From Neobacillus massiliamazoniensis (GTDB lineage: Bacteria > Bacillota > Bacilli > Bacillales > Cytobacillaceae): a stretch of DNA of 64,000 bases. The DNA lies in assembly GCF_001048695.1 (NCBI RefSeq), contig NZ_CVRB01000004.1, positions 806,001 through 870,000 on the forward strand. Reading direction: 5' to 3'. The translations under genes were made by a program, and so were the position numbers. The notes beneath the pieces were generated by a model, which saw nothing but the letters and a program-made list of their open reading frames with translations, had not been told where the DNA came from and did not search any database. This document shows, piece after piece, positions 1 to 64,000 of the stretch; positions within the stretch are counted from its first letter, which is position 1; every line of letters starts with the position of its first letter.

Positions 1-83
1 ACACTCCTAAAAATTAATTTCGTTCAAACCATAACATGTGAATCTTTTACACGCAAGTCCCATTCTAAAATGAATGCATAAAC

Positions 84-122
84 AAAAAAAGAATTCACAA
101 CCTAAACCATGAATTCTTTTTT
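84..122. terminator. Bidirectional intrinsic terminator
   Basis: A-run, arm GAATTCA, 12-nt loop, arm TGAATTC and T-run. It probably ends a gene lying left of the window, just before ytzH. Confidence 0.6.
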
Positions 123-147
123 ATTTCACTTGAAAGGGTGGACATTT

Positions 148-426
148 ATGCCATTAAGTCATCAGGATCAAGTTACATTACTTAAAGATATATTAAACAA
201 TCATCAAATGGATTGCTGTGGGTCTGTTGCTGAATGTGAGCAATTAGAACGTCTAATAAAATCGCTTTTGGTCAATAACCAAATCAATCAAAACGTAAAA
301 AATATTTTGCAGGATGTTTATCTATACAGCCAGCAAGGTGCACAAACGGCTGATTTAGACCAACATATTCTTACAAACCAAGGAAATTTATCTGAATGGG
401 TTAGCCATATCGATCAGTTTTCATAG
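148..426 (+). CDS. ytzH: YtzH-like protein
   Basis: Small cytoplasmic protein of 92 aa, of unknown function, recognised from its sequence (begins MPLSHQDQVTLLKDIL) and its position beside ytmP, as in B. subtilis. The ATG at 148 is preceded by AAAGGGTGG at a good distance; an in-frame ATG at 109 has no ribosome binding site and lies inside the upstream terminator, so it is not used. Mostly helical with no membrane segment; two adjacent Cys follow MD near residue 24. The stop overlaps the convergent ytmP stop by 6 bp. Confidence 0.85.
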   Translation: MPLSHQDQVTLLKDILNNHQMDCCGSVAECEQLERLIKSLLVNNQINQNVKNILQDVYLYSQQGAQTADLDQHILTNQGNLSEWVSHIDQFS

Positions 427-1194
427 GATGTCATTAATAAATCTTATCCATTTTTCCTTTTCTTTGGTGCGATTTTTATCTTTATACCATTGAATAGAGG
501 ATAAAGTTTGGAGTGCAACATACCATTTCATCCGAAGACGTAAGTGATCAGTTAGCTTTTCTCCATACATGGTAAGCCATTCTTTCCAATTCCCCTCAGG
601 AATGTACCAATAAAGGAGCATTCCTAAATCAATGGCAGGGTCTGCAATCATCGCTCCATCCCAGTCAATTAAATACAACTGGTTGTCTTCCGCAAGCAGC
701 CAGTTGTTATGGTTTACATCACCATGGCAAACCACTTTCTCATCACAACGAACATTTTCTACTTCCTCTTTAAGGAATGTGATTGTTTTTTCCACTTCTG
801 GTAACGAAAGAACTTCATGATCCAATTCATTAATCACCATTTGAAAAAGAGTAGCAGGCAACAATGGTGAGTTTTCTAAACGACTTAACATTGTAAGCAT
901 CGGCTCTGAGCGGTGAATTTTCTTCAGCAACCGAGCGACTAGTTCATGGTTCATCTCGGACGGCTTTAGCTCCCTGCCTGGAAGCCATTGCTGTGCTGTG
1001 ATGACATCTCCATTTTCTAGACGCTTCGTCCAAACAAGCTTGGGGACGATTCCTTCTGCCGACAGTACAGCCAGAAAAGGAGAAGAATTCCGCTTTAAAA
1101 AAAGCCTTTGATCCTCAAATTCCGCATAAAATGCTTCCCCGGTCGCACCACCAGCAGGGGTAATTTCCCACTCTTGTCCTAATAAATGTTCCAA
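421..1194 (-). CDS. ytmP: YtmP, APH-family phosphotransferase
   Basis: Aminoglycoside/choline-kinase-like protein of 257 aa. The Brenner motif VCHGDVNHNNW (residues 155-165, Asp159 as the likely base) and the metal-binding LIDWDGA (Asp177) are intact, as is an N-terminal lobe Lys in LFLKRN. The natural substrate of YtmP is not known; the family phosphorylates small alcohols such as choline, homoserine or aminoglycosides, and resistance should not be assumed. Convergent with ytzH and followed upstream by amyX on the same strand, as in B. subtilis. No promoter was assigned. Confidence 0.85.
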   Translation of the reverse strand: MEHLLGQEWEITPAGGATGEAFYAEFEDQRLFLKRNSSPFLAVLSAEGIVPKLVWTKRLENGDVITAQQWLPGRELKPSEMNHELVARLLKKIHRSEPMLTMLSRLENSPLLPATLFQMVINELDHEVLSLPEVEKTITFLKEEVENVRCDEKVVCHGDVNHNNWLLAEDNQLYLIDWDGAMIADPAIDLGMLLYWYIPEGNWKEWLTMYGEKLTDHLRLRMKWYVALQTLSSIQWYKDKNRTKEKEKWIRFINDIL

Positions 1195-1312
1195 AATTGT
1201 TCACCTTCAATTTTATACCGTTCTAACGGGTACATTTTCCCATTTAAATACCGAGGTAAATTCTATGCTGTCAAGAAGGGTATCGATCTTAACAACAGCT
1301 TATTTTTATAAA

Positions 1313-1348
1313 ATAAAAAAAGCTATTGAAACCATTACACACAATAGC
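1313..1348 (-). terminator. Terminator of amyX
   Basis: On the minus strand GCTATTG, a 13-nt loop, CAATAGC, then a run of T. It lies 57 bp downstream of the amyX stop. Confidence 0.75.
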
Positions 1349-1404
1349 CATCTTAATAAATTTTATCTCCATTTGCCTTTTTTCGTCAAGTACATGTATA
1401 GAAA

Positions 1405-3549
1405 CTAATTTTTTCCCAACACCATAAGACAAATGGGTTCAATACTGATTTCTCCGCCTTTAAGGAGTCTGTTGGACGAAATTCCCACATTCTCATGATC
1501 GGCAAAAACGTACCAATCCCCTTCTGGAATCGACAATAGTACTCTTTTATTAAGCGGATTACAAAGTAAAATCACTTCATGAAAATCACTATTTTTATTC
1601 TGATACAAATATCCTATGATAGGTGGAGGCAGTTGTAAAGAACTAGTATGAGAAAGAATTTCATCAGTTGTCCGCATTCGGAAACAGGAAAGTATTTTTC
1701 GAATCTGAATCAATTCTTTTATATAATTGACATTTTCTTTATACTGACTCTTTCGATCCCAATCAAGCTGGTTAATCGAATCAGGAGAACGGTAACTGTT
1801 GCCTTCACCGTATTTGGTTCGAAAAAACTCTTGGCCGCTATGAAGAAAAGGAATCCCTTGTGAAAGAATGACGATTCCTGTTGCAAGGCGATGGTATTTC
1901 ATCCGAATTGCGTCATCGGTATCCGGCAAGCACGAGGTAATTTTATCCCACATGGTGTGATTGTCATGACATTCAATGTAGTTAACTGATTGAAAAGGTT
2001 CTTTAAATATTTCGGTATCCTTCTTGTTGAAACCAATACTTCCAGTTATGGCTTCACCCGCAGCTTCAAAATAATGATCATTTCCTAAACAGTAGCCTTT
2101 ATCAAATAAGTTAAATGTACTGCCTTTAATGTTGTCACGAAAGTGATCGTTAAACTGAGCAATTTGCGGTATTTTCGCTTGATTGCGGATGATTGCTTTT
2201 TGTTCAAGCGCAAGCGGCGTATTAAGATTCCAGCCTTCACCAAGAAGAAGGACGCCATCTCTAGTATTTTCGCACTTACTTTTAACTTCATTCATCGTGT
2301 CGATGTCTAATATTCCCATTAAATCAAAGCGAAAGCCATCTACTTGATATTCCTCCAGCCAATATTGTACGGAATCAAGGATAAATTTCCGAACCATTTT
2401 CCTTTCTGAAGCAATATCATTCCCAACTCCTGTTCCATTTGATGGTTGGCCAAACTCATTGTGACGGAAATAGTAGCCTGGAACAATTTTTTCAAAAGAA
2501 GAATTTTCTCGAATATATACATGATTGTAAACAACATCCATAATCACCTTAAGTCCAGCTTGATGAATGTTTTCAATCATTTGCTTTAATTCGATAATTC
2601 TTGAATAAGGATTTGAGGGATCGGTTGAATAGCTGCCTTCCGGAACATTAAAATGAATGGGATTGTAGCCCCAATTATAAGCAGTATGTCGTTCGAGCTC
2701 ATTCACACCTGCAAAGTCGTTAAAAGGCAAGAGTTCAAGATGGGTAATGCCTAAATCTTTAAGGTAAGATAGGCCTGTCAGCTCCCCATCTTTCCCTTTC
2801 GTATTGTGCTCCCCAGCTCCCAGATAGAGTCCTTTATGTTTTACACCGCTGTTAGGGTGAATCGTAAAGTCACGTACATGGGTTTCGTAAATAATCGCAT
2901 CAACAGCGCTTTCAAGTGGAGGATTTGTGGTATTGGCTAGACACGTTTGATCCAGCTTTACGACGACCCCAACCTCTCCGTTTGCTGTAACGGCTTTTAC
3001 ATATGGATCGACAGCCTCACTCCATTCCTGATTGACCAAGATAAGGAAAGTATATTGATATAGTTCTAAATCCTTGTTAACCGTATAAGACCAAACTCCC
3101 CTATCTTCACGGATCATTTTTATCATTTCCGAATAGGTGCTATTTGGCGGTCGCAATTTTATCTTCACTTGCGTAGCAGTTGGAGCCCAAAGCTTAAAAC
3201 GGGTTTGATTGGACTGACAGACAACGCCAAGATCCTGACCATCGTAGTAAAATTTTTCATCAAAGATTTCAGTTCTGATGACGGCGCCTATTTGGAGATC
3301 TGTTTTGCCGCCATGTTCGTCAATAATCCAGTAGGTTTTTCCAAAGGTAATTTCCTCAGTTAACTGACAAACATATTTCATCATGGTATCAATTTGGTTT
3401 TTCTTTATGACTTTCAAGGGTATATATTGAAATCCATTAAAAACCGAAAATGCTGAAGATATTCCTTGATGATAGGTAAGCGGAAGAAGAATCGTAATAA
3501 TATTCATTTCATCCAAATAGGCAAGAAACGTCCGTTCAGTGGATGTCAT
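1405..3549 (-). CDS. amyX: Type I pullulanase
   Basis: GH13 debranching enzyme that cleaves alpha-1,6 links in pullulan, starch limit dextrins or glycogen. The type I signature YNWGYNP is at residues 293-299 (counted from an ATG two codons upstream of the chosen start). The catalytic triad is visible: Asp411 in GFRFDLMG, Glu440 in LLGEGW, Asp531 in ECHDNH. An N-terminal region and CBM48-like domain (about 100-210) precede the barrel. No signal peptide, so it is intracellular. Start at 3549 because GGAGG lies 7 nt upstream; the ATG at 3555 touches that site. It overlaps the end of the lipid kinase gene by 14 bp, so the two are probably co-transcribed. Confidence 0.95.
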   Translation of the reverse strand: MTSTERTFLAYLDEMNIITILLPLTYHQGISSAFSVFNGFQYIPLKVIKKNQIDTMMKYVCQLTEEITFGKTYWIIDEHGGKTDLQIGAVIRTEIFDEKFYYDGQDLGVVCQSNQTRFKLWAPTATQVKIKLRPPNSTYSEMIKMIREDRGVWSYTVNKDLELYQYTFLILVNQEWSEAVDPYVKAVTANGEVGVVVKLDQTCLANTTNPPLESAVDAIIYETHVRDFTIHPNSGVKHKGLYLGAGEHNTKGKDGELTGLSYLKDLGITHLELLPFNDFAGVNELERHTAYNWGYNPIHFNVPEGSYSTDPSNPYSRIIELKQMIENIHQAGLKVIMDVVYNHVYIRENSSFEKIVPGYYFRHNEFGQPSNGTGVGNDIASERKMVRKFILDSVQYWLEEYQVDGFRFDLMGILDIDTMNEVKSKCENTRDGVLLLGEGWNLNTPLALEQKAIIRNQAKIPQIAQFNDHFRDNIKGSTFNLFDKGYCLGNDHYFEAAGEAITGSIGFNKKDTEIFKEPFQSVNYIECHDNHTMWDKITSCLPDTDDAIRMKYHRLATGIVILSQGIPFLHSGQEFFRTKYGEGNSYRSPDSINQLDWDRKSQYKENVNYIKELIQIRKILSCFRMRTTDEILSHTSSLQLPPPIIGYLYQNKNSDFHEVILLCNPLNKRVLLSIPEGDWYVFADHENVGISSNRLLKGGEISIEPICLMVLGKN

Positions 3550-4519
3550 TCGCATCCCTCCCTTTCAGATCAGCTTCTTCCTTCATTATCCTTCTTGTTA
3601 ACACCCGTAAGGTTTTTGATTGAAGGTGGATTTTTAGTGGGGTATAGCCAATATGTTCACCATCTGCGTGAACATATATAGGAAATTGGGATTGAATCAC
3701 GATGTCCACGCCTGTAAACGTCTTTACTTCTTTAAAGTAAATATGATTTCCCCAAAACACACTAATAAAAACGAGTAACAACTTCAGTCTAGACAATTGA
3801 TGAACAACTGTTATATCTAAAAGACCATCATCAGGCTCGGCTCGCGGTGCGATTTTCATACCTCCACCGTAAAATGGCTGATTGGAAACGGTAACAAACC
3901 ATGTATTTTCAAATATATGCGTTTTTCCATCAATTGATAAGTGGAATGTAGAAGTCTTATATGTAAATAACATTTTCAATAGAAAATAGACATAAATCAA
4001 TCTGCCCATTGAAAGCTTATTTAACAGTGCTTTTATTTTGGATCGATTGACTTCATAGGAAATTACTGCATCAAAACCAGCGCCCATATTGTTGATAAAA
4101 AAATGATCTGGCTGATCATTTCTTATCATTCTTCCAATATCAATGAAATCGGGTTCTTTATTCCAAAGACGGCGAATTACTGTGAGGGCTTCCACAGGAT
4201 CCGTAGGAATGTGAAATCCTCTGGAAAAATCATTTCCTGACCCACCCGGTATAAACGCTAGAGTAACATTTGGATGACTAATCACACCGTTCAAGACTTC
4301 ATGAAGCGTACCATCACCACCAACAGCTACGATGATAATGTCCTCACGATTCTTCGAGGCAATTCGTCCGGCGAGTGTTTGGGCATGCCCTGGGTACTCC
4401 GTAAAAAACGCCAGAAAATGTATATGATCCTTCTTTAATTGCTCCACAATTTTTTGCCAAATTTTAAGGCATTGACCGTTTTTTGCTTTCGGGTTAACAA
4501 TAAAATAAATATCCTTCAT
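3536..4519 (-). CDS. ytlR: YtlR, diacylglycerol kinase-type lipid kinase
   Basis: YegS/BmrU/DgkB-like lipid kinase of 327 aa (ATP-dependent phosphorylation of a membrane lipid such as diacylglycerol). The nucleotide-binding motif VGGDGTLHEVLNG is at about residues 66-78 and PGGSGNDFSRG at 91-101. The C-terminal beta-rich half carries YGGGMKIAPRAEPDDGLLD, typical of the family. Soluble and probably membrane-associated. Its 3' end overlaps amyX, and ytlP lies 17 bp upstream. The exact substrate cannot be told from sequence; B. subtilis has several paralogues. Confidence 0.85.
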   Translation of the reverse strand: MKDIYFIVNPKAKNGQCLKIWQKIVEQLKKDHIHFLAFFTEYPGHAQTLAGRIASKNREDIIIVAVGGDGTLHEVLNGVISHPNVTLAFIPGGSGNDFSRGFHIPTDPVEALTVIRRLWNKEPDFIDIGRMIRNDQPDHFFINNMGAGFDAVISYEVNRSKIKALLNKLSMGRLIYVYFLLKMLFTYKTSTFHLSIDGKTHIFENTWFVTVSNQPFYGGGMKIAPRAEPDDGLLDITVVHQLSRLKLLLVFISVFWGNHIYFKEVKTFTGVDIVIQSQFPIYVHADGEHIGYTPLKIHLQSKTLRVLTRRIMKEEADLKGRDANDIH

Positions 4520-4536
4520 GAAATCAAACCCTATCT

Positions 4537-5106
4537 CTACTTTTCTAATAAAAATTCTGCCTTTACTTCATATTTAGGTGTCTTTTGCAAATGTGTTTGG
4601 TATAAAACGACCTTATTTACCTCAAAAACAAGCGGTTCCCGCTGAATATTATTCCATATATCAAGCATTTCCTTTTGGAAAGCCCCATTTCCGCTCCACT
4701 TTCTTGCAAGAGTAATATGAGGACGGAACGGTCTTGTTTCGAGTGTAAAGCCTACCTGTTCACAAGCAGTAAATACTTTTTTTCTTAAAAGCTGCAGTTC
4801 TTCGCTTTCCTGAGTACCTGCCCAGAATACCCGAGGGGATTCGACATTTCCAAAATAGCCAAGTCTGTTTATTGCTAATGGAAAAGGTTTGATCCCTTTT
4901 GTCCCTTCCTTAACATAACTTGTACTCCGCTTGAGCTGTTCTGGCGGTGCAAAACCTAGAAAAGCAAGCGTAATATGTAAATCTTCATGGTGCACCCAAC
5001 GGCTAAAAGGAAGGTTCCTGTTTAATTCTTCAATATGCTTTTTCAAGATTAATTTCGTTTCGTCAGGAATTCTCAAGGCAAAAAAGAAATGAGTTTGCTG
5101 CTCCAC
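4537..5106 (-). CDS. thpR: RNA 2',3'-cyclic phosphodiesterase (ThpR/YtlP)
   Basis: 2H phosphoesterase superfamily protein of 189 aa, long called 2'-5' RNA ligase; the family hydrolyses RNA 2',3'-cyclic phosphates. Both HxT motifs are present: HITLAFLG at 44-51 and HITLARK at 130-136. The N-terminal HFFFALRIPDE is typical. Cytoplasmic. It is first in the ytlP-ytlR-amyX run, with 17 bp to the next gene. Equivalent to B. subtilis ytlP by position. Confidence 0.88.
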   Translation of the reverse strand: MEQQTHFFFALRIPDETKLILKKHIEELNRNLPFSRWVHHEDLHITLAFLGFAPPEQLKRSTSYVKEGTKGIKPFPLAINRLGYFGNVESPRVFWAGTQESEELQLLRKKVFTACEQVGFTLETRPFRPHITLARKWSGNGAFQKEMLDIWNNIQREPLVFEVNKVVLYQTHLQKTPKYEVKAEFLLEK

Positions 5107-5260
5107 TTATGATTCACTCCTTTTATTAATTTTAATATATTTTAACCTTATTTTGTCTATTGTCTAAATAGCGATAAACCATTATTTATCACTTCAAAGT
5201 ATTTGAAAGATGAGCAGAGGTTTCAAAAATCGTACTGCCTTTACCATAATGAGCCTTTTT

Positions 5261-5292
5261 AAAAAGACGTGGAGCACTTGCTCTCACGTCTT
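5261..5292 (-). terminator. Terminator of dat
   Basis: Minus strand AAGACGTGAGAGCAAGTGCTCCACGTCTTTTT-type hairpin (arms at 5261-5271 and 5284-5292) with a short T-tract, 6 bp after the dat stop. Confidence 0.75.
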
Positions 5293-5298
5293 CTTTTG

Positions 5299-6171
5299 CT
5301 AAAAAGTAATTTTTTCATTTAATGACCCGCACTGTTTTTCAATTTCTTGACCAAACCATTCCTGCAGCTTTCTCGTAATAGGACCAGGAATTCCATTTGA
5401 AATCTTATTTCCATCTATTTCAACAATTGGCATTACCTCTGAAGTTGAGCTTGTGAGAAAACATTCATCCGCCTGTTTTAATTCCTCAATCGTAAACATA
5501 CGTTCTTCTACACGAAGATTGTTTTTAGCACACACGACGAGAAGAACATCCTTAGTAATGCCCTTTAAAATGAGATGATCAGATGCATGGGTTATGACAA
5601 TATCATTTTTCACTATAAAAATATTCGACGTGCTTCCTTCTGTAACCTCTTGCCCACGGTGCTGAATCACTTCAAAGCACCCAGCTTCTGCCGCTTTTTG
5701 CTTAGCTAAGACATTTCCAAGCAAATTAAGACTTTTTATATCACAACGCAGCCAGCGAATGTCTTCGGTTAAAATCGTTTTCACACCTGACCTCATACTG
5801 TCTACTGGCCGTTCAATTTTCTTTGTATAAGTTGTTAGACAAGGAGTAACATACTCTGTTGGAAAGGCATGATTACGCAAGGCCACACCTCTAGTGACTT
5901 GCATATAAATGATGCCATTTTGAAGCTTGTTTTTTTCAATCAGCTCTACAAGCAATCCTTTTAAGTTTTCATTCGTAAATGGGAGAGAAATTCCAATACT
6001 ATCTGTACTTTTCGCCAAACGATTTAAATGCTCATGTTCCGTAAACATTTTTCCGTTGTAAACGCGGATGACCTCATATACGCCATCACCAAATTGATAT
6101 CCGCGATCTTCCACATCAACCTTCGCTTCTGATCGCTTAACGATTTCTCCATGTAAAATGGCAAATTCCAT
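5299..6171 (-). CDS. dat: D-amino acid aminotransferase
   Basis: Fold-type IV PLP enzyme that interconverts D-alanine/2-oxoglutarate and pyruvate/D-glutamate, supplying D-amino acids for peptidoglycan. VEDRGYQFGDGVYEVIRVYNG near the N terminus and LRCDIKSLNLLGNVLAKQ, with the Schiff-base Lys about residue 146-149, are diagnostic. Length of about 290 aa fits the family. Two ATGs compete, 6180 and 6171; 6171 is preferred because the first sits only about 3 nt after GAGGAG and the homologous proteins start just before AILHGEIV. Follows pepV in the same direction (60 bp), as in several Bacillus genomes. Confidence 0.92.
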   Translation of the reverse strand: MEFAILHGEIVKRSEAKVDVEDRGYQFGDGVYEVIRVYNGKMFTEHEHLNRLAKSTDSIGISLPFTNENLKGLLVELIEKNKLQNGIIYMQVTRGVALRNHAFPTEYVTPCLTTYTKKIERPVDSMRSGVKTILTEDIRWLRCDIKSLNLLGNVLAKQKAAEAGCFEVIQHRGQEVTEGSTSNIFIVKNDIVITHASDHLILKGITKDVLLVVCAKNNLRVEERMFTIEELKQADECFLTSSTSEVMPIVEIDGNKISNGIPGPITRKLQEWFGQEIEKQCGSLNEKITF

Positions 6172-6203
6172 TTCTCCCATTTCTCCTCTATCTCGTTATG
6201 GTC

Positions 6204-6231
6204 TAAGTCCAACAAGGCGCTTCCGCTTTTC
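6204..6231 (-). repeat. Truncated copy of the dispersed ~125-bp repeat
   Basis: On the minus strand GAAAAGCGGAAGCGCCTTGTTGGACTTAG, the characteristic left end of the dispersed repeat family of this window, directly after the pepV stop. Confidence 0.65.
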
Positions 6232-7653
6232 CTATTCTGCTTGAGCCAATTCGTAGATGGCTTGTGCGTATATGGCGGTTGCCTTTAATAAATCTTCGAT
6301 ATACATATATTCATCTTTTTGATGGGCAATATCAGGTCTCCCTGGAAACAATGGCCCAAATGCAACACCAGATTTAAGTGAACGAGCATAGGTACCGCCA
6401 CCAATGGCAATCAAAGAAGCTTTATCCCCTGTTTGTTCCTCATAAACTTTCTTTAACGTTTGAATCAAAAATTCCTTTTCATCGACATAATGCGGTTTTG
6501 AATCAGAAAAGTTTTCCATCGTAAACCCTTCTGATTCTAACAAAGCATCAAGCGTTTCCTTTGTACGTTCCATCTTGTTTGTTACAGAGTAGCGGCAAGT
6601 CATGCCAATTCGGCCACCAGTTTCCTTTGAATAGGAAAGCTTACCCGGATTGATGGTCAAGTCTCCAGACACATCATCCGTATAGGCCACTCCAAGATTG
6701 ACACCTCGAGAATCCTCAAAGAAATAATGTGACACAAATTTGAAGTAATGATCTGCATTTGCATCAAGATTTAACTTTGAAAGGAACTCAGCTAAATACA
6801 AACCTGCATTGACCCCATTTTTCGGTTCCATTCCATGAGCGGAAACTCCTTTTACTGATAAAACCAGTTCGTCATTTTCAACAAAGTGGTTTCCTTCTAA
6901 CTTATGCTGATTTATAAAATCAGTAAAGGAGTGAATGATTCCTTCCTTGTTTTCGTTCACAAGGATTTTTGCTTCAGCATAGTCAGGTACCATATTGTAT
7001 CTTCTTCCAGAAATAAACTGCTGCACTTCCACCTGCCCAACAGTTGTGTCCTGCTCTACCTTCTTCTGTACCATATCAAAATCAGCAATCCCTTTTTCGG
7101 CATTAATAATGGGAAAATCCGCATCAGGAGCAATGCCTAGTGTAGGCATTTCTTCATGTTTAAAATAATGGTCAACACAGCGCCAGTTGCTTTCTTCATC
7201 CGTACCAATAATCATTCGAACTCGTTTTTGTAATGGAAGATTAAGTTCCTTTACGATCTTCATGGCATAATAGGCTGCCATCGTTGGCCCCTTATCATCT
7301 AATGCTCCACGAGCAAATATTTTTCCATCACGAATTTCTGCGGCAAACGGGTCACTAGACCATCCATCCCCTTCAGGGACCACATCGACATGACAGAGAA
7401 TTCCTAACAATTCTTTGCCTTCACCAAATTCAAGATGGCCAGCAAGGTTCCCAACATTTTTAGGAATGAAGCCGTCTTTTTCACCAAGCTTTAGCATAAA
7501 ATCGAGCGCTTCCTTTACGCCCTTACCAAGTGGTGCATCCTCCAAAGCATTTTCTTCATCTAAAAGACTTCTAATATGTAATAAATTCTGGGTATCTTTA
7601 ATGAGTGACTCTTTTCTTTTTTCGACTTCACTCATCCAATCAATTTTAGTCAA
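6232..7653 (-). CDS. pepV: Dipeptidase PepV
   Basis: M20 family zinc dipeptidase of 473 aa (Xaa-His and broad dipeptides, cytoplasmic). Metal and catalytic residues are in place: LCHVDVVPEGDGW (His88, Asp90), RGALDDKGP (Asp119/120), GTDEESNWRC (Glu153/154) and a late His in PGRPDIAHQKDEYM. Start is TTG 7653 with AGGAAG just upstream; there is an in-frame stop 15 nt before it, and ATG 7635 is the only near alternative. The start overlaps the stop of a possible 12-codon leader (7650-7688). Equivalent to ytjP of B. subtilis by context. Confidence 0.93.
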   Translation of the reverse strand: MTKIDWMSEVEKRKESLIKDTQNLLHIRSLLDEENALEDAPLGKGVKEALDFMLKLGEKDGFIPKNVGNLAGHLEFGEGKELLGILCHVDVVPEGDGWSSDPFAAEIRDGKIFARGALDDKGPTMAAYYAMKIVKELNLPLQKRVRMIIGTDEESNWRCVDHYFKHEEMPTLGIAPDADFPIINAEKGIADFDMVQKKVEQDTTVGQVEVQQFISGRRYNMVPDYAEAKILVNENKEGIIHSFTDFINQHKLEGNHFVENDELVLSVKGVSAHGMEPKNGVNAGLYLAEFLSKLNLDANADHYFKFVSHYFFEDSRGVNLGVAYTDDVSGDLTINPGKLSYSKETGGRIGMTCRYSVTNKMERTKETLDALLESEGFTMENFSDSKPHYVDEKEFLIQTLKKVYEEQTGDKASLIAIGGGTYARSLKSGVAFGPLFPGRPDIAHQKDEYMYIEDLLKATAIYAQAIYELAQAE

Positions 7654-7688
7654 TATTCTTCCTGATCAACAAATATTGCTGTGACCAG
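7650..7688 (-). CDS. Possible leader peptide coupled to pepV
   Basis: AGGAGG at 7695-7700 is the best ribosome binding site in front of pepV but is about 42 nt too far upstream to serve it. Six nt after it a CTG codon opens a 12-codon frame (about MVTAIFVDQEEY) whose TGA overlaps the pepV TTG start (TTGA). This would allow translational coupling. Non-ATG start and tiny size keep confidence low. Confidence 0.25.
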   Translation of the reverse strand: MVTAIFVDQEEY

Positions 7689-7700
7689 GATTCACCTCCT

Positions 7701-8134
7701 TTTATTTTTACAAACTGTTTGACAATTGACTTCTTATTTTTTAACAATATCACTTTTACAATTATCTTATCAATGATCTTTAAAAAATGCTGCGATTCAT
7801 ATTTTTCGGGAAAATTTACGGAAAATTCAATAATTTATCATAAATATTGCTTTATTGCCCATATATAATAACTACACGTTAAGCAAGTCGTAATAACTAA
7901 CTTTTTATTAAAATTTATTTAAGTAATTGTAAATTTTTCTTTAAAGGTGGAAATTTTCTGATACAGTGGGTAAAATAAGGTTAGATGTATGACATCTTAG
8001 TTTCCACTTTAACGATCCTTAAAAAGGAGATGTTTAGGGAAAAGAAAATTACATATTTCTGAAGATGATTCTTCAATAAACTGTCGGTAGCAGGGATTTG
8101 CCATTGGTTTAGAAAAGGAATAGGGAGTGGTTCT
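7701..8134. other. Intergenic region between pepV and ytzE
   Basis: AT-rich, about 430 bp without a supported gene. A TATAAT at 7864-7869 (plus strand) could be a -10 box, but I see no convincing -35. AAAGGTGG near 7944 is not followed by a credible frame. Frames on the minus strand here are too short and lack ribosome binding sites. Confidence 0.4.
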
Positions 8135-8356
8135 TTGAAACCTTCAACTAACCGGATGTTAAACCGCATCAAATGTATCTACATGTTTATTCGCAATAAC
8201 GGCACTGTCACTACGCAGGAACTTGTAGAGGAATTTGGTATCACTCCTCGCACCATACAACGAGATTTAAATGTCTTGTCCTACAATGACTTGGTAATCA
8301 GTCCAAGCCGAGGAAAATGGACGACAACAGAAAAAAAAGTAAAGATGACATCTTAA
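8135..8356 (+). CDS. ytzE: YtzE, DeoR-type HTH protein
   Basis: A 73-aa protein consisting almost only of a DeoR-type winged helix: LNRIKCIYMFIRNNGTVTTQELVEEFGITPRTIQRDLNVLSYNDLV, with the recognition helix around ITPRTIQRDL. It lacks the sugar-phosphate sensor domain of full-length DeoR proteins, yet is not truncated: B. subtilis YtzE is equally short. TTG start at 8135 with AGGGAGTGG upstream. Probably a small DNA-binding regulator; target unknown. Followed by a strong terminator. Confidence 0.88.
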   Translation: MKPSTNRMLNRIKCIYMFIRNNGTVTTQELVEEFGITPRTIQRDLNVLSYNDLVISPSRGKWTTTEKKVKMTS

Positions 8357-8370
8357 GGCTTAAAAATATA

Positions 8371-8412
8371 AAATCAAAAAAGCACGCAGCTAATTGCGTG
8401 CTTTTTTGATTT
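8371..8412 (+). terminator. Strong intrinsic terminator after ytzE
   Basis: Perfect inverted repeat with 18-bp arms (8371-8388 and 8395-8412), 6-nt loop and T-rich right arm; core GCACGCA/TGCGTGC. Confidence 0.85.
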
Positions 8413-8562
8413 TCCTTTTTGCTGAAATGTCCTAAGTAAAATCATAGTTTTACTTTTTAATAGAATATGTTATATTAATAAAATACTTTAGCACTTAAAA
8501 GCGTTTAAGTACAAAAGAATATTGTTCAATTACAAAAATTTAGATAATAGGGTTGGGGAAAA

Positions 8563-9912
8563 ATGGAAAAAAATCATCATGATTTAAAAAAGGGACTGTT
8601 ACCAAGACATGTCCAGTTTATTGCATTAGCAGGCATGATTGGTACGGGGATATTTAAAGGGAGCTCAGATACATTATCGATTGCAGGACCAAGTGTAGTG
8701 TTGACATATTTAATTGGTGGCCTTTTGCTATTTATTGTGATGGCTGCATTAGGGGAGATGGCAATTGCTTTTCCAAATCTAAACGTCCAACATCTTATAA
8801 ATAAAGCATTTGGATTCAGAGTATCCTTTATAACAGGGTGGCTTTATTGGATTAATTGGATCATCGTCACTATTGTCGAATTATTGGCATCAGGCAGTTT
8901 TTTACAGTATTGGTTCCCCTCTGTACCTTTATGGATTTTAAGTTTCATCTGTGCATCTCTCATTGTAGGAATTAATATGTTTCAAGTTAAATACTACGGG
9001 GAGCTTGAGTTTTGGTTTGCCGGAATTAAAATTTTCGCATTGTTGGCATTCATCTTTTTAGGAATTTTTATTTTATTAGGGATTATTCCTAGTTCTGTTC
9101 ATAACCCAATTACTAACTATACCTCCCATGGAGGCATTTTCCCCCATGGGCTCGGGGGCACCTTAAGTGCATTTTTGGTCGTGATGTTTTCATATGGAGG
9201 TGCTGAATTAATAGGGGTTGCCGTTACAGAGACAAAAGATACCGAAAGGGTTTTACCAAAAATTATTAAAGGTACTATATGGCGGGTTATTATTTTTTAC
9301 ATTTTTCCCATCCTTATTATTTGCGGAATGATCCCTTGGAACAAGGTCACTTCAGAGAACAGCCCTTTTGTACAGGTTTTCAGCACAATAGGCCTTCCCG
9401 GTGCTGCACATATTATGAACTTTGTTCTATTGACTGCGGTTTTATCTGCAGCAAATTCAGGCATCTACGCTACTTCTAGAACTCTTTATTCGATGGCTGA
9501 AAGCGGGGCGGCTCCTAAAGGACTGCAAACAATCTCCAAAAGAGGGATTCCTCTAACAGGAATTATTGTAACCAGTGTTTGTATCTTGTTTGGCATTTTT
9601 TTATCTTATTTAACTCCTAATCAAGTAATTAGCTACTTAATGACCATTCCTGGTTTTACTGTCATCTTTTTATGGATTTGCATTTGTTGCGCTCAACTAA
9701 AGCTGCGTCCACAATATAAGGGAAAACCAGCTTTTCAGGTAAAATGGTATCCTTTCACAACGATTTTTGCTATTGTGTCTTTAACCTTAATCTTTTTTGG
9801 TTTTATGTTTAGCAAAAATAATTTAATTGGCACTTCAGTCTGTCTTGTAACATTAGGTATCCTTTGCATACTTTCATTTTTTAAAAATAACAACTTCAGC
9901 AAAGAAATTTAG
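8563..9912 (+). CDS. APC-family amino acid permease
   Basis: Integral membrane proton-coupled amino acid transporter of 449 aa with about 12 hydrophobic segments. The N-terminal HVQFIALAGMIGTGIFKGSSDTL is the substrate-binding loop of helix 1 in the amino acid transporter (AAT) branch, and FSYGGAELIGVAVTETKD the matching unwound helix 6 region. Resembles YtnA-type permeases of Bacillus, but substrate is not predictable. Preceded by GGTTGGGG and an AT-rich promoter region with TATATTAAT near 8470; single-gene unit closed by a terminator. Confidence 0.85.
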   Translation: MEKNHHDLKKGLLPRHVQFIALAGMIGTGIFKGSSDTLSIAGPSVVLTYLIGGLLLFIVMAALGEMAIAFPNLNVQHLINKAFGFRVSFITGWLYWINWIIVTIVELLASGSFLQYWFPSVPLWILSFICASLIVGINMFQVKYYGELEFWFAGIKIFALLAFIFLGIFILLGIIPSSVHNPITNYTSHGGIFPHGLGGTLSAFLVVMFSYGGAELIGVAVTETKDTERVLPKIIKGTIWRVIIFYIFPILIICGMIPWNKVTSENSPFVQVFSTIGLPGAAHIMNFVLLTAVLSAANSGIYATSRTLYSMAESGAAPKGLQTISKRGIPLTGIIVTSVCILFGIFLSYLTPNQVISYLMTIPGFTVIFLWICICCAQLKLRPQYKGKPAFQVKWYPFTTIFAIVSLTLIFFGFMFSKNNLIGTSVCLVTLGILCILSFFKNNNFSKEI

Positions 9913-9923
9913 CTGATTAAATA

Positions 9924-9956
9924 AAAATAGCACGTGAATTTTTCACGCGCTATTTT
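9924..9956 (+). terminator. Terminator after the permease
   Basis: AAAATAGC-a-CGTGAA, loop TTT, TTCACG-c-GCTATTTT; one mismatch in the stem and a T-run. Confidence 0.75.
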
Positions 9957-9987
9957 GTAATTTTAAATAGACTGTCAACTAGTACAA

Positions 9988-10875
9988 TTAATCCTTTGAA
10001 ATCTGCGAAAAATATTCTAAAATAAACGCTCGAAACTGCTTGGCGGTCTCTGACAAATGACGCCTTTTTGACCAGCCTAAACCAATCGTTCTCTCACATC
10101 TTGGCCTCTCTATTTGCAGCCGTTTCAGAGAAGGATTCGAATTGTACATCCAAGAAATCGCTGGTACAAAAGCAACTCCTAATCCTTGTTTGACCAGTTC
10201 CCCAATTACTCCTGGCTCGTCCCCTTCGAAAGCAATATTGGGTACAAACCCTGCTTCTAGACAAAATTCATCTGTTACATTTCGAAATCCATAACCTGTA
10301 TTCATACTGATAAACGGCTCATCCTTGACCTCATATAGCTTGATCTTTTTCCTTCCTGCAAGGCGATGATTAGGTGGAACAAGTAAGAAAATCTCTTCCG
10401 TTTTGAGGGGCTCCCAAACAAGATTAGTCCCTTCAATTGGAACGGAAGTAATACAAAAATCAATCTCCGCCTTTTCAAGATGACGGACCATGGAAGAAGT
10501 TGTTTCCATTACTTGCTGAAAGCGGACATCAGGATATTTCCTTAAAAAAGAACTTAACAATTCTGGCAAAACTCTTGGAATCGTTACCGCCATGGTAATT
10601 TGGTTTAGATTTCGGTCTGCCAATTCCAATAACTCCCTTTTCCCTTCGTTTAATTCCATAAAAATGCGATCTACACGCTTTAAAAAAAGCTCTCCGAAAG
10701 CGTTCAATTTGATTTGTCGATGTGCCCTTTCAAATAATGGCACCCCAATATCTTCTTCTAAACGAGAGATGGTCTTGCTTAATGACGGCTGAGCAATCTT
10801 AAGCTCCTCAGCTGCATTTGTCATATGCTCTAACCTTGCAACAGTTTGAAAATATTTTAATTGTAAAAGCTCCAT
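9988..10875 (-). CDS. LysR-family transcriptional regulator
   Basis: LTTR of 295 aa. The N-terminal HTH (about 1-60) reads MELLQLKYFQTVARLEHMTNAAEELKIAQPSLSKTISRLEEDIGVPLFER, a canonical LysR helix-turn-helix; residues about 90-290 form the effector-binding domain. Divergent from the YhgE gene across 119 bp, so by the usual LysR logic it may control both itself and that membrane protein. The effector is unknown. The start ATG has AGAAGGTTAAGAAAA upstream. Confidence 0.88.
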   Translation of the reverse strand: MELLQLKYFQTVARLEHMTNAAEELKIAQPSLSKTISRLEEDIGVPLFERAHRQIKLNAFGELFLKRVDRIFMELNEGKRELLELADRNLNQITMAVTIPRVLPELLSSFLRKYPDVRFQQVMETTSSMVRHLEKAEIDFCITSVPIEGTNLVWEPLKTEEIFLLVPPNHRLAGRKKIKLYEVKDEPFISMNTGYGFRNVTDEFCLEAGFVPNIAFEGDEPGVIGELVKQGLGVAFVPAISWMYNSNPSLKRLQIERPRCERTIGLGWSKRRHLSETAKQFRAFILEYFSQISKD

Positions 10876-10994
10876 TTTTCTTAACCTTCTTTTTTTATAT
10901 ACTGTAGGCTATTAATCGATAATCAATTATATATTATACATTATATAAAAAACTATTTATTATAGTGTTTATGAAAAAACAAGGAGGGTAATTT
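10876..10994. promoter_or_regulatory. Divergent LysR/YhgE promoter region
   Basis: Very AT-rich 119 bp with overlapping palindrome-like segments around ATTAATCGATAATCAATT (about 10911-10928) and TATATTATACATTATATAA (about 10929-10947), the sort of T-N11-A symmetry LysR proteins bind. A TATAGT -10-like box lies near 10960 for the plus-strand gene. Confidence 0.4.
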
Positions 10995-12989
10995 TTGAAA
11001 GGGATTAATTTGATCTTCAAAGATTTAAGATTGATGTGGCAACATAAGCATGGAAGAGTTGCGTTAGTGTTTCTTCTGATTGTCCCGCTCATTTATGCTG
11101 GATTTTTTATCGCAGGGTATTGGAATCCATATGGACGATTAGACAAGCTCCCTGTAGCTGTCGTGAATACTGATCAAGGTTCAATCATGGATAACAAGCC
11201 CATCGATGCAGGGAAAGACTTTGTAAAAAGTTTAAAAAAGAACAAGGATTTAAACTTCCAATTTGTCTCCGAAAAAGAAGCCGATACAGGCCTAAAGGAA
11301 GGTAATTACTACATGGTCATTACCATCCCAAAAGATTTTTCAAAAAAAGTAAGTTCATTGATGGATGATCATCCACAACCTGCAAAGCTTTTGTATAAAA
11401 TAAACCCTGGTAAAAACTTTGTGGCTTCCCAAATCAGTACGACAGCCACGGAGGAAATGAAAACCAAAATCTCGAATAGCATTACAAAATCATATGCAGA
11501 TGGTGTGTTTTCAAAGTTTCAAGATATAGCCAGAGGATTTAAGGATGCCGGCGATGGGGCGGCCAAAATTAATCAAGGCACTTCTGATGCCCAAAATGGA
11601 ATGGTCCAACTTTCTGACGGTGTTCATCGCTTAAATGATGGTTCGCAAAAACTCTTTAATGGAAGCAGCCAGCTTGTAAGCAGTGAACAAAGCTTAAATC
11701 AAGGAATGGACAGTCTAAAAAGTGGCTCTCTCTCTCTTTCGAATGGTTTATCACAGCTTGCGAATGGACAAGTTGCACTGCAATCTGGAGCAGATCAATT
11801 AAGTGCTGGAACACAGTCTTTAACTGCAGGAATTGAAAAATTGACTCAAGGACAAACGGCTGCTGATCAAACTGCAAATGCCTTAAAAGCAACCGTTGAG
11901 GAGTATATCCAAAGTCATCCTGATGCGAAAAACGATCCATCTTTCCAACAAATCGCAGCGATGGCTGAAGGATTAGCAGCTGCAGCCGATTCATTAAACA
12001 ACGGAGGTCAGCAGTTGGCGAAAAATGCGGATCAACTCGCTCAAGGTCAAACCAATCTGCAAGCAGGATTAAAACAGTTTGGCGCAAAACTAAATGCTGC
12101 CTCAAGCGGTGCAAATCAATTATCTAATGGCAGCGTGCAATTTGCTGAAGGCCTGAACAAATGGGAACAAGGTTTTTCATCCCTTCATAGCGGGATTTAT
12201 AATCTAGCTAATGGCGGAAAGCAACTAGATACTGGTGCTAATAAATTGGTCGATGGCTTAGAAGGATTAACGGTAGGTTCGAAGGAATTATCAACGAAAC
12301 TCGATGATGCTGCAAAGCAAACATCATCCATTCATAACAATAATGCATTAACCACGATGTTTTCTGAACCAGTTCAATTAGAAGAGTCTAAAATTTCCAC
12401 TGTGCCGAATTACGGCATTGGCATTACTCCATATTTCCTTTCATTAGCGTTCTATGTCGGCGGAATTATGGCTGCGAATATTCTTCCATTAGGCAGAAGA
12501 CAGGACCAAAAGGTCACAGGTACCGTTCACTTTATTAATAAACTTGGTCTAAAATACTCGATTGGTTTTATTCAGGCACTTATTGTTGATCTAGTGGTCC
12601 TGTTTGTCTTTAAGGTGCATGTGGCAAGTGTACCATTATTTATATTATCAAGTTTGATCATATCTTTTACATTTATGACCTTTATCTTGATGCTTGTAAC
12701 CGTATTTGGCGTTACCGGGAAGTTTATTGCCGTCACGTTGTTAGTCCTTCAATTAGCGACCTGTGGCGGAACATTCCCTGGTGAACTAGGCAACCCTGTT
12801 TTAAGTGAAATTGGTAAGATTTTGCCTATGTCCCATTCACTCCGCAGCTTCCAGGATGTCATTACTCTGGGTGATTGGAATCAGCTTGGACAGCAAATCA
12901 TGATTCTAATCTATTATTTGGTCTTTGCAGGAGGAATTACTTGGATTACTAGTCACATACAGCATTCCAAAACTGAGGTAAATGCCTAA
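10995..12989 (+). CDS. YhgE/Pip-type membrane protein
   Basis: 664 aa. Layout: cytoplasmic N terminus and TM1 (about 20-43), a large extracytoplasmic domain with a long helical region (about 185-440) built from irregular 7-8-residue repeats of the LxxGxxxL type (LSDGVHRLNDGSQKLFNG and similar), then about five TM helices from residue 480 to 655. This is the YhgE/Pip (phage infection protein) architecture related to ABC-2 type permeases. TTG start at 10995 with AAGGAGGG. Role in B. subtilis relatives is poorly known; phage receptor or envelope export functions have been proposed. Divergent from a LysR regulator. Confidence 0.85.
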   Translation: MKGINLIFKDLRLMWQHKHGRVALVFLLIVPLIYAGFFIAGYWNPYGRLDKLPVAVVNTDQGSIMDNKPIDAGKDFVKSLKKNKDLNFQFVSEKEADTGLKEGNYYMVITIPKDFSKKVSSLMDDHPQPAKLLYKINPGKNFVASQISTTATEEMKTKISNSITKSYADGVFSKFQDIARGFKDAGDGAAKINQGTSDAQNGMVQLSDGVHRLNDGSQKLFNGSSQLVSSEQSLNQGMDSLKSGSLSLSNGLSQLANGQVALQSGADQLSAGTQSLTAGIEKLTQGQTAADQTANALKATVEEYIQSHPDAKNDPSFQQIAAMAEGLAAAADSLNNGGQQLAKNADQLAQGQTNLQAGLKQFGAKLNAASSGANQLSNGSVQFAEGLNKWEQGFSSLHSGIYNLANGGKQLDTGANKLVDGLEGLTVGSKELSTKLDDAAKQTSSIHNNNALTTMFSEPVQLEESKISTVPNYGIGITPYFLSLAFYVGGIMAANILPLGRRQDQKVTGTVHFINKLGLKYSIGFIQALIVDLVVLFVFKVHVASVPLFILSSLIISFTFMTFILMLVTVFGVTGKFIAVTLLVLQLATCGGTFPGELGNPVLSEIGKILPMSHSLRSFQDVITLGDWNQLGQQIMILIYYLVFAGGITWITSHIQHSKTEVNA

Positions 12990-12993
12990 AACT

Positions 12994-13033
12994 AAAAAAG
13001 TGATACCCGAATTGAATCGGGTATCACTTTTTT
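12994..13033. terminator. Bidirectional terminator between yhgE-like gene and arsR-like gene
   Basis: Perfect 17-bp arms (12994-13010 and 13017-13033) with core GTGATACCCGA, 6-nt loop, flanked by A-run and T-run; serves both convergent units. Confidence 0.88.
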
Positions 13034-13039
13034 ACGTAT

Positions 13040-13396
13040 TTATTTAGGCTCATTCTTTTCATTTTGAGTTGAATCATCATCCGTTTCAACGAAGAGCTTA
13101 AGGGCTGCCAGTTTATTTTCCCAAAATAGTTCGAAATATTGAAGCCAATCTTTTAATTCATATAATGGCTCTGGATTTAATTTATACCTAGTTTCTCGCC
13201 CGACTTTGCTCTCCTTGACCAGACCTGCATCTGCAAGAACACGAAGATGTTTGGAGACAGCAGTTCGACTGATGGGAAAGTGCCCGGTAATCACCATAAC
13301 AGGCATCTCTTGATGGCTTAAGAGTTTCAACATTTTTCGGCGGGTTGGGTCAGCGACCGCTTGAAAGACATCATGCTTTGCTGAAGATGCAGACAT
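13040..13396 (-). CDS. ArsR/SmtB-family regulator
   Basis: Winged-helix repressor of 118 aa: DVFQAVADPTRRKMLKLLSHQEMPVMVITGHFPISRTAVSKHLRVLADAGLVKESKVGRETRYKLNPEPL. No metal-binding Cys pair (ELCVCDL-type) is present, so it is the non-metal, SdpR-like branch that is often paired with AHSA1 proteins. Its ATG follows immediately on the stop of the AHSA1 gene (TAAATG), so it is the second gene of a two-gene operon. Likely autoregulator of that operon through the palindromes at 13849-13906. Confidence 0.88.
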   Translation of the reverse strand: MSASSAKHDVFQAVADPTRRKMLKLLSHQEMPVMVITGHFPISRTAVSKHLRVLADAGLVKESKVGRETRYKLNPEPLYELKDWLQYFELFWENKLAALKLFVETDDDSTQNEKNEPK

Positions 13397-13822
13397 TTAT
13401 GCTTCAACAAATCCCTGCAATTTTTTAACCATACCTGCCCAGCCCTGATCCATATTGTTTCGGATCATAGTGTGAGGTGCTCCAAACTCAGTAACTTTGT
13501 CAGCATCCCAACCGGAATGGATGAGCGTAAATTCTGTTTTTCCATCAAGCTCTTTTAATTCAAATGTAAGTGTCCAATCCTTTCCCCATCTGAAAGAAAG
13601 ACTGTGAGGCGGATCTACCTTCGTGACTTTGCACGGAGACATTCCAAACTGCCCTGCATTTAAATGAAATTCATGTCCTTCTACAGGCTCCATATCATTT
13701 GGCATGAACCATGCAGCTAGGCCATCCGAAGTAGCAACTGCGTTCCATACTTTATCAATTGGCGCGTTGTATACAAGTGTATGCTTTATATCCTGTAATG
13801 TTTCTTGTGCTTCATTTGTCAT
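13397..13822 (-). CDS. SRPBCC/AHSA1 domain protein
   Basis: 141-aa START/Bet v1-like fold protein (activator of Hsp90 ATPase homologue 1-like): IKHTLVYNAPIDKVWNAVATSDGLAAWFMPNDMEP near the N terminus and SFRWGKDWTLTFELKELDGKTEFTLIHSGW are typical. These domains bind hydrophobic ligands; function is not known. First gene of an operon with an ArsR repressor. Upstream, a good sigma-A promoter is embedded between two operator-like palindromes. Confidence 0.85.
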   Translation of the reverse strand: MTNEAQETLQDIKHTLVYNAPIDKVWNAVATSDGLAAWFMPNDMEPVEGHEFHLNAGQFGMSPCKVTKVDPPHSLSFRWGKDWTLTFELKELDGKTEFTLIHSGWDADKVTEFGAPHTMIRNNMDQGWAGMVKKLQGFVEA

Positions 13823-13848
13823 TGAAATACCACCTCTAAAGTTAATAT

Positions 13849-13906
13849 GAAACCAATTGGTTTCGTATCAAGAGTATATAACACCTTTTGGTTTCATGTC
13901 AAACCA
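13849..13906 (-). promoter_or_regulatory. Promoter with two operators for the AHSA1-ArsR operon
   Basis: On the minus strand TTGACA at 13902-13897, 18-bp spacer, TATACT at 13878-13873. Two palindromes share the half-site GGTTT: a perfect 16-bp GAAACCAATTGGTTTC at 13849-13864 (just downstream of the start site) and TGGTTT-N6-AAACCA at 13889-13906 (covering the -35). The arrangement suits repression by the downstream ArsR protein. The assignment of the binder is inference. Confidence 0.7.
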
Positions 13907-14070
13907 TAATTAATGGGTAACCTTTTATTAAATAAAGTCACCCAAATAAAATATTATCATTCAGCCTTTTCAAGTGATCCAATATTAAATTGTTTTACCA
14001 TTTTGAGCATTGTTTTTCTTTTTAGTGACCGGGCTGGGGCTTTTTTCTTCTTCCAGGACACTATTTCTTT

Positions 14071-14517
14071 TTATTGTGGACTTCCTGTGTCACTGTATAG
14101 TAGTGCTTGGGCAATCCCGATAAAATATTCAGATTCACGAATAATATGGTTTAGTACTACCACTGCAGTTGGATTACTGCTAACTGAACGGCTCTGGGTT
14201 TTAATTTGCTCACAAAGCTGAATGAAAGAATTAATTTGTTGCAAACAAAAAGAAACAAGCCGCATAATTTGTTACATTAATAGGTCCGACACTTGAAAAC
14301 CAGACCGGTTCACAGTTTCAATATAACGGATCACCTGATGGTGCGTCTCCGTAAGAGTATTTTCCCACTGTTTTAATGCATCAACAAATTCTGGTTCAAG
14401 TCCGGAAACTAGCTCTCGAATTACTACCGTATGTTCCTCTTCCTGATGCTTCCAAAACTCCTCTTCATCTAAAATCCTTAATGGCATTTGCTGACCATAA
14501 TAAAATTGCATAGGCAT
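14071..14517 (-). pseudogene. DUF2935 protein interrupted by one in-frame stop
   Basis: Two pieces in the same frame: 81 codons from ATG 14517 (MPMQFYYGQQMPLRILDEEEFWKHQEEEHTVVIREL...) and, after TAA at 14272-14274, another 66 codons (QIMRLVSFCLQQINSFIQLCEQ... ending HIIRESEYFIGIAQALLY). Joined they give about 148 aa, the size of single-domain DUF2935 proteins of Bacillus, with the His/Glu-rich helical pattern. No frameshift is needed. The stop lies in ATG TAA CAA ATT ATG; a C-to-T change of CAA (Gln) would explain it. The ATG at 14263 has no ribosome binding site, so the second half is unlikely to be made alone. A sequencing error is possible. Confidence 0.7.
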
Positions 14518-14690
14518 CCCCCTATTTCACTATCAAAATGTATGGGGGAACATACTAGAATATTCACGATTTTTACTAGCACTAAAAGAACGGCTAATTT
14601 CTAAATTTCACACCATAGGGTTTCAAAAAGTAAGGCCCACCGAAAGGAAAAATGTTACAATTAACGTAATAATTTTATGAGGTAAAATAC

Positions 14691-15437
14691 ATGTTAATTA
14701 ACCAATTTTTAAGAGGGATCAAATTTAATAGGAATGACGTTCCTACGTTTAAAAAATATCCATTTAACCTTCCAATCTTAAAGACCTTGGATGAACTATC
14801 TTTTCATCCTAATGTTACGTTTCTTGTTGGTGAGAACGGGATGGGGAAATCAACTTTATTAGAGGCGATCGCCATCGCTTTAGGCTTTAATCCAGAAGGT
14901 GGCTCTCTTAACTTTCAATTTTCCACTTATGATTCTCATTCAGCACTTGAAAATTATCTACAGGTGATCAAGGGCATTGAAAAACCTAAAGATGGTTTTT
15001 TTCTTCGGGCGGAAAGCTTTTATAATGTTGCTTCAAACATTGAAGAATTAGATAGAGAAGACTTCGGGCCACCTATCATTAATTCTTTTGGAGGAGTTTC
15101 CCTTCATGAACAATCACATGGTGAGGCGTTCTTTTCCACTTTTATTCATCGCTTTTTCGGAAATGGTATTTATATTTTAGACGAACCTGAAGCAGCGCTG
15201 TCCCCGTTGCGGCAAATGTCGATGCTAACGCGAATTCATGAATTAGTAAAGGAAAAATCGCAATTTATCATTGCGACCCATTCCCCTATTATCATGGCTT
15301 ACCCAAATGCTAAGATTTTGGAATTCACGGAGGCCGGGATTAAAGAAAGCAAATTAGAGGAAACAAATCATTATCGGATTATGAAGCAGTTTTTTGATGA
15401 TAAAAACAGAATGATTCATCATTTGTTAAATGATTAA
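14691..15437 (+). CDS. ABC-type AAA ATPase (COG3910-like)
   Basis: 248-aa soluble ATPase of the RecF/SMC-like ABC class. Walker A GENGMGKST at about residues 47-55; signature-like segment SFGGVSLHEQSHGEAFFSTF about 133-150; Walker B GIYILDEPEAALSP about 157-170; a switch His in IATHSPIIMAYP about 195. No membrane domain or nuclease domain, and no neighbouring partner, so its job is unknown. Related small ATPases turn up in defence islands, but nothing else here supports defence. ATG start with GAGGTAAAAT upstream; the transcript runs into four terminator-like repeats. Confidence 0.75.
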   Translation: MLINQFLRGIKFNRNDVPTFKKYPFNLPILKTLDELSFHPNVTFLVGENGMGKSTLLEAIAIALGFNPEGGSLNFQFSTYDSHSALENYLQVIKGIEKPKDGFFLRAESFYNVASNIEELDREDFGPPIINSFGGVSLHEQSHGEAFFSTFIHRFFGNGIYILDEPEAALSPLRQMSMLTRIHELVKEKSQFIIATHSPIIMAYPNAKILEFTEAGIKESKLEETNHYRIMKQFFDDKNRMIHHLLND

Positions 15438-15498
15438 TTCGACCAACAAATTTCAGACAAGCTCCGAAATATTTTTGATATCACTAAAACCTCTCTAT

Positions 15499-15725
15499 GG
15501 TCATTGATACGCTCTATCAATGACCTTTTTCTCGATTTCTTGTCTGTTTCGGTCGTTGATACGCTTCATCAACGACCTTTTTCTTGATTTCCTGCCGGTT
15601 TTGGTCGTTGATACGGTCTATCAATGACCTTTTTCTCGATTTCCTGCCAGTTTCGGTCATTGATACGCTTTATCAACGACCTTTTTCTCGATTTTACTCC
15701 GGTTTCGGTCGTTGATACGATTCAG
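15499..15725 (+). repeat. 52-bp tandem array A (terminator-like units)
   Basis: Units start at 15499, 15551, 15603, 15655 and 15707, an exact 52-bp period with four full copies and one partial. Each full unit has the form GGTCRTTGAT, 6-7-nt loop, ATCAAYGACC, TTTTT: a 10-bp stem with a T-tract on the plus strand. Copy 1 (A/T) and copy 2 (G/C) differ by a compensated pair; copy 3 has a G-U and copy 4 an A-C pair at that site. The fifth copy keeps only the left arm. Lies between the ATPase gene and convergent speD. Confidence 0.9.
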
Positions 15726-15755
15726 GTATATATTCGAATCTCAATTACGCCTTTA

Positions 15756-16565
15756 TTACAAGGTAATATTCTTCCCGTAAAAGATTTCATCCATTTCTAA
15801 TTTGATTCTCTCTGTCATTTCGATGTGTTCATCAGCTGACAGCTTTTCTTTTGTATAGCCAAATAAATAGTTGTTTAAATCAAATTCTCTAAGTTTACAT
15901 TTTGTATGAAAAATATGCTCTTGATACACATTGACATCAATCATATCGAAAAAATCGCCTACATCTTCAGGGATATAATTTTGAATCGAGCTAATTTCAT
16001 GATCAATAAACAACTTGTGCCCATTTTTATCTCTAGTAAAACCACGCACCCGATAATCAATGATCATCACATCTGTCTCAAAAGATCGAATTAGATAATG
16101 CAGCGCTTTTAAAGGCGATATTTCTCCGCAAGTAGATACATCAATATCTGCTCTAAATGTGCTGATCCCTTCTTCAGGATGATATTCAGGGTATGTATGC
16201 ACCGTAATATGGCTCTTGTCTAACTGCATGACAACCGATTCTGGTAGTGGACCTGGCGATTCCTCGAATGATTCAGATGGAGCATTTTCTACAGGAGCTT
16301 CTGACACCAACAGAGTCACACTCGCCCCCTGCGGTTCGAAATCCTGGCTTGCAATATTTAAAACATGGGCACCAATAATATCTGCTACTTGGTTCAAAAT
16401 TTTGGTTAATCTTTCGGCGCTATATTGCTCATCAATATATTCTAAATAAGCTTCTCGCTCTTCCTTTGTTCTTGTAAAACAAATATCGTACATATTAAAA
16501 CTTAATGATTTCGTAAGGTTATTAAAGCCATGTAATTCGATATGCTGTTCATGTGTGAGTTTCAT
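15756..16565 (-). CDS. speD: S-adenosylmethionine decarboxylase proenzyme
   Basis: Pyruvoyl-dependent enzyme that makes decarboxylated SAM, the aminopropyl donor for spermidine. At 269 aa it is the long Escherichia-type form, not the 125-aa form of B. subtilis. Self-cleavage site Lys117-Ser118 in [14 protein letters not shown]; Ser118 becomes the pyruvoyl group. [14 protein letters not shown] carries the expected catalytic Cys. A Glu/Pro/Ser-rich stretch (about 92-110) just before the cleavage site will lie at the C terminus of the beta chain. No speE neighbour. It is bracketed by two 52-bp tandem arrays. Confidence 0.93.
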
Positions 16566-16673
16566 GACGGCTTCCCCCTAATTTTTTTCTACATAAGTGT
16601 TATTTATTTTGTCCATTTGGAATTTTATATATATAACTCTTTCTTGAGGAAAATAATTGAAAGAGGTGCTGAA

Positions 16674-16798
16674 ATGATGAATACAGTTTTTCTCGTTTTG
16701 ATTTTTTTTTACGGTAACTCCAAGTTTCGCTAATACAGCATACTTTGATGATCAAGTAAAAGTTGCGTTTTTAGGGGCACGTTGCAATAGGTGTTATC
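16674..16798 (+). pseudogene. Remnant of a secreted-protein gene running into array B
   Basis: AAAGAGGTG then ATGATG at 16674/16677 opens MNTVFLVLIFF, a good signal-peptide start. At a run of nine T (16702-16710) the frame leaves this path; removing one T restores a classic signal peptide ending TVTPSFANTAYFDDQVKVAFLG. The mended frame stays open through all of array B to 17340, where it encodes only repeat-derived Ser/Phe/Thr-rich sequence. I read it as a gene start broken by a homopolymer frameshift and by loss of its body next to the array. The original product is not recognised. Confidence 0.45.
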
Positions 16799-17300
16799 TT
16801 TTTCACCTTTTTTGTTCACGTAGATCCCTTCTACGTTCACGAATCCCCTCTTTTTTCACCTTTTCTTTCACGTATGGACCTTCTACGTTCACATATTCCC
16901 TCTTTTTTCACCTTTTCTTTCACGTACAGTCCTTCTACGTGCACGAATCCCCTCTTTTTTCACCTTTTCGTTCACGTAGAGACCTCCTACGTGCACGAAT
17001 CCCCTCTTTTTTCACCTTTTCGTTCACGTATAGACCTTCTACGTTCACGAATCCCCTCTTTTTTCACCTTTTCTTTCACGTACAGTCCTTCTACGTGCAC
17101 GAATCCCCTCTTTTTTCACCTTTTCTTTCACGTATAGACCTTCTACGTTCACGAATTCCCTCTTTTTTCACCTTTTCGTTCACGTATAGACCTTCTACGT
17201 TCACGAATTCCCTCTTTTTTCACCTTTTCGTTCACGTACAGTCCTTCTACGCGCACGACAACTTCCTTTCTTTACCTTTTCGTTCACGTAGAACCCTTAT
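16799..17300. repeat. 52-bp tandem array B
   Basis: Units start at 16799, 16851, 16903, 16955, 17007, 17059, 17111, 17163 and 17215 with a decayed tenth at 17267: exact 52-bp steps. Each unit has a pyrimidine-rich half (TTTTTTCACCTTTTC) and a half with two CACGT/ACGT-containing words (TTCACGTA ... CTACGTTCACGAA). Copies at 16903 and 17059 share the variant TACAGTCCTTCTACGTGCACG, hinting at a three-unit (156-bp) higher order. The sequence is unrelated to array A. Open frames across it are by-products of the repeat. Confidence 0.92.
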
Positions 17301-17411
17301 ACCATTAGATAAATTTTTTAACTTAAACACAAACCATTAGTTGACCATTTGCTATTATAAAATTATGAATAAAATGAGAAATTTGACGTTAAAGCCAAGG
17401 GGGGACCTCAC

Positions 17412-18701
17412 CTGACAAAATTCAATAAGTCCGTGATTATGTTAATTGCCTCATTTTTCATCATCATAACTGCTTGTGATCCGCAAAAAACAATACCAAG
17501 TGAAAACGTAAAACCAAAACAAAATGAATTACACCCCAAAGAAAATGTAAATCAATCCTCGTTGCAGTTAGATGAAATGATGAAATCAGCTCAAAATGGA
17601 ATGGTAAAGGATTGTTCCTTTACTGTGATGGATAGCACCATAAAACAGGTTAAAGCAGAGTGGGGGGAACCGGACCATGTCGATCAAGCCGGTATGGGAT
17701 CGTATGCCACTTTTTCGAAAAAAAATATCGTTTTCGGTTATAACAAGGCGGGAGAAATCTTTGACGTTCGCTCATATGCCAATGATCTAAAGGAGATCAC
17801 CTATGAAATGGTTGTAAAATCACTAGGACAGCCGACCCAAGTAAGAGATAACAATAATGACCAGATTTATGTTTATGAAGCAGCAAATGGCATTCAGCTT
17901 AAAATCATCATCCCCAAAAACAAACAGTTCATTGACCATATCTCTGTTTTTAATACGAAAAGAGCGGAGGTACCCAACTCTAAATATGATTATATTCTCG
18001 ATGTTAAAGGGTACTCAAATCAGCTGACTGCAAGCGCATGGGAAAAGATGTTAAATTGGCGTAAGCAAATTGTTTTATTCGCTAAAGGGCAGGAAAATGT
18101 CTATATTAACGGCCCAAATAGACAACAAGTTGCGCTGACATTTGATGATGGACCGGATGGAGTAATTACACCAGCGATAATTGATATATTAACTAAATAT
18201 CATGTAAAGGGGAATTTCTTCTTTATTGGCAGCAAAGTATTGGATCATCCAGATGTAGTAAAGAAAGCATTTAACAACGGAGACCTTGTCCTCAACCATA
18301 GCTATCACCATGTGGAATTAACGAAATTAGGAAAAGAGGACATTCGAACAGAGATCGATAAAGCTGGAAAAACGATAAAGTCCGTTATTGGGAAAGAGCC
18401 TGCTATCATCAGAACACCTTACGGGGATACAGATGCCCAAGTAGCGTCAGTCTCAAAGCAAGAGGGTTATTCGATTGTCCTTTGGTCGATTGATACCCTT
18501 GATTGGTCACAAAAAGATTCAACAAATATTGTAAAAAATGTAGTCGATAATATTCGAAACGGCGACATCATCCTTATGCACTCCGATTCCGACAAAAGTG
18601 AGACAAAAAAAGCATTACCACTGTTAATAGAGGAACTGCAAAAAAGAAACTTTGAAATAGTCGATTTAGAAACAATGTTAAATGTAAAAGCATACAAATA
18701 A
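17412..18701 (+). CDS. Lipoprotein polysaccharide deacetylase
   Basis: Membrane-anchored NodB-homology deacetylase, probably acting on peptidoglycan or another cell-wall glycan. From CTG 17412 the protein begins TKFNKSVIMLIASFFIIITAC: basic n-region, hydrophobic core, lipobox ITAC with Cys22. CTG has AAGGGGGG 7 nt upstream; the GTG at 17433 has no ribosome binding site and would lose the basic residues. A middle domain (about 50-165) resembles the DUF4309/YjgB type. The NodB domain carries TFDDGPD, NHSYHH, RTPYG, DTLDW and ILMHS, so the metal and catalytic residues are intact. Single-gene unit after array B. Confidence 0.85.
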   Translation: MTKFNKSVIMLIASFFIIITACDPQKTIPSENVKPKQNELHPKENVNQSSLQLDEMMKSAQNGMVKDCSFTVMDSTIKQVKAEWGEPDHVDQAGMGSYATFSKKNIVFGYNKAGEIFDVRSYANDLKEITYEMVVKSLGQPTQVRDNNNDQIYVYEAANGIQLKIIIPKNKQFIDHISVFNTKRAEVPNSKYDYILDVKGYSNQLTASAWEKMLNWRKQIVLFAKGQENVYINGPNRQQVALTFDDGPDGVITPAIIDILTKYHVKGNFFFIGSKVLDHPDVVKKAFNNGDLVLNHSYHHVELTKLGKEDIRTEIDKAGKTIKSVIGKEPAIIRTPYGDTDAQVASVSKQEGYSIVLWSIDTLDWSQKDSTNIVKNVVDNIRNGDIILMHSDSDKSETKKALPLLIEELQKRNFEIVDLETMLNVKAYK

Positions 18702-18819
18702 TTTTTAATTAATAGACCTAGTTTTTATAGAGGCAATTTTCGATTCGCGGATAGGGATTTTTTTCGATAACAAAATTTCAAACCATGTCCAATATGAAAC
18801 AAAAAATCATAAAAAGTAA

Positions 18820-18846
18820 AAAAGCAGCCATATTTCGGCTGCTTTT
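18820..18846 (-). terminator. Terminator of ytzG
   Basis: AAAAGCAGCC / GGCTGCTTTT, 10-bp arms and 7-nt loop, with an A/T flank; immediately follows the ytzG stop on the minus strand. Confidence 0.75.
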
Positions 18847-19566
18847 CTACTTCACCTGATAATTTTTCAATAACTCTACTTCTTCATCGCTTAATTCACG
18901 GTATTCGCCAAGTTCCAGCGTTTCATCCAGCTGCAACGGCCCCATCGATAGCCGCTGCAAGTAAACAACCCGCTTACCAACTGCCTGAAACATCCGTTTA
19001 ACCTGGTGGAACTTTCCCTCGGTGATGGTAAGCTCAATGTCTGAGCGAATCCCGGACTTCATTATTTTCAGCTCGCCGGGTTTTGTTAGATAACCATCAT
19101 CAAGGGTTACTCCGGCAGCAAATGCCTTAATGTCCTCTTCCGTCACTTCACCATCAATGACAGCAAAGTAGGTCTTGGGCACATGCTTTTTCGGCGACAG
19201 TAATTGATGGGTCAATTGGCCATCATTTGTAATCAACAACAGGCCCTCTGTATCCTTATCCAGCCTTCCGACCGGAAATGGTTCATAAACCTGATCCTCA
19301 ATCTCTAAGAGATCAATGACAGTTTCCCCAACATTATCTTCCGTTGCCGATAAAACCCCAGGCGGCTTATTCATCATCAAATAAATAAATTCCTTGTATT
19401 CAATTACTTCGCCGTTTAAGGTTACCGTTTGGTTCTCAGGATCCACGTGCTGCTTGGCATCTTTCAACACAACTCCATCAACCTTTACCGCACCGCTTTT
19501 TAAAAGCTGTTTGACTTCCTTTCGGCTTCCATACCCTAAATTGGCAAGCATCTTATCAATTCTCAT
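18847..19566 (-). CDS. ytzG: RsuA-family pseudouridine synthase
   Basis: Predicted 16S rRNA pseudouridine synthase. The N-terminal S4 RNA-binding domain (MRIDKMLANLGYGSRKEVKQLLKSGAVKVDG) is followed by the catalytic domain with GRLDKDTEGLLLITNDG, where the Asp of RLD is the nucleophile, and FHQVKRMFQAVGKRVVYLQR. 239 aa, normal for RsuA. Two tandem ATGs (19569, 19566) follow GGAGG; the second is better spaced. It lies 27 bp downstream of murJ in the same direction, as in B. subtilis. Confidence 0.92.
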   Translation of the reverse strand: MRIDKMLANLGYGSRKEVKQLLKSGAVKVDGVVLKDAKQHVDPENQTVTLNGEVIEYKEFIYLMMNKPPGVLSATEDNVGETVIDLLEIEDQVYEPFPVGRLDKDTEGLLLITNDGQLTHQLLSPKKHVPKTYFAVIDGEVTEEDIKAFAAGVTLDDGYLTKPGELKIMKSGIRSDIELTITEGKFHQVKRMFQAVGKRVVYLQRLSMGPLQLDETLELGEYRELSDEEVELLKNYQVK

Positions 19567-19593
19567 CATTCTTTCCTCCTTCTCGGAAGAATA

Positions 19594-21204
19594 TTAAAAG
19601 CGTAATCTTAGTTTTTGCTTTAAGCGATCTACTCTATCACCAAATAATTTATTGATTAAACCTGATTTCATCCCTAGATAAAAATAAATGACGGCGCCCA
19701 CACCTGCAGATATAAAGATAATAATAAGTCCTTGGAGCTTCGAAGCAGGTGATAAAAATAGCAACAAGAATTTGTATACAATTTCTGTTCCTAACCACAT
19801 AAGTCCACTAAAGATAACGATTAGCGCGCTTCTTCGAAAAACAAATCGGAAGTTATAATCTGCAAATTTTCGAATAACAAATAAATTAATGGAAATGGCA
19901 GCCATATAACCAAGTGCAGTTGCCAAAACCGCACCTTGGGTTCCGAGCATTTTGATCAGCGGGATATTCAAGGCTAATTTTATTAACAATCCTACTAGCA
20001 AGGTTAAAACCGTAAAACGCTGCTCATTGATTCCCTGTAAAATAGCAGCTGTAACTAAGTAGAGGGCAAATAATATACCAACTGGTGCATAAACCCGTAG
20101 GACATCAATTCCAAGCGTGCTATGTTCGTAGAATACGGTGTAAATAGGTTCTGCTAACAAAGAAATGCCCAATGATGCTGGTAATGTTAAATATAATAGT
20201 ATTTGAAATGCTTGGTCTAACTGCCGATCCAAGGCTTTGCGATTAAACTCGACAAAGGCCTTTGTAATACTTGGTACGAGTGCCAATGAAAAGCCTGTTG
20301 CAAGTGAAACCGGAATAATAACAATTTTTTGTGACTCAAAGTTTAAAATAGAAAAGGCGTTTCTAGCAAAGGAAGTGTCTCCCATCGCCCGAAAAAAGGT
20401 AAATTGGTCGATCGCCTGAAACAACGGATTGTTAATCCCTACAAATACAAATGGGGCGGCATATAGAATAATCTCTTTATAGATTTCCTTAAGAGAGATA
20501 TCCATAGTCCCTTTATCCTGTTTGAGCAGCTCGTCCATATACGGTTTTCTTTTATACTGATACCAGAATAACGTAATTAAGCCTCCAATCGCCCCAATAA
20601 AAGCAGCAAAGGTCGCAACACTGACGGCTGATACAATACTGCCTTTTAAAAATTTTACGACAACGTAGGCTCCGACAAGGGTGAAAATAATTCGAACAAT
20701 TTGTTCAACCAACTGGGATGCAGCAGATGGCCCCATCGACTCATGTCCTTGAAAATAGCCGCGATTTAAGCTCATAAACGGAACTACAATCAATGCAAAG
20801 CTAACGGATCGAATAACGGTCGTAATATCATTCACATTTGTTTTGACTTGATCTTTACTACTAAACATCATGTCAGCAAAAAAAGGAGCCGAAAAATAAA
20901 GAATTAAAAAAGAAACAAACCCAGTCAGCAGCATAATCAATGCGCCGGATTTAAATAACTTTCGCCCAACTGCATATTCCCCAATCGAATTATATTTCGA
21001 AACAAATTTGGAAACGGCAAGCGGTACACCTGCTGTAGCGATACTGATAAAAATCGTATAAGGAACATAGGAATATTGATAAAGTGCTGTCCCTGAAGCA
21101 CCTACTATGTGATAAAAAGGTATAACATAAAATAACCCAAGGATCTTGGATATAATCATTCCGACTGTTAAAATGAACGTTCCTCGTAAAAGCTTCGATT
21201 GCAT
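19594..21204 (-). CDS. murJ: MurJ-type lipid II flippase (YtgP)
   Basis: MOP-superfamily (MVF/PST) transporter of 536 aa with about 14 TM helices. It begins MQSKLLRGTFILTVGMIISKILGLFYVIPFYHIVGASGTALYQYSYVPY, typical for the YtgP/SpoVB group. B. subtilis YtgP is the MurJ equivalent that flips lipid II across the membrane for wall synthesis. SpoVB paralogues look similar, but the linkage to ytzG favours YtgP. Followed by ytzG 27 bp on. Confidence 0.88.
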   Translation of the reverse strand: MQSKLLRGTFILTVGMIISKILGLFYVIPFYHIVGASGTALYQYSYVPYTIFISIATAGVPLAVSKFVSKYNSIGEYAVGRKLFKSGALIMLLTGFVSFLILYFSAPFFADMMFSSKDQVKTNVNDITTVIRSVSFALIVVPFMSLNRGYFQGHESMGPSAASQLVEQIVRIIFTLVGAYVVVKFLKGSIVSAVSVATFAAFIGAIGGLITLFWYQYKRKPYMDELLKQDKGTMDISLKEIYKEIILYAAPFVFVGINNPLFQAIDQFTFFRAMGDTSFARNAFSILNFESQKIVIIPVSLATGFSLALVPSITKAFVEFNRKALDRQLDQAFQILLYLTLPASLGISLLAEPIYTVFYEHSTLGIDVLRVYAPVGILFALYLVTAAILQGINEQRFTVLTLLVGLLIKLALNIPLIKMLGTQGAVLATALGYMAAISINLFVIRKFADYNFRFVFRRSALIVIFSGLMWLGTEIVYKFLLLFLSPASKLQGLIIIFISAGVGAVIYFYLGMKSGLINKLFGDRVDRLKQKLRLRF

Positions 21205-21506
21205 AAAATCCCTTCCTGACTAAAAATAAAAAATAATAAAAAAGCGTAAGGCGCTTCCGTAGCTTACTCTTATTGAACTTGATAATTCACGAAGTCCAAT
21301 GTTCCTATACTAACAACAAAAACAATTCGACTTTTTTTGCGCACTATTAGTAGTTTACAACTCTTTTTCCTACGATGCTACTAACAATCTTATTAATTTT
21401 GTTAAAAATCATTTACCTAATTGTTTTCTTTCAGGTAATATTGGTAAGGTTTATAGTATATGGATACAACTAGTTTGCTTTTAAATTGTATAAAGATGGT
21501 GAAGAG
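21205..21506. other. Divergent intergenic region murJ/ytfP
   Basis: About 300 bp. A fragment at 21238-21260 (AAAAAAGCGTAAGGCGCTTCCG) looks like a decayed end of the dispersed repeat. The rest is AT-rich; TATAGTATATGG near 21455-21465 could serve as a -10 region for ytfP. No gene seen. Confidence 0.4.
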
Positions 21507-22784
21507 ATGAAATACGATGTTATTGTTATTGGCGGAGGACCATCAGGCCTAATGGCTGCGATTGCTGCTGGTGAAAGAGGTGCTAAGGTCCTTTTGATTG
21601 ATAAAGGAGACAAGCTAGGCAAAAAGCTTGCTATCTCCGGAGGGGGCCGCTGTAATGTCACAAACCGGCGTCCGGTTGAGGAAATCATCAAACATATACC
21701 CGGAAACGGTAAGTTTTTATACAGCGCATTTTCGATTTTTAACAATGAAGATATTATTGCCTTTTTTGAAAAGTTAGGAATTGCTTTAAAGGAAGAAGAT
21801 CACGGCCGGATGTTTCCAGTATCAAATAAAGCTCAGTCGGTGGTTGACGCCCTTTTGGGGCAGCTTGAGAAGTTTCATGTAACAGTTTACAAAAATTGCC
21901 CTGTTAAAGAAGTGTTATATGAAAATGGCCAAGCAGCTTCTGTTTTATTAAAGGATGGATCAAAAATAAACGCAAAGTCGGTTGTGATTGCAGTCGGTGG
22001 CAAATCGGTTCCCCATACGGGATCAACTGGAGATGGCTATGCTTGGGCGGAAAAAGCGGGACACACGATTACCGAGCTCTTTCCAACCGAAGTGCCTGTC
22101 ACCTCAAGTGAAGCATTTATTCAAAAAAAAGCGCTCCAAGGCTTGTCTTTACGAGATATTGAATTAAGTGTTCTCAATCCAAAAGGTAAACCCATTATTA
22201 CTCATAGAATGGATATGATTTTTACCCATTTCGGTATCAGTGGTCCGGCCGTGCTTCGCTGTAGTCAATTTGTTGTCAAAGCGCTGAAAAAATGGAACTT
22301 AAAAGAAGTCAGCATGAAGATCGATGCCTTGCCTGATAAAAAAGAAGAACAGATTTTCCAGGACATCATGAAACTTATAAAAAATGAACCGAAAAAAAGT
22401 ATCAAGAATCTATTAAAGGGGATGCTTCCAGAAAGATATCTTCTATTTCTGTTAGAGGAAAACGAAATAGATCACTCTGAGCAAGGTGGAACAATCTCCA
22501 ATGAAAAGCTAAGGGATTTTTCCAAAAGCTGCAAGCAGTTTCAATTGAAAGTAAATGGGACCCTTCCAATAGATAAGGCATTTGTAACCGGAGGCGGGGT
22601 TTCGGTAAAAGAAATTGAACCGCAGACAATGGCTTCAAAATTGATGAACGGTCTTTACTTTTGCGGTGAAATTCTCGATATTCATGGCTACACCGGCGGT
22701 TATAATATTACCTCTGCTCTTATTACAGGCAGGCTGGCCGGAACCAATGCCGCCCTGTTTGTAAAGGAAAACTCGCGAGTCTGA
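21507..22784 (+). CDS. ytfP: YtfP, HI0933-family flavoprotein oxidoreductase
   Basis: Cytoplasmic NAD(P)/FAD-dependent protein, BaiN/HI0933 family. The FAD Rossmann motif [19 protein letters not shown] starts at residue 7; [10 protein letters not shown] follows at about 47, and the C-terminal [28 protein letters not shown] is the second FAD-binding signature. 425 aa. Start at ATG 21507 after GGTGAAGAG; an in-frame TTG at 21486 lacks a site. The physiological substrate in Bacillus is unknown. Convergent with cse60. Confidence 0.88.
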
Positions 22785-22832
22785 TAGGAAAAAGACAGAG
22801 GCGTAGTTGAATTAATACTTTCCTATTAGCCA

Positions 22833-22861
22833 AAAAATCAGGCCTGACGAAATGTCAGGCC
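22833..22861 (-). terminator. Terminator of cse60
   Basis: Minus strand GGCCTGAC, 5-nt loop, GTCAGGCC, TGATTTTTT. The hairpin overlaps the last codons of cse60. Confidence 0.7.
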
Positions 22862-23040
22862 CGATAAATAATCATCGCCGAAAAACAATAGATCTGCTCT
22901 ACCTCATCTTCTTCCGTCATCGCTGCTACATTATATTTAATATCGAGTAATTTCTTTTCATCTAATCCTTTCAAAAAATAATTCATTTCCTTTTCCAGAT
23001 CCTTCTCGTGCTCCCGATCAAACAATTTGACCTGTATCAA
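22855..23040 (-). CDS. cse60: Sporulation protein Cse60
   Basis: 61 aa, MIQVKLFDREHEKDLEKEMNYFLKGLDEKKLLDIKYNVAAM...IYCFSAMIIYRA, recognised as the Cse60/YteV family. In B. subtilis the gene is expressed in the mother cell under sigma-E; its function is unknown. TTG start with AAAGGGAG upstream. It sits beside ytfP as in B. subtilis. A sigma-E promoter was not verified. Confidence 0.85.
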   Translation of the reverse strand: MIQVKLFDREHEKDLEKEMNYFLKGLDEKKLLDIKYNVAAMTEEDEVEQIYCFSAMIIYRA

Positions 23041-23187
23041 ATGAATCTCCCTTTCTTTTTTCTACCATTATTAACAAATTATCTGAAATTTAAAATAAAA
23101 CCATTTTCTAATTTAAGGTTATTTTAAGATTCGGCTTGTAAGCTCCTATTCATACAGAATGGATGGATAATGAAAGGAGAAAATAAA

Positions 23188-23550
23188 TTGGATAAAAAAC
23201 AACGAATCTCCTGGGGAGTCAGCTTTGGCAGTCTCGCCTTAGTTGCCGGGATGGTATCCTATCTTGGGTTATCAAATGGAGATAAAACCAACAATCAATC
23301 GACAGGTAATCAAAATAATAATGTTTTAAATCAGCAGTCACAAGATAACGGTTTTTCCCAAGGCCAGATTGATCAAGGTCAAAGCTCTAATGGAGACCAA
23401 TCATCACAATTAAACGGCGGGTCCTCCAACAATAATTTCGACAACAATACTCAATTCTTTGGCAATAGCAGCGGTCAAAATCAATTCTCAAATAACGGCA
23501 GTGGGTCCGGCCATCATCATGGATTTGATACAACTACAGGTGGAACCTGA
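23188..23550 (+). CDS. Small anchored Asn/Gln/Ser-rich protein with FMN-attachment-like C terminus
   Basis: 120 aa. A short basic N terminus (MDKKQR) and one TM segment (about 8-29) are followed by about 75 residues of Asn, Gln, Ser and Gly with almost no hydrophobics, that is a flexible extracytoplasmic tether. It ends HHHGFDTTTGGT. The last seven residues fit Dxx(S/T)G(A)T, the threonine flavinylation motif recognised by ApbE, with Gly in place of Ala; the acceptor would be the final Thr120. TTG 23188 is chosen because AAAGGAG lies 7 nt upstream and falls inside the frame from ATG 23170. Its stop overlaps the apbE ATG (TGATG), so the pair is coupled. The role as flavin carrier is inference. 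Confidence 0.75.
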   Translation: MDKKQRISWGVSFGSLALVAGMVSYLGLSNGDKTNNQSTGNQNNNVLNQQSQDNGFSQGQIDQGQSSNGDQSSQLNGGSSNNNFDNNTQFFGNSSGQNQFSNNGSGSGHHHGFDTTTGGT

Positions 23551-24425
23551 TGTTTAACTATCCATTTCACTCAATGAGCACCATGGTTCGGATTTCTATT
23601 GATCATGAACTATATGCCAATGACCTAATGTCGGTATTTAAGCTGTTCCAATTAATCGAAAATACGTGCAGCCGCTTCCGTAAAGATAGTGAACTATCCG
23701 TGTTGAATAAGCAAATCGGGGAAGAACAACCGGTTTCTAAGGAATTGTTTTCAATATTAAAAAAGGCTTTACAGTTCTATCACGAAACAGATGGGCTTTT
23801 TAATCCAGGAATTTTAAAAGCGATTGAAACGAATGGTTATTCAAAATCGATTGAACATATTAGAGAACACAGGATTAATATTTCTGTTCTTGCTCCTACC
23901 GCAGTGAAGGTACAACCATTAGTTTTACATGAAAACAAGCAATCTATCACTCTATTTACCAAAATTGACTTAGGCGGAATTGCCAAAGGCTGGGTGATTG
24001 ACCGTGCTGCTGAGCTGTTAGAAAAGAATGGCTATGGCTTTATTAATGTTGGTGGAGATATCCGTATTTTCGGGACATTACCGCACCCTTTAAATATCGG
24101 GATTGAAGACCCATTCGACCAAACAAAGATGATTTCTTCTATTCAAGCAGAAAACGGTGCAGTGGCGACTTCTACCACAATGAAAAGAAGATGGCTTGTA
24201 AAGGGGGAATGGAAGCATCATTTGATTGACCCGCGAACCGGCTTACCTTCTGAAAGCCCAATTGTCTCTGCGACGGTTACGGCTCCCACTGCCTTAGAAG
24301 CTGATGTTTTGGCAAAAACGATTCTTTTATCCGGTAAAGAGCATGGTCTATCAATCGCTGCCAAAAAAGGGTGCCAAGTTGTTTTAATCGATCAGGATGG
24401 AGAAGTATTGAAAGGAGGCATTTAA
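23550..24425 (+). CDS. apbE: ApbE-family FAD:protein FMN transferase
   Basis: 291 aa. ApbE enzymes split FAD and attach FMN to Thr in target proteins using Mg2+. Motifs: CSRFRKDSELSVLN (about 38-51), KIDLGGIAKGWVIDRAAE (about 138), NVGGDIRIFG (about 165), HHLIDPRTGLPS (about 223) and EADVLAKTILLSG (about 247). Most ApbEs are lipoproteins or have a signal peptide; this one starts directly with MFNYPFHSMSTMVRIS and has none, which is odd for a partner of extracytoplasmic proteins. Start overlaps the preceding stop; AAAGGAGG at its end serves the next gene. Confidence 0.92.
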   Translation: MFNYPFHSMSTMVRISIDHELYANDLMSVFKLFQLIENTCSRFRKDSELSVLNKQIGEEQPVSKELFSILKKALQFYHETDGLFNPGILKAIETNGYSKSIEHIREHRINISVLAPTAVKVQPLVLHENKQSITLFTKIDLGGIAKGWVIDRAAELLEKNGYGFINVGGDIRIFGTLPHPLNIGIEDPFDQTKMISSIQAENGAVATSTTMKRRWLVKGEWKHHLIDPRTGLPSESPIVSATVTAPTALEADVLAKTILLSGKEHGLSIAAKKGCQVVLIDQDGEVLKGGI

Positions 24426-24956
24426 ATGGAACTATTCGAATGGTATATCATCCGTGCCACTGGTACTGTTGCCTATGTTTTATTGTACCTTGCTGTTTTG
24501 ACAGGTCTTTTTTCACAGGTTCAAAAAAGACGAAAGAAAAAAGTAACCTCGACTTTGTATTTACACGAGTCCCTTTCCAATTGGGCTCTAATTCTAACCT
24601 GTGGTCATGTTCTATTTTTACTGATTGATTCCTATATTTCATTCCAATGGTTTGAGGTCCTCATCCCATTTAAGAGCCACTATAAAATGCTACCAATGGC
24701 ACTAGGAAGTCTAGCATTTTATTTTTTAATAATGACCGTCATTACTTCAAAAGCACGAAAAAAAATCGGCTATCAAAAATGGCGCAGGCTGCATGGTCTG
24801 AACCCGATTCTGTATATTTTAGTGACCATCCACGGTTTATTCATTGGTTCTGACTTCCAGGGCATCGTAATTGCTGCAGCAAATATTGTACCGTTATTAA
24901 TTTTGGGTGTACTGCTGCTGTTTGACCGAAAAAAAACACAAGCAATACAACACTAG
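24426..24956 (+). CDS. Ferric reductase-like b-heme membrane protein
   Basis: 176 aa with about five TM helices (about 10-30, 50-70, 88-108, 125-142, 148-168). Candidate heme ligands come in spaced pairs: His in LYLHESLSNW and CGHVLFL, then His in WRRLHGLNPI and VTIHGLF, as expected for a two-heme ferric_reduct/MsrQ-type four-helix core. No FAD/NAD-binding module follows, so electrons would pass to a separate carrier, plausibly the flavinylated protein encoded two genes upstream. Its ATG follows the apbE stop directly (TAAATG). Confidence 0.85.
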   Translation: MELFEWYIIRATGTVAYVLLYLAVLTGLFSQVQKRRKKKVTSTLYLHESLSNWALILTCGHVLFLLIDSYISFQWFEVLIPFKSHYKMLPMALGSLAFYFLIMTVITSKARKKIGYQKWRRLHGLNPILYILVTIHGLFIGSDFQGIVIAAANIVPLLILGVLLLFDRKKTQAIQH

Positions 24957-24998
24957 AAAAAAAGATATCTCGAAGGGGTCAGACCCTTTCGAGATATC
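24957..24998 (-). terminator. Terminator of ytwF
   Basis: 17-bp arms 24964-24980 and 24982-24998 (one G-T pair) built on GATATCTCGAAGGGGTC, with a T-run on the minus strand. It can also halt the plus-strand flavin operon, though without a clear T-tract there. Confidence 0.75.
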
Positions 24999-25000
24999 CT

Positions 25001-25315
25001 CTATTTCGTTTCCCCTGTCCAATTAAGCATGCCGCCAATCATATTGCGGGCTTTATAGCCTTGTTCTTGAAGGTAATAGCATACATTCGCACTTCGACCA
25101 CCAGAACGGCAGATAAAAATGTATTCTTTATTCTTGTCGAAATAATCTAGGTTTGCCGGAATGTCCCCCATCCGGATGTGTTTAGCCGCCGGAATCATCC
25201 CTGCTGCTACTTCTTCGTCTTCCCTAACATCTACAAGTTCAAGTTCTTCCCCAGCTTCTAGCTTTTTTTGTAATTCTTCTGGTGTAATGATTTGAATTTC
25301 TTCCATTTTATCCAT
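25001..25315 (-). CDS. ytwF: Rhodanese-domain protein (YtwF)
   Basis: Single-domain rhodanese of 104 aa. The active loop is ICRSGGRSANVCYYL with Cys at about residue 72 and the basic loop CRSGGR, as in GlpE/PspE-type sulfurtransferases. DVREDEEVAAGMIPAAKHIRMGDIP is the usual CDC25-like N-terminal segment. Cytoplasmic. Follows leuS at 50 bp on the same strand. Confidence 0.88.
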   Translation of the reverse strand: MDKMEEIQIITPEELQKKLEAGEELELVDVREDEEVAAGMIPAAKHIRMGDIPANLDYFDKNKEYIFICRSGGRSANVCYYLQEQGYKARNMIGGMLNWTGETK

Positions 25316-25326
25316 CCCCTTCGGAT

Positions 25327-25359
25327 AAACATCCTCCAGAGCTACTCCAGAGGATGTTT
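25327..25359. terminator. Hairpin between leuS and ytwF
   Basis: AAACATCCTC / GAGGATGTTT with further pairing inside. The T-rich side faces the plus strand, so its strength as a leuS terminator is doubtful. Confidence 0.45.
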
Positions 25360-25365
25360 TAGTTT

Positions 25366-27783
25366 TTAATTAGCAACGATATTGACAAGTTTTCCCGGAA
25401 CAGTGATTACCTTGCGAATGGTTTTGCCTTCGATTTGTTCTTTCACTTTTTCATCGTCCATCGCAATTTGTTCTAACGTTTCTTTGCTTGCATCGGTTGG
25501 TACCATTAGCTTCGCTTTTACTTTACCGTTTACTTGAATAACAATTTCAACCTCATTATCCACAAGCTTAGCTTCATCAAATGTAGGCCATGCTTCATAG
25601 GAAATCGTACCATGATAGCCCAATTTTCCCCAAAGCTCCTCTGCAATATGTGGACATATAGGTGAAAGCAGTTTGACGAAGCCTTCCATGAAGTGTTTAG
25701 GAAGAACGGTTGCTTTATAGGCTTCATTAATAAATACCATCATTTGCGAAATAGCCGTATTAAATCTTAAGCCTTCATTATCCTCAGTCACTTTTTTCAC
25801 TGTTTGATGATAAACCTTTTCCATATTGGAAGCTTCTTCATTCGATTGAATTTTTGGATTTACCTCTCCATTTTCCTCTACATATAAGCGCCAAATACGG
25901 TCTAGGAAGCGACGGGAGCCATCAAGGCCATTAGTCGACCAAGCAATTGAGGCATCCAGAGGTCCCATAAACATTTCATATAAGCGAAGAGTATCGGCAC
26001 CATGGCTGTCTACGATATCGTCAGGATTGACCACATTACCTTTTGATTTACTCATTTTTTCATTGTTTTCTCCTAAAATCATTCCTTGATTAAAGAGCTT
26101 TTGGAATGGCTCCTTTGTTGGTACTACTCCAAGATCATATAAGAATTTATGCCAGAAGCGTGCATAAAGTAAGTGAAGAACAGCATGCTCTGCACCGCCA
26201 ATATATATATCGACTGGGAGCCAATAGTTCAATTTTTCTTGAGAAGCTAAAGCTTCGCTATTAGTTGGATCAATATAGCGTAAATAATACCAGCAGCTGC
26301 CTGCCCATTGCGGCATGGTATTTGTTTCACGGCGCCCTTTTTTGCCTGTTACCGGGTCAACAACATTCACCCAGTCCTCGATTACGGCAAGTGGAGATTC
26401 GCCCGTTCCCGATGGTCTGATTTCAGTTGTTTTAGGTAATGTTAATGGAAGCTCTTCTTCCGGAACAGCTGTCATCGTCCCATCTTCCCAATGGATAACT
26501 GGAATCGGTTCACCCCAGTAACGCTGGCGACTAAATAACCAATCACGTAAACGATAGCTAACTTTTTTGGTTCCGATGCCTTTTTCTTCAAGCCAAACAA
26601 TCATTTGTTGAATGGCTTCAGTTTTGTTTAAGCCGTTTAGGAAGCCAGAATTGATGTGTTCACCGTCGCCAGTGTAAGGTTCTTTTTCAACATCACCGCC
26701 TGCTACAACTTCTTTAATTGGCAGATCAAATTTTTTCGCAAATTCATAGTCTCGTTCATCATGAGCAGGTACTGCCATAATTGAGCCAGTTCCGTAGCTT
26801 ACTAAAACATAATCCGCAATCCAGATTGGCATTTTTTCGCCATTAGCAGGATTAATGGCATAGGCACCTGTGAATACGCCAGTCTTATCTTTTGCAAGGT
26901 CTGTACGCTCAAGGTCGCTTTTGCTTTTTACTTTTTCTAAATAAGCTTCCACTGCATCACGCTGTTCAGGGGTAGTAATAATATCAACAAGTTCATGTTC
27001 AGGAGCAATTACAGCGTAAGTCGCACCGAATAAAGTATCAGGTCTGGTTGTGAAAACCGTAAAAGTCTCGTCATGTCCAGCGATGTTAAAGGTTACCTCC
27101 GCACCTTCAGAGCGACCGATCCAATTGCGCTGCATTTCTTTCAAGCTTTCCGGCCAATCAAGCTCTTCAAGATCTTCAAGTAAGCGGTCAGCATAGGCAG
27201 TAATTTTTAAGATCCATTGCTTCATTGGGCGGCGTTCAACAGGATGGCCGCCACGTTCACTTTTCCCATCAATAACCTCTTCATTTGCCAAAACAGTTCC
27301 AAGTGCCGGGCACCAATTCACTGCTACCTCATCCACATAAGCAAGTCCTTTTTCAAATAGCTTTAGGAAAATCCATTGTGTCCATTTATAGTATTCAGGG
27401 TTAGTTGTGTTTACTTCCCGGTCCCAATCATAAGAGAACCCGAGAGATTTTATTTGGTTACGGAACGTATTAATATTTTTGGCTGTAAATTCTGCCGGAT
27501 CGTTACCGGTATCTAAGGCATATTGCTCTGCCGGCAGGCCGAATGCGTCCCATCCCATTGGGTGAAGCACATTATATCCCTGCATCCGTTTGAAACGGGA
27601 TAAAATATCCGTTGCTGTATAGCCTTCTGGGTGCCCAACATGGAGGCCAGCACCAGATGGATACGGGAACATATCTAAAGCGTAGAATTTTTTCTTTCCA
27701 GCTTCTTCGCTTGTTTTAAATGTTTTTTCTGCTTCCCATTTTTTTTGCCACTTCTTTTCGATTTGTTGATGATCGAAACTCAT
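25366..27783 (-). CDS. leuS: Leucyl-tRNA synthetase
   Basis: Class Ia synthetase, 805 aa, the normal bacterial size. HIGH-type motif [14 protein letters not shown] at about 47-60, the KMSKS loop [18 protein letters not shown] at about 580, and a CP1 editing domain with [15 protein letters not shown] between them. C-terminal anticodon-binding domain complete, ending [21 protein letters not shown]. Preceded by a T-box leader, so expression should respond to uncharged tRNA-Leu. A dispersed repeat lies between leader and gene. Confidence 0.97.
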
Positions 27784-27802
27784 AGTCAGTTCCTCCTAAA
27801 TA

Positions 27803-27928
27803 GAAAAGCGGAAGCGCCTTGCTCAGCCCTGACAAGCATAAGACAAGCACTGGAGGAAAGTGCGCTTTTTGCTTTCCTTCAGTGATTGGCTGTAGACCAT
27901 AGAGGGGCTAGGCGCTGGAGCTAGACAG
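27803..27928 (+). repeat. Dispersed ~125-bp repeat, copy 1
   Basis: Starts GAAAAGCGGAAGCGCCTTGCTCAGC and ends GGGGCTAGGCGCTGGAGCTAGACA; the ends are imperfect inverted repeats (GCGCC/GGCGC), the middle is variable. It lies between the T-box terminator and the leuS start. Confidence 0.85.
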
Positions 27929-27961
27929 CTTTCGCAGTTCAGTGAATTTTTTAAAATAAAA

Positions 27962-28190
27962 AACCTCTCATCCCAAAAAAGGGACGAGAGGATTGTATGT
28001 ATCTTCCCGCGGTACCACCCACATTAGTGTTGTAAACACTCGCTTAATTCATCCATAACGCGGAAAACGGTAAGCATTACTGTACAATTCGTGCTTACAA
28101 CTCATAGGCGAGTTCATGCTGTACCCGGTTGACTTCCACCAGCCGTCAACTCTCTTAATGCGGGTCATTATCACTACTACTCCTACTCAA
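27962..28190 (-). ncRNA. T-box leader of leuS
   Basis: The minus strand carries the canonical T-box GGGTGGTACCGCGGG (28006-28020) followed by an intrinsic terminator (arms 27964-27974 and 27981-27991, CCTCTC...GAGAGG, then T-run). The stem I region lies at about 28085-28185; a CTC triplet at 28112-28110 is a plausible leucine specifier. Uncharged tRNA-Leu should stabilise the antiterminator and allow leuS transcription. The specifier assignment is inference. Confidence 0.9.
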
Positions 28191-28351
28191 TGTTTTTCAA
28201 ATATAAAAAGTATAAAGTTATTGTATTAAATTTTCTAACAAGTTGCAACCACAACTGCCTAATTTCAGCATAACCAGACAAACATCGATGTAAACGTGAA
28301 AGGTAAAAAAGATGAAACAACCCCAACTGTCCACTTGGGGTGGACAAATCG

Positions 28352-29539
28352 TTACATTTGTCCACGAATGGAGTCAGGCACCTTAGTGAGGTGACGGTCG
28401 TATAGGAGTGTAGTTATGATTGAGATAAGAAATAATGCAATTAATATCATGAATAGGGTTGACATGCTGTAGAAGTCGACGAGTATGCCTCCGAGCAATG
28501 GCCCGATCATTCTGCCACCTGTGGCGGTGCTGTTGACGATTCCCTGATAGATGCCTTCTCGGCCTTTTGGTGCCATGTTGAATGCAACTGTTGGCACGGC
28601 TGGCCAGACAAACATTTCGCCAATTGTTAGAATAATCATTCCAACCATGAATCCGGCAAAGGCATGGGCGAATCCGGCAACCAAAAACGAAATTATAAAA
28701 ATGCCGATTCCAATTAGAATTTGAACCTTTAGTGAGGTATTAATCCAGGTCAACACTTTATTTAAAACTGGCTGTCCCAGGACAATTAACGCACCATTCA
28801 CAGTCCATAATAAACTATATTGTGTTAATGAAATATGGATTTCCTGTGTATAGGAAGCAATGGTGGTAGTCCATTGAACATAGGCTACCCAGCATAATAG
28901 ATAGCCGGAGCATAGGATTAATAAAGCCTTCAAATTTTTTCTATTCTTATTAGAGGTTTGCTCCTTAGTAGTTACGGATTTTGTTTGTACCTCTGTAGAA
29001 ATCCCTTTATAACCAAAAATGGCTATAAGCAAAAAGATGATATACGCAATGGTATTCGCAATGAAGATGAGTTGAAAGGAATAATCCGCTACTACTCCGC
29101 TAAGTGCAGTCCCGATTGCAACTCCAAGATTTTGGGCAACATAGATGGCGTTAAATGCCTTTCGCCCACCCTCCTTCCATACGGTTCCCGCCATAGCGTA
29201 CATAGAAGGGAAAACAATCCCTGAGCCAAATCCAACGATTGTTAAAAAGACCACATACTCCGGCCAGTCATGCCAAATGGAGAGACCAACAAGGGCAAGC
29301 AGGGTAATAAAGATTCCTAGAAGAATAGATTTGTAGCCACCTATTTTATCAAATAAATAGCCGCCAAAAAGATTTCCGATGACACTCGCTCCAGAGTTTA
29401 ACATTAAAACAATCCCGGCAACAGATAATGATTTTCCTAAATGATCATGGATATAAATTGTATTTAAAGGCCATAAAAAAGAATTACCAGTAACATTTAC
29501 TGCCATCCCAATAATTAATAGCCATAAGGCACGAGGCAT
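28352..29539 (-). CDS. yttB: MFS transporter (YttB-like)
   Basis: Major facilitator of 395 aa, 12 predicted TM helices. The loop 2-3 motif GNLFGGYLFDKIGGYKSIL is at about 55-73 and the protein starts MPRALWLLIIGMAVNVTGNSFLWPLNTIYIHDHLG. Position upstream of leuS matches B. subtilis yttB, a putative drug/efflux transporter. The substrate cannot be read from the sequence. No regulator beside it. Confidence 0.8.
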   Translation of the reverse strand: MPRALWLLIIGMAVNVTGNSFLWPLNTIYIHDHLGKSLSVAGIVLMLNSGASVIGNLFGGYLFDKIGGYKSILLGIFITLLALVGLSIWHDWPEYVVFLTIVGFGSGIVFPSMYAMAGTVWKEGGRKAFNAIYVAQNLGVAIGTALSGVVADYSFQLIFIANTIAYIIFLLIAIFGYKGISTEVQTKSVTTKEQTSNKNRKNLKALLILCSGYLLCWVAYVQWTTTIASYTQEIHISLTQYSLLWTVNGALIVLGQPVLNKVLTWINTSLKVQILIGIGIFIISFLVAGFAHAFAGFMVGMIILTIGEMFVWPAVPTVAFNMAPKGREGIYQGIVNSTATGGRMIGPLLGGILVDFYSMSTLFMILIALFLISIITTLLYDRHLTKVPDSIRGQM

Positions 29540-29687
29540 GCAAAAAACGCTCCTTTGAATTAAACTATTTCGAGTCCCTTGGTAATTTTAGACCATTTCT
29601 TGGAAGTGCGCAATGGTATTTATGTACCAGTTATATAGCAAAATAATTTACAACCATGGATATTCATCAATTTTCGCAGACAATAAG

Positions 29688-29721
29688 AAAACACTGTTTC
29701 CATAAAGAAAGCAGTGTTTTC
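29688..29721 (-). terminator. Terminator of nrfHA
   Basis: GAAAACACTG / CAGTGTTTTC, 10-bp arms, 14-nt loop; T-rich on the minus strand, about 70 bp after the nrfA stop. Confidence 0.75.
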
Positions 29722-29790
29722 CAAAATTCTTTTATGACCAATCTTTCCTTAAAATATTCCTTCATTGAAAAATTAATATTGAAATTTGAC

Positions 29791-31236
29791 CTATTTTTTT
29801 GCTGGCGGCACGGTTGGTGTCTGTGCAGGGAAATAGTCGTTAACCGCATGATCTTTTTTCTTTTCATTTACTTTTTCATCGGCAACGGCTTTTTTCACTT
29901 GGTCAATTTGTTGATTTAGCTCTTCCAAATTTACGCCTTTTTTAACAAGTTCTTCAGTAGCAAGGCGAATGGCATTGTTAGACTGTTCCATTGACATCCT
30001 TAAAGAATCCATTGACCCTTGCGGATTATGGAAACCAGCTGAGTTTTCCGCAGCAACGATATCCCAGTACCATTGTCCTTGTCGTATAAACTCTTGTGCC
30101 TGTTTAATTTTATCCTGGCTGACACCGGAAGTAATCATCTTGTTGACATAGTAGTGAGATGAAACCGAAATATTCTCAGCATCCAGCAATGCTTTTACAT
30201 TGGCATCTTGGATTTCAGTGACTGTATTCTTTAATTTGTCTAAATTACGGTCGGAATGACATTGACCGCAAGATGTTTGCATGGTTTTAAGTGGTGATGT
30301 CCACCAATGTGAGGTAATTTTCTTTTTACCATCCACACGTTCATATGGCATATGGCAATCGGCACAAGAAACATTTGCTTTGCCGTGCGGGCCTGACTGA
30401 TTGGTTTCAAAATCCGGATGCTGTGCTTTTAACAACGGAGTTCCGGAGATATTGCTAATCCAGTCTTTTTCAAAACCGTTTTGCTTCGCAATCGTGTCAT
30501 AGTATTCATACATTTGCTCTGGTTTGAAGCCTTTGTCCCAAGGGAAAGTCACCTTACTATTTTTTGCTGCAAAATAATATTCAACATGGCACTGCCCGCA
30601 AACATAGCTGCGCATTTCATTTTTTGTCGGATTAGAGACATCGACTCCCTTTGCTTTTAATGCTTCAAAAAAGCTAGGTCGTGTAACTCGTAAATCCATT
30701 GTTTTCGGGTCATGGCAATCGGAGCATCCAATTGGGGAATGTCCCATCGCAACACCCTTTGGCCATATATCTTTGTTAAAATTAGCACTATAGTAACCGT
30801 CGCCCATTTCTTTAATCATTTGTGGCACGGCTGTTGATTTACATGTATAACAGGAGCCAACTGATTTATCCGTAATCCGCTTAATACTGCGAATATCCTC
30901 TAATGCATAAATATGGCCGCGGTCTTCATTATATTCAGTTGCAAATCCATATCCGTTAAAGAGAATCGGCAATAGAGGCTCTTTATCAGGGTCAAACTTG
31001 CTGCGCTTGATCGAACCTCCGTATTTTGTGTCCTCCATTTTTAAGTTTTTTTGATAACTATCATATTGAAGTGGAAATAGATTTTTAAACGCTTCATTGC
31101 TGATTTCATTTTCAGAGAGGCCTGTCGTCTTCTTTCCTGCTGCTGATGCCGTCTTATCACTTGTATTACTGCATCCAGTGATGATAAGAACAAATGCCAG
31201 CAAAAGAAAGTATGCCCCGTATCGGAACCTTCCCAT
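29791..31236 (-). CDS. nrfA: Ammonia-forming cytochrome c nitrite reductase
   Basis: Pentaheme NrfA of 481 aa reducing nitrite to ammonium with six electrons, outside the membrane. The active-site heme motif is CYTCK (about 128-132), with the diagnostic Lys ligand; four more motifs are CSDCH, CGQCH, CADCH and CGQCH. The signal sequence ends in a lipobox (LIITGC), so it is probably a lipoprotein as usual in Gram-positives. A charged C-terminal tail (KKDHAVNDYFPAQ) follows the last helix. Downstream of nrfH by 2 bp, one operon. Confidence 0.96.
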   Translation of the reverse strand: MGRFRYGAYFLLLAFVLIITGCSNTSDKTASAAGKKTTGLSENEISNEAFKNLFPLQYDSYQKNLKMEDTKYGGSIKRSKFDPDKEPLLPILFNGYGFATEYNEDRGHIYALEDIRSIKRITDKSVGSCYTCKSTAVPQMIKEMGDGYYSANFNKDIWPKGVAMGHSPIGCSDCHDPKTMDLRVTRPSFFEALKAKGVDVSNPTKNEMRSYVCGQCHVEYYFAAKNSKVTFPWDKGFKPEQMYEYYDTIAKQNGFEKDWISNISGTPLLKAQHPDFETNQSGPHGKANVSCADCHMPYERVDGKKKITSHWWTSPLKTMQTSCGQCHSDRNLDKLKNTVTEIQDANVKALLDAENISVSSHYYVNKMITSGVSQDKIKQAQEFIRQGQWYWDIVAAENSAGFHNPQGSMDSLRMSMEQSNNAIRLATEELVKKGVNLEELNQQIDQVKKAVADEKVNEKKKDHAVNDYFPAQTPTVPPAKK

Positions 31237-31238
31237 TC

Positions 31239-31751
31239 CTAATACCCTCCTTTATTATCTAATAACTCTCCTGATTTAGGCGGTTTATTAAAATGTTCAT
31301 CCTTAAATCCTTTCCCATGCGGTACACTTTGGTGACATGAAACACAGTTGTCCTTTGCGTTATGTGATACGTTGGTTAGCGTACTCTTGTGGCAGGAAAT
31401 ACAATTTTCGTTCACGGTTTCTTTCGTACGGTTGGTCGCATGGATCACATTCGGTATCTTATCTGTTCCGAGGGAATTGTAATAAACATGCGTCATCCCA
31501 GCCCTTCCTTTGAAAAACAACTTTTGCGCTATATTATTGTGCGGTAAATGGCAATCATTACAGGACAATCCCGAATGAGTCGAGTCCATGAATGACGTGT
31601 ACTCTGATTTCATCGTATGGCAATTTCGACAAAAGCCAGGTGAATCAGTGTATGCCATTGTTTTTACGGTTGCCAGGGATAGAAACACTCCGCCTAGTAG
31701 AGCAATTACTAATAAAATCTTCTTGTTTATTCCACGCAGTTTTTTAACCAT
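31239..31751 (-). CDS. nrfH: NrfH-type tetraheme quinol dehydrogenase
   Basis: NapC/NirT family membrane anchor that takes electrons from menaquinol and feeds NrfA. About 170 aa: N-terminal TM helix (about 12-32, INKKILLVIALLGGVFLSLATVKTM) and four c-type heme motifs, CRNCH, CNDCH, CISCH, CVSCH. Start at 31751 because GGAGG lies 7 nt upstream; the ATG at 31766 precedes the site. The menaquinone genes later in the window supply its electron donor. Confidence 0.95.
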   Translation of the reverse strand: MVKKLRGINKKILLVIALLGGVFLSLATVKTMAYTDSPGFCRNCHTMKSEYTSFMDSTHSGLSCNDCHLPHNNIAQKLFFKGRAGMTHVYYNSLGTDKIPNVIHATNRTKETVNENCISCHKSTLTNVSHNAKDNCVSCHQSVPHGKGFKDEHFNKPPKSGELLDNKGGY

Positions 31752-31795
31752 TTCTTCACCTCCCATTTAAATAACTTCTTCTCTCTTTTTTATGT

Positions 31796-31819
31796 ATTAA
31801 AGTACATTTGTACTTTAAT
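31796..31819. promoter_or_regulatory. Palindrome in the nrfH 5' region
   Basis: Perfect inverted repeat, 11-bp arms ATTAAAGTACA / TGTACTTTAAT around TT, 45 bp upstream of nrfH. It has the form of a dimer operator. The regulator is unknown; NO- or redox-responsive repressors such as NsrR are candidates by analogy only. Confidence 0.55.
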
Positions 31820-32010
31820 CCCTTCATCAAAAGCCAACAGGCAGAAGCTCTATGAAGTATTTGCTAGACGTAGTTGGAATGTGAACATTTTCACATTTTT
31901 ATTTTTAAAAAAGTACTAGAAATTCCTATTCTTTATTTGGAAATACTACTTTATTTACAGAAATATCTGGAATTGTTACCTTATTTTAACCAGATCAAAA
32001 AACCCCATTC

Positions 32011-32026
32011 CGTGATGTACATCACA
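32011..32026. promoter_or_regulatory. FNR/CRP-like site upstream of nrfHA
   Basis: CGTGATGTACATCACA matches the TGTGA-N6-TCACA consensus of CRP/FNR proteins in 9 of 10 positions. It lies about 260 bp before nrfH and could mediate anaerobic activation. Confidence 0.55.
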
Positions 32027-32126
32027 CTTTAATACAGGAGTTATTACCAAATTGTTAACATCTTTTCTAATATTTTTAAGTTGGTTTTTTTGGAAAATTG
32101 ATATAATGGGAATTTACCCACTCATA

Positions 32127-32163
32127 AAAAAAATCCCTCAACAAAATGTTGAGAGATTTTTTT
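32127..32163 (+). terminator. Intrinsic terminator, possibly of a tiny transcript
   Basis: AAATCCCTCAACA, short loop, TGTTGAGAGATTT and T-run. No plus-strand gene precedes it; a TATAAT at 32102-32107 just upstream could start a transcript of about 50 nt. It is also nearly symmetric, so it may act leftward. Confidence 0.6.
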
Positions 32164-32200
32164 CAAAAGATAAGAAAGTATAAAATTCGACTTCGAGAAT

Positions 32201-32326
32201 TGTCTAGCTCCTGCGCCTAGGGGCTCGGGGTCATAAGCCAATCCGTCCTGAAGGTTAAAAACCAACCTTCACGCCGGCTCGTCTTATGCCTGTCGCCCCT
32301 GAACAAGGCGCTTCCGCTTTTCTTTT
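32201..32326 (-). repeat. Dispersed repeat, copy 2
   Basis: Inverse orientation: starts TGTCTAGCTCCTGCGCCTAG and ends AAGGCGCTTCCGCTTTTC. Directly followed by copy 3 with a 126-bp period; the two are almost identical. Confidence 0.9.
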
Positions 32327-32451
32327 TGTCTAGCTCCTGCGCCTAGGGGCTCGGGGTCATAAGCCAATCCGTCCTGAAGGTTAATAACCAACCTTCACGC
32401 CGGCTCGTCTTATGCCTGTCGCCCCTGATCAAGGCGCCTCTGCTTTTCTTT
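32327..32451 (-). repeat. Dispersed repeat, copy 3
   Basis: Near-identical head-to-tail duplicate of copy 2 (one clear change in the A-rich centre and a few near the end, GCGCCTCTGC). It ends at the stop codon of the next small gene. Confidence 0.9.
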
Positions 32452-32628
32452 TTAAGACTGCTCCGGTTCTGGGTGAAATTTCGATTTCACCGGCTGGCCA
32501 CCTGTTTTTTCGTATTTCTTTTTCGATTGCTTCACAAGATTGACATCTTGACCAAATTCGATGTCCTGATTATTCAAACCGTTTCGTGTCTTTTGCTCGG
32601 GATTTTGTTGTTTTGATCTTTTTTTCAA
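32452..32628 (-). CDS. Small hypothetical basic protein
   Basis: 58 aa from TTG 32628 with GAGGAG upstream: highly charged (Lys, Gln, Glu, Asn), beginning MKKRSKQQNPEQKTRNGLNN, with DIEFGQDVNLVKQSKKK in the middle. No hydrophobic core, so it is probably unstructured, like many small Bacillus proteins of the spore or cytosol. Not recognised with certainty. 15 bp downstream of ytzC, same strand, likely co-transcribed. Its 3' end abuts dispersed repeat copy 3. Confidence 0.65.
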   Translation of the reverse strand: MKKRSKQQNPEQKTRNGLNNQDIEFGQDVNLVKQSKKKYEKTGGQPVKSKFHPEPEQS

Positions 32629-32643
32629 TTTGCTCTCCTCCTC

Positions 32644-32907
32644 TTAACGATCCTGTATGATCAAGTTGTTTTGTAGCTCCTGAAGCTGGAGCCTCATCCG
32701 GTGAAGCTGATCACGCTGCTGGGAGTTAGCAAATTGTGCCATTTTGGCAATGTCCTGATAAGTTTCTTCAAGCTCGAACAAAGCTTTTGTGTAATCATCG
32801 TTATTGTAATGCTCTTGAAGGCTGCTTTGTTTATACTGTTCCTGGGCATAACGAATAGCATCCTCACATTGCTGCATAAGATTTTCCATTGATTCACGAG
32901 TTGCCAT
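32644..32907 (-). CDS. ytzC: YtzC, DUF2524 family protein
   Basis: 87-aa helical protein MATRESMENLMQQCEDAIRYAQEQYKQ..., with heptad-like spacing over most of its length and no membrane segment. Recognised as YtzC/DUF2524 by sequence and by its place next to ytqA. AAAGGGGG precedes the ATG. Function unknown. Confidence 0.8.
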   Translation of the reverse strand: MATRESMENLMQQCEDAIRYAQEQYKQSSLQEHYNNDDYTKALFELEETYQDIAKMAQFANSQQRDQLHRMRLQLQELQNNLIIQDR

Positions 32908-32985
32908 CGATGGGGACCCCCTTTTTGTTCTAAGAAAGATAATATTGACATGTTAAGCTCAGATGCCATCGGCTTGAGGTCACAT

Positions 32986-33016
32986 GCCGATACGCGGGCG
33001 CCTTCTGCTTTTCTTT
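32986..33016 (-). repeat. Decayed end of the dispersed repeat
   Basis: GCGGGCGCCTTCTGCTTTTCTTTTT matches the AAGGCGCTTCCGCTTTTC end of the repeat family. Confidence 0.5.
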
Positions 33017-33193
33017 TTCCAAAAGGAACCTGAAGCACACTGCTTCATTTCTTATTGTGTTCACCATTTTTCTTCCTATTACACAGCTGGTTGGATAGTT
33101 TCTGCCAATTTGTACAATTGGCTATGATAGCCGCTTCATGTTAGAATTTATTTTATGCACTAAATTTATTGTTAAAAAAAGGAGGTTTTCTGA

Positions 33194-34147
33194 ATGCTTC
33201 AGACAAACCCTTTTCCATATGCTACGGATGATAAACGATATCATACATGGAATTACCACCTGCGTCAGCAGTTTGGTCATAAAGTTTTCAAGATTGCTTT
33301 AGATGGAGGCTTTGATTGTCCAAACCGCGACGGCACAGTCGCCCATGGTGGCTGCACCTTTTGTAGTGCTGCCGGATCCGGGGATTATGCAGGCAACCGT
33401 GCGGACGAACTTGAAAAACAGTTTCTTGATATAAAAGAGAAAATGCACACCAAATGGAAGGATGGCAAATATATGGCATACTTCCAAGCCTTTACGAATA
33501 CCCATGCCCCGGTTGACGTTTTAAGGGAAAAATACGAGAAAGTTCTTCAGCAGGAAGGGGTAGTCGGTCTTTCCATTGCTACACGTCCAGATTGCCTTCC
33601 TGACGATGTGGTTGAATATTTAGCTGAGTTAAATGAAAGAACGTATTTGTGGGTAGAGCTCGGCTTACAAACCGTTCATGAAAGAACAGCACTTCTTATT
33701 AACCGTGCCCATGATTTTCAATGCTATAAAGACGGGGTTGAAAAACTAAGAAAGCATAACATTCGAATCTGCTCCCATATTATTAATGGGCTCCCGCTTG
33801 AAAATTATGACATGATGATGGAAACAGCTCGTGAAGTGGCAAAATTAGATGTCCAAGGGATAAAAATCCATCTCCTTCATCTCTTAAAAGGGACACCAAT
33901 GGTGAAGCAATATGAAAAAGGCATGCTGGAATTTCTGTCACAAGAGGACTATGTAAACTTAGTATGCGACCAATTGGAAATCATACCACCGGAAATGATT
34001 GTCCATCGAATCACGGGTGATGGACCGATTGATTTGATGGTTGGGCCGATGTGGAGCGTGAATAAATGGGAAGTTTTAAACGCAATTGATCGTGAGTTAA
34101 AAAGTCGAGACAGCTGGCAAGGTAAATTATATCAAGAAGGGATATAA
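33194..34147 (+). CDS. ytqA: Radical SAM protein YtqA/MnmL
   Basis: TIGR01212-type radical SAM enzyme of 317 aa. The cluster ligands lie in FDCPNRDGTVAHGGCTFCSAAGSGD (about residues 36-60), with CxxxxxxxxxCxxC spacing typical of Elp3-like members. In recent work on B. subtilis tRNA wobble-uridine modification YtqA and YtqB were assigned to mnm5s2U formation (MnmL and MnmM); this is recalled, not shown here. AAAGGAGG precedes the ATG. The methyltransferase gene starts 4 bp after the stop. Confidence 0.88.
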   Translation: MLQTNPFPYATDDKRYHTWNYHLRQQFGHKVFKIALDGGFDCPNRDGTVAHGGCTFCSAAGSGDYAGNRADELEKQFLDIKEKMHTKWKDGKYMAYFQAFTNTHAPVDVLREKYEKVLQQEGVVGLSIATRPDCLPDDVVEYLAELNERTYLWVELGLQTVHERTALLINRAHDFQCYKDGVEKLRKHNIRICSHIINGLPLENYDMMMETAREVAKLDVQGIKIHLLHLLKGTPMVKQYEKGMLEFLSQEDYVNLVCDQLEIIPPEMIVHRITGDGPIDLMVGPMWSVNKWEVLNAIDRELKSRDSWQGKLYQEGI

Positions 34148-34151
34148 TATC

Positions 34152-34724
34152 ATGAAACTAGACCGAATTCTTCCCTTTGCAAAAAGCTTGCTCGAAAAAG
34201 CGATATCAAATGGAGATATGGTAGTGGATGCCACGCTCGGAAATGGTCATGATACCATCTTCTTAGCTGAGCTTGTTGGGGAAAATGGCAGAGTTTATGG
34301 CTTTGATGTTCAGGAGGAAGCCATTTTGTCAAGCCGGGAACGATTAATGGAAAACGGTTTGTTAGAACGAGTTACTCTAATTCACAGTGGCCACGAAAAC
34401 ATATATAACCAAATTCCTTCTATTCATCATGGAAAAATAACAGGAGCCATTTTCAATTTAGGCTATTTGCCTGGCAGCAACAAAACCATCGTCACTAAGC
34501 CTGAAACCACAATTGCCGCTATAACCCAATTACTTGAGATAATGGCACCTGAGGGAATCATCGTCGTGGTCATTTACCACGGACACCCAGACGGTACGCT
34601 GGAACGGGATTCTGTTGTCCATTACTGCCAACAACTCGACCAAAAATCAGCACATGTGCTGCAGTACCAATTTATAAACCAACAGAACCATCCTCCATTT
34701 ATTGTTGCCATTGAAAAACGATAA
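34152..34724 (+). CDS. mnmM: SAM-dependent methyltransferase YtqB/MnmM
   Basis: Class I methyltransferase of 190 aa. SAM-binding motif VVDATLGNGHDTIFLAELVGENGRVYGFDVQ at about 23-54; NLGYLPGSNK at about 108 corresponds to the catalytic loop of this family; VVVIYHGHPDG follows. B. subtilis YtqB (MnmM) methylates nm5s2U34 of tRNA. Coupled to the radical SAM gene 4 bp upstream, which supports a joint tRNA modification role. Confidence 0.88.
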   Translation: MKLDRILPFAKSLLEKAISNGDMVVDATLGNGHDTIFLAELVGENGRVYGFDVQEEAILSSRERLMENGLLERVTLIHSGHENIYNQIPSIHHGKITGAIFNLGYLPGSNKTIVTKPETTIAAITQLLEIMAPEGIIVVVIYHGHPDGTLERDSVVHYCQQLDQKSAHVLQYQFINQQNHPPFIVAIEKR

Positions 34725-34747
34725 AACCAGGCGCGCGGCCTGGTTTT
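34723..34747. terminator. Bidirectional terminator mnmM/ytpB
   Basis: AAAACCAGGC, loop GCGCG, GCCTGGTTTT, flanked by T-run on the plus strand; overlaps the mnmM stop codon. Confidence 0.8.
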
Positions 34748-34758
34748 TTCTTTTGACA

Positions 34759-35856
34759 TTATGATTTTAAAATCAGCCTTGTCACAGACGAAAGTACCCA
34801 TTTTTGAAAGGAGCGATAGGCTAGTCCATTAAAATAAAAAAAGTAACTGATTAAGCCGCCTGTTTTAATAATTCCCTTTGCAAGCTTGCGGACTTTCTTT
34901 TGTTTGCGAACCTTTTCATCCGATAAGTAAATTCCAAGCAAACCACGATTAATCAGCTGATGAAATTTTTTATGCGGGAGAAATTCCGTATGGCGGTCAG
35001 CTTCACGAACAAAATAACTTAAACGGTTAAACAGTTTTTCTTGATTTTCATAGTAGAAACAAAAATTCAAATCTCCACCAGCAAGGTCTTCTTCTTGATC
35101 AATGAAATAATCTAACAGAATATGCAGACCCTGAATATAGGGGAAATAGCCGTTGCGAATGTTTTGGGCATCTTCCGCTTGGAAATCTTCCCTCATCGCA
35201 TAGGATATTAAACAAAAAATTCCTAATGTTGAACCCGAGCAGGCGGAAAATTCATACCATTCCATTTCAGGCAACTGATTTTTATATTCATCAAACCACT
35301 TTTCCAAGCGAGGTACCCGTTCCTCTTTGGCAACATGTTTGTGAATTTGCAAGTTAGAGTAATACTCACACAGTTCTAACAAATAATCTTTGATTACATC
35401 ATAATGCTTTAGTTCTTGCAAAACCGAACGGCATGTTTCTGCCAAATCATTCAAATAATTTCCATCATCTTGGTCCTCTCGAAAACGGTAGTAATTTTGA
35501 TTTGTCCCATGTAATCTTAAAGAATCTGCCATCGATTCATGGAGAGCGGCAAAATCCTCCGGATCTAAGGAGGTACTGCGATCACAAAGATTGTCTAAAT
35601 AGTCGCTAATTGTTTGATAGGCAACAATAAATTTTACGGCCTGTCGATATTGATCCATGGCCATTAAGGCTAAAATGGATCCTCCTTCACAGTGAAACGT
35701 TTTATGCTCAATACTTGCAAGAGCTTGATTTCTTAATTCCGGATTAGGAATTTTTTCAGCCCGGCTTTTCCAATATGCCAGTTCTTGATGAACAACAGGT
35801 ATTATTTTACTATACACCTTCATCATAAGGCTGATTGGCGTCATGGAAAAAGACAT
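34759..35856 (-). CDS. ytpB: Tetraprenyl-beta-curcumene synthase (YtpB)
   Basis: DUF2600 family, 365 aa. In B. subtilis YtpB cyclises all-trans tetraprenyl diphosphate to tetraprenyl-beta-curcumene, the precursor of C35 sesquarterpenes. An all-helical protein with Asp-rich DYLDNLCDR (about 87) and CEYYSNLQ/ENQEKLFNRL segments; it lacks ordinary class I terpene motifs, as the family does. Start 35856 is preferred: GGAG lies 8 nt upstream, while the GTG at 35865 overlaps it. Five-gene-letter neighbour ytpA is 14 bp upstream, forming the ytpAB operon. Confidence 0.88.
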   Translation of the reverse strand: MSFSMTPISLMMKVYSKIIPVVHQELAYWKSRAEKIPNPELRNQALASIEHKTFHCEGGSILALMAMDQYRQAVKFIVAYQTISDYLDNLCDRSTSLDPEDFAALHESMADSLRLHGTNQNYYRFREDQDDGNYLNDLAETCRSVLQELKHYDVIKDYLLELCEYYSNLQIHKHVAKEERVPRLEKWFDEYKNQLPEMEWYEFSACSGSTLGIFCLISYAMREDFQAEDAQNIRNGYFPYIQGLHILLDYFIDQEEDLAGGDLNFCFYYENQEKLFNRLSYFVREADRHTEFLPHKKFHQLINRGLLGIYLSDEKVRKQKKVRKLAKGIIKTGGLISYFFYFNGLAYRSFQKWVLSSVTRLILKS

Positions 35857-35870
35857 TGGGTCCACTCCTT

Positions 35871-36674
35871 CTATACGATATAACCAATAGCTTTCAATTG
35901 GCTATTCACAAAATCCTTTGCGTATTCAAATACTTCTTCGCGTTCCGGTTCATTGAAAATCTCATGATAGCATTTTGGCCATTCCTTGAATCTTTTTTCT
36001 GATAATGGTGCCTTATTAAACCATTCTTTCACCGTCAGCTTATTCACAATCTTGTCATCGCCACCTTGCATGACAAGCATCGGTACATCTTGAATTCTAC
36101 CGAGTAGAAGGAATGCTTGTTTGATGGCCCATACTAATTCACGATACCATCTTATCGACACTTTTGTCACATAAAGAGTATCATTCAAATCTGCGTCACG
36201 TACATCTTGGTTTCTTGTTGCCATTTCAACTGTTAAACCTGATTTCATTCTTAAAGAAGGAAATACTCTATTTAATATATAGGAAATGATTTCTAAAAAT
36301 TTTGATGGATTGTGAACCAAGCCGAGACAAGGGGAGGAGAGAATCAACCCTGCTATATTCAGTCTTTCCTCCTGCAGAAGCCGGATGGAAATTAATCCTC
36401 CCATACTATGCCCAAGAAGAAAAACAGGTAAATTATATTGATAGGCCGCTTGGACCCAATCTTTTACTTCAAATATGTATTCGTCGAAGGATTCAATATG
36501 TCCGCGGCGGGACCTTGATGTCATACCTTGTCCAGGGAGATCAGCCATGATGACGTGAAAACCCGATGTGCGCCACATCTCAATCAGCCAGCCATAACGG
36601 CGGTGGTGTTCCATCGCACCGTGAACCATTACTATGACAGCTTTAGCATCCCCTTCAGCTTCCCACTTCCACAT
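35871..36674 (-). CDS. ytpA: Lysophospholipase-type alpha/beta hydrolase (YtpA)
   Basis: Monoacylglycerol lipase/lysophospholipase family, 267 aa. Nucleophile elbow LLGHSMGGLISIR (Ser about 92), Asp in MQGGDDKIVN and His in KCYHEIFNEPE complete the triad. VMVHGAMEHHRRYGWLIEMW holds the oxyanion region. B. subtilis YtpA is linked to bacilysocin (a lysophosphatidylglycerol antibiotic). Soluble with no signal peptide. First gene of ytpAB. Confidence 0.88.
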   Translation of the reverse strand: MWKWEAEGDAKAVIVMVHGAMEHHRRYGWLIEMWRTSGFHVIMADLPGQGMTSRSRRGHIESFDEYIFEVKDWVQAAYQYNLPVFLLGHSMGGLISIRLLQEERLNIAGLILSSPCLGLVHNPSKFLEIISYILNRVFPSLRMKSGLTVEMATRNQDVRDADLNDTLYVTKVSIRWYRELVWAIKQAFLLLGRIQDVPMLVMQGGDDKIVNKLTVKEWFNKAPLSEKRFKEWPKCYHEIFNEPEREEVFEYAKDFVNSQLKAIGYIV

Positions 36675-36856
36675 TTTTCGTTTCCCCCTACATCACTTTT
36701 TTTCATTTTAACATAAATCGAACAAAAGACGCGCTCCAATGGTACGGCCTATTTATTTTATGATACAATTTCAAGAAAAATTAAAATATATTTCTTTTCA
36801 TTTGCTTGGATGTTTGGCTAAAATATTATCATGACAACAAATAAGGAGCTAAAAAA

Positions 36857-37372
36857 ATGATTTATCCCTTTAAAGATTACTATCCTAAAATCGCCGATTC
36901 CGCTTTTATTGCTGACTATACCACCATTACCGGCGATGTTCAAATTGGCGAGGAATCAAGTGTCTGGTTTAACACCGTCATCCGCGGTGACGTCGCCCCA
37001 ACAATCATTGGCAACAAAGTAAATATACAGGACAATTCCGTATTACATCAAAGCCCAAATAACCCGCTTATAATAGAAGATGAAGTTACGGTTGGCCATC
37101 AGGTTATCCTGCATAGCTGCATTATTAGAAAGAGAGCACTAATTGGGATGGGTTCCATTATCCTCGATCAAGCCGAAATCGGAGAAGGTGCTTTTATTGG
37201 GGCAGGAAGCCTTGTTTCACAAGGAAAAAAGATTCCCCCTAATACTTTAGCATTCGGCAGACCGGCAAAAGTTATTAGAGAATTAACACCTGAAGATATT
37301 AAGGAAATGGATAGAATCTATACCGAATATGCAGAAAAAGCACAATATTATAAGTCCCTGCAGTCAAAATAA
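36857..37372 (+). CDS. ytoA: Gamma-carbonic-anhydrase-like hexapeptide protein (YtoA)
   Basis: 171-aa left-handed beta-helix protein with repeated hexapeptides (ITGDVQIGEESSVWFNTVIRGDVAPTIIGNKVNIQDNSVLHQ). Zn-type His are in NSVLHQ, VGHQVILHSC (HxxxxH). Whether YtoA has carbonic anhydrase activity is not known; related proteins include PaaY and CaiE. AAGGAGCT precedes the ATG. Single gene, convergent with metK. Confidence 0.88.
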   Translation: MIYPFKDYYPKIADSAFIADYTTITGDVQIGEESSVWFNTVIRGDVAPTIIGNKVNIQDNSVLHQSPNNPLIIEDEVTVGHQVILHSCIIRKRALIGMGSIILDQAEIGEGAFIGAGSLVSQGKKIPPNTLAFGRPAKVIRELTPEDIKEMDRIYTEYAEKAQYYKSLQSK

Positions 37373-37396
37373 AGTGATTAAGTCTATCCCATAACC

Positions 37397-37440
37397 GAAA
37401 AAAAGGGAGTCACCCGTAATAAAGTGTACTCCCCTTTTTT
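37397..37440. terminator. Bidirectional terminator ytoA/metK
   Basis: A-run GGGAGT, 17-nt loop, ACTCCC T-run. It ends both convergent genes. Confidence 0.7.
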
Positions 37441-37441
37441 C

Positions 37442-38641
37442 TTATTGATTTGCTTGCTGGCGCAATGCATCTGCTTTATCCGTACGCTCCCATGGCAGAT
37501 CAACATCTGTACGTCCGAAGTGGCCGTAAGCTGCTGTTTGCTTGTAAATTGGACGACGAAGGTCTAGCATTTTAATAATTCCTGCTGGGCGAAGATCAAA
37601 GTTTTTACTTACTAAGTCCACTAATACATCTTCGCTAACCTTTCCAGTTCCAAACGTATCAACAGAAATGGATACTGGTCTGGCAACACCAATTGCATAA
37701 GCAAGTTGTACTTCAACTTTATCAGCAAGGCCTGCAGCAACAATATTTTTTGCAACATATCGTGCAGCATAGGCTGCAGAACGGTCAACTTTTGTAGGAT
37801 CCTTACCGGAAAATGCACCGCCGCCATGTCGAGCATAACCGCCATACGTATCAACAATAATTTTACGTCCTGTTAAGCCGGCATCCCCTTGTGGTCCACC
37901 GATTACAAAACGGCCAGTTGGATTGATAAAATATTTCGTATTTTCATCGATTAGTTCCTGTGGAACAACCGGATTAATGACATATTCTTTAAGATTGCGT
38001 TGGATTTGCTCCAATGTTGCTTCAGGATGGTGTTGAGTTGAAATAACAATCGTATCGATACGAACTGGTTTGTTATTTTCATCATATTCAACGGTTACTT
38101 GCGTTTTTCCATCAGGACGAAGGTATGGAAGAATTTCTTCTTTTCGAACCTCGGTTAATCTACGGGCAAGCTTGTGCGCAAGTGAGATTGGAAGAGGCAT
38201 AAGCTCTTTTGTCTCGTTACATGCAAAGCCGAACATTAACCCTTGGTCACCAGCGCCAATGGCTTCAATTTGTTCATCAGACATTTGACCTTCACGAGCT
38301 TCAAGCGCCTGATCTACCCCCATTGCAATATCCGGAGATTGTTCATCAATCGACGTTAAAACGGCACAAGTTTCAGAGTCAAAGCCATACTTAGCCCGAT
38401 TGTAGCCGATATTTTTGATCGTCTCACGTACTATTTTTGGAATATCTACATAAGTAGAGGTTGTAATTTCACCGGCAACAAGGACTAAGCCAGTGGTTAC
38501 TGATGTTTCAGCCGCAACACGGGCATTAGCATCCTTTGCTAAAATAGCATCTAAAATGGAATCAGAGATTTGGTCACAGATTTTATCAGGATGACCCTCA
38601 GTTACTGATTCAGAAGTAAACAAACGACGTTTTGTTGACAA
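37442..38641 (-). CDS. metK: S-adenosylmethionine synthetase
   Basis: Makes SAM from Met and ATP; 399 aa, normal length. [18 protein letters not shown] near the N terminus, [12 protein letters not shown] about 118, and the P-loop-like [23 protein letters not shown] about 263-285 are family signatures. TTG start with GGGAGG 9 nt upstream. Controlled by the SAM-I riboswitch about 200 nt upstream: high SAM should terminate transcription. Confidence 0.97.
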
Positions 38642-38825
38642 TCTTAAATTCCTCCCATATTAATGAAATAAAGTGAGGTTATCTGTATTGGTTTTTCTTG
38701 GACCTTGCCGTTTAACCTCGGGTTGAAACGGAACTCATTCCCTTTGTAGTATGAGGAAAAAATGGGTGATTTATTTAGTAATCAACCCATTAAAAATCTT
38801 AAAATGAATTCTGCACTAAAAACAA

Positions 38826-39020
38826 AAAAACCTTTCCTTAGTGAGGAAAGGTTGAAATCATACTGTTTCCGTGCCTTTCACTCTTATCGTTCAAGGTCAA
38901 GCCTTGCATCAGGTTTAGCACCTTTGCTCGGAAAATGGTCCAAGTGGATCCAAGTTCTTCGTTTGCAGGTTGCTGGGTTTCATTGGGCCTGTCCCTCCAC
39001 CAGCTCGGGATAAGAGAGTA
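38826..39020 (-). ncRNA. SAM-I riboswitch (S-box) of metK
   Basis: Minus strand reads CTCTTATCCCGAGCTGGTGG, AGGGACAGGCCCAATGAAACC and CAGCAACC from 39018 downwards, the conserved S-box core, and closes with GATAAGAG at about 38880. An intrinsic terminator follows (arm AACCTTTCCTCA / TGAGGAAAGGTT-like pair at 38828-38857 with T-run). Confidence 0.95.
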
Positions 39021-39035
39021 TCCGTTCAAGGTAAA

Positions 39036-39065
39036 ATCATAACGTACGATATCAATCTATGTCAA
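39036..39065 (-). promoter_or_regulatory. Promoter of the metK leader
   Basis: TTGACA (39065-39060), 18-bp spacer, TATGAT (39041-39036) on the minus strand, placing the start just ahead of the S-box. Confidence 0.7.
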
Positions 39066-39176
39066 TGAATTTTTTTGTTTATTAGCGAATATTTTTTCCT
39101 TTTTTCATATATAATCCTTTCTATTTTCATATATAGTGAATACTGTATTAAAAATACACAAACCGATCAAATAGCG

Positions 39177-39204
39177 TAGACTATTCATTTTAATGTGTTA
39201 TACT
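39177..39204 (+). promoter_or_regulatory. Putative pckA promoter
   Basis: TAGACT, 16-bp spacer, TATACT about 50 bp before the pckA start. In B. subtilis pckA is repressed by CcpN; no operator was identified here. Confidence 0.5.
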
Positions 39205-39255
39205 ATTCAACAGGTATTAAAATGATTAATAAAATGAAAAGGAAGGTTTCATTAA

Positions 39256-40842
39256 ATGAATTCTGTTCATATCACGACTGAGTTAGATCAATTGTTAAAA
39301 GAAAACAATGTTCATATGCAATTATCTGTTCCACAGTTAGTTGAAAAAATATTAACCAGAAACGAAGGAACTTTAACATCAACTGGTGCAGTTCGAGCTA
39401 CAACCGGAAAATACACTGGGCGCTCTCCTAAAGATAAATTTATCGTTGCTGAAGAATCAACAAAGGACAAAATTGATTGGGGACCAACCAACCAGTCCAT
39501 TTCAGAAGAAACCTTCACCAAACTTTATCATAAAGTACTTGATTATTTAAAACAAAAAGAAGAAATTTTTGTGTTTAAAGGATTTGCCGGTGCTGATAAA
39601 AAATCACAACTTTCCCTGCAAGTTGTAAATGAATTTGCATGGCATAATTTATTTGTTCACCAATTATTTATTCGTCCAACAGAAGAGGAGCTTCTTAAAC
39701 ACGAAGCAGAATTTACGATTATTTCTGCTCCAACCTTTAAGGCAGACCCAGCAATTGACGGAACAAATTCCGAAGCTTTCGTCATCATCTCTTTTGAACG
39801 TCGGATAGTATTGATTGGCGGAACGGAATATGCTGGTGAAATGAAAAAGTCGATTTTTTCCATCATGAACTTCCTGCTTCCTGAAAATAATATTTTTTCA
39901 ATGCACTGTTCTGCTAATGTTGGGCAAGAGGGAGATGTTGCCCTATTTTTCGGTCTCTCTGGAACAGGAAAAACAACCCTTTCCGCAGATCCAAATCGCC
40001 GCTTAATTGGGGACGATGAGCATGGCTGGTCATCAAATGGGGTGTTCAATATTGAAGGCGGCTGCTATGCAAAATGTATTAATCTTTCTCGTGAGAAAGA
40101 ACCGCAAATTTTTGATGCCATCCGCTTCGGTACCGTTTTAGAAAATGTAATCGTTAACCCAGATTCTAGAATCGCAGATTATGATGACGGAAGTCTGACA
40201 GAAAATACACGTGCTGCTTATCCTATAGACGCAATTGAGAATATTGTCGTGCCAAGTGTAGCTGGTCATCCAAACACAATTGTCTTCTTAACAGCAGATG
40301 CCTTTGGCGTGTTGCCTCCAATTTCAAAATTAACAAAGGAACAAGCCATGTATCACTTCTTAAGCGGATATACATCAAAGCTTGCGGGGACAGAGCGTGG
40401 GGTGACATCGCCTGAAGCGACCTTCTCTACCTGTTTTGGATCACCATTCTTGCCATTACCAGCGACTCGTTACGCAGAAATGCTCGGTGAGAAAATTCTT
40501 GAGCACAATGCAAATGTATTTTTAGTAAATACAGGCTGGACAGGCGGAGAATATGGCGTTGGCAATAGAATGAAGCTTTCATACACACGCGCAATGATAC
40601 AGGCCGCACTTGAAGGTGAACTAAATCATGTCGAAACAGTCAAAGACGATATTTTCGGCTTAAATATCCCGCTACACATTGCCGGTGTTCCTGATGAAGT
40701 GTTACAGCCTAAGAAAACCTGGTTAGATCCAGCGGCTTATGATAAGAAAGCGAAAGAACTAGCTGAAAGGTTCCGTGAAAACTTTAAAAAGTTCCAGGGA
40801 GTACCTGCTGAAATTGAAGAAAATGGCGGACCGATCGCGTAA
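39256..40842 (+). CDS. pckA: Phosphoenolpyruvate carboxykinase (ATP)
   Basis: Gluconeogenic enzyme, oxaloacetate + ATP to PEP, 528 aa. [26 protein letters not shown] (about 235-260) is the P-loop with kinase-2 metal site; [11 protein letters not shown] at about 54-64 and [22 protein letters not shown] about 198 are typical. GGAAGG lies 7-10 nt before the ATG. Divergent from metK, as in B. subtilis. Complete and followed by a terminator. Confidence 0.97.
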
Positions 40843-40861
40843 ATGCTTTAAGAATTAATTG

Positions 40862-40900
40862 AAAAAGCAGTGGATTCATTGGAATCACACTGCTTTTTTA
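40862..40900 (+). terminator. Terminator of pckA
   Basis: AAAAAGCAGTG...CACTGCTTTTTT hairpin with an inner GATTC/GAATC pair and a small bulge. Confidence 0.8.
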
Positions 40901-41130
40901 TGTTCTTTTTTTTTGAAATAGTCTATGGTTCTTTATCTTTCTTTACGTGACCGGTTTCAATCATGGTATCGGCAAGTAATTAAATTTGACTGTTTTCCTA
41001 GTTTCCTTTTTGTAATTTAAACCAGTTAATTTGACCGGTTTCACGGCTTCTATGGCTTTTCGGGCAAGTAAACCGGTTAATACAAGCTTTCGAGCACATA
41101 ACTTTTGTTCGTGACCGATTTCCGATAAAA

Positions 41131-41158
41131 GAAAAAGCAGGAGCACACTGCCCCTGCT
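41131..41158 (-). terminator. Terminator of ytmB
   Basis: Minus strand AGCAGG, 11-nt loop, CCTGCT, TTTTTC right at the ytmB stop. The 230 bp between this and the pckA terminator contain only loosely repeated GACCGGTTTC-type words and no gene. Confidence 0.6.
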
Positions 41159-41399
41159 AATTAGTAGAATTCAATGATATTAATTGATAGGTAAGTGTGG
41201 TGCGGCTGTTCTGCCATTCCACTTTTTTAATCAAAGCGATTCCGTTTGCATCACTGTCCATCGTTTTTCGGACCTCAATTGGAATCTCAATAGGATAAAG
41301 TCTGTATCCATCTTTTTCTAAAAGGAAAAGATTTTCTTCTACTCGCTTTTCTCTACCCTTCGTAACAATCATCGTATTTAATTCAAGGGGCATTCCCAT
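41157..41399 (-). CDS. ytmB: YtmB, DUF2584 family protein
   Basis: 80 aa, MGMPLELNTMIVTKGREKRVEENLFLLEKDGYRLYPIEIPIEVRK..., beta-rich and soluble, of unknown function. Recognised by sequence and by its position between pckA and ytmA as in B. subtilis. GAGGAGCG precedes the ATG; 34 bp downstream of ytmA. Confidence 0.83.
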   Translation of the reverse strand: MGMPLELNTMIVTKGREKRVEENLFLLEKDGYRLYPIEIPIEVRKTMDSDANGIALIKKVEWQNSRTTLTYQLISLNSTN

Positions 41400-41433
41400 C
41401 CAAATCGCTCCTCTATTCTTATTAAATTTTATT

Positions 41434-42228
41434 TTACCATTCTTTTGATTGAATTTTCATCCACTTTGTTAAATCTTGAACGACTCTACGATTTACATTC
41501 GGTGGAAAATAATGTGTATAATCTTCAAAGTACCATGACTCCACCGGCATATCCAACTCCCTAAGTCTTCTTTCAAGGCGCCGTGCATGCTCGACTGACA
41601 CATTCTGATCTTTTACTCCATGAATAATAAGAACCGGTGCAGCTAATTGCTCCAGTTCATATAATGGTGTACGTTCTTCATATCTATCTGGATATTTAAC
41701 AGGGGTACCACCAATTACTCTTTTCATCATTCTGCGTAAATCGTTACGCTCCAAATAGGTAAGACTCATGTCACTTACCCCTCCCCATGTCACCACTGAG
41801 GTAGCTTCAGGAAATTTAATTCCAGTCATTAACGCCATTACACCACCTCGTGAAAATCCAAAAATATGTATGTTTCTTACCTTAGAAATAGTTTTTAATA
41901 ACTGAAAAGCAGAAAAAGCATCTTCCCGGTCCTCCCCCGCAAAATCTTCGTTTCCCTCTCCGCCCTGATTTCCGCGGTAATAAGGAGCAAATACTACAAA
42001 GCCTTCTGCTGCAAATTGTGCGATCCGGGCAGGTCTGACCATACCGACGCTTTTAATACCACCACGCAAATAAAGAAAACCATCACGAACATCTGCAAAT
42101 TTCGGCTCTGCTAACATTCCTTTTACTCTTAATCCATCCGATAAATAGGTAATGACCTTCAATTCCACCTTTGGATTTGGAGATGGAAATCGATATATAT
42201 CAACAATTTGACCATTTTGATTATTCAA
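41434..42228 (-). CDS. ytmA: YtmA, prolyl-oligopeptidase-type alpha/beta hydrolase
   Basis: 264 aa. Nucleophile elbow IFGFSRGGVMALM (Ser about 139), Asp in IHGVKDQNVSVEHA and His in DYTHYFPP form the S9-like triad. No beta-propeller, so it is a hydrolase/esterase-size protein rather than a full oligopeptidase. TTG 42228 is chosen: GGAGG is 7 nt upstream, while the GTG at 42234 is too close to it. Substrate unknown. Divergent from ytlA. Confidence 0.83.
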   Translation of the reverse strand: MNNQNGQIVDIYRFPSPNPKVELKVITYLSDGLRVKGMLAEPKFADVRDGFLYLRGGIKSVGMVRPARIAQFAAEGFVVFAPYYRGNQGGEGNEDFAGEDREDAFSAFQLLKTISKVRNIHIFGFSRGGVMALMTGIKFPEATSVVTWGGVSDMSLTYLERNDLRRMMKRVIGGTPVKYPDRYEERTPLYELEQLAAPVLIIHGVKDQNVSVEHARRLERRLRELDMPVESWYFEDYTHYFPPNVNRRVVQDLTKWMKIQSKEW

Positions 42229-42346
42229 CTGCACACCTCCATCTGCCTATTTTTTCTAATTAGGCATTCACACATTTTTTTTCCTTTTCATACGATATCT
42301 TAGGCAAACAGCCCAGATTTTATCGTTTTTAAAGGAGGGTTTTTAT

Positions 42347-43369
42347 ATGAGAAAAAAGATTAAATATAGTTTTTCCGTAATACTTATTGCTACATTTCTA
42401 CTTACTCTTGCAGCTTGTAATAAAGATTCCCAAACCAAGCCTTCGACAAAGAAGTTGGAAAAAATCCGGGTGGCTGAAGTTACCCGCTCCATTTTCTATG
42501 CCCCTGAATATGTAGCCTTAGAAAAAGGATTTTTCAAAGATGAGGGCTTGGATGTACAACTGATGACGACAGCAGGCGGAGACAAAACGATGACAACTCT
42601 TCTCTCTGGTGGTGCCGACATTGCGCTAGTTGGTTCGGAAACATCGATTTATGTTTACGCGCAAGGGTCCAGTGACCCGGTTATCAATTTTGCCCAATTA
42701 ACACAAACCGATGGGACCTTCCTCGTTTCTCGTAAACAAATCGACAATTTTTCTTGGGACCAATTAAAAGGTAGCACCTTCCTCGGCCAGCGTAAAGGCG
42801 GGATGCCGCAAATGGTTGGAGAATTTGTGTTAAAGAAACACGGTATTGACCCTCATAAGGATTTAAATTTGATTCAAAATATTGACTTTGCGAACATTGC
42901 AAATGCTTTTGCTGCCGGAACAGGAGAATTCGTCCAATTATTTGAACCAACAGCCAGTATTTTTGAAAAAGAAGGGAAAGGCCATATCGTTGCTTCCTTC
43001 GGGAAAGAATCAGGGCATGTCCCCTATACAAGCTTTATGACCAAACAAAGCTATATGAAAGACCATAAAGCGATCGTTGAAAGTTTTACCCGAGCAATTT
43101 ATAAAGCACAGCAATGGGTAAAAAATCATACCTCTGAAGAAATTGCGAAAGCCGTTCAGCCGTATTTTCCTGATACAGACCCTGGAATTATCAAAACGGT
43201 TGTGGAGCGTTATAAAAGTCAAGGATCCTATGCAACTGACCCCATTCTAGATGAAGAAGAATGGAGCAATCTCCAAAACATCATGAAAGAAGCAGGTGAG
43301 CTTCCAAAAGAGGTTGACTATAAAACGCTTGTAAATACAGAGATTGCGAAAAAAGTGATGATAAAGTGA
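42347..43369 (+). CDS. ytlA: ABC transporter substrate-binding lipoprotein (YtlA)
   Basis: NMT1/SsuA-type solute-binding protein, 340 aa. Signal peptide and lipobox: KIKYSFSVILIATFLLTLAAC, lipidated Cys about residue 24. IRVAEVTRSIFYAPEYVALEKGFFKDEGLDVQL is the usual start of the NMT1/THI5-like fold, which binds sulfonates, pyrimidines or similar small molecules; the ligand is not known. AAAGGAGGG precedes the ATG. The ATPase and permease genes follow only after a 400-bp structured gap. Confidence 0.9.
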   Translation: MRKKIKYSFSVILIATFLLTLAACNKDSQTKPSTKKLEKIRVAEVTRSIFYAPEYVALEKGFFKDEGLDVQLMTTAGGDKTMTTLLSGGADIALVGSETSIYVYAQGSSDPVINFAQLTQTDGTFLVSRKQIDNFSWDQLKGSTFLGQRKGGMPQMVGEFVLKKHGIDPHKDLNLIQNIDFANIANAFAAGTGEFVQLFEPTASIFEKEGKGHIVASFGKESGHVPYTSFMTKQSYMKDHKAIVESFTRAIYKAQQWVKNHTSEEIAKAVQPYFPDTDPGIIKTVVERYKSQGSYATDPILDEEEWSNLQNIMKEAGELPKEVDYKTLVNTEIAKKVMIK

Positions 43370-43773
43370 AACTTCCATCAGTGGGGGGCTCTTTCATCCC
43401 CCACTGATGGTTAGTCCCGTTCTACTATCTCTAATATCAAGGCTAACACCTTGATAAAGAGATAGTACGAACCCGATTGGTTCAACTAGGCCGCTAAAGG
43501 ACGCAGCGGCAAGTTTCACTGTATCTCACCAATCGGGCTTTTACTACAAAAAGCGAAAGGCGTTTGCTCAGGGGCGACCAGCATAAGGCGAAGTCATGGT
43601 GAGGCGCTCTTTGCCTCAACATAACTTTGACTTATGACTCGAGCCCCTAACGCCTGCAGCTAGATTAGGCAGTTGTCCCCCACCTATCTTCTTCGTTTCT
43701 CCCTCAATTTTGAGGTGGGGGTCTTACTGCCCGTTAATGCGGGAAAAATTAATTTGGATTGGGAGGCCGTCCA
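43370..43773 (+). other. Structured segment between ytlA and ytlC
   Basis: No gene, but five stem-loops: 43375-43410 (CCATCAGTGGGGG / CCCCCACTGATGG); 43419-43472 (two-part stem with ACTATCTCT / AGAGATAGT and TATCAAGG / CCTTGATA); 43472-43537 (CCCGATTGGT / ACCAATCGGG enclosing GCCGCT / AGCGGC, then CTTTTA); a dispersed repeat; 43677-43721 (CCCCCACCT / AGGTGGGGG); 43730-43743 (CCCG / CGGG). The first and fourth stems share GTGGGGG/CCCCCAC words and could pair alternatively. Matches no riboswitch class I can name. Confidence 0.6.
43548..43670 (+). repeat. Dispersed ~125-bp repeat, copy 4 (diverged)
   Basis: Starts AAAAGCGAAAGGCGTTTGCTCAGGGGCGA and ends GAGCCCCTAACGCCTGCAGCTAGA; both ends match the family with several changes. 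Confidence 0.75.
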
Positions 43774-44550
43774 ATGAGTTTTTTAAAGCTTCAAGATATT
43801 CATCATATCTATTTCACTAAAGCCTCTGCCACCACGGCTCTCTCCGATATTTCGCTCCAGGTTGAGGAAGGGGAATTTGTCTCCTTCCTCGGCCCAAGCG
43901 GCTGTGGAAAAACGACCTTGCTTTCGATTATTTCAAGCCTGCTCAAACCAACAGAAGGTTCTGTTTTGCTGGAGGATAAGACTTTTTCAACTTCAAATCA
44001 CATGATTGGCTACATGCTCCAGCAGGATTATTTGTTTCCATGGAAAACGATTGAGGAAAATATCCTCATTGGCTTAAAGCTGTCAAAAAAACTAAATGAT
44101 CAAACAAAATCTACTGCCTTACTTCTTTTAAACCAAATGGGCTTGAATGGCGTTGAAAAACAGCTACCGAAACAATTATCAGGTGGAATGAGGCAACGGG
44201 TTGCTTTAGTACGTACCCTTGTCACGGACCCAAAACTGTTGTTACTTGATGAACCTTTTTCCGCCCTCGATTACCAAACAAAGTTAAAGCTTGAGGATTT
44301 AGTAGCCCAAACATTAAAGGAATTTGGAAAAACTGCCATCCTTGTAACCCACGATATTGGTGAAGCGATTGCGATGAGCGACCGGATCTATTTATTCTCT
44401 TCACGTCCAGGAAGAATCCATCAAATATTTCATATACCAGAGGAGCTTAGAAAACTTTCTCCATTCGAAGCAAGAAACCACGAAGCTTTCTCGAATATCT
44501 TCCAAACAATCTGGAAGGAGCTGGATTCCATTGAGTCAGGAACAAAATAA
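43774..44550 (+). CDS. ytlC: ABC transporter ATPase (YtlC)
   Basis: SsuB/TauB-type ATPase, 258 aa. Walker [10 protein letters not shown], signature [13 protein letters not shown], Walker [13 protein letters not shown], switch His in [12 protein letters not shown] 43774 follows GGGAGG; an in-frame TTG at 43759 precedes that site and is not used. Powers the YtlD permease whose gene overlaps by 20 bp. Partner binding protein YtlA is encoded upstream. Confidence 0.92.
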
Positions 44551-45337
44551 GGTTTTCCATCTTCATAAGCAATTTATTCGTGAATTGAAAGTGGAAAAAA
44601 GGTGGGTTCGTTTTTATCAGGCCGTTATTTTCCTTGTCTTTTTTTCAATTTGGGAGATAGCAAGCCGGCTGCATTGGATTGATCCGCTTATTTTCAGTTC
44701 GCCATCAAGAATTTGGAACTTATGTTTGGAAAAGATTCAAGATGGCTCATTACTAACGAATTTAGAGGCCACTGTAATGGAAACAGTAGTAAGCTTTATA
44801 GTAAGTACCTTGCTAGGAGTAATCATTGCAGCCGTCCTCTGGTGGTCACCTATGGTGTCAAAAATACTCGATCCTTATCTCACGATTTTTAATGCGATGC
44901 CAAAAGTTGCTTTAGGCCCGGTAATCATCGTTGCCTTAAGCCCTGGCTACACCTCAATCATTGCCAACGGGGTGATTATCTCCGTTATTATAACCGCCAT
45001 CGTTGTCTATACATCGTTTAAGGAAGTGGATACAAACTATTTAAAGGTGCTGCAAACATTTGGAGCGACACGCTTTCAATGCTTTAAGGAAGCGATTATG
45101 CCCGCAAGTTTTCCAACGGTTATTTCTACCTTAAAAGTCAATGTCGGCCTTTCATGGGTTGGGGTCATTGTCGGCGAGTTCCTTGTTTCAACTAAAGGAT
45201 TGGGTTATATGATTATTTATGGTTTCCAAGTCTTCAACTTTACGTTGGTGTTCTTATCGCTGCTGTTGATTGCCGTATTTGCAACCATCATGTACCAGCT
45301 GATTGATATATTGGAGAAAAAATTAATCAAGGAATAG
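44531..45337 (+). CDS. ytlD: ABC transporter permease (YtlD)
   Basis: SsuC/TauC-type permease, 268 aa, about six TM helices. The EAA loop [43 protein letters not shown] (about 175-217) contacts the ATPase. TTG 44531 with AAGGAG 10 nt upstream, inside the end of ytlC, so translation is coupled. Together YtlACD would import a small, unidentified solute. Confidence 0.9.
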
Positions 45338-45414
45338 TGGATTGAGCGAGGCTTTCTGCTATTCTTTTTTATTTTGCTTATTTGATTATTTTTTAGATGA
45401 AAACTGAATTCTCT

Positions 45415-45460
45415 TTTTCCTGCCCCGCCGGCTTCCCGTTGAAAGCAGCGGGACAGGAAG
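45415..45460. terminator. GC-rich hairpin between convergent ytlD and the CoA-transferase operon
   Basis: CCTGCCCCGC ... GCGGGACAGG stem with a 20-nt loop. It lacks a clean T-tract on the minus side; the T-run precedes it on the plus strand. Confidence 0.5.
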
Positions 45461-45471
45461 ATTACTTTCGC

Positions 45472-46302
45472 TTATTTTTTAGAAAGGAAGATGCCCTCTG
45501 AGTCGACCACTCGGTAAAGGATATCCAACTCTTCATAGGTTGGAGGTTGGGTTTCTCCTTTGCAGCGGGAGAAATCAAGGGTAAAACCGGTATTTTCCTG
45601 AAGGATTTCTTTAGTAATACCTGGATGCATTGTATCGACGTACATACGTCCGGTTTCCTCATCAAAACGGTATACGGCCATGTTCGAAATAACAGCAGAA
45701 GGACCGCCAATAAACTTTTTGCCATAGGCTTGACGGCGGTGCACCCATTCGCCGGATGGCCATTGACGAACGCGCCATCCTGGGGAGGTTAGATAGTCGA
45801 TTTGTTCTTTAAACCTGCGTTTTTCTTGAACCATCATAAAAACAGTTCGCTTAGCCAAGGAGTTGATATCGGAATTTCCGCCACTGCCAGGGAAGCGCAA
45901 GTCCGGATTTAAGTAATCGCCGACAACGGTCGTATTCACGTTTCCATATTGATCGATTTCTGCACCGCCTAAAAAGGCTAAGTCAACGACTCCTCTTTGT
46001 AACTGATTAAAAACATCTAGTAACCCCGAAGCAATCGAACATCCCGTCACGCAGCGAGGGTCACCAACGGAAGAAGGAAGAGACGTTCCTTGAGATTCAA
46101 TCGTTCCGGCCTCGTAAATGACCTTACAATTGGGAGCAATTGTCTTTCCGGCAAGCATAATTGCCAGCATTGGAAGTCCAGTTCCAGCAAAAACAACCTC
46201 ATTGTCACACACTTCACGGGCTGCAGCAACGGCAAGCAAATCTGCAGACGTGTACTCATCAGGAGCTGCAAAGGTGCTGCTTTGGATCATTACCTTTTCC
46301 AT
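45472..46302 (-). CDS. CoA-transferase beta subunit (GctB-like)
   Basis: Family I CoA-transferase subunit, 276 aa. Starts MIQSSTFAAPDEYTSADLLAVAAAREV; YEAGTIESQG about 62 contains the candidate catalytic Glu, and GGAEIDQYGNVNTT is a family motif. It pairs with the alpha subunit whose stop overlaps its ATG (TAATG). Closest in feel to glutaconate or 3-oxoacid CoA-transferases; the acid substrate is not determinable. Near an acyl-CoA dehydrogenase, so probably part of an acid-degradation route. Confidence 0.82.
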   Translation of the reverse strand: MEKVMIQSSTFAAPDEYTSADLLAVAAAREVCDNEVVFAGTGLPMLAIMLAGKTIAPNCKVIYEAGTIESQGTSLPSSVGDPRCVTGCSIASGLLDVFNQLQRGVVDLAFLGGAEIDQYGNVNTTVVGDYLNPDLRFPGSGGNSDINSLAKRTVFMMVQEKRRFKEQIDYLTSPGWRVRQWPSGEWVHRRQAYGKKFIGGPSAVISNMAVYRFDEETGRMYVDTMHPGITKEILQENTGFTLDFSRCKGETQPPTYEELDILYRVVDSEGIFLSKK

Positions 46303-47276
46303 TATCTACTCCCCCTTACCACTCGAGTACTATATTTATAGTAGCTGTTAGCTTTTAAGGATAATAAACGTGAGACATCCAGTTTATCTAAATATTCCTC
46401 GTGGCTGCCTACCCCATATACCCATTCATCTAGCCATGCTTCCAGCTTGGCCTCTGTTTTGGAGGCGTTAGCAAATTCGTTGATAAAGGCGCCATCCACA
46501 TCATAATAGCCGTAAATGCCGGTAGGGTGTGCACCCCAAGGAACTTCAACAACAGCATCTACTAAATAGCTAGGGAGCAAGTTACGTTCCGGCTCCTCTC
46601 GCAGATAGGATTCCGGTACAATTTCTTCAGCTATGACAATGACCTTTTCTGCTGCCTTGACAACTTGTTCATCTGAAAAGCTCTGTCCCATCACACGAAC
46701 GGTGCCTTCCTCCCCTACCAGCTGCGCATGAATAATACATACATCTGGCTTTGCAGCGGGAACAAGAATAATTTCGCCTTCATCGTAAAATGGGTCTGGT
46801 GCAAACGCAAACTTTTGACGTGGAATATGCGGGTTGTGTCCGTCCCGAAGGCCAGCTTTTCCGAGCATGTCATATTCAGGATTCAAAATATCCGTTCCCC
46901 GAGAGGCCCAGGTTGGAAGATAAGGGACTCCTGTTGCTCCGGCCTGCATCCGATAAAGAATATGTTGATGGCTGTAATCTTCTGCAATAATTTCTCGCGA
47001 CTTAATTTTCCTGTCTAAACAATAAGGAACCTTTCCGTACAGTTCATGACCGATCCAGCATGATTCCCAGATCGACACGGCACCAGCCCCGATCAGCATT
47101 TCAGAATGCGTTCCGGAATTAACCTCGATTAAATGAAGATTTTTTTTACCTTGGCGAATTATTTCATAAATGGCAGCCATCGGGCGCCGCCAAATGGTAA
47201 ATCCGCTGAAGGTGATCATACTTCCATCTGGAATCATCTGCACAGCTTCCTTTAAAGTACATCGTTTGTCCTGCAT
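46302..47276 (-). CDS. CoA-transferase alpha subunit (GctA-like)
   Basis: 324 aa from ATG 47276 (MQDKRCTLKEAVQMIPDGSMITFSGFT), which has GAAGGA just upstream; an in-frame ATG at 47342 has no site. SGFTIWRRPMAAIYEIIRQGKKNLHLIEVNSGTH is the CoA-binding start of COG1788 proteins. Translationally coupled to the beta subunit. No acyl-CoA hydratase is adjacent, which leaves the pathway open. Confidence 0.82.
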   Translation of the reverse strand: MQDKRCTLKEAVQMIPDGSMITFSGFTIWRRPMAAIYEIIRQGKKNLHLIEVNSGTHSEMLIGAGAVSIWESCWIGHELYGKVPYCLDRKIKSREIIAEDYSHQHILYRMQAGATGVPYLPTWASRGTDILNPEYDMLGKAGLRDGHNPHIPRQKFAFAPDPFYDEGEIILVPAAKPDVCIIHAQLVGEEGTVRVMGQSFSDEQVVKAAEKVIVIAEEIVPESYLREEPERNLLPSYLVDAVVEVPWGAHPTGIYGYYDVDGAFINEFANASKTEAKLEAWLDEWVYGVGSHEEYLDKLDVSRLLSLKANSYYKYSTRVVRGSR

Positions 47277-47422
47277 ACTTCCTTCGCCCTTTCTGTCAGT
47301 GAATTTATCAAGACCCACTTTCTGTTTGTGCAAACCTTCCATTTGCGCAAATATTTAAAGTGTGTATTTATCGGCTCGATTTATCGAATCTCATTTTTTG
47401 TTTCACTATTTCGTTTTCTCTA

Positions 47423-48601
47423 TTAAATTCCTAAAAGATATTTAGAAATAACTAGTCTTTGAATCTCATTGGTTCCTTCATAGATTTGGGTAATTTTTGC
47501 ATCACGGAATAGCCTTTCAACAGGATAATCCTTCGTATAGCCATAGCCTCCGTAAATTTGGATCGCTTCTGTCGTTGTCTTCATAGCTGTATCCGTGGCA
47601 AATCGTTTTGCCATTGAAGCTTCCTTTCCGCATTTAATACCGCGGTTGCGAAGCTCAGCAGCACGATAGACAAGCAGTTTAGCAGCGTCTACTTCTGTTG
47701 CCATATCGGCGATTTTAAAAGAAATTCCTTGATTTGCCGCAATTGGCTTCCCAAACTGAATCCGTTCCTTTGCGTATTGAATGGAGTATTCCAGAGCCGC
47801 TTCGGCGATTCCCAGACCTTGTGCAGCGATACCAATCCTGCCGACATCAAGGTTAGCCATGGCAATTTTAAATCCTTCTCCCTCTTGACCTAAAAGGTTT
47901 TCCGCCGGAACCTCAGCATTATCAAAAATTAATTCAGTTGTATTCGACCCGTGTAATCCCATTTTTCTTTCTTTCTTTCCTACAGAGAAACCTGGGGTAT
48001 CTTTTTCTACAATAAACGCGGAAATGCCCTTGGAGCCTAATTCAGGATTGGTTACGGCAAAAGTGATATATGTATCTGCCACCCCTCCGTTTGTAATAAA
48101 AATCTTCGATCCGTTTAGAATATATTTATCGCCTTTTTTTTCCGCTCTTGTACGAATTTTTCCCGCATCAGATCCCGCACTTGGCTCAGTTAGCGCAAAA
48201 GCTCCAATGTACTGGCCAGTTGCTAGTTTTGGTATATATTTTTTCTTCTGCTCTTCGGTCCCAAAATAGAGAATCGGATTTGTTCCAACAGAGGTATGAA
48301 CGGATAAAATAACTCCGACTGTCGCGCTGACCTTGGCAATCTCATTGATCGTCAGGATATAGGATATGAAGTCTGCTCCTACACCTCCATATTCTGTGGG
48401 GATGGGGATACCCATCAGACCGTATTCTCCCATTTTGCGGATGATATGCAAAGGATATTCATCCGTTTCTTCCATCGTTTCAATAAACGGAGCAATTTCA
48501 TTTTGAGCAAAGTCCCGTACCATTTTTCGCATCATTTCTTGCTCTTCTGTAAACTCCAAAAGCATGTTTTTTTCGGCTTTTTCTTGTACCATCGTTTGCA
48601 T
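47423..48601 (-). CDS. Acyl-CoA dehydrogenase
   Basis: FAD-dependent short/medium-chain acyl-CoA dehydrogenase, 392 aa. TEPSAGSDAGKIRTRAEKKGDKYILNGSKIFITNGGVADTYI is the first signature, and the C-terminal IYGGYGYTKDYPVERLFRDAKITQIYEGTNEIQRLVISKYLLG contains the catalytic Glu in YEGTNEIQ. CAGGAGG precedes the ATG. Upstream of the CoA-transferase genes on the same strand (gap 146 bp). A cre-like box lies about 190 bp before its start. Confidence 0.93.
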   Translation of the reverse strand: MQTMVQEKAEKNMLLEFTEEQEMMRKMVRDFAQNEIAPFIETMEETDEYPLHIIRKMGEYGLMGIPIPTEYGGVGADFISYILTINEIAKVSATVGVILSVHTSVGTNPILYFGTEEQKKKYIPKLATGQYIGAFALTEPSAGSDAGKIRTRAEKKGDKYILNGSKIFITNGGVADTYITFAVTNPELGSKGISAFIVEKDTPGFSVGKKERKMGLHGSNTTELIFDNAEVPAENLLGQEGEGFKIAMANLDVGRIGIAAQGLGIAEAALEYSIQYAKERIQFGKPIAANQGISFKIADMATEVDAAKLLVYRAAELRNRGIKCGKEASMAKRFATDTAMKTTTEAIQIYGGYGYTKDYPVERLFRDAKITQIYEGTNEIQRLVISKYLLGI

Positions 48602-48972
48602 GGTTTTTCCTCCTGCCTTTTCTGGATTTTTATTTTTTGCCTAAATTTATTCTCCCAGCGTTCATAGCCTTAATGGCTCGCTGTTGACAATTAAACAGTT
48701 GTAATTTAAGTAGCGTGCTAACTCTTTTAAAGAAGAAAACTCACTTCAGAGACCACAGTCGCAGACTACGGTCTGTAATTTTTATTTTAATTAAAGCGTT
48801 TTCACTCGTCAATATTTTTTGATAATTTTTTTAATTTGAACTTTTGAGAAGGTTTCCCCCTCAAAAAATGAAAAATTATTTCCTTAATTCCAAAACTTAA
48901 TTCATTTATGTTAAAATAACCTATCAAAGGAACAAACAAAAAATGTTAAGGTTTTTTAAGGAGATTTATAGG
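48602..48972. promoter_or_regulatory. Divergent control region acyl-CoA dehydrogenase/TetR
   Basis: Contains a cre-like box for CcpA at 48791-48805 (minus strand GTGAAAACGCTTTAA against TGAAAACGCTTTCA) and an imperfect palindrome ACAATTAAACAGTTGT around 48687-48702 that may be the TetR operator. Suggests catabolite repression plus substrate induction of the acyl-CoA locus. No gene within. Confidence 0.5.
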
Positions 48973-49566
48973 ATGGCTGATTTAACTCCCCGAAAAATAA
49001 AAGCAAGACAAACAAGAAAAAAGATTTTAGAAACAGCTTTATTTCTTTTTAGTAAAAAGTCATTTGATGATATCACTGTCGATGAAATCGTTAAGCTAAG
49101 TGGTACTTCAAAGGGCGCATTTTACACACACTTTAAATCAAAATACGAAATCTTCCTTGAAAAATTTAAGGAGATTGATGATTTTTATATCGAATTCTCT
49201 CAATCTCTCCAGGAAGACAGAGGTGCTTGTGAAAAATTAATGCATTTTTCTGAATCTCAAATGGTTTTTTTAAGGGATAATTGGGGAAGGGAGCTGTTCC
49301 GAACCCTATATACAAACGCTTCGCCGGATCATAATTATTTTTTGGATACAAATAGATCACTTTTTAAGAACATCAACCGGTTTGTAACGGAAGGACAAAA
49401 AACAGGAGAATTCAAAGAGGATCTTTCATCCGATGAGATTACCATGATAATTACCAGGTGTATGCGCGGAACACTTTTCGATTGGTGTATTAGTCCCAAT
49501 GATTTTGATCTTATCATGGAAACTCGAAAAATGATGCGTACTATACTGGATGGCTTAAAAGCATAA
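48973..49566 (+). CDS. TetR-family regulator
   Basis: 197 aa. HTH TRKKILETALFLFSKKSFDDITVDEIVKLSGTSKGAFYTHFKSKYEIFLE at about 12-62; the rest is an all-helical ligand-binding domain. Start ATG 48973, with AAGGAG 9 nt upstream; the ATG at 48943 lies before that site. Divergent from the acyl-CoA dehydrogenase and CoA-transferase genes, so probably their repressor, sensing an acyl-CoA or acid; inference. Confidence 0.86.
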   Translation: MADLTPRKIKARQTRKKILETALFLFSKKSFDDITVDEIVKLSGTSKGAFYTHFKSKYEIFLEKFKEIDDFYIEFSQSLQEDRGACEKLMHFSESQMVFLRDNWGRELFRTLYTNASPDHNYFLDTNRSLFKNINRFVTEGQKTGEFKEDLSSDEITMIITRCMRGTLFDWCISPNDFDLIMETRKMMRTILDGLKA

Positions 49567-49634
49567 ATTTATTTTTCTATTGTACGTAAGATTCGAATAA
49601 CAAATCTAGCTCGAAAGTAAAAAAGGAAATAAAT

Positions 49635-49656
49635 AAAAAGCAGCATATTTGCTGCC
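49635..49656 (-). terminator. Terminator of ytkD
   Basis: GCAGCA, short loop, TGCTGC followed by TTTTTATTT on the minus strand; lies between convergent TetR gene and ytkD. Confidence 0.7.
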
Positions 49657-49726
49657 CTCCATTTTCTTTTATTCACGTTGTTTTCGTCTCATACGGTATT
49701 GTTGTACCTTCATCGATTTTTTATTT

Positions 49727-50209
49727 TCAAATTTTGTTCACTAAATCCTCAATTAATATAAATTGGATACATTCTGCTACTACTTGATCCTTCATAATAA
49801 AACTATACTCCTCACCAAATCGCTTTTCCAAAAGATCCCCATAAACAAGCACAGGTCCATTCGTTTCAAAATATGTATCAGTAGCATGCAGCTCCATTAC
49901 CTTACCGAAAAAAACCGCCTTCACAAAGGCTCCATTTGGGTCAGCCACTTTATATTCCCCTATTGAATATAAAGCATCTAACTTTGCCCCTGTTTCTTCA
50001 TAGACCTCGCGTCGAGCTGCTTCCTCTACCGTCTCTCCTGGTTCTATTTTCCCTCCAGGAAATTCTAACCCACGTTTCTTATGATTTGTTAAGAGCCAGC
50101 CACCCTCATATTGACATATGACTAACACATGCTTTGCTTCTTCTTCAAAAGCATGTTGAACAAAAGATAACTCTACTTTATTTCCGTTTTGATCCAAAAA
50201 TTTGATCAT
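49727..50209 (-). CDS. ytkD: Nudix hydrolase YtkD
   Basis: 160 aa. Complete Nudix box GKIEPGETVEEAARREVYEETGA at about 55-77. B. subtilis YtkD hydrolyses nucleoside triphosphates including 8-oxo-dGTP and guards against mutation. Start at 50209 (MIKFLDQNGNKVELSF) with GAAGG 7 nt upstream; the ATG at 50245 has no site. Its upstream neighbour is separated by a terminator. Confidence 0.87.
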   Translation of the reverse strand: MIKFLDQNGNKVELSFVQHAFEEEAKHVLVICQYEGGWLLTNHKKRGLEFPGGKIEPGETVEEAARREVYEETGAKLDALYSIGEYKVADPNGAFVKAVFFGKVMELHATDTYFETNGPVLVYGDLLEKRFGEEYSFIMKDQVVAECIQFILIEDLVNKI

Positions 50210-50251
50210 ATGAAAACCTTCCCCCATCGAACTATGTGTTATCATTATAAT

Positions 50252-50302
50252 AAAAAAAAGACGGAAAATCCTTTTTTCTCTTTTAATAAGGACTTCCGTC
50301 TT
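50252..50302 (-). terminator. Terminator of the 50306-50632 gene
   Basis: AAGACGGAA...TTCCGTCTT with an extra TCCT/AGGA pair, then a run of eight T on the minus strand. Confidence 0.8.
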
Positions 50303-50305
50303 GTC

Positions 50306-50632
50306 TCATTCGTTTTCTTTCGGTAAAATATTCATACTCTCAATATGATTTTTGGCCTCTTCATCACCAAGCTTATAAAGAATGCCATACACTTGTTGAA
50401 TCGTATTGTCATAGGCATCATTTTCGCGGTCATAATGATATTGGACATATGGAACATGGGATCTGAAAAAATTTTTCCACTCGCTAGCGTAATTCCGGTC
50501 AAACAGGTCCCGCAGCTCGATGATTTCTTTGTCAGTTGCTTGAATTTTATAGCTCCATGTTGAACTGGTGGCACTTCTTGAAATTTCACCGGTCCCAACA
50601 TCTATATAATAGGTTTTCTTTTGCTCATTCAT
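50306..50632 (-). CDS. Conserved hypothetical protein
   Basis: 108 aa, MNEQKKTYYIDVGTGEISRSATSSTWSYKIQATDKEIIELRDLFDRNY.... Soluble, alpha/beta, with acidic helical C-terminal half; no motif recognised. Start 50632 with AAAGGGG upstream; the frame extends to 50671 without a site. Single-gene unit ended by a terminator. Similar proteins in Bacillus are sometimes called hydrolase, for which I see no catalytic residues. Confidence 0.65.
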   Translation of the reverse strand: MNEQKKTYYIDVGTGEISRSATSSTWSYKIQATDKEIIELRDLFDRNYASEWKNFFRSHVPYVQYHYDRENDAYDNTIQQVYGILYKLGDEEAKNHIESMNILPKENE

Positions 50633-50850
50633 TATGTCAACCCCTTTATGATACTGTTTTTCGTTTTCCACAAATCAATATCATTTATTCTTTTTTTTAA
50701 AATTGATTTATCTTTTCGATCTGTTTCGTGTATAATAATCATACAAACAAAATAACAGATTTTTCAGAAATTAACAAAAATGAATATTTTTTCTAGTAAT
50801 GGGCATTTATAGGTAAGAAATAGGTCTTTTTAAACCAGGAGGTGTTTCAA

Positions 50851-51108
50851 ATGAAATTAGTGGATGAACTTTATGAAATGTATCGAAACAAGCTAACGGG
50901 CGATGAAGAGGATATTGATATGCTAGCATTTGCTTTTCTTGAAGAAATGACGCATGAAGACCTTCTAGGTTTATTGCAAGACATGGATAAGCAAGAGCTT
51001 TATGATTTAATGGGCCTTTATTTAATCGAGAGCTTAAAAGGAAAATTTGCACAAGAACAGTATGGTCAGCAACGTACACATACCTATTATCCAAGAAATA
51101 TACATTGA
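50851..51108 (+). CDS. Small acidic protein (DUF6154-like)
   Basis: 85 aa from ATG 50851 with AGGAGG upstream: MKLVDELYEMYRNKLTGDEEDIDMLAFAFLEEMTHEDLLGLLQDMDKQELYDLMGLYLIESLKGK. Three acidic amphipathic helices; the shape recalls the DUF6154 family of Bacillus. Function unknown. Confidence 0.72.
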   Translation: MKLVDELYEMYRNKLTGDEEDIDMLAFAFLEEMTHEDLLGLLQDMDKQELYDLMGLYLIESLKGKFAQEQYGQQRTHTYYPRNIH

Positions 51109-51194
51109 TTTTTACATACTAAAGTTTGGGAAGCTGCCTTTTTAGCGGTTTCCTTTTTATTTACAACGGAAGTTTGAAAAATGCTACAATATAA

Positions 51195-51316
51195 GAAAAG
51201 CGGAAGCGCCTTGCTCAGCCCCGACAGGCATAAGACGCGCCCAAAAAGAAGACGCTCTTTGCCTTCATTTTTGGAGTGGCTTATGACCCCGAGGGGCTAG
51301 GCGATGGAGCTGGACA
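51195..51316 (+). repeat. Dispersed ~125-bp repeat, copy 5
   Basis: GAAAAGCGGAAGCGCCTTGCTCAGCCCCGACAGGCATAAG at the left and GAGGGGCTAGGCGATGGAGCTGGACA at the right; typical member. Confidence 0.85.
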
Positions 51317-51370
51317 ATTCTCGAAGTCAAAATTTATACGCTTATCAAATAACAAAAAGGGGGAAAATTT

Positions 51371-51529
51371 TTGAATACAATCCTAGTTGTATCGATTGTA
51401 ATTGTCTTTGTGGTTTTATTACTTGCAGTTCTCACCACTTCAAAAGCTTATTCTTACAAGCATACAGTGGACCCAGTTGATAATAATCCAAATATCAAAA
51501 ATGAGAATAGTGAAGAAACGAATAAATAA
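51371..51529 (+). CDS. ytzI: YtzI, small membrane protein
   Basis: 52 aa from TTG 51371 after AAAGGGGGAAAA: one TM helix (MNTILVVSIVIVFVVLLLAVLTTSKAY) and a short polar tail with HTVDPVDNNP. Matches YtzI, found next to luxS in B. subtilis. Function unknown. Confidence 0.8.
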   Translation: MNTILVVSIVIVFVVLLLAVLTTSKAYSYKHTVDPVDNNPNIKNENSEETNK

Positions 51530-51553
51530 ACTCGCCAGAATTGTGGCGAGTTT
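51528..51553. terminator. Bidirectional terminator ytzI/luxS
   Basis: AAACTCGCCA, 6-nt loop, TGGCGAGTTT; overlaps the ytzI stop. Confidence 0.85.
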
Positions 51554-51558
51554 TATTT

Positions 51559-52032
51559 TTAGGCAAATACCTGTATTAAATCTTCCTTGCTTTGTTCCAG
51601 CCAGAAACGCATTAACTTTTTCGCACCATCTAAATCATGGAGCTTCGCTTGGCCGCACTGTCTTTCATTGGCAGCTGGGATTTCGGTAATTTCAACAGCT
51701 TCCTTCATTGTATCCTCTAGGAGATCAATAATTTCTTCCACTGTAGGTTCACCGCTGACAACAAGGTAATAACCAGTTTGACAGCCCATTGGTGAAATGT
51801 CGATAATATCAAAGTGGTCATATTTGGAAACATGCTTTCTAATATTAAAGGCAAGCAAATGCTCAAGTGTATGAATAGCATCAGGCTTCATTGCCTGCTT
51901 ATTTGGTTGGCAAAAACGGATATCATATTTATTAACTACACCGTCGCTCCCTACTTTATGGACACCGCAATGTCTCACATACGGGGCTTTAACGGCATTA
52001 TGATCTAAATCAAAGCTTTCTACAGAAGGCAT
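51559..52032 (-). CDS. luxS: S-ribosylhomocysteine lyase
   Basis: 157 aa. Splits S-ribosylhomocysteine to homocysteine and DPD, the AI-2 precursor. The metal site HTLEH (His54, Glu57, His58) and Cys126 in RQCGQ are intact, and Cys84 is the catalytic residue. Start ATG 52032 ([11 protein letters not shown]) has AGGAG 8 nt upstream; two earlier in-frame ATGs sit too close to that site. Links to metK through the SAM cycle. Confidence 0.97.
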
Positions 52033-52207
52033 AATCATCACTCCTCTATCTAATTTACAGCTATCATACTAAACATCCCGACTTTTTTCATGTTATAAAA
52101 ATTTATCTCATTAGCCTTCGGAAATTGTCCAGGCTTCGACTACTATTTAGACTAACAAAATGATTTATGATATGTTGTATTTAATGATAAGAAGGAGTCA
52201 TAAACCA

Positions 52208-52462
52208 ATGTTGAAAAAAGCTTTTATTTTACTAATTCGCTTTTACCAAATCGTAATTTCACCTTTGAAGCCTCCATCATGCCGGTTTCATCCAACCTGT
52301 TCCCAATATGGGCTCGAAGCCATTCAACGCTTCGGTGCCATTAAGGGTGGGTGGCTTACCATAAAAAGAATCTTAAAATGCCATCCCTTTCACCCAGGAG
52401 GATTTGATCCAGTCCCCGAAAGGAAAAGCAGAAGCGCCTTGCCCAAGGGTGGCAAGCACTGA
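52208..52462 (+). CDS. yidD: YidD, membrane protein insertion efficiency factor (repeat-fused tail)
   Basis: 84 aa. [61 protein letters not shown] is the whole conserved YidD core, including the three Cys and [11 protein letters not shown] 52208 follows AAGGAG. After PVPE the frame runs into a dispersed repeat, which supplies the last 13 residues ([13 protein letters not shown]) and the stop. The core is complete, so it is probably functional. Corresponds to ytjA. Confidence 0.9.
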
Positions 52463-52525
52463 AGGGCCAGACGGTGAAGTCCGTTCTTTGACTTCATCAT
52501 CTTGACCGAAATAACTCGAGCTCCT
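52423..52525 (+). repeat. Dispersed repeat, copy 6, partly inside yidD
   Basis: AAAAGCAGAAGCGCCTTGCCCAAGGGTGGCAAGCACTG, then a variable centre and GAGCTCCTC. Left end matches the family; the rest is diverged. Confidence 0.65.
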
Positions 52526-52547
52526 CTCACAATAATAAGAAGAAGGA

Positions 52548-53120
52548 TTAATTTTTATATCCATCCACGACAAGATCAAGCTTTCCTGTCTTAGGATCAA
52601 TCACCAGTCCATGTACAGGTACTTCCTTCGGCATTAACGGATGATTTCTAACAATGTCAACGCTTTGCTCTACACTTTCCGTCACATGATCAAAGCCATG
52701 AAGCCACTTATGAATATCGATGCCAGAGTAAGTCAGGATATCAAAGGTTTCTTCGGGTATTCCTCGCTTTTTCATACTCTCCATTACTGGTTCTGCTTTT
52801 AAGCCGCACATCCCACAATCATGGTGAGCAATTACAAAAACCTCCTCGGCCTGTAGCTGATGCACTGCAATTAAAATACTGCGCATAATACTTCCAAACG
52901 GATGGGAAACAAGTGCTCCTGCATTTTTAATCAGCTTTATATCTCCATTTCCCAAGTTTAGTGCTTTTGGTAATAACTCAAGAAGCCTTGTATCCATACA
53001 AGTAAGAATAACCATACGCTTATTAGGGAATTTGGTGGTCTCATATTTCTCATATTCCCGATTTTCCACAAATTTTTCATTAAATGTTAGGATCTCATTA
53101 AGTAATGTTGGATTGTTCAC
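52548..53120 (-). CDS. ytiB: Beta-class carbonic anhydrase (YtiB)
   Basis: 190 aa from GTG 53120 (VNNPTLLNEILTFNEKFVENREYEKY), with GGGGGAA upstream. The Zn ligands are in ILTCMDTRL and AHHDCGMC (Cys-Asp-Arg, His-x2-Cys pattern) as in beta-carbonic anhydrases that hydrate CO2. The frame is open to 53297, but no start there has a site and the extension does not look protein-like. Cytoplasmic. Confidence 0.9.
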   Translation of the reverse strand: MNNPTLLNEILTFNEKFVENREYEKYETTKFPNKRMVILTCMDTRLLELLPKALNLGNGDIKLIKNAGALVSHPFGSIMRSILIAVHQLQAEEVFVIAHHDCGMCGLKAEPVMESMKKRGIPEETFDILTYSGIDIHKWLHGFDHVTESVEQSVDIVRNHPLMPKEVPVHGLVIDPKTGKLDLVVDGYKN

Positions 53121-53290
53121 TTTAATTCCCCCTTTTTTATTCTCCTTTTTAGGATATAGAATTTTTTTAAATTGAACAAATAATTTACCTGACCTAAAGG
53201 ATAAAAATCTCTTCCGATTAATGGCAGACATTTTTTTTATTCCATTTTCAAAAGCTATCTTTGTATTACGAAATAGAAGGAGTGATACAA

Positions 53291-53443
53291 GTGGCAAAAG
53301 ATGTTTTATGCGAAGTTAATAATTGCTCGTTTTGGGCAAATGGCAATAAATGCAGTGCTGATCAAATTTATGTTGTCAGCCATACTGGAAAAAAAGCAGA
53401 TACAAGCAAGGAAACTGATTGTAAAACCTTTGACCCCGCCTAA
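53291..53443 (+). CDS. DUF1540 cysteine-rich protein
   Basis: 50 aa from GTG 53291 with AGGAG upstream: MAKDVLCEVNNCSFWANGNKCSADQIYVVSH...ETDCKTFDPA. Four Cys in the DUF1540 spacing (CxxxxC...C...C) suggest a small metal-binding knuckle. Function unknown; such genes are common in spore formers. The frame from 53261 has no site. Confidence 0.82.
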   Translation: MAKDVLCEVNNCSFWANGNKCSADQIYVVSHTGKKADTSKETDCKTFDPA

Positions 53444-53456
53444 TATCTAGGTAAGT

Positions 53457-53490
53457 AAAGAACTGGGCTAGTGTGCCTAGTTCTTTTTAT
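53457..53490 (+). terminator. Terminator of the DUF1540 gene
   Basis: AAAGAACT-g-GGC, loop, GCC-t-AGTTCTTT and T-run. Confidence 0.75.
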
Positions 53491-53529
53491 TAGAAAAGCT
53501 TAAAGCGGCCACTTTTCATCTTATTAAAA

Positions 53530-53774
53530 AGGCTGTGTTAAACTTGCCTGTTGATTTGCGCTCAAGAAGCGAGCATCCGAGGGCGTTCCGGGGAGCCTCC
53601 TCGGCGCATAAGCGCATGTGAGGTCTCCCCTGCCCCGTAATCCCGCAGGACGTTGAATCAGCATCCTTGAATCAACACACCGCACGAAGGAAATGCGATA
53701 GTATTTTCGAGGATCTCGCGCCTTCCGCTCCAATCAACATAGTTTTAAAAATCAACAATAATCTTTAACACAGC
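53530..53774. mobile_element. MITE-like element, copy 1 (245 bp)
   Basis: Ends GGCTGTGTTAAACTTG and CTTTAACACAGC are inverted repeats; a second pair GTTGAT/ATCAAC lies inside. Flanked by the direct repeat TATTAAAA (53522-53529 and 53775-53782). No coding capacity. A GC-rich centre holds GGGGAGCCTCCTCGGCGC. The right target repeat contains the menC stop codon. Confidence 0.88.
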
Positions 53775-53776
53775 TA

Positions 53777-54883
53777 TTAAAACACAAATGACCTTTTTGC
53801 CTGTAATTTTTCCTGAAGCCTTTTTTCATTTATCTTAAACCCAATACCAGGTTCTCCCGGTACATGAATAAACCCATTTTCTACTCCCACTTCTGGAAAA
53901 ATAATATCTTCTTCCCAAAATCGATTGGAAGCAGAAATATCACCAGGTATGGTAAAGCCAGGGAGCGAAGCGAGAGCAATATTATGGGCGCGCGAAATCC
54001 CAAATTCAATCATGCCGCCGCACCAGACCTCAATCCCTCTATCATAGCAATAATCGTGAATTCTCTTTGCTTCATAAAGCCCACCAACACGTCCAACTTT
54101 GATGTTGATGATTTTACAACTGCCTAATTCAATCGCCTTCCTTGCATCAGCAAAAGTAACAATGCTTTCGTCTAGACAAATAGGAGTTTTTAGCTCCTTT
54201 TGTAAAATGGCGTGTTCTACAATATCATCATAGGCTAGCGGTTGTTCAATCATTAGCAGATTTAATTCGTCAAGGGCTTTTAATCGGTCAAGATCTTTTA
54301 AAGAATAGGCTGAATTAGCATCCGCCATAATAGGTAGGTTGGGATAATAGCGACGGATTTCTGATAAGAAAGAATAATCCTGGTGCGGATTAATCTTCAC
54401 TTTAACACGCTGATAGCCGTCTTCTAGGTATTTTTCAATGTCTTTTAATGCCCTTGTGACCGAATCTGCAGCAACCACGACTCCGGAGGCTACCTTCTCG
54501 CGAGTACCACCTAATATTTTTGCAAGGGGTTTTGATTGTTGCTTGGCATATAAATCCCATAGAGCTGTTTCTAAAGCTGCTTTCGCCATATGGTTTCTTC
54601 GAATTGATTGAAATAGGTGCGAGACCTCTTCAGGCTGCTTGATTGTCTGCTTTTGCAACAATGGGATTAAAAAATCTGACAGCATATGCAAACATGTCTC
54701 TACCGTTTCTTCCGTATACCATGGGGAAGAAAAGGCCACCCCTTCCCCATACCCTTTATTGCCATCTGCGTCCGTAACTTCCACAATTATTCCCTGCCGT
54801 TCTCTGACAGTATCTAAATGTGTAATGAATGGCGTTTTCAGAGGGATTTGAATGACGTAAATCTGAACAGATCTAATTTTCAT
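53777..54883 (-). CDS. menC: o-Succinylbenzoate synthase
   Basis: Enolase-superfamily enzyme of menaquinone synthesis, 368 aa, dehydrating SHCHC to OSB. Catalytic Lys in RVKVKINP (about 164), metal ligands in MADANSAYS, IEQPL and CLDES, second Lys in IINIKVGRVGG are all present. Overlaps menE by 4 bp (ATGA). Its stop lies within the target duplication of the adjacent mobile element. Dual OSBS/N-acylamino acid racemase activity is possible in this family. Confidence 0.93.
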   Translation of the reverse strand: MKIRSVQIYVIQIPLKTPFITHLDTVRERQGIIVEVTDADGNKGYGEGVAFSSPWYTEETVETCLHMLSDFLIPLLQKQTIKQPEEVSHLFQSIRRNHMAKAALETALWDLYAKQQSKPLAKILGGTREKVASGVVVAADSVTRALKDIEKYLEDGYQRVKVKINPHQDYSFLSEIRRYYPNLPIMADANSAYSLKDLDRLKALDELNLLMIEQPLAYDDIVEHAILQKELKTPICLDESIVTFADARKAIELGSCKIINIKVGRVGGLYEAKRIHDYCYDRGIEVWCGGMIEFGISRAHNIALASLPGFTIPGDISASNRFWEEDIIFPEVGVENGFIHVPGEPGIGFKINEKRLQEKLQAKRSFVF

Positions 54884-56355
54884 TCTTTGTCACTTCCCTC
54901 TTTAATCCATTCCCAAAGTTTCCTTCGCAGTAGTTTTTTAGCCGCATTTCTTGGTAGACTTTTCGTAAAATAAAATCCTTTAGGAACCTTATATTTTGCT
55001 AACCGATCAAGGCAAAATTGGACTAGCTCCTCTTCCGACAATGTGCTACCTTCTTTTTTAACAATAAAGGCTGCAGGGACATGGCCCCATTTGGCATCTT
55101 CCATTCCCGTTACTCCTGCATCTACAATATCCGGATGTGCTAAAAGAACAGCTTCTAATTCAGCGGGATATATATTTTCTCCACCTGAAATGATTAAATC
55201 AGAACGCCGGTCAAGTACGAATAAAAAGCCTTCATCATCCAGGTAACCTATATCACCCGTATACAGCCAGCCATCATGAATCTTTTCTCTTGTTACCTCA
55301 GGCCGAAATAAATACCCTTTAGTTACGTTTGGTCCTTTAACTACAATTTCACCGGGCTTCCCCTTTGATGCAGCCTGACCATCCTCCAGTTCAATCTTTA
55401 TTTGTGCAGGAAACAATGGTTTCCCAGCAGAGCCAAGCTTGGATAGACTATATTCAGGAGAAAGTGTGACAATTTGTGAGGCTGTTTCTGTCATTCCATA
55501 TGACTGAAACACGGGAATATTTTTCTCTACACATTTCTCTAATAATGGCAAAGGTGCAGGGCCGCCTCCAAGGAGCATGCAGCGGAAATGGTTAGGGAGA
55601 CTCTCCTCTTTTAGATGGTCGACAATTCTTGTAAGTGTCGTTGTAACAACTGACATTATGGTAACTTTTTTTTCGGTTAGATCTTTCAGTGTTTTTTCAA
55701 CATGAAAGCTTTCATGTAGAACAATTGGCATTCCATAAATGACACTGCGCATGAGAATGGAATACCCACTTATATGAAAGAGCGGAACTGCACAAAGCCA
55801 GCAGTCATGGTCATTAATTCCTAAATTTAACGCAGAGCCAACAGCACTCCACCAGTGATTGCCATACGTTTGCATGACACCTTTTGGGTTTCCTGTTGTC
55901 CCTGACGTATACATAATCGTACAAACTTCTGATAAACTGATTTCCTCTTGAATGACAGGTATTTCTTTTTCCACAGCAAACAATTCTTCTTTTATTATTT
56001 GCTTTGGTAGTCCCATATTTGAAAAAGCAGTTTCCGTGATTAGAAATGCAGCCTTTGAATCAGTTAATTGCCAGGTGAGTTCTGTGGGAGTTAGGCGGTT
56101 GTTCAGGATTACAGCCTTGACCCCTAACAATTGGAGGGCGAATAAAATGATTACGGTGTCCAAATGAGTTTTCAACAAAACTCCTACATATTGATCTTTT
56201 CGTAAACTCAGCTTTTGGAGCTTTCCTGCTGTATCGTAAGCACGGTCATAAAGCTCTTGAAATGTTAGAGTCTCGTCGTGAAAATAAATTGCGGTCCTTT
56301 TTGGTGTTAAAAATGCCCTTTTCAGTAGAAAATTCGGCATAAATTCATTGTTCAT
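54880..56355 (-). CDS. menE: o-Succinylbenzoate-CoA ligase
   Basis: ANL-superfamily ligase, about 491 aa, activating OSB with CoA and ATP. P-loop TIMYTSGTTGNPKGVMQT about 147-164; SYGMTETASQ (A5) about 280; YTGDIGYLDDEGFLFVLDRRSDLIISGGENIYP hinge. ATG 56355 has AAAGG 8 nt upstream; the GTG at 56364 is nearer to that site. Coupled to menC. A terminator and a mobile element separate it from menB. Confidence 0.93.
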   Translation of the reverse strand: MNNEFMPNFLLKRAFLTPKRTAIYFHDETLTFQELYDRAYDTAGKLQKLSLRKDQYVGVLLKTHLDTVIILFALQLLGVKAVILNNRLTPTELTWQLTDSKAAFLITETAFSNMGLPKQIIKEELFAVEKEIPVIQEEISLSEVCTIMYTSGTTGNPKGVMQTYGNHWWSAVGSALNLGINDHDCWLCAVPLFHISGYSILMRSVIYGMPIVLHESFHVEKTLKDLTEKKVTIMSVVTTTLTRIVDHLKEESLPNHFRCMLLGGGPAPLPLLEKCVEKNIPVFQSYGMTETASQIVTLSPEYSLSKLGSAGKPLFPAQIKIELEDGQAASKGKPGEIVVKGPNVTKGYLFRPEVTREKIHDGWLYTGDIGYLDDEGFLFVLDRRSDLIISGGENIYPAELEAVLLAHPDIVDAGVTGMEDAKWGHVPAAFIVKKEGSTLSEEELVQFCLDRLAKYKVPKGFYFTKSLPRNAAKKLLRRKLWEWIKEGSDKE

Positions 56356-56396
56356 GCCAGTCACCTTTCTAAGACAATGCCTTCATTTTTATTTTT

Positions 56397-56626
56397 GGCT
56401 GTGTTAAACTTGCCTGTTGATTTGCGCTCCGGGCGCTTCTCTTTCCGCGGGCGTTCCGGGGAGCCTCCTCGGCGCTTAAGCGCCTGTGGGGTCTCCCGCA
56501 GGACGTTGAATCAGCATCTTTGAATCAATACCGCACGAAGGAAATGCGATAGCATTTTCGAGGATCTCGCGCCTTCCGCTCCAATCAACATAGTTTCAAA
56601 AATCAACATTGACCTTTAACACAGCA
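56397..56626. mobile_element. MITE-like element, copy 2 (230 bp)
   Basis: Same ends as copy 1, flanked by TTATTTTT at 56389-56396 and 56627-56634. Inserted between menE and the menB terminator. Its orientation matches copy 1. Confidence 0.88.
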
Positions 56627-56710
56627 TTATTTTTTTAATACTTTTAAATCAGTTTCTATTGGATATCGAGAATTTTCGGTTGATATGCGCGAATCTTATT
56701 TTTCATTATA

Positions 56711-56739
56711 AAAACAGCCTGATGGAGACCATCAAGCTG
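56711..56739 (-). terminator. Terminator after menB
   Basis: CAGCTTGATGG, 3-nt loop, CCATCAGGCTG and TTTTTAT on the minus strand. Implies that menE-menC need their own promoter or read-through. Confidence 0.78.
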
Positions 56740-56755
56740 CTAAGAAAACTACAAA

Positions 56756-57574
56756 TTAAGGAAAACGCGGGAACTGACCGAAGTCTGGCTTACGTTTTTC
56801 TTTAAAGGCATCGCGGCCTTCCTTCGCTTCATCCGTTGTATAGTAAAGCAATGTTGCATCGCCTGCAAATTGTTGAAGTCCCGCTAATCCATCCGTATCC
56901 GCATTCATGGCCGCTTTTATGAAACGAAGTGCAGTTGGGCTCTTTTCAAGCATTTCTTCACACCATTTTATCGTTTCTTCTTCAACCTGCTCAAGTGGGA
57001 CAACGGTATTTACTAAGCCCATATCAAGTGCTTCCTGAGCATTATATTGACGGCATAAATACCAAATTTCGCGCGCTTTCTTATGACCAATGATTCTAGC
57101 AAGATAGCCTGAACCATAACCGGCATCAAAGCTTCCTACATTTGGCCCAGTTTGACCAAAGACCGCATTATCTGCGGCAATCGTTAAATCACAAACTACA
57201 TGGAGTACGTGTCCGCCGCCAATAGCATATCCCTTAACCATTGCGATAACAGGTTTAGGAATAACACGGATTAAACGTTGTAAATCAAGAACATTTAAAC
57301 GTGGAATTTGATCTTCTCCAACGTATCCTCCATGTCCACGTACTTTTTGGTCTCCCCCAGAACAGAATGCCTTATCCCCAGCGCCTGTTAATACAATAAC
57401 GCCAACTCTTTCATCGTCACGTGCATAGGCAAAGGCATCGATTAATTCCATTACCGTCTTCGGTGTAAAAGCATTATGTACGTGCGGGCGATTAATCGTG
57501 ATTTTGGCTATACCGTTATAGGTTTCATATATAATTTCATCATATTTTCGTCCTGCGACCCATTCTACTGTCAA
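56756..57574 (-). CDS. menB: 1,4-Dihydroxy-2-naphthoyl-CoA synthase
   Basis: Crotonase-family ring-closing enzyme, 272 aa. [35 protein letters not shown] (oxyanion hole and the disordered loop) and [34 protein letters not shown] (Asp/Tyr catalytic region) are characteristic. AAGGAGG precedes the ATG. Separated from menH by a 185-bp mobile element and from menE by a terminator plus another element. Confidence 0.96.
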
Positions 57575-57607
57575 AACGAAACCCTCCTTATGATTTATTT
57601 AATAAAA

Positions 57608-57792
57608 GGCTGTGTTAAACTTGTCTGTTGATTTGCGCTCCAGGTGCTTCGCTTTCCGCGGGCGGTCCGGGGAGCCTCCTCGGCGCTTATGCGCCTGTGG
57701 GGTCTCCCCTGCCCCGTACTCCCGCAGGAGTCTTCGCACCTTCCGCTCCAATCAACATAGTTACAAAATCAACAATGTCCTTTAACACAGCC
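57608..57792. mobile_element. MITE-like element, copy 3 (185 bp)
   Basis: Ends GGCTGTGTTAAACTTG and CTTTAACACAGCC; flanked by TAATAAAA at 57600-57607 and 57793-57800. Shorter than copies 1 and 2, lacking about 50 bp near the right end. The right end encodes the last seven residues of MenH. Confidence 0.9.
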
Positions 57793-58593
57793 TAATAAAA
57801 AGTCACTTACTATTGTACCAAACTTTTCACGTTCTTCCACATGAATTGCATGTCCACTGTTTTTCACAACGTCCCATTTGGCGTTTTTAATAACCTTACT
57901 CATTTTTTCTGCAATCATACAGAACTTTTGATCAAGTTCACCGGTTAAAAGCAACACTTCACATGAAAGCTGATCCAAACTCTCCCACCAAGAAGGCTGC
58001 GATCCGGTTCCCATTCCAATCAGACTACCTGCAAGCCCATTCGGTAAATGACTCAATCTTTGCTTTCTTATCGCAACCTTTGCCGCTGGAGATAAGCGTT
58101 TCATTGTCTCAAAAAGCGGTATACCCTCCCAATAATCAACAAAAGATTCCATTCTATTTTCCATAATAAAATTTGCAAGTTCTGTATCTTTCATACGCCG
58201 TATTTCTCTTTCAGACTCAGTAGCAAGCCCAGGAGATGCACTTTCTAAGATTAATTTCCGAACTTTGTCAGGGAAAAGGATTGCAAAGGTTAGGGCAAGC
58301 CGTCCTCCCATCGAATAACCAAGTACATCGACTTGTTGGACCCCCATTTTATCAAGGATTCCATTTACATCATGCGCAGCTGATTCTATCTGATAACGGC
58401 TTAGTTCACCTGGAGATTCCGTCTTTCCGTGTCCTATAATATCAGGCATGATGAGCTTCGATTGACTCCCCCATTCAGAACAAAACGGGAACCATGTTGA
58501 AGCATCCCCGGTAAATCCATGTAACAGAAGAAGTGGAAACCCTTCTCCACATAATTCGACATGATAGCGAATTTCATCGATTAAGACATTCAT
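57769..58593 (-). CDS. menH: SHCHC synthase-type hydrolase MenH with element-derived tail
   Basis: Alpha/beta hydrolase-fold enzyme that eliminates pyruvate from SEPHCHC. 274 aa from ATG 58593. LLLLHGFTGDASTWFPF (oxyanion), LGYSMGGRLALTF (Ser nucleophile, about 89), LTGELDQKF (Asp) and SGHAIHVEE (His). Its ATG overlaps the menD stop (ATGA). After SDFLL the frame enters the mobile element, giving GCVKGHC. Rejoining the target site without the element would give SDFLLNKS and a stop, so only the last three residues were replaced. Probably still active. Confidence 0.92.
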   Translation of the reverse strand: MNVLIDEIRYHVELCGEGFPLLLLHGFTGDASTWFPFCSEWGSQSKLIMPDIIGHGKTESPGELSRYQIESAAHDVNGILDKMGVQQVDVLGYSMGGRLALTFAILFPDKVRKLILESASPGLATESEREIRRMKDTELANFIMENRMESFVDYWEGIPLFETMKRLSPAAKVAIRKQRLSHLPNGLAGSLIGMGTGSQPSWWESLDQLSCEVLLLTGELDQKFCMIAEKMSKVIKNAKWDVVKNSGHAIHVEEREKFGTIVSDFLLGCVKGHC

Positions 58594-60341
58594 CTTCTGG
58601 TCCCTTTTACAAAATTTGATATTTCCAGGGAAACCATACTCCAAAATTCGCGATGTTCCTCCAGATTTCTGTCCCTTCTTGTCACAATTTCATAGACATT
58701 TAAGCCATTTAAATCTGCTGAACGATTCATTAAATCAGCAATATGCGCCCAGTTTGTAATTCTGGTAAACCGGCCATTATACATTCGAACAACATGCTCA
58801 AAATCCAAATCTAATGGGGTTCCAAACAGAAGTTCGTAATTTTTCTGGTACTCTGATTGTGGTAAAAATGAAAAAATTCCCCCGCCGTTATTGTTTATAA
58901 GAATGATGTGAATATCAATGTCATAAAGCTTAGCGGCAAGTAGCCCATTTAAATCGTGGAAGAAGGTTAAATCCCCTAGCACAAGGTACATTTGCTTTGA
59001 GTAGATTGCTGCACCTAAAGCGGTAGAAATCGTTCCATCAATACCATTTGCTCCCCTATTAGCCATCACTTTAATGGATTTATTATTGTTAATAAAAAAG
59101 CTATCCAAATCTCTTATTGGCATACTATTTCCGACAAAAAGAGTAGCGCCTTCAGGAAGCATTTCGGATATTTGAGAAAAAAGCTTACTTTCACTTAAAT
59201 CCGTGGAATTCTTTATTAGCAGCATCTTTTCTTTTGTAAGTTTGTTGATGTTTTTCCAATCATCCATAAATCCTGAAGAGGATTGTTTTTCTATGAAGTT
59301 TAAAAGGTTTTCACAAAAAAGAGTTTCGTCGCAGAAAATCATGTTTGTTGTTAAGGCTGAAGGATCCCTCCAACCACCGCCACTGTCAATCACATACTGA
59401 TCAGCTTCATGATTTTCCTTTAAGAAAACTGTTAACGCTTTCGAAACAGGCATAGCTCCAAAACGGAGAACAACATCTGGTTTTAAGATCGATTTAGCGT
59501 CTTCATTCCGTAGAAAAGTATCGTAAGTTTCAATAATATATTCATTGCTATGTTTCCCACTTCTAAGCTGTGATAAAGGATCCGCTAAAATAGGGAAGTT
59601 TAAGACAGCAGCCAAGTTGGTCACGGCATTAGCAAATCCAGAGTCCTCGATATTACCGCAAACAATGATTCCTTTTTTGCAGTCTTTAAGGATTTTGGCA
59701 ATTTCTTTGATTGTATCATCATTGATGGTTAAATCTCCATTATGTACCTGTACATAACCAGTCGGTCGCTCTGTTAGTTCAAACAACGAATCATCCAATA
59801 AAGGAATCAGCGGCTCCCGAAACGGAAAGTTTAAATGAACCGGACCAGCAGGAGCTTGGATAGCAATAGCTGCAGCCCGAGCACAAACCGTCCGGGCATA
59901 ACGAATAGTATCATGATTTTTTTCCGGCAAGGCCATTTCTGAAAACCATTTTACATGCTGCCCGTATAAATGAATTTGATCGATTGCCTGAGGTGCACCT
60001 ACATCCCTTAATTCATGTGGCCGGTCAGCCGTCAGAACGATTAAAGGAACCCTGGAATAACGTGCCTCCACAATCGCAGGAAAATAGTTTGCAGCTGCAG
60101 TACCTGAAGTACAAAGGATTGCTGTTGGCCGATTCGTGGCCTTTGCCATTCCCAATGCAAAAAAAGCAGCGGAGCGTTCATCTACATGGATATGCAGGTT
60201 TAAGTTAGGATGCTCTGCCATAACCATTGCCATTGGCGTTGACCGCGAACCTGGACTTACAACGACATCTGTTATTCCAGAAAAAACAAGTTCTTGCACA
60301 AAGGCCGCAATATAAGCGGTTAAAGCTTCTTGATGATGCAT
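58590..60341 (-). CDS. menD: SEPHCHC synthase
   Basis: Thiamine-diphosphate enzyme, 583 aa, joining isochorismate and 2-oxoglutarate. VVSPGSRSTPMAMVMAEHPNLNLHIHVDERSAAFFALGMAKAT at the N terminus includes the catalytic Glu region; GNSMPIRDLDSFF and GDLTFFHDLNGLLAAKLYDIDIHIILINNNGGGIFSFLPQ bind ThDP-Mg. Starts 1 nt after the menF stop and overlaps menH by 4 bp. Confidence 0.96.
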   Translation of the reverse strand: MHHQEALTAYIAAFVQELVFSGITDVVVSPGSRSTPMAMVMAEHPNLNLHIHVDERSAAFFALGMAKATNRPTAILCTSGTAAANYFPAIVEARYSRVPLIVLTADRPHELRDVGAPQAIDQIHLYGQHVKWFSEMALPEKNHDTIRYARTVCARAAAIAIQAPAGPVHLNFPFREPLIPLLDDSLFELTERPTGYVQVHNGDLTINDDTIKEIAKILKDCKKGIIVCGNIEDSGFANAVTNLAAVLNFPILADPLSQLRSGKHSNEYIIETYDTFLRNEDAKSILKPDVVLRFGAMPVSKALTVFLKENHEADQYVIDSGGGWRDPSALTTNMIFCDETLFCENLLNFIEKQSSSGFMDDWKNINKLTKEKMLLIKNSTDLSESKLFSQISEMLPEGATLFVGNSMPIRDLDSFFINNNKSIKVMANRGANGIDGTISTALGAAIYSKQMYLVLGDLTFFHDLNGLLAAKLYDIDIHIILINNNGGGIFSFLPQSEYQKNYELLFGTPLDLDFEHVVRMYNGRFTRITNWAHIADLMNRSADLNGLNVYEIVTRRDRNLEEHREFWSMVSLEISNFVKGTRR

Positions 60342-60342
60342 T

Positions 60343-61743
60343 TTATTCCCCTCCGATGGCTCGTAACATAGGTCTAAACTTCAAACCTGTTTCCAAATAT
60401 TCACTTTCAGCATCTGAATCTGCAACGACTCCACATCCGGCAAACAATGAGGCTTCCTTGCCCTGAATAAGACCTGAACGAATCGAAACAGCAAATTCTC
60501 CGTCCCCATTGTAATCAACCCAGCCAAGTGGAGCAGCATAAAAGCCACGGTCAAGATCTTCTACCTGTCTAATTTTCTCTACTGCTCCTATTTTAGGAAG
60601 ACCGCCAAGTGCAGGCGTAGGATGTAGCCTTTCTACTAATAGCAGCAATGATGTGTCCTGATGGCATTTTCCAATGACCGGTGTATATAGGTGCTGAATA
60701 TCGCGTATTTTCATTAATTGTGGTTTTGCAGGAAGAATGACCTCTTGGCATGATTCCTCCAATGCTTCTTTAATCATTTCCACAACAAAACCATGCTCAA
60801 TCAGATTCTTTTGATCGTTTAGTAATTGCTCACCAAGAATTTTATCTTCCCGCTCTGTTTCCCCGCGCGGAATCGAACCAGCTAGACAAGTCGAAAAAAC
60901 ATTTTCCCCTCGTTTTTTTACAAGCCTCTCTGGCGAAGCTCCAATAAAACAATCTCCATTCGATTCAAAAGCAAAAATAAAACTGTCATGCTGTTGCTTG
61001 AACAAATGTGAAAGAACAGCATCAGTTTCGATGATATCATCAAATAATAAGCGAAGTTCACGGGCAAGGACTACTTTTTTTAACGGACCGGCCTTTAAAT
61101 CCTTAACGACTTCCTCTACTGTTTTTACCCAATTTTCCGGTAAAATTTCAAGGGTTTCAACAAGATTGGCCCGTTTTGAATCATTCCTATTATGTAGAGA
61201 GGTGAAAATCTCATTTCTCTCCTCCATGATTTTATTAAATAATGAATCATCATCATTAGGGGTGCAAACAATATTTGTTGTTAAAAAGGTTTGACCTTTC
61301 ATGATGCTTAACATATATTTAGGTAAATGAAACAAAGAATCCGCAAACTTTGACCAAAGATTTGTTTTTTCTTTACTTGGGTCAAATGAAAAGCCACCAA
61401 ACATAACAGGACCTATTCCCATTTCCTTATAGGGATTAAAAATCAGGCTATCTGTTAAAAAATTTTTCCATTCTTTTTCAACATGAAAAAAGCGGTCAGT
61501 AACCTGATCCGACTGAATTTGTTTGGAAATGCCAAGTCCAACTAGGACATTCTCATCTGATGGATCTTTCCAGAAAAATCGTTCACCCAAAAAGCGATTT
61601 TTTCCACAATTGAAAAAGGATATAGGGTTAATCATATCGATCTTATGAACTTCACAAAATAAAACTGGTCTGCCCAGCTCTTTCGCACGTTTAACAGCCA
61701 AAAAAACTCTTTCTTTTAATTCCGTTTCCTGAATGGTAACCAA
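60343..61743 (-). CDS. menF: Isochorismate synthase
   Basis: Chorismate-utilising enzyme, 466 aa, first step of menaquinone synthesis. LKKVVLAREL (general base Lys), FIGASPERLVKKRGENVFSTCLAGSIPRG, LHPTPALGGLPK and GWVDYNGDGEFAVSIRSGLIQG are the MenF/EntC motifs. TTG 61743 follows GGAGGG by 6 nt; the ATG at 61782 precedes the site. First gene of menFDHBEC; a weak TTGACT-N18-TATCTT promoter lies about 61810-61840 on the minus strand. Confidence 0.95.
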   Translation of the reverse strand: MVTIQETELKERVFLAVKRAKELGRPVLFCEVHKIDMINPISFFNCGKNRFLGERFFWKDPSDENVLVGLGISKQIQSDQVTDRFFHVEKEWKNFLTDSLIFNPYKEMGIGPVMFGGFSFDPSKEKTNLWSKFADSLFHLPKYMLSIMKGQTFLTTNIVCTPNDDDSLFNKIMEERNEIFTSLHNRNDSKRANLVETLEILPENWVKTVEEVVKDLKAGPLKKVVLARELRLLFDDIIETDAVLSHLFKQQHDSFIFAFESNGDCFIGASPERLVKKRGENVFSTCLAGSIPRGETEREDKILGEQLLNDQKNLIEHGFVVEMIKEALEESCQEVILPAKPQLMKIRDIQHLYTPVIGKCHQDTSLLLLVERLHPTPALGGLPKIGAVEKIRQVEDLDRGFYAAPLGWVDYNGDGEFAVSIRSGLIQGKEASLFAGCGVVADSDAESEYLETGLKFRPMLRAIGGE

Positions 61744-62058
61744 AAAAATCCCTCCAAAACAGTCAAAATGACTGTTATCCATTCACTTTAAGCCTATTTT
61801 AAGATACTACTCCAATGGTTAAGAAGTCAATATCACTTGATACTGTCTACCCTTAATTCATACCTTATTATATATTAAAATCTCATTTATTTCATTTTCC
61901 CTCTATCGGATAAATTATAAAGCAGGGATTATCTTCTAGTTAGACCTGCAAAAAGTCATTGACACTCTCCTTTAGATTCCATACACTAATGTTTTGAAGG
62001 ACCTTAATCCTACAAGAGATTTAATATAGATTCTTTTTTAAAAGGGGAGGGAACAAAT
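61744..62058. promoter_or_regulatory. Divergent menF/menA promoter region
   Basis: For menA: TTGACA (61960-61965), 17-bp spacer, TACACT (61983-61988). For menF: TTGACT with TATCTT 18 bp away on the minus strand. AAAAGGGGAGGG near 62040 is the menA ribosome binding site. No further structure seen. Confidence 0.6.
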
Positions 62059-62997
62059 ATGCAGCCAAATGTCCAGCATGGTTCTAAGCCTCCTGTTGAA
62101 GCAAACCAAGGCTTTCAAGTATGGTGGCAAATGATCCGGCCTCATACATTAACAGCATCGTTCGTTCCAGTATTGCTCGGTACAGCTCTTGCTCTAAGGA
62201 CCGGCCATATTCATTTTGGCCTTTTTGTTGCTATGCTTATTGCAAGTATTTTGATTCAAGCGGCTACCAATATGTTTAATGAGTACTTTGATTTTAAACG
62301 CGGCCTTGATAACGAGCATTCTGTCGGAATTGGCGGAACGATTGTGCGTGATGGAATTGAGCCAAAGACCGTCATCAATTTGGCGTTTGGATTTTACGGG
62401 ATTGCACTATTATTAGGGGTATATATTTGTGCAAATAGCAGCTGGTGGCTAGCCGTAGTGGGGCTTCTTTGCATGACAGTTGGTTATTTTTATACCGGAG
62501 GGCCTCTGCCAATCGCCTATACGCCATTTGGAGAAATATTTGCTGGTTTCTTTATGGGAATGATGATTATTTTAATCTCATTTTTTATTCAAACGAGAAC
62601 CGTTGATAGTACCAGCATTCTCGTTTCTGTTCCAAGCCTGGTTCTTGTTGGTCTTATCTTGTTATCCAATAACATACGTGACCTAGATGGCGATAAAGAG
62701 AATGGTAGGAAAACATTGGCTATTTTGTTAGGCAAGAAGCGGGCCATTTATTTATTAGCAGGGATGTTTACTTTCGCATACCTTTGGATTATTGCTCTCA
62801 TTATTTTTGGTGTTGCACCAATTTGGGTAGCACTTGTCATTCTGAGTGTACCAAAGGCCATCAAAGCGACATTAGGATTTGTAAAAAATTCCTTGCCGAT
62901 TCAAATGGCGCCGGCCATGAAAGCAACTGCACAAACGAACACAATTTTCGGATTTTTATTAGCAGTAGGAATTTTTATTGGACATTTCTTCTCATAA
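62059..62997 (+). CDS. menA: 1,4-Dihydroxy-2-naphthoate polyprenyltransferase
   Basis: UbiA-family membrane prenyltransferase, 312 aa, 8-9 TM helices, adding the isoprenoid chain to DHNA. The two Asp-rich motifs are NMFNEYFDFKRGLD (about 70-83) and NNIRDLDGDKENGRKT (about 209-224). Divergent from the men operon, which supplies its substrate. Its product, after methylation, feeds quinol to NrfH. Confidence 0.95.
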   Translation: MQPNVQHGSKPPVEANQGFQVWWQMIRPHTLTASFVPVLLGTALALRTGHIHFGLFVAMLIASILIQAATNMFNEYFDFKRGLDNEHSVGIGGTIVRDGIEPKTVINLAFGFYGIALLLGVYICANSSWWLAVVGLLCMTVGYFYTGGPLPIAYTPFGEIFAGFFMGMMIILISFFIQTRTVDSTSILVSVPSLVLVGLILLSNNIRDLDGDKENGRKTLAILLGKKRAIYLLAGMFTFAYLWIIALIIFGVAPIWVALVILSVPKAIKATLGFVKNSLPIQMAPAMKATAQTNTIFGFLLAVGIFIGHFFS

Positions 62998-63045
62998 GAA
63001 AAAAGGCTTCTGCCGAATTAATAATTCAGCAGGAGCCTTTTTTTA
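62998..63045. terminator. Bidirectional terminator menA/glgP
   Basis: A-run AGGCT-t-CTGC-c-GAATT / AATTC-a-GCAG-g-AGCCT T-run: long stem with small mismatches. Confidence 0.85.
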
Positions 63046-64000
63046 TACGGGCTTTATCCCCCAGATTTCATCAGCATATTCTTTGATCGTGCGGTCACTT
63101 GAAAAATAACCAGCGTGAGCAATATTGTTTAGGCTCATTTTTTGCCATTGTTGCTGCTTTTTATAGGACTCCCCGATGATTTCTTGTATACCCGCATAGG
63201 AAGCAAAGTCCTTTAAGACATAATATTGATCATTTTCTCCAAGAAGAGAATCAAAAATAGGTTCAAATTCATTTTGAACACCTGGAAAAAATCCATTTAC
63301 GAGCTGATCAACAGCCTGACGGATCCTACTGTCATGATGATAATACTCAATTGATTGGTAACCCCCGTGTTGCTGATAATGGAGTACCTCGGAAGCACTT
63401 AGACCAAATGTAAAAATATTAGCATCACCTACTAACTCGCGAATCTCAATGTTAGCTCCATCTAATGTTCCTACCGTTAATGCTCCGTTGATCATAAATT
63501 TCATATTCCCCGTACCTGATGCTTCTTTACTGGCAGTTGAAATTTGTTCGCTAACATCTGACGCAGGAAAGATTTTTTCTGCCAACGACACTCGATAATT
63601 TTCTAGGAAAATCACTTTGATTCGATCAGCTATTTGTAGGTCTTGATTTACTTTATCAGCTACGGTGTTTATTAATTTAATAATTTTTTTTGCATAATAA
63701 TACCCTGGAGAGGCTTTTGCACCAAAAATGAATACCCTTGGGGCGCACTCAAAACTCGAATCTTCTTTTATACGATTGTAGAGGTACATAATATGTAAAA
63801 CATTTAAAAGCTGACGCTTATATGCATGAAGCCGTTTTACCTGTACATCAAAGATGGAGTTTGAATCAACTGCTATACTGGTTTTCTCATAAATAAAATC
63901 GGCAAGTATTTGCTTATTTTCTGTTTTTATTTTTGCCATTTGCTCTAAAAAAGAGGAATCATTTTGATACCTTAACAAACCGGACAGCTCACTTGCGGAA
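63043..64000 (-). CDS. glgP: Glycogen phosphorylase, C-terminal part (cut by the window edge)
   Basis: About 319 residues, the C-terminal 40 percent of a GT35 phosphorylase that releases glucose-1-phosphate from glycogen. The PLP-lysine motif is EASGTGNMKFMINGALTVGTLDGANIEI; VQVKRLHAYKRQLLN and IFGAKASPGYYYAKKII are also family hallmarks. The frame is open to base 64000 with no start there (the TTG at 63978 is internal), so the gene continues beyond the window, presumably the end of a glg operon. Confidence 0.95.
   Translation of the reverse strand, partial: SASELSGLLRYQNDSSFLEQMAKIKTENKQILADFIYEKTSIAVDSNSIFDVQVKRLHAYKRQLLNVLHIMYLYNRIKEDSSFECAPRVFIFGAKASPGYYYAKKIIKLINTVADKVNQDLQIADRIKVIFLENYRVSLAEKIFPASDVSEQISTASKEASGTGNMKFMINGALTVGTLDGANIEIRELVGDANIFTFGLSASEVLHYQQHGGYQSIEYYHHDSRIRQAVDQLVNGFFPGVQNEFEPIFDSLLGENDQYYVLKDFASYAGIQEIIGESYKKQQQWQKMSLNNIAHAGYFSSDRTIKEYADEIWGIKPV

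Follow-up and report, generated by a model that had tools for sequence, protein, structure and literature searches.

A minimal ApbE substrate of seven residues with the motif D-x-x-[ST]-G-A-[ST] has been described, in which the last residue is the target (PMC12052999). According to the same paper a seven-residue tag at the C-terminus is typically fully flavinylated; the motif Asp can be replaced by Ala with minor effect, G-to-A and A-to-V exchanges each cost about half of the labelling, and a Thr-to-Ser exchange costs 10–55% (PMC12052999). Catalytic roles have been assigned to Ser, His and Arg of ApbE (PMC12052999). The enzyme is described as metal dependent (PMC12052999, PMC4767422, PMC5655446), and a Thr serves as metal-1 ligand in E. 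coli (T284) and T. pallidum (Thr288) (PMC4767422, PMC5655446). The closest described gene clusters, the MsrQ-like clusters of Meheust et al. 2021 (PMC8238504), are defined by a PF01794 gene in a flavinylation cluster and typically include a gene for an FMN-binding-domain protein. By its own account the survey retained a cluster only where a target gene had a predicted signal peptide or lipidation site, and in 4% of the surveyed genomes (670) an ApbE was left for which no substrate was known (PMC8238504). Flavinylation on a C-terminal extension has been shown by mutagenesis for FMN_red proteins (mSystems 2024, PMC11334425).

The operon investigated here lies on the forward strand of a 64,000-nucleotide stretch of the Neobacillus massiliamazoniensis genome (the window). 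The original prediction had described three genes with overlapping or abutting stop and start codons, and the ORF coordinates together with Pfam (ApbE, Ferric_reduct) confirmed this layout. The first gene (23188–23550, +) most probably starts at TTG 23188, which is preceded by a ribosome-binding site AAAGGAG read in the sequence (23173–23179, +), and encodes 120 amino acids; an alternative in-frame ATG at 23170 would give 126. Its product is a small signal-anchor protein with a Lys-rich N-terminus, one transmembrane segment (ISWGVSFGSLALVAGMVSYLGL; 23206–23271, +; read in the translation and conserved among family copies) and an Asn/Gln/Ser/Gly-rich tail, which ends ...GHHHGFDTTTGGT. The terminal D-T-T-T-G-G-T (23527–23547, +) contains the predicted FMN acceptor, the last Thr (ACC, 23545–23547), an assignment based on conservation and on the motif rule of PMC12052999. 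The stop codon TGA of the small gene overlaps the ATG of apbE (23550) by one base. ApbE (23550–24425, +; 291 aa) matches PF02424 with an E-value of 1.9e-55 and 188.7 bits against a curated cut-off of 25.6, has the PDB relatives 1vrm, 6nxi and 7esa, and shows no evident signal peptide. By sequence it is a member of PF02424, a membership that does not carry the family's activity over to it. Its stop (24425) abuts the ATG of the third gene (24426–24956, +), which encodes a ferric-reductase-domain membrane protein of 176 amino acids (PF01794, 1.6e-10) without a flavin or NAD domain.

For the small protein no Pfam family was found above cut-off, FMN_bind (PF04205) included, and the same was seen for a relative that was checked. 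The genome contains a single FMN_bind match. Its neighbours are an NQR2-like protein and a further ApbE, so that the apbE of the operon has no FMN_bind partner beside it. We therefore rejected another FMN_bind protein as substrate of the operon's ApbE, the only one in the genome having its own. This second flavinylation cluster (locus L001, 607–2857) consists of the FMN_bind protein with NVSGATYST near its end, a signal-less ApbE with the usual Thr and the NQR2-like membrane protein.

With the MsrQ-like systems the operon shares a PF01794 membrane cytochrome next to apbE, and for those systems electron transfer between heme and a covalent flavin outside has been proposed (PMC8238504). In contrast to them, no FMN-binding-domain protein is found alongside, ApbE is signal-less and the acceptor is placed at the C-terminal end of a disordered tail; the membrane protein is modelled with about five helices and has no NAD domain, whereas theirs is described as six-TM and often carries one (PMC8238504). 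Held against the 2021 definition, the operon has the PF01794 gene beside apbE; of the signal peptide or lipidation site that the definition asks for in an ApbE, FMN_bind, DUF2271 or DUF3570 gene, our hydropathy rule found none evident in its ApbE. Since the survey required such a site, clusters like this one should fall outside it, judged from its stated criteria. FMN_red proteins also carry the flavinylation motif on an unstructured C-terminal extension, but there the site is near a flavin-binding domain (PMC11334425), which is missing here. The Flavin-tag (Tong et al. 2021, as told in PMC12052999) likewise shows that seven terminal residues suffice for ApbE; it is engineered, whereas the present arrangement is natural. 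A search of the open-access literature, with subscription papers and preprints outside its scope, returned no C-terminally flavinylated tether, no Bacillus ferric-reductase/ApbE pair and no account of the operon. The PplA/FmnB system of Listeria is said to use a flavinylated electron carrier on the surface side of a Gram-positive cell, like the tether proposed here. Unlike the latter, PplA is reportedly a lipoprotein with FMN-binding domains, served by a secreted ApbE and by Ndh2/EetAB instead of a ferric-reductase domain.

The AlphaFold2 model of the ferric-reductase protein (pLDDT 89.5) shows five long helices. Its four His residues H47, H61, H123 and H136 (codons 24564–24566, 24606–24608, 24792–24794 and 24831–24833, +) do not vary across alignments of 17 and of 25 proteins. 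The four-His membrane protein and the DTTTGGT end of the small protein of the original prediction were both borne out. Foldseek returned no match to the model at an E-value of 0.001 or better (best hit 8qt6, SpNOX, 0.026). A second structural comparison ranked SpNOX, STEAP4, cytochrome b561 and NOX5 first with Z-scores of 12–14 (8qta 13.8, 6hcy 13.1, 4o7g 13.1), values that are moderate for a helical bundle; this ranking of a predicted model agrees with the Pfam assignment and with the His pairs. When searching by sequence for solved relatives we found none that was credible, with one match at E 4.1. By profile and by its two His pairs the protein belongs to the ferric reductase domain superfamily, and heme binding is predicted. 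It resembles NOX, STEAP, SpNOX and cytochrome b561 in the two His pairs and may do so in the fold of the membrane part, but has no dehydrogenase domain and is paired with a partner that is predicted to be flavinylated.

Within the genus, relatives of the ferric-reductase protein were detected in 26 of 60 genomes (here and below the tallies count the window's own genome in). Besides the window's own there are 15 orthologues with 58–71% identity, and 14 of these 16 loci carry the small protein and apbE upstream. The original prediction had proposed looking for a C-terminal DxxTG(A/G)T in homologues beside apbE, and the tail reads FDTTTGGT in all 14 loci, which were collected independently of the motif. 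At one of the two remaining loci the small gene and apbE were lost by deletion, the start of the small gene being left and the reductase kept. At the other neither lies beside the reductase, and the same genome has a small protein with apbE elsewhere. A homology search with the small protein in which the tail end was ignored yielded 35 copies, with 27 of 61 genomes matched (one copy had already been read in the orthologue set and five further ones are places of the motif scan described below). DTTTGGT is the end of 31 copies, one of them with a stop inside the linker, and one more ends DSTTGGT, which differs at a free position of D-x-x-T-G-G-T; the small gene is truncated in the other three. 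All 32 end-bearing copies thus have the D-x-x-[ST]-...-[ST] spacing of the ApbE substrate motif. Two of the truncated genes lie at decayed modules with broken reductase genes; one is the locus that we had set aside for its broken reductase, and the other shows reductase fragments only.

We also scanned for the motif itself, the independent tests being the 14 orthologue loci and the homology-found copies. D-T-T-T-G-[GA]-T followed by a stop had 31 occurrences, spread over 24 of the 61 genomes of the genus and always as GG, and the reversed-pattern control gave 0. Among the genome_contigs of 84,980 species [FY]DTTTGGT-stop occurred in 32 stretches, with about 2 expected by chance according to our own arithmetic, and 32 of 32 were the small protein. 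In nineteen of these stretches both apbE and ferric reductase are present on the strand of the small gene; three have ferric reductase only, two have only apbE in view, and one is cut by the stretch end. The remaining seven are orphans, in which at least 3.2 kb of downstream sequence shows neither gene on that strand. By record name the stretches are from Neobacillus or Bacillus sp., plus one Bacillota MAG and one Paenibacillus sp.

Outside the genus we used a profile of the ferric-reductase protein built from a 17-protein alignment (A2). It matched 45 of 397 genomes of the order and 112 of 348 Bacilli genomes, 96 of these at an E-value of 1e-10 or better and 16 weakly. The plan of a flavin-tipped tether therefore seems common in bacilli. 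Of the "unusually reduced design" in the original prediction the reduction holds, there being no FMN-binding domain; rare it is not. The class scan gave 124 places by our own count, from which 30 loci and 40 regions chosen for family spread were examined and 54 were left out, including 19 partial matches with E above 1e-10. Six repeats, one broken locus and one weak match without apbE were dropped from the locus set. Of the 134 reductase loci taken together from the genus, order and class scans, 124 have an apbE on the same strand and ten do not, like two weak matches (the dropped one and one from the phylum scan).

In the 124 apbE-linked loci the upstream membrane ORF ends with [ST]xx[ST], its second Ser/Thr being among the last three residues, in 101 cases, compared with 18 of 248 control C-termini from the same loci (ApbE 6/124, ferric reductase 12/124). 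The ORF pick behind this count ignored the tails, but the hydropathy limit had been lowered after inspecting loci and the rule was framed after many tails had been read; the loci are also mutually related, and a Fisher value for this comparison is no probability. Counted by family, at least one pass is found in 28 of 33 families as opposed to 7 for the controls. The blind pick left 23 loci failing. Tails chosen by eye were then put in at 18 loci, and for this count three instead of two residues were allowed after the acceptor; with this curation 117 loci pass, five fail and two have no candidate. In 94 of the 117 passing tails the acceptor is the last residue, and the residue six before it is D in 60 and E in 13. 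Chance as the origin of the motif is excluded by the reversed-pattern control, the genome_contigs count, the control C-termini and the homology-found copies. On these comparisons the DTTTGGT C-terminus is no accident.

Canonical ends of the type [ST]G[AGSV][ST] occur in eight families (f1, f28, f39, f47, f50, f53, f67, f86), with Gly-Ala in f50, f67 and f86, and several distant clades end TGAS or TGGS. Most relatives carry R-R, R-A, R-P or S-H at the GA position before the acceptor, and TRRS-like ends form the largest group (53 of 122, our own sorting). On a quick ApbE tree of 72 rows, in which 20 of 69 inner branches are weak, the distribution of canonical and other ends needs 7 changes; the sister of the window's clade ends YDTTTRGT. 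In the phylum scan 9 of 299 genomes matched, 5 of them outside the class. There apbE is present at five of six places, the sixth being a weak match, and the upstream proteins end TRSRRS, TKTRPS, DVVSRPS, QTRAS and, at locus L218, TTTGASGKP. These phylum loci were collected after the rule had been written; all five show [ST]xx[ST] at or near the end, four within the last three residues. Possible FMN_bind proteins at three loci (L204, L208 and L209) were searched with Pfam, which found no such domain.

The linked ApbEs were compared in an alignment of 122 of the 124 proteins, leaving out two truncated ones. All 122 retain the catalytic Ser and Arg and the second His. At the position of the metal-1 ligand Thr all 122 carry Lys (Lys256 in the window, codon 24315–24317, +), and Thr stands in the genome's other ApbE and, by reading, in the PDB relatives 1vrm, 6nxi and 7esa. 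The metal-site Asp is Asp in 33, the window's included, and Glu in 89. The linked ApbEs thus lack the combination of Asp and Thr ligands at metal site 1. When scanning 101 Bacilli genomes with 30 ApbE loci, we found Lys in 16 of 16 loci with a ferric-reductase gene and Thr in 14 of 14 without; 11 of the Lys-type loci were already among the 122, and the Thr-type loci include the genome's second ApbE. Of 52 ApbE genes in a hand comparison of the Bacilli scans, 29 have a same-strand reductase match no more than about 2.5 kb away. A hydropathy rule, used in place of SignalP, flagged a signal peptide in 2 of 124 linked ApbEs, both over-long ORFs that read into the upstream gene. Because the genome's other ApbE is also signal-less, loading in the cytosol would not be special to the linked class. 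The original prediction was silent on both the signal-less appearance and the altered metal site.

We consider it probable that the operon encodes a tail-flavinylated membrane electron relay, with FMN on the C-terminal Ser/Thr of the tether and electrons delivered by the hemes. ApbE would act in the cytosol, where FAD is, and attach FMN to the terminal Thr side chain while the tail has yet to cross the membrane; being C-terminal, this site would be the last part of the tail to leave the cytosol. The flavin-bearing tail would then be exported, we assume through Sec, and by the positive-inside rule end up outside. There the tethered FMN could take electrons from the outer heme, itself supplied from menaquinol or a cytosolic flavin as candidate donors inside, and hand them to an outside acceptor, which might be ferric iron, a quinone or a further protein of the wall. 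Many Bacilli, and some members of the phylum beyond them, may use this plan too, there with a Lys-type ApbE and different [ST]xx[ST] C-termini.

The last Thr as predicted ApbE target is well supported by comparison. The genus copies with their DTTTGGT and DSTTGGT ends, the Ser/Thr spacing and the TGAS and TGGS ends of some distant relatives sustain this part of the original prediction; ends of the TRRS type, on the other hand, are no known ApbE targets. The expectation that homologues retain D-T-G-T holds for every end-bearing copy in the genus and fails for distant relatives. The window and its genus also depart from the Gly-Ala of the published motif, having GG before the acceptor. Further points that speak against FMN transfer are the altered metal site of the linked ApbEs, the tails that fail the rule and the reductase loci lacking apbE. 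For canonical tails the predicted acceptor assignment is strong, for TRRS tails fair. The arrangement is real, conserved and found widely, a predicted variant of electron transfer by way of ApbE. It is an even question for us whether it amounts to a separate flavinylation class, in which a signal-less Lys-type ApbE would work in the cytosol, charge the terminal Ser/Thr of disordered anchored tails with FMN and accept both TGGT/TGAS and TRRS among D-x-x-[ST]-x-x-[ST] ends. The tails would be exported flavin-on, and the class would make up over half of the ApbE genes of the Bacilli sample.

If the relay is real, a redox carrier can consist of a hydrophobic anchor, a flexible linker and a flavin on its final residue, without any cofactor-binding fold, showing how little protein suffices for electron transport outside the cell. 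Certain "orphan" ApbEs would gain a substrate, the recognition rule would extend from [ST]GA[ST] to C-terminal [ST]xx[ST], and flavin loading ahead of export would be suggested. The role of the ApbE metal site would become testable through natural variants, and engineering would gain a short natural flavin tag.

The conserved C-terminus could instead be a docking signal for ApbE or for the ferric reductase, with ApbE only holding or hydrolysing FAD and supplying loose FMN. Such a role would suit the altered metal site, the wide differences across families in the two residues before the last, and the description of the T. pallidum ApbE as an FAD pyrophosphatase (PMC4767422). However, Ser/Thr is kept at positions −3 and 0 while the rest changes, and the canonical TGAS/TGGS recurs in separate clades, both as a modification site predicts, and we regard docking as unlikely.

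Somewhat less likely again is a changed reaction, in which the Lys-type ApbE would put another group, for example AMP, or flavin by altered chemistry, on TRRS-type tails, with FMN confined to Neobacillus and the TGAS clades. Lys is indeed present at the metal site of every linked ApbE and TRRS lies outside the published motif (PMC12052999), but Lys is also found in clades with canonical tails and the catalytic Ser, Arg and His are kept.

Flavinylation of the tail, as we prefer it, includes its export. In 99 of the 101 small proteins passing the blind pick the N-side of the transmembrane segment is more positive than the C-side, which would place the tail outside; together with a cytosolic ApbE this would imply that FMN is loaded before export. 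The apparent absence of a signal peptide in ApbE and of a dehydrogenase domain in the 176-aa reductase would equally agree with a tail that stays cytosolic and whose tethered FMN feeds the inner heme in place of a NOX-type FAD/NAD(P)H domain. With the charge bias putting the N-terminus inside and the tail being hydrophilic and of low complexity, this ranks just below the changed reaction and is improbable.

The GG codons of the motif overlap the apbE ribosome-binding site, and in the window GGTGGA is found 6–11 bases ahead of the ATG of apbE. A set of 38 distinct copies shows up to four codons at a given motif position, an F or Y in front of the motif, and free variation of the linker and of third codon positions; the constancy of the motif itself in this set is by selection, since the copies were fetched by it. 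That the motif is a by-product of this site (GGTGG) at the small-gene end is very improbable, since despite the overlap and the last Thr codon being ACC in 37 of 38 copies it accounts for neither DTTT nor the varied Gly codons, and it is in the main refuted by orphan copies that keep all seven residues without apbE (six found by homology, seven by motif). The seven orphans found by motif, with neither gene beside them on the same strand, are possibly flavinylated in trans.

Upstream of the operon we noticed a direct repeat TTAAG-N6-TTAAG (23113–23128, +), which is also present upstream of 29 of 35 family copies read, including 6 of 7 orphans, and whose form suggests a box of the response-regulator type. 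A second copy with two mismatches is located at 61788–61803 of the window. The window further contains a putative gene for an NrfA-like multiheme cytochrome c nitrite reductase (29791–31236, −), recognized by eye from its CxxCH/CxxCK motifs.

Several related loci showed additional genes. By eye, response-regulator- and kinase-like ORFs lie 3' of the reductase on the same strand at two loci, and at another Pfam identified a histidine kinase downstream on the opposite strand. A Cu_amine_oxidN1 (PF07833) protein is encoded directly upstream of a TRRS/TRRT-type small protein at two loci, with look-alikes seen by eye at the same place in others. In family f15 the upstream protein of one locus (L072, the same as L020) is a FlgD_ig protein with a weak DUF2271 match ending SSQGS, and three look-alikes found by eye end SSQGS or TQGS. 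At L218 (2103–2862) two adjacent proteins precede apbE, each with TGAS near its C-terminus, and a two-flavin relay is possible there.
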